Origin: a bacterium
GTDB lineage: Bacteria; Bacillota_I; Bacilli_A; RFN20; DUOZ01
Length of the DNA: 34,118 nt
Reading direction: 5' to 3'
Assembly (NCBI GenBank): GCA_012838555.1
Contig: DUOZ01000062.1
Span: 1 to 34,118, forward strand
Shown: piece after piece, positions 1 to 34,118 of the stretch
Layout of the letters: every line of letters starts with the position of its first letter
How positions within the stretch are numbered: the first letter of the stretch is position 1
Notes under the pieces: model-generated
The model's input: the letters and a program-made list of their open reading frames with translations, nothing else
Database searches by the model: none
What the model was told of the DNA's origin: nothing
Translations under genes and position numbers: made by a program

Positions 1-733
1 TCAACTCTCCTTTAAATATAATCCTAGCATCCCCCTCAACTTTTATTTTGTCATCAATTAGGGCTAAGTTTAGACTTCCACCCATGGAGACTATCGTACA
101 ACTTTTATCAATTATTTTTTCATTCACTAAATGATAAAATAATGCAACACTGCCACTTGTACAGCTATTTGTCTCAAAGACACCATATTCATAAAAACGT
201 GCTTTTATGATTGAAGGTGAAATAACTTGATAAGCTTCAATATTATATGGATAATTTTTCTGCAATACTTTTGCATAAGGTTCAAAATTAAAACTAGATA
301 GATTACTACTCCTTGCTATTGCATGGTAATTTCCTATCTCACAAAGATGAAACTCTAAATCGTTAATTGTAATACTTTTTGGTTCTAAATAGGATGGTAA
401 CCGAAAATACGTAATAACTCCTTTGTTAGTAACTTCTATTTCATTTATATCTGAAGATGTTTTAACAGTAATTTTATTGACACCTTCAAGATGATTAATT
501 AATTTTCCAACACATCTTAAAGCATTACCACACGTAAGAGCCTTACTACCATCTTGATTATAAATCTCCATTTCATATTCATTATTATTTAGCCGATTTA
601 AAATAACAACTCCGTCAGCACCTACACCATAATGAATACGACAGAGTTTAATAATTTCTTCTTTAGTTAATTCTATCTTTTTAGGGAAAATAATGAAATC
701 ATTGCCCAATCCATGGGCTTTATAAAACCTCAT
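1..733 (-). CDS. dapF: Diaminopimelate epimerase (C-terminus runs off the window)
   Basis: Manual translation from ATG at 733: MRFYKAHGLGNDFIIF...HYGVGADGVVI...; NGSKALTCGNALRC- and ETNSCTSGS-like motifs typical of DapF. Start overlaps the asd stop (ATGA). Confidence 0.93.
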   Translation of the reverse strand, partial: MRFYKAHGLGNDFIIFPKKIELTKEEIIKLCRIHYGVGADGVVILNRLNNNEYEMEIYNQDGSKALTCGNALRCVGKLINHLEGVNKITVKTSSDINEIEVTNKGVITYFRLPSYLEPKSITINDLEFHLCEIGNYHAIARSSNLSSFNFEPYAKVLQKNYPYNIEAYQVISPSIIKARFYEYGVFETNSCTSGSVALFYHLVNEKIIDKSCTIVSMGGSLNLALIDDKIKVEGDARIIFKGEL

Positions 734-1761
734 ACTAAATCATACTCCAATAGCCTAAAGGCAATTTTAATGGCATTGGTTGCTGCTCCTACTAATAAGT
801 TATCAGCTACAACCCACATACAAAGTGCTTTTTTATTATTTAATGCAGGTCTTATTCTACCAATATAAATATAATCTTGATCTTCACATTCAATTGGTTG
901 AGGATATTTTTGCTCATTTAAATCATCTTGAATGATAACATTTGGCATTTTGCTTAATAATTGTCTTGCTTTATCTATGTCAATTTCCTTTTCACATTCA
1001 ATATATAAACTTTCACTATGACCTCTCTTAACTGGGACTCTAACACACGTAGGGATAACCTCAATAGAAGGAGATAATATCTTATGTGTTTCATTAATCA
1101 TCTTATGTTCTTCTAAAGTATATAAAGTTTCATTATTAAAATTATCAATTTGTGGAAGCAAATTATAGGCAATAGGATAGAATTTTTTACCTGCTGCATA
1201 AGGTAAAACTTTTGGAGGGGTGTTTAAATCATGAGCTTGATTATTTAATTCATCCAAAGCTAAAATTCCTGCACCTGATACTGATTGATAAGTAGAAACA
1301 ACAACTTTTTTAATCTTATATTCATCATGAATCGGTTTTAATGCTACAACCATTTGAATCGTTGAACAATTTGGATTCGCTATAATCCCCTTATGATTTT
1401 TCACTTCTTCATCATTAACACCATAAGCAATTAAAGGAACATCATCATTTTGTCTAAAATAACTCGTATTATCAATTACAATACAACCACTTTTTTTTGC
1501 GATAGGAACATATTCTCTTGAAACAGCACTACCAGCTGAAAATAATGCTATATCAACTCCTTCAAAACTATCTTCTTTTAATTCTTTAACTAAATAATCT
1601 TTACCATCAATCATGATGACTTTATTTGCACTCCTTTTTGAAGCAAGAGGTATAATTGTTTCAAAAGGAAAAGATAGTTTATTCAACCATCTTATAATCT
1701 CCCTACCAACTAAGCCTGTAGAACCAACAACCGCAACCTTATATTTTTTCTTCACCGACAT
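730..1761 (-). CDS. asd: Aspartate-semialdehyde dehydrogenase
   Basis: KVAVVGSTGLVGREIIRWL, IANPNCSTIQMVVALKPIHD (active-site Cys), VRVPVKRGHSESLYIE. Start placed at MSVKKKYK (ORF opens at 1767). Confidence 0.95.
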   Translation of the reverse strand: MSVKKKYKVAVVGSTGLVGREIIRWLNKLSFPFETIIPLASKRSANKVIMIDGKDYLVKELKEDSFEGVDIALFSAGSAVSREYVPIAKKSGCIVIDNTSYFRQNDDVPLIAYGVNDEEVKNHKGIIANPNCSTIQMVVALKPIHDEYKIKKVVVSTYQSVSGAGILALDELNNQAHDLNTPPKVLPYAAGKKFYPIAYNLLPQIDNFNNETLYTLEEHKMINETHKILSPSIEVIPTCVRVPVKRGHSESLYIECEKEIDIDKARQLLSKMPNVIIQDDLNEQKYPQPIECEDQDYIYIGRIRPALNNKKALCMWVVADNLLVGAATNAIKIAFRLLEYDLV

Positions 1762-2746
1762 CACCACTTAAGTATATGCCCAAATTAGTGTGATGGTTAC
1801 GAATCAGTTCATCATGTAAGTAATTTGATAATTCATTAGCAGATCCTTTTGTTAGATCAATTTTAATCACATTAGTTAATAATGTTAATTCATATTCAAA
1901 TTCATTATTATTTAACATTTTTTTTATTAGTTCAATTTCTTCATTTGTATAATTTCCAATGATATTTATACAGTCATTTTCATTCATGATGGCTAAATAG
2001 TTTTCATTAACTCCTTTTAAAGATATTGTAGTTCCAACATCATTTGAATAAATTGGTAAGACTTCTAGTTCTATATTATAATTTCTAGCTGCAAGAATTG
2101 CATTTTTTTGAAGGATTTGCGCCCCATTTTCACTGAGTAATAACATCTGGTTATAGGAAAGGTAATCATATTTTCTTGGATTTTTAATATATTTAGGATT
2201 TCCACTTAAAACACCTTCGACATCTTTATAAAACTCAACTTTACCAATACCTAACATATGAGCGATTAACACCGCACTAAAATCGCTACCTCCTCTACCT
2301 AAGGTAACGACATCACCATTTTTATTAACACCAATAAATCCTGGAACGACCAAGACGTCATATAAATTTAGTAATTTATTTAATCTTAAGGGATTTAATG
2401 AGATTACTTTACCTTTTCCCCATTCAGAGTTGGTGTAAATCCCTAGTTCTTTTTCACTAACCGGATGAGTGCAAATATTCTCTTGTGCTATTTGATTTGC
2501 TAAGACCATCGTAGAAATAATTTCTCCTAAAGAGATTAAACGATCTTTATCTTTTTTCTCTAAAAACTTTGCATGTTCAATTAATGTATCTGTAGCATAT
2601 GGGTCATTATATCTTCCCATCGCTGAAACAACAACGATAACTTTACATCCGCTTTCTAGTTTCTTTTTAACTTTATTAATAACGATTAATCGATCAGATT
2701 CATCTTTTAAGATTGCTCCACCGAATTTTAATACACAGACATTCAT
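1739..2746 (-). CDS. Aspartate kinase, short form with a reduced C-terminal regulatory region
   Basis: VLKFGGAIL, VVVSAMGR, TLGRGGSDFSAVLIA, VEFYKDVEGVLSGNPK are aspartokinase motifs; about 335 aa only. Overlaps asd. Confidence 0.9.
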   Translation of the reverse strand: MNVCVLKFGGAILKDESDRLIVINKVKKKLESGCKVIVVVSAMGRYNDPYATDTLIEHAKFLEKKDKDRLISLGEIISTMVLANQIAQENICTHPVSEKELGIYTNSEWGKGKVISLNPLRLNKLLNLYDVLVVPGFIGVNKNGDVVTLGRGGSDFSAVLIAHMLGIGKVEFYKDVEGVLSGNPKYIKNPRKYDYLSYNQMLLLSENGAQILQKNAILAARNYNIELEVLPIYSNDVGTTISLKGVNENYLAIMNENDCINIIGNYTNEEIELIKKMLNNNEFEYELTLLTNVIKIDLTKGSANELSNYLHDELIRNHHTNLGIYLSGDVGEEKI

Positions 2747-2848
2747 CACCTTCACCACCTTACTACAAACCTATAATATGCACGATAAAACCCTAAACTA
2801 ATGGAATTAGCCCAGTTTTATGTGCTAAAATGTTGGTTGGTGATTAAT

Positions 2849-3790
2849 ATGAATAACCCTTATCCTTTTTCAAACACAAACAAGAGATATTACACATATG
2901 ATTATTACTTAAAACAAAAATATGGTAGTAAGGTTTTTAAGGTTGCTATAGATGGTGGATTTACTTGTCCGAATAGAGACGGGAAAGTTAGTATTGGTGG
3001 TTGCCATTTTTGTTCTAGTTTAGGTAGCGGAGAATTTGGTGGTAACCGTAAAGATTCACTTTTTAAACAATTTGATCAAGTTAGAGATATGTTGCATCGA
3101 AAATGGCCTATAGCTAAATATATTGTTTATTTCCAATCATTTTCAAATACGTACGCTCCAGTGAGTTATTTAAAGTCAGTCTATGAACCTTTACTAAGTA
3201 AAGAAAATGTCGTTGGTTTATCAATTGCGACTAGACCTGATTGTTTTAATGAAGAAATATATGAGTATTTAAGTGAATTAGCACAAAAAACTGATTTAAC
3301 CATTGAGTTAGGTTTACAAACTATTCATGATGACATCGCTTCTAGTTTTAATCGAGGATATAATTTTTCTACATTTTTAGAAACTTTTAATCGGCTTAAA
3401 GAATTAAAAATTAATACTCTTGTTCACTTAATTAATGGTTTAGTTAATGAGAGTAAAGAAATGATGTTAGAAAATGCTCGAGTAGTAGGTAAGTTAAAAC
3501 CATGGGGAATTAAATTCCATTCACTTTATGTAATCAAAAATACGATGTACGCTAAATTATATGAAAAAGAACCTTTTAAGATTATGGAACAAGATGAATA
3601 TATTGACTTAGTCGTTCGTCAATTAGAATTATTACCTAAGGACTGTGTAATTGAACGTTTAACTGGTGATCCTTCTAAAGAAGATTTAATCGCACCAACT
3701 TGGGCTTTAAAAAAAGTCGCAGTTTTAAATGGTATCGATAAAAAAATGGCTAGAGAAAATACTTATCAAGGGAGACTTTTTAATGAATAA
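2849..3790 (+). CDS. mnmL: TIGR01212-type radical SAM protein (YtqA/MnmL family)
   Basis: KVAIDGGFTCPNRDGKVSIGGCHFCSSLGSGEF; coupled to a downstream YtqB-like methyltransferase as in B. subtilis ytqAB. Start placed at MNNPYPF. Confidence 0.85.
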   Translation: MNNPYPFSNTNKRYYTYDYYLKQKYGSKVFKVAIDGGFTCPNRDGKVSIGGCHFCSSLGSGEFGGNRKDSLFKQFDQVRDMLHRKWPIAKYIVYFQSFSNTYAPVSYLKSVYEPLLSKENVVGLSIATRPDCFNEEIYEYLSELAQKTDLTIELGLQTIHDDIASSFNRGYNFSTFLETFNRLKELKINTLVHLINGLVNESKEMMLENARVVGKLKPWGIKFHSLYVIKNTMYAKLYEKEPFKIMEQDEYIDLVVRQLELLPKDCVIERLTGDPSKEDLIAPTWALKKVAVLNGIDKKMARENTYQGRLFNE

Positions 3791-4307
3791 ATCAAAAATT
3801 GTCTTAAAATCACATGAATATATTGAAAAAGTTAAAAACAAAAAAATAGCAATTGATGCTACGTGCGGAAATGGTCATGACACCTTATTTCTTGCTACAC
3901 TTTTTAATCATGTTTATGCTTTTGATATTCAGCCATTAGCAATTAAACGGACTAAAGAAAAAACTGAACATTTAAATAATGTTACATTAATTAACGATGA
4001 TTTTAATAAAATATATCAATATGTAAAAGAAAATGTTGAACTTATTATCTTTAATCTAGGTTTCCTACCTGGAAGTAATAAAAAAGTCTTAACTAGTGAT
4101 TATCATAGTGAAGAAGCAATTTTAAATGCCTACAAGATACTTAATGATGAAGGAACTATGATTATTTGCTGCTATTTATTGCATCAAGGTGGTAAAGAAG
4201 AATATCAAAAAATAACCGATAACCTAAATATTAATAACATTAACTTTGACCAAGAAATCTTTAATAATGGCAATGAAATCTTATTATATATAAGAAAAAA
4301 CGACTAG
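3783..4307 (+). CDS. mnmM: Class I SAM methyltransferase (YtqB/MnmM family)
   Basis: AIDATCGNGHDTLFLA SAM motif, NLGFLPGSNK motif; SD AGGGAG; overlaps the preceding gene. Confidence 0.85.
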   Translation: MNKSKIVLKSHEYIEKVKNKKIAIDATCGNGHDTLFLATLFNHVYAFDIQPLAIKRTKEKTEHLNNVTLINDDFNKIYQYVKENVELIIFNLGFLPGSNKKVLTSDYHSEEAILNAYKILNDEGTMIICCYLLHQGGKEEYQKITDNLNINNINFDQEIFNNGNEILLYIRKND

Positions 4308-4322
4308 AAACTCTAATCGTTT
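4298..4322 (-). terminator. Intrinsic terminator between convergent genes; both stop codons lie in its arms
   Basis: AAACGACTAG-AAACT-CTAATCGTTT; on the minus strand the single mismatch becomes a G-U pair and is followed by a T-run. Confidence 0.6.
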
Positions 4323-5143
4323 AAAATTGATTTATCAAGATCAAATATTTTAACAAAATGATAAGCAAGTCCTGCATCAACGCAAGATTTTTCAGTGATT
4401 TGATCAGCGACTTCTTTTAAATCCTCAGAAGCATTAGCCATTGCTATTCCAATATTGGCTATTTTTAAAAGTTCAATATCATTAGGTGCATCACCTATAG
4501 CAATAATATCTTCTTGACTAATATTTAGTTTTTTGGCTACTTTTAAGATAGCATTTCCTTTATTAATATCTTTAGGAAAGATTTCGGCAAATGTTACAAA
4601 ACTATTTGACCAGAATCGACATATATAATCCGGATAGTTTTTATTTACATAATCAAGAACAATTTGATTATAGTCACTTGATTTAGTTTCTATAATAATT
4701 GTTGTTGGATTTGTTTTTAAAACATCCTTCATGTCTCCTATAAAAACATCAGCTTTATCACGCCAAAAGAAACCTTCAAGTGTTTTTTCATCATGTTTTA
4801 AATAGACTTGGTCCTCTAACTCACACATAATATTAGTTAAATAATCACTTAAGTTATTTTCCAAATCTAAAATCATATTTAATGGAATAGAAACAGCATC
4901 CACTTCAAATCCTTTATCAGTTGGATGATGGATATATGAACCATTATAGTTACAAACAGGCGTTGTTAGTTTTAATGTTTCATAAAATTCTTTAGTTGAC
5001 CTCCAAGGTCTTCCTGTAGCGATAACAACATAATGACCTAAAGAAACTAAATAATCAACCACTCTTATATTAAGAGGATGAATACTAGTTCTCGTATCAA
5101 GAGTTGTTCCATCTAAATCAATTGCAATTAACTTTTTCTTCAT
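4313..5143 (-). CDS. Cof-type HAD-IIB family hydrolase
   Basis: LIAIDLDGTTLDTRTSI, VIATGRPW, INKGNAILKVAKKL, IAIGDAPNDIELLKIANIGIAMANA. Confidence 0.93.
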   Translation of the reverse strand: MKKKLIAIDLDGTTLDTRTSIHPLNIRVVDYLVSLGHYVVIATGRPWRSTKEFYETLKLTTPVCNYNGSYIHHPTDKGFEVDAVSIPLNMILDLENNLSDYLTNIMCELEDQVYLKHDEKTLEGFFWRDKADVFIGDMKDVLKTNPTTIIIETKSSDYNQIVLDYVNKNYPDYICRFWSNSFVTFAEIFPKDINKGNAILKVAKKLNISQEDIIAIGDAPNDIELLKIANIGIAMANASEDLKEVADQITEKSCVDAGLAYHFVKIFDLDKSILND

Positions 5144-5204
5144 AATTTACTCCTTTAAGTTCAAATACTACTACTTCACGAATATTAATTAAATAGGTGA
5201 TTCT

Positions 5205-5411
5205 ATGTGGCGATTACTAAGTTTGTTCTTCGGTATCATAATTACTAGCTGGGGACTAGTCTTTAATATCATTTCTCTAGCTTATTTTGATAATGATAGA
5301 GATTTTTTATCATCTTTGCAAATAATTTTAGGTAGATATGAAAATTACCTAACATTAATTGGAATCATACTCTTAGTATACGCCCTAAAAAAAAGGAAAA
5401 GGCGTTTTTAG
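5205..5411 (+). CDS. Small two-TM membrane protein of unknown function
   Basis: 68 aa with two hydrophobic segments and a basic tail KKRKRRF. Confidence 0.5.
   Translation: MWRLLSLFFGIIITSWGLVFNIISLAYFDNDRDFLSSLQIILGRYENYLTLIGIILLVYALKKRKRRF
5380..5409 (+). terminator. Candidate intrinsic terminator embedded in the 3' end of the small ORF
   Basis: ACGCC - 16-nt A/G-rich loop - GGCGT followed by TTTT; overlaps the last codons. Confidence 0.4.
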
Positions 5412-6400
5412 ATGCCAAGTCCTATTTTCTTTTTCACCTTAGATAGTTTTCTTTGGGCAAGAAATTGTGCTTTTTGTGCACCTTCTTTAAAGATATCATT
5501 AATGACTCCACTAGCAATAATCTGCTTGTGGCGTTCTTGAATTGAGCCAATTAATCCAACAACAGCATCGGCTACGCTTCTTTTAAACTCACCATAATTA
5601 AAATCTTTAAATTTTTCTTCAGCTTCTTTAATACTTACACCTGTAACTGAAGAATAAATGGTTAATAAATTTGAAATACCTGGCTTATTTTCAACATCAT
5701 ATCTGATTAAATTATCAGAATCGGTAACTGCTGACATAATCTTTTTTCTAACAACTTTTAAATCATCTAATAAATAAATACATCCTTTATCACCCTCATC
5801 AGACTTTGACATCTTTTTAGTTGGATTTGATAAGGACATAATTTTAGCACCTACTTCAGGAATAATGGCTTCTGGGACAACAAATGTATCTCCATATCGA
5901 TTATTAAATCTAACTGCTATATCGCGAGTAAGTTCTAAATGTTGAACTTGGTCAACTCCAACTGGAACATATTTAGCATCATATAATAAAATATCTGCAG
6001 CCATTAACACTGGATAGTTATAAAAACCAACGGTTAAAGAAATATTTTCTCCTTGATTCTTTTGAACTTTATCTTTATACTGGGTCATTCGGTTTAACTC
6101 ACCCATGTAAGAATTACATGAAAGTACATATCCTAAATTCGCATGTTCTAACACATCAGATTGAATAAATAAATTAACCTTTTCATGATCTAAACCACAA
6201 GCCATATAAAGGGCTGCTAAATCTTTGATATTCTGTTTAAGTTCTTTTTTATCTTGATATTCTGTTATAGCATGTAAATCTGCTATAAAAATATACATTT
6301 CATAACTATCTTGAAGTTTAATAAAGTTTTTAATCGCGCCAATATAATTACCAAGGGTAACTTTACCAGTAGGTTTTATTCCGCTTAACATTCTTTCCAT
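5408..6400 (-). CDS. trpS: Tryptophanyl-tRNA synthetase
   Basis: SGIKPTGKVTLGNYIGAI (HIGH-like), KMSKS motif, MAADILLYDAKYVPVGVDQVQHLELTRDIA. Confidence 0.96.
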   Translation of the reverse strand: MERMLSGIKPTGKVTLGNYIGAIKNFIKLQDSYEMYIFIADLHAITEYQDKKELKQNIKDLAALYMACGLDHEKVNLFIQSDVLEHANLGYVLSCNSYMGELNRMTQYKDKVQKNQGENISLTVGFYNYPVLMAADILLYDAKYVPVGVDQVQHLELTRDIAVRFNNRYGDTFVVPEAIIPEVGAKIMSLSNPTKKMSKSDEGDKGCIYLLDDLKVVRKKIMSAVTDSDNLIRYDVENKPGISNLLTIYSSVTGVSIKEAEEKFKDFNYGEFKRSVADAVVGLIGSIQERHKQIIASGVINDIFKEGAQKAQFLAQRKLSKVKKKIGLGI

Positions 6401-6600
6401 ATCAATTTCTCCCTTTCAATAACACTAATATGGGACGTCGTGTTAAACGTGGTGCCACCCAAATTCATGAACATAGTTCACCTTATTTAAATTAAAGCTC
6501 CCAGATCCCAATTTTCACATTTATTATCAACACTTTTCACCAACCAGTGTCTCTCTAAAGATAAAGATAAATGCTATCAACAATCTGTTCAACGCTTTTA
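6397..6600 (-). promoter_or_regulatory. T-box leader (tRNA-Trp sensing) upstream of trpS
   Basis: Minus strand: T-box TTTGGGTGGCACCACG (6463-6448); antiterminator-type fold TGGG-[TGGCACC]-ACGT...ACGT-CCCA; Stem I base AAAGC (6598-6594)/GCTTT; specifier TGG (6503-6501) in GATCTGGGAG; distal Stem I element AGAGAGACACTGGTTGGTGAAAAGTG. UGGC matches the GCCA 3' end expected of tRNA-Trp. Confidence 0.93.
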
Positions 6601-6603
6601 TTA

Positions 6604-6633
6604 ATTATAGAATATGCCATTATTTTCTGTCAA
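6604..6633 (-). promoter_or_regulatory. SigmaA-type promoter of the T-box/trpS transcript
   Basis: TTGACA - 18 bp - TATAAT on the minus strand, placing transcription start at the base of Stem I. Confidence 0.8.
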
Positions 6634-6778
6634 TTACAATTATTTTATTAAGCATTAAAATACCAAATGAAAAAATTATCTAAATCATTTATCTTTTCTT
6701 ATATTATTATATAAAAAATCAACAATAAAGTCCTAACCATAATATACCAAGTAGATATATAACATCAACAATATTGTA

Positions 6779-6807
6779 TTGAATAATTAGTCAAAAAATG
6801 CTAAAAT
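6779..6807 (+). promoter_or_regulatory. Candidate sigmaA promoter of spx
   Basis: TTGAAT - 17 bp - TAAAAT preceding spx. Confidence 0.5.
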
Positions 6808-6826
6808 ATCTTGAAGGAGGGATGAT

Positions 6827-7279
6827 ATGTTAAAGATTTATACTTCACCTAGCTGCTCATCATGCCGCAAGGTCAAAGCTTGGCTAAAAGAACAGAATAT
6901 TGATTTTGTAGAAAGGAACATCTTCTCCTCAGTTCTAAATGAAAAAGAACTGAAAGAAATCCTTGCCAAAACTGAAAATGGAACTGATGATATTATCTCT
7001 AAAAGATCTAAAATCATTAAAGAAGGTAATGTCAATGTCGAAGACATGACAATTAAGGAATTAATTGAATTCATCCGTGAAAATCCTACCGTCTTAAAAC
7101 GTCCGATTATAGTTAATGATCGTTTAGTACAAGTCGGTTATAACGAAGAAGAAATTCGCGTTTTCATTCCTCATGAGTTACGATATATGCAAAATCAAAA
7201 TTGTGGAAAAGATTGCCCTAACTATGTAAAGGGTAAATGTGAAGTTGAACCTATTAAGGACACAGTAAGTAGTAAATAA
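6827..7279 (+). CDS. spx: Spx-family transcriptional regulator with a Cys-containing C-terminal extension
   Basis: MLKIYTSPSCSSCRKVKAWL (CxxC), SKRSKI, LKRPIIVNDRLVQVGYNEEEIRVFIP; SD AAGGAGGG. Confidence 0.93.
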   Translation: MLKIYTSPSCSSCRKVKAWLKEQNIDFVERNIFSSVLNEKELKEILAKTENGTDDIISKRSKIIKEGNVNVEDMTIKELIEFIRENPTVLKRPIIVNDRLVQVGYNEEEIRVFIPHELRYMQNQNCGKDCPNYVKGKCEVEPIKDTVSSK

Positions 7280-7286
7280 AAATTAT

Positions 7287-7315
7287 CCTCCAACTTTTGT
7301 TGGAGGTTTTTATTT
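7287..7315 (+). terminator. Intrinsic terminator after spx
   Basis: CCTCCAAC-TTTT-GTTGGAGG-TTTTTATTT, 8-bp perfect stem. Confidence 0.9.
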
Positions 7316-7886
7316 ACCTAAAGTTTGTCGCTCTAGCTCTTTTAGAAATTGGATTAGCAATAAATTTTATCCCTAATTTATTAAAAAGTTCTTTAATTAC
7401 TTTAACTCCATAATCATAAGAATAAGTTTCATATTCAATTTCATAATCGCAATTATCGCTATAATAATTAATATCAAAAAATAATTCACCATCAAGATAT
7501 TTAATAACCGCTCTTTTTGTTGTCAATGATGTTAAGTAAATAATTTCTGAATCATCAATTTTCATTTTAATTAATTCACTTTTTAAATAACAATTGAATC
7601 CTTTCTTATTATTTTTATATAACTCAAATTCATCTTTTGAAATCTCTTGTTCATATTCAATGACTTCATCTTGCTCTTTCCGCTTTAAGGTTAATATGTA
7701 TTTATTATCAACTTCTCTTATCCTTAAAGCTGATTTTTGATGTAGAATTTCTTGCTCTAAAGTATCGAAATAATGATTTGTCTGTTTAAAAAAATGAATT
7801 TCAGTAATATTAAAATAAGAACACAACTTATCAAAATCTTCTTTATTAATTAACGCTTTAATTTCAATTTCTAAATTTTCTTGCAT
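7314..7886 (-). CDS. CYTH domain protein (YjbK-like)
   Basis: NLEIEIKALI (ExExK signature), SALRIREVDNKYILTLKRK; SD AAAGGGTG before MQENLE. Confidence 0.85.
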   Translation of the reverse strand: MQENLEIEIKALINKEDFDKLCSYFNITEIHFFKQTNHYFDTLEQEILHQKSALRIREVDNKYILTLKRKEQDEVIEYEQEISKDEFELYKNNKKGFNCYLKSELIKMKIDDSEIIYLTSLTTKRAVIKYLDGELFFDINYYSDNCDYEIEYETYSYDYGVKVIKELFNKLGIKFIANPISKRARATNFR

Positions 7887-8019
7887 AATTTTCACCCTTT
7901 GCATCTATATCATACTATGATAAGTTAAATTATCAAATATAAAAAAATGTTAACTTCTTTTATGTTATTGTTAACAATATTTAAAAATGTTATCATTTTA
8001 CTTAAAGGGGGAAGTCTTA

Positions 8020-8811
8020 GTGTTTAAATTTTCAATAGTGGCAAAACCCGATCTAATTTCTAAGAAGTGTGAAGAGGAAGTTAAATCTACTTTGATCGCA
8101 AATAGTTGGATTTATGATGAAAACGATCCTTATTATGTCATTGTAATCGGTGGTGATGGGACAATTTTAAGAGCAATTCATCGCTATTTAGATAAAATTG
8201 AATCAATAAGGTTATTAGGGATTCATACTGGTACATTAGGTTTTTTCACTGAATATAATTGCGAAGATGTTAATGAAGCTTTAGAAACCTTAATTAATAA
8301 GAGATATATTTTAGAGTATCGTCGCATGCTTGAAGCAGATGTTTTGACTAAAGATGGTAAGCATATGTTTTATGCTATTAACGAAATGAGATTAGAAAAT
8401 ATTATGAGGACACAAGTTATTGAAGTTGCAATCGATGGTGAGCATTTAGAAACAATACGTGCTAATGGTGTATGTGTTTCAACACCATCAGGTTCTACTG
8501 CCTATAATAAATCGCTAGGTGGTGCAGTAATTTGTCCTGGTATTGAAGTAATGCAATTATGTGAAGTCGCTGGAATTCATCATAATCGCTATCATTCTCT
8601 TGGATCTCCTTTAATTGCATCTGACCAACAAACCTTTACTTTTACATCAAGTGATTTTAGAGATATTTCACTTGTGTTTGACCATGTGGTTGCTAATGTT
8701 GATGATGTAATTCAAGTAGATACTAGATTAAGCACAAGGAAAGTACCATTTTTAAGAAAAAAAGGTTTTTCCTTCGCTCAAAGATTAAGAAATTCATTTA
8801 TTAATGATTAA
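8020..8811 (+). CDS. nadK: NAD kinase
   Basis: VIGGDGTILRAIHRY, GIHTGTLGFFTEY, NEMRLEN, TPSGSTAYNKSLGGAVI. GTG start at 8020 follows AAAGGGGG. Confidence 0.95.
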   Translation: MFKFSIVAKPDLISKKCEEEVKSTLIANSWIYDENDPYYVIVIGGDGTILRAIHRYLDKIESIRLLGIHTGTLGFFTEYNCEDVNEALETLINKRYILEYRRMLEADVLTKDGKHMFYAINEMRLENIMRTQVIEVAIDGEHLETIRANGVCVSTPSGSTAYNKSLGGAVICPGIEVMQLCEVAGIHHNRYHSLGSPLIASDQQTFTFTSSDFRDISLVFDHVVANVDDVIQVDTRLSTRKVPFLRKKGFSFAQRLRNSFIND

Positions 8812-8829
8812 ATTGAGAGGAGATTAATT

Positions 8830-9177
8830 ATGACTGCAAATATTTATATTATAATTGGTGTAGTGGTCTTATTTTTAGCTGCAATTGTTACAACTATAAT
8901 AGTCATTAGTGTTAGTTCTAATAAGAAAAAGAAAGGCATTAGTGAAGCTAATGTTGAAAATTTTATTGCTGCTGCAGGTGGTTTAAATAACATTCAAAAA
9001 GCAACATTTAATCATTCTCGATTACAACTTTTCGTTGATGACCCAAATTTAATTGACTCTGATGCATTTAAGAGTTTAGGCGCTACCGGTGTAGTTAAAT
9101 CAGGACAAAAAGTTACTATTATCGTCGGAAGATTAAGTCAAGATATCGCTATGTATATTAACAATAGGCTTAAGTAA
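8830..9177 (+). CDS. Membrane-anchored PTS EIIB-like (glucose-type fold) domain protein
   Basis: N-terminal TM helix, then IAAAGGLNNIQKATFNHSRLQLFVDDPNLIDSDAFKSLGATGVVKSGQKVTIIVG, matching the EIIB pattern GGxxNI...TRLRL.VxDxxxVD...LKxLGAxGVV, without the active-site Cys. Confidence 0.75.
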   Translation: MTANIYIIIGVVVLFLAAIVTTIIVISVSSNKKKKGISEANVENFIAAAGGLNNIQKATFNHSRLQLFVDDPNLIDSDAFKSLGATGVVKSGQKVTIIVGRLSQDIAMYINNRLK

Positions 9178-9227
9178 TCCCATCGCTTTAAAAATAACAA
9201 ATTTGACAATTTATAACTTAATATCAT

Positions 9228-9259
9228 AAAAAAATAGGTAATCAATACCTATTTTTTTT
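9228..9259. terminator. Bidirectional intrinsic terminator
   Basis: AAAAAATAGGT-AATCAAT-ACCTATTTTTTTT. Confidence 0.8.
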
Positions 9260-9285
9260 GAGGTGAAATTGATAATTTGATTTAA

Positions 9286-9678
9286 TTAACGATAGTAATA
9301 AGGATACCTTCTCCTTGGTCTAAAATAACCGTAATTATAATAACCATAATAATACGGTGAATAGAAAGGATAGGAATATGGATAATAATATGGATAATAA
9401 GGTCTTGCTAATGAAGCTCCTAATAGTCCACCGATTAGTAATGGAATAACTCTTTCTTCATTTTCTTTAGTTGTAGGTTGAGCGTAACTAAATCCACCTT
9501 GAGGTAAGGTTGGTTGATTAAACGGATACATAGGATATGGTTGTCCTATATTTTGAGTTGGGAATGGTTGAGTAGCAAATGAAGGTTGACAAGTGCCTCC
9601 TGAACAACCACAACTAGTTCCCATTGGCGGCTCCATTGTATAATCAAATGGATTTGAGTACATTAATTCTTCATTCAT
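9286..9678 (-). CDS. Pro/Tyr-rich, probable spore coat protein
   Basis: PYYPYYYPYSYPFYSPYYYGYYNYGYFRPRRRYPYYYR tail, CGCSGGTC N-terminal segment, SD AAGGAGG 8 nt before ATG at 9678, sporulation-type -10 upstream. Confidence 0.6.
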   Translation of the reverse strand: MNEELMYSNPFDYTMEPPMGTSCGCSGGTCQPSFATQPFPTQNIGQPYPMYPFNQPTLPQGGFSYAQPTTKENEERVIPLLIGGLLGASLARPYYPYYYPYSYPFYSPYYYGYYNYGYFRPRRRYPYYYR

Positions 9679-9682
9679 GATA

Positions 9683-9721
9683 AAAGCCTCCTTCACATTT
9701 TATAGTATGCAAGGAGGCTTT
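9683..9721 (-). terminator. 11-bp hairpin: terminator for maf read-through, sequesters the SD of the downstream gene
   Basis: AAAGCCTCCTT (9721-9711) / AAGGAGGCTTT (9693-9683), 17-nt loop, followed by T; 3' arm contains the SD. Confidence 0.8.
9694..9710 (-). promoter_or_regulatory. Candidate late-sporulation (sigmaK-like) -10 element in the hairpin loop
   Basis: GCATACTATA matches gCATAnnnTa; an AC dinucleotide lies 16 nt upstream. Confidence 0.5.
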
Positions 9722-9732
9722 AAGGGTTACAT

Positions 9733-10287
9733 TTAACTAATTTTTTTGAGAATTCGATTGATTCTTGAAATCGGAAGACCTACTACATTGTAAAAATCAC
9801 CATTGATTTTTTTAACTAATGAACTTCCTTTTCCTTGGATGCCATAAGCTCCAGCTTTATCCAAAGGTTCTTTTGAATTAATATATTCCCAGATTTCTTC
9901 ATCTCTAAGATCATGGAAGTAAACAGTAGTTTTTTCCACAAAGTTGTAAACTTTATTTTTCTTAATGATACATACACCTGTAGCAACATAATGTTTTTTA
10001 ACATCGCTTAAATACTTTAACATCTTGTATGCATCATTTTCATCTATAGGTTTATTTAAAACTTTATCATTTACATATACGATTGTATCTGCAGCTAAAA
10101 TAATATCATCAGGATAACTTTCTTTAACTGAATTAGCTTTACAATAAGCGAGTTTTTTAACTAATTCAAGCGGATCATTTTCTTTGATACTATTTTCATC
10201 AAAATAACTTGTTACAACTTTAAAATTATACCCATATAAAGCGAGTAATTCTCTTCTTCTTGGAGATTTTGAGGCTAATACTAACAT
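9733..10287 (-). CDS. maf: Maf family nucleotide pyrophosphatase
   Basis: LVLASKSPRRRELLALYG, ILAADTIVYVNDKVLNKP, YGIQGKGS. Confidence 0.95.
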   Translation of the reverse strand: MLVLASKSPRRRELLALYGYNFKVVTSYFDENSIKENDPLELVKKLAYCKANSVKESYPDDIILAADTIVYVNDKVLNKPIDENDAYKMLKYLSDVKKHYVATGVCIIKKNKVYNFVEKTTVYFHDLRDEEIWEYINSKEPLDKAGAYGIQGKGSSLVKKINGDFYNVVGLPISRINRILKKIS

Positions 10288-10288
10288 A

Positions 10289-12043
10289 TTAAATACTACG
10301 CTTTCTTCCTCTTTTTACTGGTTTAATTGTTTCAAAGAAATCATTACTTAAAATTAGTGTATCATGGTGTTCGATTTTATTCATTAATACAGGTATAATC
10401 ATTGGATTTCTTCTCGATTTTTGATAAAAGAAATTACCGATAACATTTCTAATTGTATTTTTAATATCAGAGAATGTTACTTTATCTTTAAATAATTCTT
10501 TTAGAGCATTATCAATTAATGTTGTAGCCTGTAATAATAACTCATCATTTTCTTTAAAGTGCATAAATCCACGACTTACAATTGATGGTGAACAAAGTAA
10601 TTTATTGTTTCTTGAATCCATGCTGACTAAAACAGCGACAAGACCATCATTACCTAGATTTCTTCTATCTCTAATAACTGCAGTTGATAAACCACTTGAA
10701 TCATTACCATCGACATAAATATCATCTGTATCGATTCTCTTACCAGGTCTTACAACGCCATTATTTAATAATAAACTATCACCATTAGATAGAATAAAGA
10801 TGTTTTCTAATGGTACACCTACTTCATTAGCAATATCTGCATGAAGCTTTTGCATTCGATATTCACCATGAACTGGCATGAAATATTTCGGTTTTGCAAT
10901 TTTAATTAATAATTTTTGTTCATCTTGAGAAGCATGCCCTGTAGCATGGATATTACTTAATATTGAGTTAGTAATAACAACGGCTCCACTTCTAGTTAAC
11001 AAGTTAATAACTTTGTTAACACTTGTTGTATTTCCAGGGATTGGACTAGAAGAGAAGACAACGGTATCACCGGGCATAATTTTTAAATATCGGTGTTGGT
11101 CTTGAGCAATACGAGATAGTGCTGCAAGAGGTTCACCTTGTGAGCCAGTACATAAAATTAAAATTTCATCATTTCGAGCATATTTAATCGTTTCTGGTGT
11201 TAAGAAATAACTATCAGGGCAGACAATATAACCTGCTTCTCTACCCATTTGGACAGTTTTTTCCATTGAACGACCAACAACGACAATTTTACGTTTATAT
11301 AAAACAGCAGCTTCAATAATTTGCTGAATTCTATTAATGTTTGAAGCAAAAGTAGCAATTATTAGACGTCCTGGTGCATTTCTAAAAATCTCATTAATTG
11401 ATTTAATAACATTTTGCTCACTTTTCGAGTAACCTTCAACTTCTGCATTTGTTGAGTCACTTAAAAGTAAATCAATACCTTCTTCACCAAGTTTTGCTAA
11501 TTTATGAATATTGAAATCTGGACCAACAGGAGTTAAATCGATTTTAAAGTCCCCTGTGGTAACAACTCTTCCATTTGGTGTATCTACACAAATACCAAAA
11601 GCATCAGGTATTGAGTGAGTAACTCTAAAGAATTTAACACTTAAATCTTTAACCGTAATGACTTTATCTTCAGTTATTTCTTCAATAATTGTTTTGTCTT
11701 TTAAACGATGTTCTTCTAATTTTTTTCTAATTAAAGACGCAGCTAGTCTAGGAGCATAAATTTTAGGAACACGTATTTTCTGTAATAAGAAAGGAATTCC
11801 ACCAATATGGTCTTCATGACCATGGGTAATAAATAAAGCCTTGACTTTAAATTGATTCCTTACTAAATATGAATAATCAGGAATGACATAGTCAATGCCC
11901 GGTAAATCAGATTCAGGGAATTTAGCACCTGAATCAATAATAATTAAACTATCTTCGTATTCGATACAGTACATGTTCTTTCCAACTTCGCCTAGTCCAC
12001 CCAAAGCAAAAATTGCTGTGTCTGATCTCAAAGCATAATCCAT
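10289..12043 (-). CDS. rnj: Ribonuclease J
   Basis: ALGGLGEVGKNMYCIEY, FITHGHEDHIGGIPFLL (HxHxDH), LLSDSTNAEVEGYSKSE, PVHGEYRM. Confidence 0.95.
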   Translation of the reverse strand: MDYALRSDTAIFALGGLGEVGKNMYCIEYEDSLIIIDSGAKFPESDLPGIDYVIPDYSYLVRNQFKVKALFITHGHEDHIGGIPFLLQKIRVPKIYAPRLAASLIRKKLEEHRLKDKTIIEEITEDKVITVKDLSVKFFRVTHSIPDAFGICVDTPNGRVVTTGDFKIDLTPVGPDFNIHKLAKLGEEGIDLLLSDSTNAEVEGYSKSEQNVIKSINEIFRNAPGRLIIATFASNINRIQQIIEAAVLYKRKIVVVGRSMEKTVQMGREAGYIVCPDSYFLTPETIKYARNDEILILCTGSQGEPLAALSRIAQDQHRYLKIMPGDTVVFSSSPIPGNTTSVNKVINLLTRSGAVVITNSILSNIHATGHASQDEQKLLIKIAKPKYFMPVHGEYRMQKLHADIANEVGVPLENIFILSNGDSLLLNNGVVRPGKRIDTDDIYVDGNDSSGLSTAVIRDRRNLGNDGLVAVLVSMDSRNNKLLCSPSIVSRGFMHFKENDELLLQATTLIDNALKELFKDKVTFSDIKNTIRNVIGNFFYQKSRRNPMIIPVLMNKIEHHDTLILSNDFFETIKPVKRGRKRSI

Positions 12044-12176
12044 ATATATAATCTCTCCATCTCTTTATAAATTTTCTTAATAATTGTAATGATTATGAAA
12101 ACAAATAAAATTAAATCCACTTTTATTATACCATAATCAATATGCATGTAAACTAATATAATTAATCAAAATCTAA

Positions 12177-12746
12177 CTATATTGCTATTGCTCCATTTAC
12201 TTTTTTAAACGGATTATTTTCATCAATATAATCATAATATAGTATTCCCTGTAAATGATCTATTTCATGCTGAGCAACAATCGCTTCATACCCTCTAAAT
12301 TTAAAAATACGTTCTTGTTTAGTAAAATAATCATAGGCTTTAACACTTATATTAGCATAACGATAAACATAACCTACAATATCATCAGGAACGGATAAAC
12401 AACCTTCTCCGCCCTCAAGGTAAGCTTTTTTAATACTATGTGAAATAATTTTAGGATTTATTAAAGCATAACTAACTATTTTTGTTGTTCCATCATCTTG
12501 ATGATAAGGAAGCCTAATTGCAATCATTTTTTTTAAGATTCCCAGTTGAGGAGCAGCTAATCCTACACCAGGTCTTAAACCATATTTTTCACTTAATTCA
12601 TCATCTTGGGAAACTTCAAGGTGATGTAACATGTAAAGTAGAGTTTCTTCATCTTCTTTCGACAATGGTAAAGAAACATCAACAGATTTTTGTCTTAATA
12701 AAGGATCACTATCTGTTATTATTTCGCGCGGAAAAAATTCTGGCAT
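12177..12746 (-). CDS. def: Peptide deformylase
   Basis: GVGLAAPQLG, EGCLSVP, QHEIDHLQGILYYD. Confidence 0.96.
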   Translation of the reverse strand: MPEFFPREIITDSDPLLRQKSVDVSLPLSKEDEETLLYMLHHLEVSQDDELSEKYGLRPGVGLAAPQLGILKKMIAIRLPYHQDDGTTKIVSYALINPKIISHSIKKAYLEGGEGCLSVPDDIVGYVYRYANISVKAYDYFTKQERIFKFRGYEAIVAQHEIDHLQGILYYDYIDENNPFKKVNGAIAI

Positions 12747-12936
12747 TTAAAAACACCTCACGATATTAGTATTATACATATTTTTCTTAAAAAAGCAAAT
12801 TTAATAATAAATTTAAAATATGTTGAAATTCATCAGTTTTAGTATACCAATTATATGGTCTTAACTGCAATAAATATACATCTTAATAAAAAAATTAAGT
12901 GATTTTTATTAGATAAACTTTTTTCTGCTCAACAAA

Positions 12937-12961
12937 AAAGGGATATATTTCAATCCCTTTA
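12937..12961 (-). terminator. Intrinsic terminator of the YjcZ-like gene
   Basis: Minus strand AAAGGGAT-TGAAATAT-ATCCCTTTTTT. Confidence 0.75.
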
Positions 12962-12966
12962 ATAGT

Positions 12967-13143
12967 CTATCTTAATCCGCCACAACCACAGAAGCAGCCA
13001 ATAATAACAAGTAGAATAAATAAAACTAGGATGAAACTAGCTACATAACCGAAGCCTCCAAAGCCACATCCACAGCCACCAAAACCTTGTCCAGGGAAAC
13101 CAGGTTGTGCGAAGCCACCGCCGACATTACCGTAATAGTACAT
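12967..13143 (-). CDS. YjcZ-like small sporulation membrane protein, Gly/Cys-rich
   Basis: MYYYGNVGGGFAQPGFPGQGFGGCGCGFGGFGYVASFILVLFILLVIIGCFCGCGGLR; SD GAGGAGGTG. Confidence 0.7.
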   Translation of the reverse strand: MYYYGNVGGGFAQPGFPGQGFGGCGCGFGGFGYVASFILVLFILLVIIGCFCGCGGLR

Positions 13144-13240
13144 GAAGTGCACCTCCTCACATTTATAATATTCACTCATATCCATTTAGGTCACTATCGC
13201 TAAATTCCCATAATTTCGACTAGGAGGAGAATATATAATC

Positions 13241-14317
13241 ATGGTACTTACTTTAGGAGGAATAGTTATGGAACGTAAGATTGCAGGCATAATTAATATG
13301 AATATATGGCTGACAATCTTTTTACTAATCAATAGTGCCTTAAAAACATCTTATTATTCTTATGATAATTTAATTGAAAGAATTATTTTGATTATCCTTT
13401 GTATTGTTGGAGGCATTATTATTCAAAAGAAAATAAGCAATATTTTTTATTTAAACGGATTTAAAAATATCTATCGCGCTACCATAATTATTTCCTTATG
13501 GTGGTTTATCCTATCACTTTTATTTCCTAATGTTGTCTATTATACTTCTTTATCGATACTATTTTGTTTACTATTTACCTTTTGTTTATATCAAGGTATT
13601 TTTTATCGAAAAATAGATAAAGAGAAATTTCCTTTCTTTTCGCTTTTACTTCCTTTAATAATTATTATTTTAACTTTCCTTTTATTGATTTATAGGAAGG
13701 ACTATTCACGTGCAATAGTGACCTTATTCTTTCTTGTATGTTTATATAATTCATTTAAACTTAAAAAGATCGTTATGTGGCGCAATATATTTATATTCGT
13801 CCTTTCTATTAGCGTGATAACTATCATGATATACGTTTATAATAATAGGCATTTATTAACGAACTTTGAACCTAACTACACATTAAATCCTTATTTTTCT
13901 TTGCTTGGAAATGGCTTAGGTAAATCATCAATCATTAATAACTCCAATTTTACATATAACGACATTAATATTGTTAGATTATTAATTGATGAAATAGGAA
14001 TTTTTGCTCTAATCTGTACAAACTTTACAGGAATTTATTTAATAATAACCTTACATCAACTAAATAAATTAATCATTAATTCCAAAGAATCACATCGGTT
14101 ATTATGTAAAGGCATCTTTTGGGCATTTACCTTAGAACTAATTATTTTCAATCTATCCGTTTTAGGAATCTTACCTTTTAGTGATGCTACTCATCCTTTA
14201 CTTGCATCGAACATAGATTATTTATGGTGGAACCTTGGTTTAGCTATGATTAGAGGTTTAGTTTTACGCACTGAAACACTGGGCCAAATGTCACAAACTA
14301 CCATTCAAGGCATATGA
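13241..14317 (+). CDS. Divergent SEDS (FtsW/RodA/SpoVE) family polytopic membrane protein
   Basis: Polytopic; LLGNGLGKSS matches the SEDS GxGxGxS motif, YNDINIVRLLIDEIGIF matches hTDFIFAvigEElGf, ILPFS...LLASN matches the last SEDS motif region. Next to ylbD/E/F as ftsW is near the ylb cluster in B. subtilis. Alternative start at 13268. Confidence 0.65.
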   Translation: MVLTLGGIVMERKIAGIINMNIWLTIFLLINSALKTSYYSYDNLIERIILIILCIVGGIIIQKKISNIFYLNGFKNIYRATIIISLWWFILSLLFPNVVYYTSLSILFCLLFTFCLYQGIFYRKIDKEKFPFFSLLLPLIIIILTFLLLIYRKDYSRAIVTLFFLVCLYNSFKLKKIVMWRNIFIFVLSISVITIMIYVYNNRHLLTNFEPNYTLNPYFSLLGNGLGKSSIINNSNFTYNDINIVRLLIDEIGIFALICTNFTGIYLIITLHQLNKLIINSKESHRLLCKGIFWAFTLELIIFNLSVLGILPFSDATHPLLASNIDYLWWNLGLAMIRGLVLRTETLGQMSQTTIQGI

Positions 14318-14334
14318 TAATATGGTGATATTAG

Positions 14335-14715
14335 ATGAACAAACTCGATTCATTCAAGCGATTTGTTAAAACCAAACCACATCTTGCTTATAAAGTCCAT
14401 AGTGGACTTACAACCTGGCAAAAACTCTATGAAATATATGATGTTTATGGTCCTAACCATGATATCTTTGATGATGGAACAAAAAACTTAGAAAGAGAAG
14501 TTAGAAATGCAGAAGTTAATCTAAACACAAACGAAGAAGCAAATGCAGGAACATGGAGAGAAGGATTTACTAGTATCTTAAAAGCACTTCAAGATATTGA
14601 TATTGACAAATTATCTGATAATTTAAATTCCCTTAAAAATATATTTTCAATTTTTGAAAGACCAAGAACACCACCGGTAACTCCTAAGAGACCTTATCGG
14701 AGGTTTGAAGATTAA
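14335..14715 (+). CDS. ylbD: YlbD-like putative coat protein
   Basis: FKRFVKTKPHLAYKVHSGLTTWQKLYEIYDVYG plus synteny with ylbE/ylbF. Confidence 0.75.
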   Translation: MNKLDSFKRFVKTKPHLAYKVHSGLTTWQKLYEIYDVYGPNHDIFDDGTKNLEREVRNAEVNLNTNEEANAGTWREGFTSILKALQDIDIDKLSDNLNSLKNIFSIFERPRTPPVTPKRPYRRFED

Positions 14716-14933
14716 TGCGAAGTGATGTAAATAACTATTTGGATCAAAATGCAGATTACTGGATGTTTTTAAGAGAATTTCCAATCTGGCATCGAATTCT
14801 TTCACGTTATCCTGAGAAAATTAATGATTTTATGGTAGAATATAAAGTGATTAGAAGAAAAAGGCTAATCGATAAAATTGAAGATGCAGCTTCGATGATT
14901 GAATTAATGCAAGGATTAATGGAGGAAGTTTAA
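14715..14933 (+). CDS. ylbE: YlbE-like protein
   Basis: YWMFLREFPIWHRILSRYPEKINDFMVEYKV plus synteny; translationally coupled TAATG overlap. Confidence 0.78.
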   Translation: MRSDVNNYLDQNADYWMFLREFPIWHRILSRYPEKINDFMVEYKVIRRKRLIDKIEDAASMIELMQGLMEEV

Positions 14934-15289
14934 TGAATTTACTTCTTATAACAGAATTATGTAATAAAATCAAAGAAACAGATTTATATCAAGATTTAAA
15001 AAAGGCTGAACAAGATTTAGAAAATGATATGAACTTATTTCCCTTATTTTCTAAATACCAAACTATTCAAAGTCAAATTGATGATGCTTTAAAGCAAAAC
15101 ATTGATACGACTAAACTAAAAAGAGAATTTATAGAAGTTAAAAAAGAACTAGAAAAAGATCCAATTGTAAAAAACTATTTAACTTGTTATAAGAATATGA
15201 ATAGTTTTTTAGATAAAATAACACATCTAATTTTTAAAGATGTAGTTGACTCAACTCTTATAAATAATCCATTTCAAAGGTGGAAATAA
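14933..15289 (+). CDS. ylbF: YlbF/YmcA family regulator (RicF-like)
   Basis: Helical 118-aa protein with the YlbF pattern and synteny (ylbD-ylbE-ylbF-rsmD). Confidence 0.78.
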   Translation: MNLLLITELCNKIKETDLYQDLKKAEQDLENDMNLFPLFSKYQTIQSQIDDALKQNIDTTKLKREFIEVKKELEKDPIVKNYLTCYKNMNSFLDKITHLIFKDVVDSTLINNPFQRWK

Positions 15290-15291
15290 TT

Positions 15292-15831
15292 ATGAGAGTT
15301 ATAGCAGGTAAATATCGTCGCTTATTACTAAAGGCTCCAAAAGGTCATAACACTAGACCATCTTTGGACCAAGTTAAAGAAGCGATTTTTTCCATTATTG
15401 GAGATAAAGTATTTGATGCAAAATGTTTAGATTTATTTGCAGGCAGCGGAGCTCTAGGAATTGAAGCATTGTCTAGAGGTGCCTCTTTTGTCCATTTTAA
15501 CGATAAAAGTTATGAATCAATTAAAGTTATTAAAGAAAATATTGCTCATTGTAAAATAAAAGAACCTTACCAAATAACAAAAATGGACTATAAAAGATTA
15601 TTATCGACTATAGATACAAAATTTGATTTAGTATTCTTAGATCCTCCTTATAAAGAAGGTGTGATTAATGAAGTTATTACTACTTTAGAAAAAAGAAATT
15701 TACTAAATGAAAAAGCAGTTATTGTTTGTGAAACAGACTTAAAGCCTCCAATATTGAATGTAAAAGATTATCAAATTAAAGAATATTATTATGGTAGAGT
15801 CTGTCTTACGATTTTAAAAAGAATAGAATAA
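15292..15831 (+). CDS. rsmD: 16S rRNA (guanine966-N2)-methyltransferase
   Basis: MRVIAGKYRRLLLKAPKGHNTRPSLDQVKEAIFSII, DLFAGSGALGIEALSRGA, DLVFLDPPY. Confidence 0.95.
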   Translation: MRVIAGKYRRLLLKAPKGHNTRPSLDQVKEAIFSIIGDKVFDAKCLDLFAGSGALGIEALSRGASFVHFNDKSYESIKVIKENIAHCKIKEPYQITKMDYKRLLSTIDTKFDLVFLDPPYKEGVINEVITTLEKRNLLNEKAVIVCETDLKPPILNVKDYQIKEYYYGRVCLTILKRIE

Positions 15832-16728
15832 GTAAAAAAGGATTAGATTTAATATAATTGAACAAACCCTAGTTATAACATATGGTTTTATTTTTATATT
15901 ATGGTAAGCATAACTAGCATTTTGAAACAACATAGCGATACCACCCCAAGATAAAATAATGATGACGCCTAAATAAGATAATAAATCTTTATTTGATATT
16001 AACAAAATTGATCCTTTGGAAAATTCAAATAAACCACTTAAGAAAATTGCTAGTTTATTATCTAAAAATTGATTAAAAAAGACATATGGTAAGTTAAATA
16101 AAACCATTGTACCACTTATTATTAAAAGTGATATTGAGGCTTTTTTTATAATTAAAATAATCATAGGTGCGACTTGAAGGTTTTTATACCTTTGTTTTAA
16201 TTTAGTTTTTAATGCTTCTAAGTCAAAATAACTAACTTCATCTTGATAAAAAAAACCACTCAAAATTAAAATTAAAACAATAGTGAGATAATATGTTATG
16301 GCTAACATTGGAGTATTATTTAAAGTAGATAGAGTAACTAAAATAAAGCCAGGAGAAATGTATGCCGCTATGTTGAATAATTTTTGTCCTTCCTTTAAGG
16401 ATATCATTTTTTTATCCATTAAATCATAAAGCACCATCGCCCCTAAAGGACTACCTCCAAGCAAACCACTTAAAAACGAACAAAAACCTTCTCCCGAAAT
16501 CCCAAATAGTTTACCAGCTACTTTTTGAAATAGAAAAGCAAAAATTTCTACACCGCCAAATTCAATAAATAATAAAGTTAGTAACATTAAGGGGAACAAA
16601 GTCGGTAAAATTACGTTTAAAATTATATCAATTGTAATTTTAGTTGTACTTACTGTTTGAGGAGATAAAATAAATGATAAGACAATAAAAACAAATATAA
16701 CAAATGAACTTATTACATATTTTTTCAT
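15814..16728 (-). CDS. ylbJ: Sporulation integral membrane protein YlbJ
   Basis: ILPTLFPLMLLTLLFIEFGG, GFCSFLSGLLGGSPLGAMVLYDLMDKKMISLKEGQKLFNIAAYISPGFIL; nucleoside-recognition/YlbJ pattern; next to rsmD. Confidence 0.85.
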   Translation of the reverse strand: MKKYVISSFVIFVFIVLSFILSPQTVSTTKITIDIILNVILPTLFPLMLLTLLFIEFGGVEIFAFLFQKVAGKLFGISGEGFCSFLSGLLGGSPLGAMVLYDLMDKKMISLKEGQKLFNIAAYISPGFILVTLSTLNNTPMLAITYYLTIVLILILSGFFYQDEVSYFDLEALKTKLKQRYKNLQVAPMIILIIKKASISLLIISGTMVLFNLPYVFFNQFLDNKLAIFLSGLFEFSKGSILLISNKDLLSYLGVIIILSWGGIAMLFQNASYAYHNIKIKPYVITRVCSIILNLILFYLFYSF

Positions 16729-16729
16729 T

Positions 16730-16769
16730 AAAAAACCCCCTCATCCAAGAATATGAAGGAATGGGTTTT
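16730..16769 (-). terminator. Imperfect terminator hairpin after pgeF/yfiH that overlaps the SD of ylbJ
   Basis: Minus strand AAAACCCATTCC-TTCATATTCTT-GGATGAGGGGGTTTTTT; SD GAGGGGG is in the 3' arm, 7 nt before ATG. Confidence 0.6.
16748..16755 (-). promoter_or_regulatory. Candidate sigmaE-like -10 element in the hairpin loop upstream of ylbJ
   Basis: CATATTCT vs CATACAnT; AAATAAT 14 nt upstream as a -35 candidate. Confidence 0.4.
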
Positions 16770-16770
16770 A

Positions 16771-17544
16771 TTATTTCACTTTATAAATCGCACTTATGTG
16801 TCTACCACACACTTTATTATCACGGTTAAAGGAGAAGAATAACTCTGGTTCATTATATGTATTACGACCAGATAATTCGATATTTGTGATACCAAGTTCT
16901 TTTAGTTGTATAACATTCATTTTTTCAATATCAAGATAATATTTATCATCTTTTTTAACGATGCATTCACTTGGAACCTTAACATTTGTCATTAATTCTT
17001 TAACTTCATCATCAATTAATAATTGATCTTGAATATTTGGTCCTAGATAGACATAAAGATTTTTTATATCAACTTTTTCATCCTCAATGACTTTCTTTAA
17101 CATATGTTTAGTTGCATATTTTAACGTTCCTTGCCAGCCAGCATGAATAACACCAACAAATTTCTTTTCTTTATCATAGAAGAAAAGAGGAACACAATCA
17201 GCATGTAATGAACATAAAACTAAATTAGGTTCATAAGTATAAATGCCATCAACATCATAAACTCCATCTTTAAATTCATTTAAACCCTTTTTAGCATCAC
17301 TAACATCAACTTTTTGAATATTAATAGAATGAGTTTGATACATAAAGACAGAATTATTTATATCGACACCTAGCTTATTAAAGAAAATTTCGCGATTTTT
17401 CATCACATTATCATAATCATCGTTAACTTGTAAGGCCAAATTCAACGACTCATACGGTCCTTTAGAGACACCATTAGTCCTAAGTGAGGTGACACCAACA
17501 ACATTTACAAACTGATTATAACGAATAAATTCCACTTTCATCAC
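16771..17544 (-). CDS. pgeF: YfiH/YlmD (PgeF, polyphenol oxidase/laccase-domain) family protein
   Basis: VLCSLHADCVPLFFYDKEKKFVGVIHAGWQGTLKYATKHML, HSINIQKV. Confidence 0.92.
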   Translation of the reverse strand: MMKVEFIRYNQFVNVVGVTSLRTNGVSKGPYESLNLALQVNDDYDNVMKNREIFFNKLGVDINNSVFMYQTHSINIQKVDVSDAKKGLNEFKDGVYDVDGIYTYEPNLVLCSLHADCVPLFFYDKEKKFVGVIHAGWQGTLKYATKHMLKKVIEDEKVDIKNLYVYLGPNIQDQLLIDDEVKELMTNVKVPSECIVKKDDKYYLDIEKMNVIQLKELGITNIELSGRNTYNEPELFFSFNRDNKVCGRHISAIYKVK

Positions 17545-17605
17545 TCCTAATATAATATTTTTATCTAAATTGTGTTATTGACCTATTCATTAATTCTTTT
17601 TCATC

Positions 17606-17614
17606 ATAAATTAA
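17606..17614 (+). promoter_or_regulatory. Candidate sporulation -10 element of the CotD-like gene
   Basis: CATAAATTA matches CATAnnnTA, about 25 nt before the ATG; no clear -35. Confidence 0.35.
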
Positions 17615-17638
17615 CAATGAAAGTAAGGAGGAAAAGTA

Positions 17639-17905
17639 ATGCGAAATTATCCACATGGTCATTTCGACCCATGCTGTCCAAAAAATCCTTGCCCGGTTAC
17701 ACCTATAGTATGCCCAGAACGTGTTGTTTGCGTTAACCGCTGCTTCTGCTATGAACAGCCAGTAATTGTTCCTACACACGTCAGAGTAATTAATAATTTC
17801 TTCCCGCGTGTAAGGTACTATCCAACTCAAAGTTGTTCTGAAGAAACAGTTTGTCACCAACTTCCAGGAACTGCACCTGGCTTTGGGCAAAACATTCCTA
17901 GATAG
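17639..17905 (+). CDS. CotD-like Cys-rich spore coat protein
   Basis: MRNYPHGHFDPCCPKNPCPVTPIVCPERVVCVNRCFCYEQPVIVPTHVRVINNFFPRVRYYPT; SD AAGGAGG. Confidence 0.7.
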   Translation: MRNYPHGHFDPCCPKNPCPVTPIVCPERVVCVNRCFCYEQPVIVPTHVRVINNFFPRVRYYPTQSCSEETVCHQLPGTAPGFGQNIPR

Positions 17906-17916
17906 GTTTAATTAAC

Positions 17917-17948
17917 TTAACTGATCTTGGTTTTCAAGGTCAGTTTTT
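17917..17948. terminator. Bidirectional intrinsic terminator between the cotD-like gene and rqcH
   Basis: AACTGATCTTG-GTTTT-CAAGGTCAGTTTTTATTT. Confidence 0.8.
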
Positions 17949-19562
17949 ATTTGGTTCACTTGGATCAATATAAATAGTCTTATAATTTTTTATAGTTACT
18001 TTTCCTGGTTTTGCGTTCTTTAACTTTTTAACATTTTTAATATATGTATAATTAACTGGTACAGAAGAAGAAAACCTTGCTTTAGAGTAATAAGCGGCTA
18101 GATTAGCTGCCATTCTTAATGTAGGTTCATCAAAATCATCATTATGAATAACAACATGACTTCCTGAATAATCTTTTACATGCAAAAAGATTTCATTTTG
18201 TTTAGCTAGAGTAAAGGTTAAATATTCATTTTGCAAATTATTCTTACCGACACTTATTTTAATTCCCGTTGGGGAATAATATGTATCAGGTAAATACTTA
18301 GTTTTCTTTTTCTTTTTATTTGTTTGTAATTTTGCTTTTAAATATTTATTTTCAATTAATTCCTCTTTAATTTGATTGATACCTTCAACATCATTATCTT
18401 CAATTTGTAATAAGATATGTTCTAAATAATCAATCTCAGTGATTGTTTTATCAATTTGTTCTTTAATCATAATAACTGCTGTTTTACCTTTTTGATATTT
18501 TTGATAATACTTATTAGCATTTTCACTAATTGATAATAATGGATTAAGAGGGATTGTTACTTCGTTATTTGTTTCTTGATCAAGAATTGTAATATTTGAT
18601 TCACCTTTATCAAAGTCCATCGCATACGTAAATAATAAATCACCATAATAACGATTTTTATCATAATTTGTTGCTTTTCTATATTCATCTTCTAGTTTAA
18701 TTAATTTTTGCTTATTATGTTTAATATCGCGCTTAAGAGTTTTTTCTATTTCATGAGTTAAAAGATGTCTTTTTTGCTCATTAATTATTTCTTTATAATA
18801 AACACTTAAACCTTCATCCCATGGATAAACTTTAGATTCTTCACTTACATGTAAAAAGGGAATAAAGTGATAATCCTTCTTTCCTTTATTATTAAATAGA
18901 TAAACTTTATTACTTACTTTAATCTCATTTATAATTGAATGAAAATTTTCTCCATTATTCATTCGATATATTAGTTCGTTTTCTAAACTAGCAGAGATAC
19001 CATGAAACTGTTTAGATAAACTATACGTAGAATCAACTTTATCAATTAAAGGGTCCTTTTTTTCATCTAGGGGTAAAGGATAATACATTGCACCTGGTTG
19101 AACAGTCCTGATTGTTTGCTCTAATGGTGGAACTCGTCTAAGAGCATCGATAATTCTTCGATCTTCATTTATTAAAATTAAATTAGTAAATTTACCAGTT
19201 AATTCAATTATAAGATTTTTATAAACAATTTCATTTATATCGTTTTTAGTTTGAAATTTTATTTCTAAAATACGGTCAAAACCGATTTGAGTTACTTCTT
19301 CAATTTTACCATCTTCTAGATGCTTTCTTAATAAACTAACAAAGTGTCCTGGATATAGAAAATCACTCCATTTATCACTACTAATAGTAAAGTGAGCATA
19401 ATTAGGATGAACAGAAACTAAAAATGCTTTTGTTTCTCCTTTATAAATGTTAAATAAATATTCTTGATTAGAGATTTGATGGATTCGATTTAATCTTCCA
19501 CCAACTAATTCACTTTCTAATAATTTAGTAGCCCTTCTAAAAAACAAACCATCAAAACCCAT
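17940..19562 (-). CDS. rqcH: RqcH/NFACT family ribosome quality-control protein
   Basis: MGFDGLFFRRATKLLESELVGGRLNRIHQ, GFDRILEI (DR motif), NEIFLHVKDYSGSHVVI, coiled-coil middle region. Confidence 0.93.
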   Translation of the reverse strand: MGFDGLFFRRATKLLESELVGGRLNRIHQISNQEYLFNIYKGETKAFLVSVHPNYAHFTISSDKWSDFLYPGHFVSLLRKHLEDGKIEEVTQIGFDRILEIKFQTKNDINEIVYKNLIIELTGKFTNLILINEDRRIIDALRRVPPLEQTIRTVQPGAMYYPLPLDEKKDPLIDKVDSTYSLSKQFHGISASLENELIYRMNNGENFHSIINEIKVSNKVYLFNNKGKKDYHFIPFLHVSEESKVYPWDEGLSVYYKEIINEQKRHLLTHEIEKTLKRDIKHNKQKLIKLEDEYRKATNYDKNRYYGDLLFTYAMDFDKGESNITILDQETNNEVTIPLNPLLSISENANKYYQKYQKGKTAVIMIKEQIDKTITEIDYLEHILLQIEDNDVEGINQIKEELIENKYLKAKLQTNKKKKKTKYLPDTYYSPTGIKISVGKNNLQNEYLTFTLAKQNEIFLHVKDYSGSHVVIHNDDFDEPTLRMAANLAAYYSKARFSSSVPVNYTYIKNVKKLKNAKPGKVTIKNYKTIYIDPSEPNKN

Positions 19563-19726
19563 ATCAATCACCCTTTTTTAGATTATAGCACAAACATCAA
19601 TTTATAATAAATATTAGTATATTTAATCAAAAAAGATTTAAGTAGGGTTAATTGAATAATGATATTAAATTTTGTAGCATATTCTATAAGCGAAAGTTAT
19701 CGCGAATATGAAAAGTATAAAAATAG

Positions 19727-19755
19727 TTGTTTTAAATAAAAGGCTATGTTATACT
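19727..19755 (+). promoter_or_regulatory. Candidate sigmaA promoter of the lysine-riboswitch transcript
   Basis: TTGTTT - 17 bp - TATACT immediately upstream of the riboswitch. Confidence 0.6.
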
Positions 19756-19763
19756 TTTTGCAT

Positions 19764-19972
19764 ACTCGAGATAGAGGAGCAATCAAGATGAGTAATTAAT
19801 GGAGGGGGCACCCTATGAAGTTAATGAAAGGCGAGATTGCCGAAACTAAGTACTGGCAAGTATTTAGATTGGTTCGTGGGAGAATATCCCTACGGACTCC
19901 CGTTATATAACGGAGGCGCTATCGATGAACATAACCTACTTAAATTGGTATGCATCGATAGATGCATTTTTT
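19764..19972 (+). ncRNA. Lysine riboswitch (L-box) with transcription-terminator expression platform
   Basis: GAGATAGAGGAGC...AGTAATTAATGGAGGGGGCACCCTATGAAG...GGCGAGATTGCCGAAAC...GGTTCGTGGGAGAATATCCCTACGGACTCCCGTTATATAACGGAGGCGCTATC matches the L-box conserved core; terminator ATGCATC-GATA-GATGCATTTTTT at 19950-19972. Confidence 0.9.
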
Positions 19973-19992
19973 CATTTAAAGGAGGTTATTAT

Positions 19993-20823
19993 ATGAAAAA
20001 AATGTTATATCTCGTGTCCTTATTAGCACTATTGTTAGTAGGATGTCAAAATGGCTCTGACACTTCAAAAGATGGTGTTTTAAGAGTTGGTATGGAATGT
20101 GGATATGCTCCATTTAATTGGACAGATCCTAATAAGAATGAAGATAATGTCAAAATTGATGCAGGTCTTATTAATGCTGGTTATTGTGATGGTTATGATG
20201 TTACAATGGCTAAAGCTATTGCAGAAGATTTAAATTTAGAATTAAAAATTAAGAAAATTGGTTGGGAAGGATTAATTACTGCCCTTCAAGAAAATCAAAT
20301 TGATGCAATTATTGCAGGTATGTCACCAACTGAAGAAAGAATGCAACAAATTAGTTTTTCAAATAACTATTACTCTTCTGAACAAGTAGTTATTGTAAGA
20401 AAAAATTCAGAATTTGCTACAAAAACAAAGTTATCAGATTTTAGTGGTGCGACTTTAGTTTCTCAACTTGGAACTTTACAAGATCGCTTAATCAAAGAAG
20501 CTAAAGATTTAGGTATTATTCATGGAACCGCTTATGATTCTTATCCTGAAGCAATTACCGCATTAATTAACGATACAAAAATTGATGGAGTGGTTGCAGA
20601 ATATCCTGTCGCTTTAAGTGCTACGGCTAGTAATCAATCCTTAACAATCGTTAGATTCGAAGTTGGTGAAGGTTTCCATGTAGATGATGAAGAAGTTTTA
20701 GTATCAATTGGTGTTAGGAAAAATGATACAGATTTATTAAATAAGATTAATGCTGCTTTAGACAAAATATCATTAGAGACTCGCGAAGAGTGGATGTTAC
20801 AAGCAATTAATCGTCAACCTTAA
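19993..20823 (+). CDS. Amino-acid ABC transporter substrate-binding lipoprotein (predicted lysine)
   Basis: MKKMLYLVSLLALLLVGCQNG lipobox; LRVGMECGYAPFNWT, GYDVTMAKAIAEDLNLEL, ISFSNNYYSSEQVVIV (SBP family 3). The ORF-track start at 19837 lies inside the riboswitch; real start is 19993 after AAAGGAGG. Confidence 0.93.
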   Translation: MKKMLYLVSLLALLLVGCQNGSDTSKDGVLRVGMECGYAPFNWTDPNKNEDNVKIDAGLINAGYCDGYDVTMAKAIAEDLNLELKIKKIGWEGLITALQENQIDAIIAGMSPTEERMQQISFSNNYYSSEQVVIVRKNSEFATKTKLSDFSGATLVSQLGTLQDRLIKEAKDLGIIHGTAYDSYPEAITALINDTKIDGVVAEYPVALSATASNQSLTIVRFEVGEGFHVDDEEVLVSIGVRKNDTDLLNKINAALDKISLETREEWMLQAINRQP

Positions 20824-20836
20824 GGAGGTAATTTAT

Positions 20837-21610
20837 ATGCCTTCTGATTTCTTTGGTGCCGTATGGTACCTTGTTACTAACTATTGGCAACTTTTCTTGT
20901 ATGGAGTTATTACGACATTAATCATCTCTTTACTTGGAACATTAATTGGTTTTGTAATAGGACTTGGTTTATCAATCCTAAAAATCACAAAATCAAGAGC
21001 CAATAATACATTAACATCAAAAATCTTTAAAAAGATTGGAAACATCTTTAGTTCAAGTTATATTCAGTTTTTTAGAGGCACTCCAATGATGGTTCAAGCT
21101 TCATTAATCTATTATGGATTTTTAAAACTTGGAGGTCATTGGACAGCCTTTAGTGCAGGTATCTTTGTTGTAGGAATCAACACTGCTGCATATATTGCCG
21201 AAATCATTCGTTCAGGAATTAATGCTATTGACCCAGGACAAATGGAAGCGGCTAGATCACTTGGTATGACACATTATCAAGCAATGAGAAAAGTTATTTT
21301 ACCTCAAGCTGTTAAAAATGTTATACCAGCAATTGGAAATGAATTTATTGTCAATGTTAAAGACACTTCAGTTTTAAGTGTTATAGCTGTTACCGATTTA
21401 TTCTATAACTCTAAATCAATAACCATGATCCATTATGTCTACTTTGAAGTATATTTCATTACTTCGATTATTTATTTAATCATTACCTTACTTTCTTCAA
21501 GATTGTTAGCTCTTCTTGATAAAAAACTAGCAGGAAAAAATCGTTATTCTATTCCAACTAGCCAAACAGTCCCAGAAGTCTTTATCAAAGGAGGAAATGG
21601 TCATGGATGA
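20837..21610 (+). CDS. Amino-acid ABC transporter permease
   Basis: [57 protein letters not shown] (EAA loop). Confidence 0.95.
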
Positions 21611-22331
21611 GATTATTAGAGTTGAACATATATCTAAATCATTTGATAATTTAAATGTCTTAAAAGATATCTCTTTTAGTGTAAGTAAAGGCGAAGTTAT
21701 TTCAATCATTGGTAGTTCAGGAAGTGGAAAATCAACATTAATACGTTGTATTAACTTACTTGAAACAATTGATCAAGGTAAAATTTATTTTAAAAATGAA
21801 TGTATAACAGATAAAAATGTTAATATTAATAACGTTAGAAGTAAAATAGGCATGGTTTTTCAAAACTTTAATCTATTTTTAAACAAAAATGTAATTGATA
21901 ATTGTATTTTACCTCAAGCAGTCGTCTTAAAAAGAAGTAAGCAAGTAGCAAAAGAAATTGCACTTTCTTATTTAAGAAAAGTTGGCATGGAGGAATTTGC
22001 ATATTATCAAGTTAGATCTTTATCGGGTGGTCAAAAACAAAGAGTTGCGATTGCAAGAGCTTTATGTATGAATCCAGAAGTCATGCTCTTTGATGAGCCA
22101 ACAAGTGCTTTAGATCCTCAAATGGTAAAGGAAGTTTTAAAGGTTATTAAAGAACTAGCAGATGAAAAGATGACAATGCTTATTGTTACTCATGAAATGA
22201 ATTTTGCTAAAAATGTTTCTGACCGTATCATCTTTTTAAGTGGTGGACAAATCGCTGAGATGGGAACACCTACCCAAATCTTTAATAACCCTCAAAATGA
22301 AATAACGAAAGCTTTTTTATTTCAAGAATAA
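21603..22331 (+). CDS. Amino-acid ABC transporter ATP-binding protein
   Basis: [43 protein letters not shown]. Confidence 0.96.
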
Positions 22332-22358
22332 CTTAACGTAAAATGAATTGCACGCTTG

Positions 22359-22382
22359 AGAACCCCAATGAGGTTCTTTTAA
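22359..22382 (+). terminator. Intrinsic terminator after the ABC operon
   Basis: AGAACC-CCAATGA-GGTTCTTTT. Confidence 0.7.
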
Positions 22383-22404
22383 CAAATTAAAAAATACAAG
22401 ATAA

Positions 22405-22452
22405 TAAAAAAAGAAGTTGAATCTGATATATACCAAACTCAACCTCTTTTAA
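22405..22452 (-). terminator. Intrinsic terminator of ldh
   Basis: Minus strand AAAGAGGTTGA...TCAACTTCTTTTTTT. Confidence 0.7.
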
Positions 22453-22453
22453 T

Positions 22454-23428
22454 CTATTTTTTATTAGCTAAGTGTTCTTCAATAATTTCATATTGTTTAG
22501 ATAAGATATTAGCACTTTTAACGATTTGATCTACTTCATCGTCTGAATATTTAAGTGGTAAGATATATTTAACACCTTTTCGATTTACAACAACTGGTAA
22601 AGAAAAATATGTATTTTTAATCCTACCATCAAATAAATCATTTACTAAAGTCGAAACAGTTAAAACTGAGTTTTGATCATTAACGATTACCTCAACAATT
22701 TTATTTATAGCTAGAGCGATTGCATAAAATGTCGCACCTTTTTTAGAAATAATCTCATGAGCTGCATATCTTACCTTATTTTGTAGTTCATCTAGATGAT
22801 TTTTAGTAGTAAAATCACAATACCCACTTACTTGACAAAAATCCATTAAAGGCATACCACTTATTGATGTTACTGACCAGGCTGCAACTTCAGAATCTCC
22901 GTGTTCTCCAACAACAAAGGTATGAATATTTCTAGGATCAATTCCAATTTCTTCACTAATAATCGATTTTAATCTAGTCGTATCTAACATTGTGCCACTA
23001 CCGATAACTCTAGAAGAATCAATACCTAATCTTAAATATGTATAATAAGTCATAATATCAACCGGATTTGAGACTACTAAAATAATAGTATCTTCCTCTA
23101 AATATGGTTTTAAATTATCTAAAATATCATCAAAGACAACTAGATTATTCTTTAGTAAATCTAATCTTGTTTGACCAGGTTTTCTAGGAGAACCAGCTGT
23201 AATAACAATAATTTTAGATCCTTTTACATCCTTATAATCTCCAGCATAAATTAATTTTGGACTTACAAATGACATTCCATGATGCATATCTAACGCATCG
23301 CCTTCAGCTTTATTTTTATTAACATCAAGAATTACAATTTCATTAATAGCATCATTTTGCATCATTGTATAGGCAGTAGTTGAACCAACCGCGCCATCTC
23401 CTATAATGGCAATTTTTCTATTTTCCAT
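22454..23428 (-). CDS. ldh: L-lactate dehydrogenase
   Basis: IAIIGDGAVGSTTAYTMM, TAGSPRKPGQTRLDLL, SGTMLDTTRLKSIISEEI, VVGEHGDSEVAAWS. Confidence 0.93.
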   Translation of the reverse strand: MENRKIAIIGDGAVGSTTAYTMMQNDAINEIVILDVNKNKAEGDALDMHHGMSFVSPKLIYAGDYKDVKGSKIIVITAGSPRKPGQTRLDLLKNNLVVFDDILDNLKPYLEEDTIILVVSNPVDIMTYYTYLRLGIDSSRVIGSGTMLDTTRLKSIISEEIGIDPRNIHTFVVGEHGDSEVAAWSVTSISGMPLMDFCQVSGYCDFTTKNHLDELQNKVRYAAHEIISKKGATFYAIALAINKIVEVIVNDQNSVLTVSTLVNDLFDGRIKNTYFSLPVVVNRKGVKYILPLKYSDDEVDQIVKSANILSKQYEIIEEHLANKK

Positions 23429-23712
23429 GTCCTCACCTTCCCCATATTTACTTCAATTTATTGAAGCATTTAATATATTAATATGCACTTATATAATTAT
23501 TGACAATATTTAGGTAGTCATAATTACGAGTTCTATAATTATTATCGCAAATAAATTAAATTTAGCAATTAAGATGCTTAATAGCATAATAAAATAAACA
23601 ATTTGAGTTTTTTAATGAAGTAAATATTCCATTTTAGTAAGATAGTTATGTAAGTCAACTTATTATTTTAAGTAATATAGGCTAGAATAATTAAAAGGGA
23701 GAATGATTATTG

Positions 23713-24177
23713 ATGGTACAAAAAATACAGACAAATTTATGGTTTGAAACACAAGCCCTAGAAGCCGCGGAGTTTTATATTTCTATTTTCAAAAATTCAA
23801 AAATCAATAAGGTTGTTCGCCAAGGTAATGAAGGTATAGTCATGGCTGTTGAATTTGAAATTGAAGGACAAGTATTCGTGGCATTAAATGGTGGATCCAA
23901 TTTTTAATTTAATCCTGCAATATCATTTATTATAAATTGTGATTCTCAAGATGAAATTGATTATTATTGGGAAAGATTATCTCTAGGCGGAGACGAACAA
24001 GCTCAAGTCTGTGGTTGGCTAAAAGATAAATATGGAATTTCTTGGCAAGTTGTTCCATCCAATCTTACTAAGATGTTAAATGACCCAAATCCAGAAAAGT
24101 CACAAAATGTTATGAAAGCTTTACTTCAAATGAAGAAAATCGACATTAATAAATTAGTATATGCATATGAAAATTAG
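23713..24177 (+). pseudogene. VOC/PhnB-like (glyoxalase-fold) gene interrupted by one in-frame TAA
   Basis: Frame reads ...[67 protein letters not shown]...YAYEN-TAG; same frame on both sides of the stop. Confidence 0.85.
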
Positions 24178-24292
24178 GTGATTTTTTGATTACTAAACTT
24201 TAATTACTATTAAATTAACACTTTTTCTACATCATCAATTGACACCCAAAATTAATTACCCTATAATAACTAAAAGTGAAGTAGGTGAGAGC

Positions 24293-24865
24293 GTGGATGG
24301 AAAAAGAGGCTTGCTAATTGTTTTTTCCGGACCTAGTGGAGTTGGCAAGAGTACAGTCCGTAAATTATTCATGACAAACGCGCATTTAAATCTTGTTTAT
24401 TCGATTTCAATGACAACAAGAAAACAACGTCCAGGTGAAGTAGATGGTGTTGATTATTTCTTTGTTGATCAAGAAACGTTTATGAAAAATATAAACGATG
24501 GTAATTTATTGGAGTATGCAGAGTTTGTTGGTAATTATTATGGAACACCAAAAGACTATGTTGATAAATTAAGGGATGAAGGCAAAAATGTCATTCTAGA
24601 AATAGAAGTTAATGGGGCTGAACAAGTTCTTGCTAAATGCCCTGAAGCCATTTCCGTTTTCTTGATGCCTCCCTCATTTGAAGAGTTAGAGAGTCGAATT
24701 AGAAATAGAAAGACAGAGCCTGAAGAAGTTATTTGCAAACGTTTAGAAAAAGCTAGACGTGAGATGAATCTACTTGATCGATATAGTCATGTTGTAATAA
24801 ATAAGGACATTTTACTAGCAGCAGAAGAAATTACAAAGATTATTGAATCATATTTAAAGAAATAG
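24293..24865 (+). CDS. gmk: Guanylate kinase
   Basis: GLLIVFSGPSGVGKSTVRKLF, SISMTTRKQRPGEVDGVDYFFV; GTG start after AGGTGAG. Confidence 0.95.
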   Translation: MDGKRGLLIVFSGPSGVGKSTVRKLFMTNAHLNLVYSISMTTRKQRPGEVDGVDYFFVDQETFMKNINDGNLLEYAEFVGNYYGTPKDYVDKLRDEGKNVILEIEVNGAEQVLAKCPEAISVFLMPPSFEELESRIRNRKTEPEEVICKRLEKARREMNLLDRYSHVVINKDILLAAEEITKIIESYLKK

Positions 24866-24892
24866 TGTCGTTTCGACACTATTTCTTTTTTT
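24859..24892 (+). terminator. Intrinsic terminator of gmk (stop codon within the 5' arm)
   Basis: GAAATAGTGTCG-TTT-CGACACTATTTC-TTTTTTT, 12-bp perfect stem. Confidence 0.92.
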
Positions 24893-24950
24893 AAATGCTT
24901 TTTAGTAAAATCTTACTAATGTATAATATAAGAAGACAAGGAGGAAGATT

Positions 24951-27143
24951 ATGTTCATAGCTAAAGTTTTAATTGAATATTCTACTGATAATTTAAATGA
25001 ACCTTTTGATTATCTTACTCCTTATAGAATTGATAAAGGAATTAGAGTTCGAGTTACATTTAATAATAGAAAAATTATAGGTTTTGTTTTAGATTGTAAG
25101 GAAGTTAATATAACACCAAAAGAGTATGAAAATACATATGGATATAAATTGCATAGAATTGATGAAATTATTGATAAAAAGCCACTTTTAAATGATGAAT
25201 TAGATGAACTAGCTTTATTTTTAGCTAATGAATATTTTACTCCTTTAATTAGTGCTTATCAAACTATCTTGCCACCTAAATTAAAACCTACAAGTAGTCA
25301 AATAAAAGGTGTTAGAAAATTAAAAGCATATCAAATTAAAGGGAATTATAATAATGACGATGTACCTGAAAAGATTAAAGATGTCTATGATTTTATCTAT
25401 GAAAATGAAATTGTTTTAAGAAAAGATTTAAAAAGCAGCAGAGGAATTAATAAACTAATCGAATTAAATAAAATTGAAGTTATCGATGTTACTATTGATA
25501 AAAATCCTTATAATTTTCCAGTTACATTAAAAGAAGATCCAAAACTTTCAATTGAACAAGAAAATGTGATTAATGAATTTAAAAATTCTAATGATACCGT
25601 TTATCTTCTTGAAGGTGTTACAGGGAGTGGAAAAACTGAAGTCTATATCAACTTAACAAAATATTATTTATCTTTAAATAAAACAGTAATTATTTTAGTA
25701 CCTGAAATCTCTTTAACACCTTTAATTATTAAGAGATTTAAAGAAAGAGTAAATTGTGAAATCGCTATTCTTCATAGTGGTTTAACTGATAGTGAACGTT
25801 ATTTAGAATATGCAAAAATTAAAGAGAAAAAAGTTAATTTAGTTATTGGTGCGAGGAGTGCGATTTTTGCTCCTTTAGAAAATATCGGTTTAATTATTCT
25901 AGATGAAGAACATAGTGAGTCTTATAAACAAGACAATCAACCTAGTTATCATGCCAAAGATATTGCAATTTTTAGAGCTAAAAAATGGAATGCTAAAGTC
26001 TTACTTGGGTCAGCAACTCCTTCATTAGAATCAAAAGCTAGAGCAGTTAAAAATGTTTATCATCAATTACATTTAAAGACTCGATTTAACCAATCGAACT
26101 TACCTAATGTGGAAATAGTTGACATGAAAAATGAATATCGTCAAGGTAATTTATCACCTATATCTTTAAGACTAAAAGAATGTATTGAAGAAAGATTAAA
26201 CAAAAATGAACAAGTGATGTTATTACTAAATAGAAGGGGTTATTCTTATTATTTAGAATGTAAGTCATGTCATTATGTTTTTAAATGTAACGATTGTGAT
26301 ATTTCCTTAAAATATCATAAAAAAGATCAAACCTTAAAATGTCATTTCTGTGGACATCAAGAAAAAGTTCCTTCTAAGTGTCCGATATGTAAGAATACTA
26401 AGTTTTCTTATTATGGAATGGGAACACAAAAAATTGAGGAAAAATTAAATAGTTTATTCCCTAATGCTAAGATTGCAAGAATGGATACTGATAGTATAAA
26501 TAACAGTATCAAATTAACTAATTTATTGAATAAATTTGCTAATAAAGAAATTGATATATTACTTGGTACTCAAATGATTGTCAAAGGGCATGATTTTGAA
26601 AATGTAACATTAGTAGGAGTTGTTAATGCTGATATTGGCTTATATAGTAGTGACTTTAGAGCTCAAGAAAGAACCTTCCAGCTGTTAACTCAGGTTGCAG
26701 GTAGAAGTGGAAGAGGCAATAAAAAAGGTATGGCAATTATTCAAACAACCAATCCGGAAAGTTATGCTATAACTTTAACTTCTAATCATGATTATGAAGG
26801 TTTTTTTGTTAAAGAGATGGGATATAGAAATATTAGAAAGTACCCACCATATCGCTTTTTAATAAATTTAACTTTTTTAAGTAAAAACCAGGATTTTTCT
26901 TATTCATTTGCCATGAAGATGAAAGAATTAATTGAAAGTAAAAATTTAGATGATGTTGTTGTTTTAGGTCCAGTCCAACCATACATTAAAAAAATTAGAA
27001 ATCAATATCGAATGAAGTTAACTATAAAGTATAAAAATAAGGAATTAATTACACCAGTTATTGAAGAAATAAGAACACTTGTAAGAATGAATAATAAAAT
27101 TAATTTACTAATAATTGTTGAACCACTAAATAATGAAGAATAG
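24951..27143 (+). CDS. priA: Primosomal protein N' (helicase PriA)
   Basis: LLEGVTGSGKTEVYINL, ILDEEHSESYKQDNQPSYHAKDIA, zinc-binding CKSCHYVFKCNDC...CHFCGHQEKVPSKCPIC. Confidence 0.96.
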   Translation: MFIAKVLIEYSTDNLNEPFDYLTPYRIDKGIRVRVTFNNRKIIGFVLDCKEVNITPKEYENTYGYKLHRIDEIIDKKPLLNDELDELALFLANEYFTPLISAYQTILPPKLKPTSSQIKGVRKLKAYQIKGNYNNDDVPEKIKDVYDFIYENEIVLRKDLKSSRGINKLIELNKIEVIDVTIDKNPYNFPVTLKEDPKLSIEQENVINEFKNSNDTVYLLEGVTGSGKTEVYINLTKYYLSLNKTVIILVPEISLTPLIIKRFKERVNCEIAILHSGLTDSERYLEYAKIKEKKVNLVIGARSAIFAPLENIGLIILDEEHSESYKQDNQPSYHAKDIAIFRAKKWNAKVLLGSATPSLESKARAVKNVYHQLHLKTRFNQSNLPNVEIVDMKNEYRQGNLSPISLRLKECIEERLNKNEQVMLLLNRRGYSYYLECKSCHYVFKCNDCDISLKYHKKDQTLKCHFCGHQEKVPSKCPICKNTKFSYYGMGTQKIEEKLNSLFPNAKIARMDTDSINNSIKLTNLLNKFANKEIDILLGTQMIVKGHDFENVTLVGVVNADIGLYSSDFRAQERTFQLLTQVAGRSGRGNKKGMAIIQTTNPESYAITLTSNHDYEGFFVKEMGYRNIRKYPPYRFLINLTFLSKNQDFSYSFAMKMKELIESKNLDDVVVLGPVQPYIKKIRNQYRMKLTIKYKNKELITPVIEEIRTLVRMNNKINLLIIVEPLNNEE

Positions 27144-27145
27144 TA

Positions 27146-27176
27146 AAAAGGAAGGATGCTTTTTCCTTCCTTTGTT
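27146..27176. terminator. Bidirectional terminator between priA and rpmB
   Basis: AAAGGAAGG-ATGCTTTTT-CCTTCCTTT. Confidence 0.7.
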
Positions 27177-27177
27177 A

Positions 27178-27363
27178 TTAACCTTGTTTTCTGAGGGTTT
27201 TAAGAGCACGTGCGGAAACTTTAACTCTTCTAACTTTTCCATCAATTACCAATTTAACAGGTTGTAAATTAGCTTTCCATTTACGACGGGTTGCTCTTAA
27301 TGAGTGTGAACGTGTGTTACCACTTAAAGTTCCCTTACCTGTAATAATGCATACTCTGGACAT
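27178..27363 (-). CDS. rpmB: 50S ribosomal protein L28 (Cys-poor, non-zinc form)
   Basis: [38 protein letters not shown]. Confidence 0.95.
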
Positions 27364-27548
27364 TTACATGACCCCCTTTTTTCAAACGTTAATTACATAC
27401 GCCTAAATATGATAGCATCTTGATAGTTTAAAATCAAGAAAAAGTTACTAACTAATAAGGGATTTTATTCCCATATAGGCTAGTTTATACTTTATTTTCG
27501 GTAAAAACCCTAATAAATATACTATATTGATAACTATTATGCAAAATG

Positions 27549-27577
27549 TTGAAATTCAAACTAACTTGGAGTATAAT
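27549..27577 (+). promoter_or_regulatory. SigmaA-type promoter for the asp23-fakA operon
   Basis: TTGAAA - 17 bp - TATAAT. Confidence 0.75.
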
Positions 27578-27610
27578 TGATTAGCGATGTATATGCTAGG
27601 AGGTAAATCT

Positions 27611-27967
27611 ATGCCGATTGAAAGAAATTCTAGACATGGCAATATTAACATTACGATGGAAGCAATTGCTGAAATCGCTGGTAATGCATGTACTGAGTGC
27701 TATGGTGTAGTCGGCATGGCTTCTAGAACATCATTATTTTCTGGAATTGTCGAATTACTTAAAAAAGAGAACTATAGCAAAGGCGTTTTCGTCAAAGAAA
27801 CTAAAGACGGAATCGATATTGATATCTATATTATCGTTGCTTTTGGAGTAAGATTGACCGAAGTTGTCAGCGAAGTCCAAAAAAGAGTTAAGTATGTGTT
27901 AGAAAAATCACTCGATATCAAGTTTAAGGCTGTTAACGTTTACGTTCAAAGCATTAAAAAGATCTGA
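27611..27967 (+). CDS. Asp23/Gls24 (YloU) family protein
   Basis: GNINITMEAIAEIAGNACTECYGVVGMAS; SD AGGAGG; upstream of the DAK2 protein as in yloU-yloV. Confidence 0.92.
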   Translation: MPIERNSRHGNINITMEAIAEIAGNACTECYGVVGMASRTSLFSGIVELLKKENYSKGVFVKETKDGIDIDIYIIVAFGVRLTEVVSEVQKRVKYVLEKSLDIKFKAVNVYVQSIKKI

Positions 27968-27992
27968 GTGAATTTTGTTACTGGAGGTTACT

Positions 27993-29633
27993 ATGAATAC
28001 TATTAATGGTGTAATATTTAAACAGATGCTCGTGTCTGGTGCTAATAACTTATTCAATCATTATCCTGAAGTAGATGCACTTAATGTTTTCCCTGTTCCC
28101 GATGGAGATACAGGAACTAATATGAATTTAACAATGACTTCTGGATCAAAAGAAGTGCTAAATCTAAATACTACAAATATTTACGATGTTGCTAGAGCCT
28201 TTTCAAGAGGTTTACTAATGGGAGCTAGAGGTAATTCTGGTGTTATTTTATCTCAAATTTTTAGAGGTTTTGCTCAAGCCTTAGAAGGTAAAGAAAAAAT
28301 AAATATCATTGAATTTTGTGAAGCGTGGTGGCAAGCAAAAGATGTTGCATATAAAGCAGTAATGCGTCCTGTTGAAGGAACAATTCTTACTGTCATTAGA
28401 GAAAGTAGCGAAGTTTTAAAAAATAACGCTACTAATTTCCGTTCAATTGAAGATGCAATGGAGTTTTTTATTAAAGAAGCAAAATCTTCATTAAACAGAA
28501 CACCTGAATTATTACCTATTTTAAAAGAAGTCGGAGTCGTTGATTCTGGTGGGGCCGGTCTAGTTAAAGTGCTTGAAGGTTTCAATGAAGGATTAAGAGG
28601 ACGAGTTGTCGAACGTAAGCAAATTAGCGAAATTTTAGAATCTCCAATTGCAATTGCAGGCAAAGAACTAGAAAATGAAGAATTTGGTTATTGCACCGAG
28701 TTTATCTTAGATTTAAATTATGACAATAAAAAAGAATTTACTGAAAAGAGAATGAATTGTTTCTTACAAAGTCATGGTAACTCAATTGTTTTAGTAAGAG
28801 ATGAGAACTTAGTTAAAGTTCACGTACATACTTTAAAACCAGGTGTCATATTTAACTATGCTCAACAATATGGTGAATTTGTTAGTTTAAAAGTTGAAAA
28901 TATGCAATTACAACATTCTCACATTATCGAAGGTGAAACACAACATGATGTTGAATTAAATAACCAAGCTAAAAAAGAGTATGCTTTAATTTCCGTCTCA
29001 ATAGGTGAAGGTTTAAATGAGATGTTTAGTGATTTACGTGTAGACCAAATAGTAAGCGGAGGTCAAACGATGAATCCATCAACAGAAGATTTTGTCAGTG
29101 CAATTAAAGCTTGTAATGCAAAAAACATCTTTATTTTACCTAATAACTCAAATATTATTATGGCTGCGACTCAAGCTTGTGAAGTTGTTGAAGGTGTAAA
29201 TTGTAAAGTCATACCAACTAAAACTATTCCTCAAGGTTTAGTCGCTTGTATGGTGTTTAATCCAGAGGTTGATGTTGATACAAACTTTGAAGAAATGTCT
29301 AATATTATTGCTTCTGTAAAAACTGGTCAAATTACCTTTGCCATTAAAGATACAAAAATTGATGGCATTGACATTAAAGCAGGTAATTTCATTGGTATTA
29401 ATGGTAAACATATCTTATCTTGTTCTGAAAATCGTTTAGAAGCAACTAAAGAAATGATTAAACAACTAATTGATGAAGACAGTTCACTTGTGACCATTAT
29501 TTATGGAGAAGAAACATCTAGTGATGAAGCTAAAGAATTGGAAGAATTCGTTCAAAATAGTTATAAGAGACTAGATGTTGAAATTCATAATGGAGGTCAA
29601 CCAGTTTATTCGTATATAATTAGTGTAGAGTAA
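27993..29633 (+). CDS. fakA: DAK2-domain fatty acid kinase catalytic subunit-like (FakA/YloV)
   Basis: ALNVFPVPDGDTGTNMNLTM, RGLLMGARGNSGVILSQIFRGFAQ, VVDSGGAGLVKVLEGF. Confidence 0.93.
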   Translation: MNTINGVIFKQMLVSGANNLFNHYPEVDALNVFPVPDGDTGTNMNLTMTSGSKEVLNLNTTNIYDVARAFSRGLLMGARGNSGVILSQIFRGFAQALEGKEKINIIEFCEAWWQAKDVAYKAVMRPVEGTILTVIRESSEVLKNNATNFRSIEDAMEFFIKEAKSSLNRTPELLPILKEVGVVDSGGAGLVKVLEGFNEGLRGRVVERKQISEILESPIAIAGKELENEEFGYCTEFILDLNYDNKKEFTEKRMNCFLQSHGNSIVLVRDENLVKVHVHTLKPGVIFNYAQQYGEFVSLKVENMQLQHSHIIEGETQHDVELNNQAKKEYALISVSIGEGLNEMFSDLRVDQIVSGGQTMNPSTEDFVSAIKACNAKNIFILPNNSNIIMAATQACEVVEGVNCKVIPTKTIPQGLVACMVFNPEVDVDTNFEEMSNIIASVKTGQITFAIKDTKIDGIDIKAGNFIGINGKHILSCSENRLEATKEMIKQLIDEDSSLVTIIYGEETSSDEAKELEEFVQNSYKRLDVEIHNGGQPVYSYIISVE

Positions 29634-29663
29634 TTAAAACATATTTAAATTATTAAATAATTG

Positions 29664-29707
29664 AAGGGATTAAGATCTTATCAAGATGATAGGGTTTATC
29701 CCTCTTT
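29664..29707 (+). terminator. Nested hairpin/attenuator-like terminator upstream of recG
   Basis: GGGAT-TAAG-ATCTT-ATC-AAGAT-GATAGGGTTT-ATCCC-TCTTTTT. Confidence 0.5.
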
Positions 29708-29726
29708 TTAAAAAGGAGGAAGGAAT

Positions 29727-31739
29727 GTGGCATTTTCACTTACTCCCAAAAGAAAAATTATTACTAAAACGCTAGGTTTAAATTCTTTGATGGATATTTT
29801 AAACTATTTTCCGCGTCGCTATAATGATTATACAACCCAAGTATTAGATGAATCTAGTGATGGTGAAATAACAGTTATTAAAGCTAAAGTTATTGATGTT
29901 TCACCAATGGCAAGATTTCAAAGAACTAGAGTTAGATATACTGTATATCTTGATTATAATGACATTGAATTAAAAGGTGTAGTTTTTAATCGAGAGTATA
30001 TGTATAGCAAACTAAAAACTGGAACTGAAGTAATTATCAGCGGGAAATATAATCATTTAAAAAAAGAAATCGTTGTTAATGATTTAATTTTTAGTGAAAA
30101 AATTAAAACTGATGAATATTTAAAACCTATATATGGTTTAGCTAGTGGTATTGCTAATAGAGAAATCGTATCATTAGTTAGAAGTGCCTATAATTATGCC
30201 TCAAAGGCAAATTTATTAGATGATATTATTCCTATTTATTTAAGAGAAAAATATCGCTTAATTTCTAGAAAAGATGCTTATAATTATGTACATAATCCTC
30301 CAAATAAGGAAATGTTAAAGCAAGCTTATAGGTATTTAAAATTTGAAGAATTATTAATTTTTGCTCTTGCCATTATTAAAACTAAGTATGAACGAGAAAG
30401 TATAGCTTTTGATAAACGGTATGTTGATAAAGAATTAATAAAAAATTTTATTAGTTCTCTTCCTTATTCATTAACAAAAGATCAAGTAGAAACAGTTAAT
30501 GATATTATTAATGATTTAACTTCATCAAAGACAATGCACCGTTTAATCCAAGGTGATGTTGGAACAGGTAAAACCTTAGTTGCAATTATTACTTTAATTG
30601 GAGCTTGCACTAATAATAAACAAGCTGCTTTAATGGCTCCGACTGATATTCTAGCTCGTCAACATTTTTATAATATTTCTTCTTTAACTAAAAATTTACC
30701 TTTTAAAGTTGCTTTATTAGTTTCAAATATGCCTACTAGTGAAAAAAGAGAAGTCTTAGAGGGAATAAGTAATGGTGAGATTGATATTGTAGTTGGAACT
30801 CATTCTTTAATACAAAATCAAGTAAATTTTGCTAATCTTGGTTTAGTTATTATTGACGAACAACAACGTTTTGGGGTTAATCAAAGATTGTTGCTTAAAA
30901 CAAAAGGTAAGAATACAGACTTATTACTTTTAAGTGCGACACCAATTCCTCGTACTTTAGCTTTAGCATTATATGGCGATATGGATATTTCAACTTTATA
31001 TGAATTTCCTTTAGGTAAAAGAAAAATAAAAACAAAGTTAATTATGGGTAAATCAATATATCCATTTATTGATGAAGTAGAAAGTTTTATAAGGAACAAA
31101 CGTAAGATTTATATTATTTGCCCTCAAATCGATAATGAAGAGAACAATTTACATTCAGTGATTAAAGTTCATCAAGGTTTAGTCGACTTTTTTAAGGGAA
31201 AATATAAAATAGGTTTACTTCATGGTAAAATGAGTGATGAAGAAAAAGAACAAATCGTTACTTCATTTAAAGATGAAGATGTCCATGTCTTAGTATCTAC
31301 GACTGTAGTTGAAGTTGGTGTTGATGTTAGAGAAGCTGATATGATGATTATTTATGATGCTGAAAGATTCGGTCTTTCTCAATTACATCAACTAAGAGGT
31401 AGAATCGGTCGAGGCGGTAGAGAAGGAATTTGTTATTTATTAACTAGTTCTAAAGATGAAAATGTAATTAGACGCTTAACTTTCTTAGAAAATTGTGATG
31501 ACGGTTTTGAAATATCTCATTTTGATTTAAAAAATCGAGGTCCAGGAGAATTAACAGGTGTTAAGCAAAGTGGAATTGCAAATTTCAAAATTGCTGATAT
31601 CGTCGATGATATGAAAATCTTTGAAGTAGCCAAAGTTGAAGCAGAACGAATTTATCCTTCCTTAGAAAAATGGGAATATTCTAAATTAAATGATAAGGTA
31701 AATAAATATTTAGCCAAAAATGTGGAAGTGATAGGTTAA
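29727..31739 (+). CDS. recG: ATP-dependent DNA helicase RecG
   Basis: RLIQGDVGTGKTLVAIITL, IIDEQQRFGVNQR, LLSATPIPRTLALALYGDMDIS, LHQLRGRIGRGG. Confidence 0.96.
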   Translation: MAFSLTPKRKIITKTLGLNSLMDILNYFPRRYNDYTTQVLDESSDGEITVIKAKVIDVSPMARFQRTRVRYTVYLDYNDIELKGVVFNREYMYSKLKTGTEVIISGKYNHLKKEIVVNDLIFSEKIKTDEYLKPIYGLASGIANREIVSLVRSAYNYASKANLLDDIIPIYLREKYRLISRKDAYNYVHNPPNKEMLKQAYRYLKFEELLIFALAIIKTKYERESIAFDKRYVDKELIKNFISSLPYSLTKDQVETVNDIINDLTSSKTMHRLIQGDVGTGKTLVAIITLIGACTNNKQAALMAPTDILARQHFYNISSLTKNLPFKVALLVSNMPTSEKREVLEGISNGEIDIVVGTHSLIQNQVNFANLGLVIIDEQQRFGVNQRLLLKTKGKNTDLLLLSATPIPRTLALALYGDMDISTLYEFPLGKRKIKTKLIMGKSIYPFIDEVESFIRNKRKIYIICPQIDNEENNLHSVIKVHQGLVDFFKGKYKIGLLHGKMSDEEKEQIVTSFKDEDVHVLVSTTVVEVGVDVREADMMIIYDAERFGLSQLHQLRGRIGRGGREGICYLLTSSKDENVIRRLTFLENCDDGFEISHFDLKNRGPGELTGVKQSGIANFKIADIVDDMKIFEVAKVEAERIYPSLEKWEYSKLNDKVNKYLAKNVEVIG

Positions 31740-31771
31740 TAATGATAAAATTATTGAAAGAAGGTGTGAAT

Positions 31772-32764
31772 ATGGTTAAAATTGCAATTGATGTAATGGG
31801 ATCTGATTTAGGTCCAAAAGAATTATTAAAAGGTGTTAGACAATTCAAAGAAAAATATCCTAATGTTGAGTTATTTGTCGTTGGGAAATTAGATGAAATC
31901 GAAGAGGCTAAAGATATCGCCACCCTCGTTGAAGCAAGTGATGTTATGGGGATGGAAGATGGAGCTTTAGAAGTGATGAGGAAGAAAAACACTTCAATGT
32001 TAAAAGCAGTTGAACTAGTTAAAGAAGGTAAATGTGATGGTGTTGTATCAGCTGGTTCGACAGGTGCTTTTCTTACTGCATCAACGATTAGATTAAAATT
32101 AATTGAGGGAATTTCTAGAGCAGCACTTATCTCACCTTTCCCTAGATATGATGGGAAAGCTGTTACGATTTTAGATATTGGTGCTAATAACGAAAATACT
32201 CCACATCAAATTTACCAATTTGCAGTTATGGGTGCTTTATACTCTTCAAAAATCCTTAATGCTCATAAACCAAAATTATATTTATTAAGTAATGGTAGTG
32301 AAGAGAAAAAAGGTTCACCTTTAATTAAAGAAGCTCATCAGTTATTAAAAGAACACAACTTCCCTAATTTTATGGGAAATATTGAAGCTAGAGATGTCTT
32401 AACAAGTGAAGCTGATGTTGTTGTTACTGGTGGTTTTGAAGGTAATATTCTTTTAAAATCAATTGAAGGAACTGCATCCATGATGAACAGCATGATTAAA
32501 AATGCTTTTAAAAAGTCTGCAATCTCAAAAATTGGATATTTATTTGCAAAATCTGGTTTTGATGAAATGAGAGAAAAACTTGACTATCGCCGTTATGGCG
32601 GGGCGATGTTAGTAGGTTTAAATAATGTCGTAGTCAAAGCACACGGCTCATCAAATGCTTATGCTTTCTTTAATGCAATTAGAGTTGCTAAAGAAATGGT
32701 TGAACAAGATGTTATTTCATTATTAAAGGAAGAATTAAAAAATGGAATTAAAGAAGAGAATTGA
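31772..32764 (+). CDS. plsX: Phosphate acyltransferase PlsX
   Basis: VKIAIDVMGSDLGPKELLKGV, SAGSTGAFLTAS, LDIGANNENTP, VTGGFEGNILLKSIEG. Confidence 0.95.
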   Translation: MVKIAIDVMGSDLGPKELLKGVRQFKEKYPNVELFVVGKLDEIEEAKDIATLVEASDVMGMEDGALEVMRKKNTSMLKAVELVKEGKCDGVVSAGSTGAFLTASTIRLKLIEGISRAALISPFPRYDGKAVTILDIGANNENTPHQIYQFAVMGALYSSKILNAHKPKLYLLSNGSEEKKGSPLIKEAHQLLKEHNFPNFMGNIEARDVLTSEADVVVTGGFEGNILLKSIEGTASMMNSMIKNAFKKSAISKIGYLFAKSGFDEMREKLDYRRYGGAMLVGLNNVVVKAHGSSNAYAFFNAIRVAKEMVEQDVISLLKEELKNGIKEEN

Positions 32765-33437
32765 CGATATTTTAAATAAGTTCGACCTTAAAATGAATGA
32801 GAACAATTATCATTTGTATAAAACAGCTTTAACTCATTCATCTTATGTCAATGAAAAAGAACCTGACGCTGAAGATTATCAACGCTTAGAGTTTGTTGGT
32901 GATGCCGTCTTAGAACTAGCTATTACAGAATTAATTTATAAAAACACTAATCTTGATGAAGGAAATATGTCTTTTTTAAGACAAAAGTTGGTAAAAGAAG
33001 ATACAATTGCAAAAATTGCAATAGATTTAGGAATAGATGAATTAATTTTAATTGGTCTAGGTGAAGATAGAAAAAGACAGTCACTTCTTGCTGATGTTTT
33101 TGAATCGGTCTTAGGTGCAATCTTTTTAGACCAAGGATATAAGACTTCTTTAAGAGTAGTAAGAAAATTATTTTTTGATTTAATTAAGAAATGTCAAAAC
33201 GATATTACCCAAATTAGAGATCCAAAATCATTACTTTATGAATATATTCAAACGGATTCGCGTAATATTATGAAGTTTGTTACAATAAGAGATCAAATTT
33301 TACCTAACAACCGTCATTTATTTGAGGTTGAGGTCGTTATTGATGATGTTGTATACGGAAGAGGGAAAGGCCATAGTAAATCTGAAGCTGAACAACAAGC
33401 AGCTAAAGATGCCTTATCCAAAATTGCAAAAACTTAA
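32742..33437 (+). CDS. rnc: Ribonuclease III
   Basis: ALTHSSYVNE, YQRLEFVGDAVLELAITELIY, LADVFESVLGAIFLD, C-terminal dsRBD GRGKGHSKSEAEQQAAKDAL. Confidence 0.96.
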   Translation: MELKKRIDDILNKFDLKMNENNYHLYKTALTHSSYVNEKEPDAEDYQRLEFVGDAVLELAITELIYKNTNLDEGNMSFLRQKLVKEDTIAKIAIDLGIDELILIGLGEDRKRQSLLADVFESVLGAIFLDQGYKTSLRVVRKLFFDLIKKCQNDITQIRDPKSLLYEYIQTDSRNIMKFVTIRDQILPNNRHLFEVEVVIDDVVYGRGKGHSKSEAEQQAAKDALSKIAKT

Positions 33438-33450
33438 GTGAGGTGAAAAA

Positions 33451-34118
33451 GTGGGTATCTTTAGAAGAATTAAAGAGAGAATCTTTGGAAGTAGTGTTGC
33501 CCAAAAAGATAAATATGTAGCAGGTTTAGATAAAAGTGGGAAAACCCTTGCTGATAAACTTAACGCTTTAACTGCTAGATATCGAACTATTGATGAAAAT
33601 TACTTTGAAGAATTAGAACAAATTTTAATTGAGGCTGATGTTGGAGTTAGAACAACATTAGAAATTATTGAACAAAGTAAAAAAGAAGTTAGATTACAAA
33701 ATGTTACAGATCCACTAGAAATTAATGAAATTTTAATCGATAAAATGTTTATAGCTTATGCCTCTAACGATGATATTAGCAGTGAACTTAACTTACCAAA
33801 TGAAGGTTTAGGTGTTATCATGTTAGTTGGTGTCAATGGTAGTGGTAAAACAACTTCGATTGCAAAACTAGCAAACAAATACTTAAAACAAGGTAAGAAA
33901 GTTTTATTAGCAGCCGGTGATACTTTTAGAGCAGGAGCTGTTGAACAATTAGAGATATGGGCGAATCGCTTAGGAGTAGAAATTGTAAAAGGTAAAGAAA
34001 ATGCTGACCCATCTAGTGTTTTATATGATGCTGCAGTTAAAGCAAAGAAAGATAATTATGATTTATTAATTTGTGATACAGCTGGAAGATTACAAACAAA
34101 AGCTAATTTAATGGATGA
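33451..34118 (+). CDS. ftsY: Signal recognition particle receptor FtsY (truncated by window end)
   Basis: GTG start after GAGGTGAAAA; MGIFRRIKERIFG..., VGVNGSGKTTSIAKLANKY, AAGDTFRAGAVEQLEIWANR, DTAGRLQTKANLMD. Confidence 0.95.
   Translation, partial: MGIFRRIKERIFGSSVAQKDKYVAGLDKSGKTLADKLNALTARYRTIDENYFEELEQILIEADVGVRTTLEIIEQSKKEVRLQNVTDPLEINEILIDKMFIAYASNDDISSELNLPNEGLGVIMLVGVNGSGKTTSIAKLANKYLKQGKKVLLAAGDTFRAGAVEQLEIWANRLGVEIVKGKENADPSSVLYDAAVKAKKDNYDLLICDTAGRLQTKANLMD

Follow-up and report, generated by a model that had tools for sequence, protein, structure and literature searches.

At the junction between maf and a Pro/Tyr-rich, coat-like gene in the window (the whole 34,118-nt stretch of DNA that was analysed), the SD of the coat-like gene forms the 3' arm of a hairpin whose two arms enclose a sporulation-type -10 sequence, and this arrangement is conserved, with covarying arms, in the order to which the source organism belongs. 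The element probably works as a developmental insulator that would shield a late sporulation gene from the vegetative rnj-maf operon. RNA entering from maf would fold into a hairpin of 11-15 bp and would in part terminate at the T-tract; in RNA that reads past the hairpin, the SD would be paired and translation would be poor. In the mother cell, the sigma-K (or sigma-E) polymerase would use AC-N16-CATACTATA, with its -10 between the arms, and the resulting short RNA from about 9694 would lack the 5' arm, retain the complete SD within its leader of about 16 nt, and be translated. The features are as follows.

10289..12043, minus strand: rnj, ribonuclease J, ending 1 nt before maf (Pfam RNase_J domains)
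9733..10287, minus strand: maf, Maf-like pyrophosphatase, the upstream co-directional housekeeping gene (Pfam PF02545, E 7e-60; maf-coat order conserved)
9726..9727, minus strand: AC, spaced 16 nt from the -10, a putative -35 element for sigma-K (sequence; homologues)
9711..9721, minus strand: 5' arm AAAGCCTCCTT, anti-SD, predicted only in read-through RNA (sequence, folding, covariation)
9701..9709, minus strand: CATACTATA, a -10 of the sigma-K/E type, partly in the upper stem and partly in the loop (sequence; conservation)
9694, minus strand: predicted start of transcription, about 7 nt downstream of the -10 (from the -10 position)
9683..9693, minus strand: 3' arm AAGGAGGCTTT, containing the SD AAGGAGG at 9693-9687 (sequence, folding)
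9682..9685, minus strand: short T-tract TTTT at the stem end, terminator-like (sequence)
9286..9678, minus strand: Pro/Tyr-rich coat-like protein, 130 aa (homologues; sigma-E/K co-occurrence)
9229..9259, no strand assigned: ordinary bidirectional terminator-like hairpin past the coat-like gene, AAAAAAATAGGTA..TACCTATTTTTTT (sequence)

From the maf stop codon (TAA, 9735-9733), the minus strand continues ... AAC-CCTT-AAAGCCTCCTT-G-CATACTATA-AAATGTG-AAGGAGGCTTT-TATC-ATG, where the ATG at 9678 is the start codon of the coat-like gene. The arms are perfect inverted repeats (9721-9711 and 9693-9683, 11 of 11 nt complementary) with 17 nt between them, and on re-reading the sequence every letter and coordinate given in the initial annotation for the arms, SD, ATG, -10 and AC was correct. 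Its further statement that the -10 lies in the loop holds in part: CATACTATA is indeed between the arms, but RNA folding extends the stem by the 4 bp GCAU/AUGU with one bulged G, so that part of the CATA box is in the upper stem and the true loop is the 8 nt ACUAUAAA. The predicted fold has an energy of -19.3 kcal/mol (z -5.3), and none of the shuffles folds as well. In computed ensembles the SD core is paired with a probability near 1 in read-through RNA (unpaired about 0), and is open with a probability of 0.3-0.9 in RNA from the predicted start at 9694. The proposal that read-through from maf hides the SD is borne out at the level of prediction.

The hairpin is exceptional within the source genome. 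The pattern CCTCCTT-N(3-33)-AAGGAGG occurs a single time in 1.63 Mb, and the junction ranks first for SD-sequestering pairing among 431 gene starts with an SD, sampled from script-called genes in 620 kb (about 38% of the genome). In the same sample, strong SD hairpins (-14 kcal/mol or below) number 10, compared to about 3 in shuffles, a moderate enrichment.

Comparison within the order provides the main evidence that the structure has been maintained. Of the 26 genomes whose leader was read, 25 have the coat-like gene immediately after maf, in families f1, f3, f4, f5-g34 and f8; in the one exception (G016, L210), maf was not found upstream of it. The SD can be sequestered at -10 kcal/mol or below in 22 of these 25 maf-coat leaders, versus 10% of the 431 genes of the source genome, and in 3 of 14 coat homologues located elsewhere than behind maf. 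The SD is itself the 3' arm in nearly all 25, for example in L154 (AAAACCTCC-CATACATTATCTTA-GGAGGTTTTTTTATG), L157 (AAAACCTCATAGACTAAGTCTAGGAGGTTTTTATATG), L178 (TACCTCTTAAA-TTACATATGATAT-TTTAGGAGGTA-TTTTTTATG) and L209 (AAATCTCCTAGT-GCATAAATTAA-ACTAGGAGGTTTTTTATG). Pairing of the SD is weak in three leaders (L136, L152 and L205), which counts against the insulator reading.

The arms also covary. When 5' and 3' arms were swapped among 21 non-redundant leaders, the cognate arms summed to -283.1 kcal/mol and the permuted arms to -211.7 (sd 8.4); the best of 100,000 permutations reached -250.5, and none matched the cognate arms. Pairs +3, +4, -4 and -5, which lie outside the SD core, switch type yet still pair in 18, 19, 20 and 15 of the 21 leaders (12.5, 11.0, 10.1 and 7.8 expected with swapped arms), although these pair-by-pair counts are biased towards structure because the 5' anchor was picked for best pairing. 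At +3 and +4 the compensatory types include AT, GC, TA and CG. The arm-swap test, which uses the same windows for all leaders, is the fairer of the two, and kinship is left in both. The hairpin proposed in the initial annotation is thus real and kept in the maf-coat context, usually with a T-tract, and both the anatomy of that model and selection on it are well supported by these comparisons.

The sequence between the arms agrees with what is known of sigma-K promoters. Published boxes are AC and CATA-type (PMC3789822), with spacing taken from PMC517825, and AC-N16-CATACTATA has both the CATAnnnTA -10 and an AC within the 14-17 nt expected; unlike other sigma-K promoters, the one here is set inside a terminator-like hairpin. 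A single CATAnnnTA match is not significantly enriched upstream of genes in the source genome (30 versus 23.7 expected), and so the promoter claim rests on conservation. CATAnnnTA is found within 45 nt of the start codon in 16 of 25 maf-coat leaders and 13 of 14 other homologues (29 of 39 together), and in 12 of 302 control genes of the source genome. Of the 25 maf-coat leaders, 22 have CATA enclosed by the arms or within the upper stem; its absence from L136, L142 and L164 counts against the insulator reading. CATA occupies the same place in homologues that have no hairpin.

The putative -35 element is less uniform. AC-N16-CATA is present in 9 of the 14 homologues not behind maf, and an AC at 15-17 nt is found in 9 of those 14 and in the window, but in only 3 of 25 maf-coat leaders; the AC is missing from most family f3 leaders, which also counts against the insulator reading. 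The f3 maf-coat leaders (for example L150, L154 and L157) have a CATA-type -10 without AC, and perhaps use sigma-E or an activator. Between the end of the -10 and the start codon there are 22 nt in the window, a similar 18-23 nt in the f12, f17 and f23 homologues, and more (29-32 nt) in those of f14. A strong hairpin is absent from most f12, f17 and f23 homologues. Since the hairpin-less homologues keep the promoter, the promoter is the more widely distributed part, and the hairpin is for the most part confined to genes behind maf. An insulator would predict this pattern, but in most f12 and f23 homologues, too, a co-directional gene (about 300 aa) lies in front, and the f14 homologues have a divergent neighbour. 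The sporulation promoter sequence suggested in the initial annotation is conserved both in homologues that have the hairpin and in those that lack it.

In the same window, the coat gene ylbD (14335, plus strand) has AC-N16-CATATGATA just upstream, a clean sigma-K-type promoter. Inspected by eye, this gene has no SD hairpin, and the notion that every sigma-K gene here uses such hairpins was rejected.

The sporulation sigma factors that the model requires are present in the source genome. There are two sigma-E/K-like genes (C109 and C151); sigK at C109 scores 282 bits, under the curated cut-off of 298.65, a threshold that B. subtilis also fails to reach in the six-frame search. A further sigma gene follows directly on the one at C151 and is assigned to sigG from its position and N-terminus; C82 and C114 carry genes of the sigma-70 family, probably sigF and sigA, respectively. 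Because of this set of sigma genes, the source organism is very probably a spore former. Among 59 genomes of the order that were searched for both (sigma-E/K at E <= 1e-40), the coat-like gene is present in 21 of 21 that have sigma-E/K and in 0 of 38 that do not. Five of five further genomes with the gene also have sigma-K, and four of these belong to a family whose other sampled members lack it. In the genomes tested, the coat-like gene is therefore restricted to spore formers. Where sigma-E/K is lacking, maf has no coat-like gene after it, and L168 and L169 have a plain terminator behind maf.

Homologues of the 130-aa protein were found both in other families of the order and more widely in the class; the protein itself matched neither Pfam nor NCBIfam models, including any named coat family. 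The designation "coat gene" in the initial annotation thus gains from the association with sigma-E/K genomes and finds no backing in a named family; composition and this association together suggest a coat function. The window also encodes ylbD (PF14071 coat) and a ylbJ-like gene whose match is below cut-off. At 8830-9177 (plus strand) there is a lone EIIB-like PTS domain after a transmembrane helix.

The terminator aspect is the weakest in the window itself. A run of at least four T follows the SD in 18 of 24 maf-coat leaders and in 9 of 246 genes, and in most relatives the element shares with intrinsic terminators an A-rich, GC-containing stem and then a T-run. The element differs from them in three respects: a promoter -10 lies between its arms, its 3' arm is the SD, and the window has only 4 T. 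A simple terminator scan of the window made no call at the hairpin (4 T, loop of 8, a bulge; stem GC-containing). The hairpin begins 11 nt past the maf stop codon, which speaks against the model: when tested in E. coli, terminators less than about 27 nt away from a stop codon were repressed by ribosomes (PMC4824070). With a hairpin so near the maf stop and only 4 T, partial termination backed by SD occlusion is a reasonable reading. Of the three roles combined in the initial annotation (terminator, insulator and promoter), the conserved anatomy favours the combination, and the terminator is the weak member in the window. In L135 and L147 (family f8), the maf stop codon is within the hairpin, in the loop in L135 and in the SD in L147; the model is weakened there because maf ribosomes would open the hairpin. 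The regulatory stem encodes the C-terminal tail of Maf in these two leaders.

One might ask whether hiding of the SD has any function. If the junction were only compact, with an intrinsic terminator for rnj-maf, a tightly packed coat gene, and the SD and promoter inside the hairpin by economy, SD occlusion would be functionless. The T-runs in 18 of 24 leaders fit this explanation, as does the ordinary terminator at the equivalent site in two sisters without the coat gene. However, a terminator a few bases upstream would suffice, and yet the 3' arm is nearly always the SD itself; moreover, in L142 the SD is hidden by a 14-bp stem that no T-tract follows. We consider this explanation unlikely. 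That the whole arrangement is a chance by-product, with GGAGG and CATAnnnTA each required anyway and CCTCC arising by drift or as part of the 3' end of maf, might be argued from the single 7-bp SD hairpins of several relatives. It is contradicted already by the comparative data (0 of 100,000 permutations in the arm-swap test), as well as by the fold z-score of -5.3 and the first rank among 431 gene starts, and we give it almost no credence.

The hairpin could alternatively serve for translational tuning: with a promoter further upstream in maf, all coat mRNA would carry the hairpin, which would dampen expression or sense some condition. The B. subtilis sigG mRNA does itself have a second, small hairpin of such a kind (PMC5942855). 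Nonetheless, with so stable a stem hardly any translation would be possible, and the position of CATA, enclosed by the arms or within the upper stem in 22 of 25 leaders, is the same in homologues that have no hairpin; we consider tuning very unlikely. As for a riboswitch or other known Rfam RNA, the only hit was Phe_leader, whose 21.6 bits fall short of the gathering score of 55, and this candidate was rejected.

The insulator reading has close precedents. In phage T4, gene e and I-TevI combine an SD-hiding leader hairpin with a stage-specific promoter (PMC3014915, PMC2988022). In the T4 genes e (lysozyme), I-TevI, soc and segB, and in Aeh1 mobE, early read-through RNA hides the SD, as is proposed here, and a stage-specific promoter at the 5' strand gives a shorter, translated RNA without the hairpin. 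The corresponding feature here is a conserved promoter sequence 3' of the 5' arm, from which the start would follow. The phage cases use a late promoter, whereas a sporulation sigma factor would act here; they are described as translational control, without the T-tract that makes the present hairpin terminator-like; and the element described here is chromosomal and conserved across bacterial families.

In B. subtilis, a read-through hairpin is proposed to block translation from spoIIGA-sigE to sigG (PMC5942855). There too, a sporulation gene follows an earlier-expressed gene, and RNA from its own promoter cannot form the hairpin. The B. subtilis hairpin is 20+ bp long, uses a sigma-F/G promoter and lies between two sporulation genes; here, in contrast, what precedes the coat-like gene is a housekeeping operon, and the arms enclose the -10. 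The principle is therefore known. Judged from the literature searched, what appears to be new is that a whole order of bacteria has kept the design and that it is joined to a terminator.

Related hairpins are found at other junctions in the order. At the sigE-sigG junction of the source genome (L074, about 1150-1191; G000 C151), an SD-hiding hairpin has GGGAAAACT, a sigma-F/G-like -10, over its 5' arm. The sigG SD hairpin is also present in eight relatives (L216-L218, L220, L221, L224, L225 and L232) and is not universal, being absent in L223, L227, L233 and L234. A SpoVID-like gene (PF20918; SPOCS plus LysM) on the minus strand of L052, with its start at reverse-strand position 4582, has an SD hairpin with the arms AAACCCTC..GAGGGTTT, also given as AAAACCCTC...GAGGGTTTTTT. 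The SpoVID model TIGR02907 was dropped as a second test gene, its matches being mainly short and C-terminal. Separately, five contigs of G030 have five copies of the palindrome CCTCCTTTCACTTA(A/T)TACGAAGGAGG. A device of about 40 bp combining terminator, SD lid and developmental promoter may be order-wide, used also at sigE-sigG and the SpoVID-like gene, and serve small genomes as a general wall against vegetative or earlier transcription; we advance this tentatively, at somewhat less than even likelihood.

If the insulator reading is true, a timing trick of phage T4 would be a conserved and evolving part of bacterial development, and a single short sequence would combine termination, translational silencing and a promoter. 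The hairpin may provide a signature for locating late sporulation genes in uncultured Bacilli, and the Pro/Tyr-rich family is a candidate family of coat proteins, whose presence follows that of sigma-E/K in all genomes of the order that were tested.
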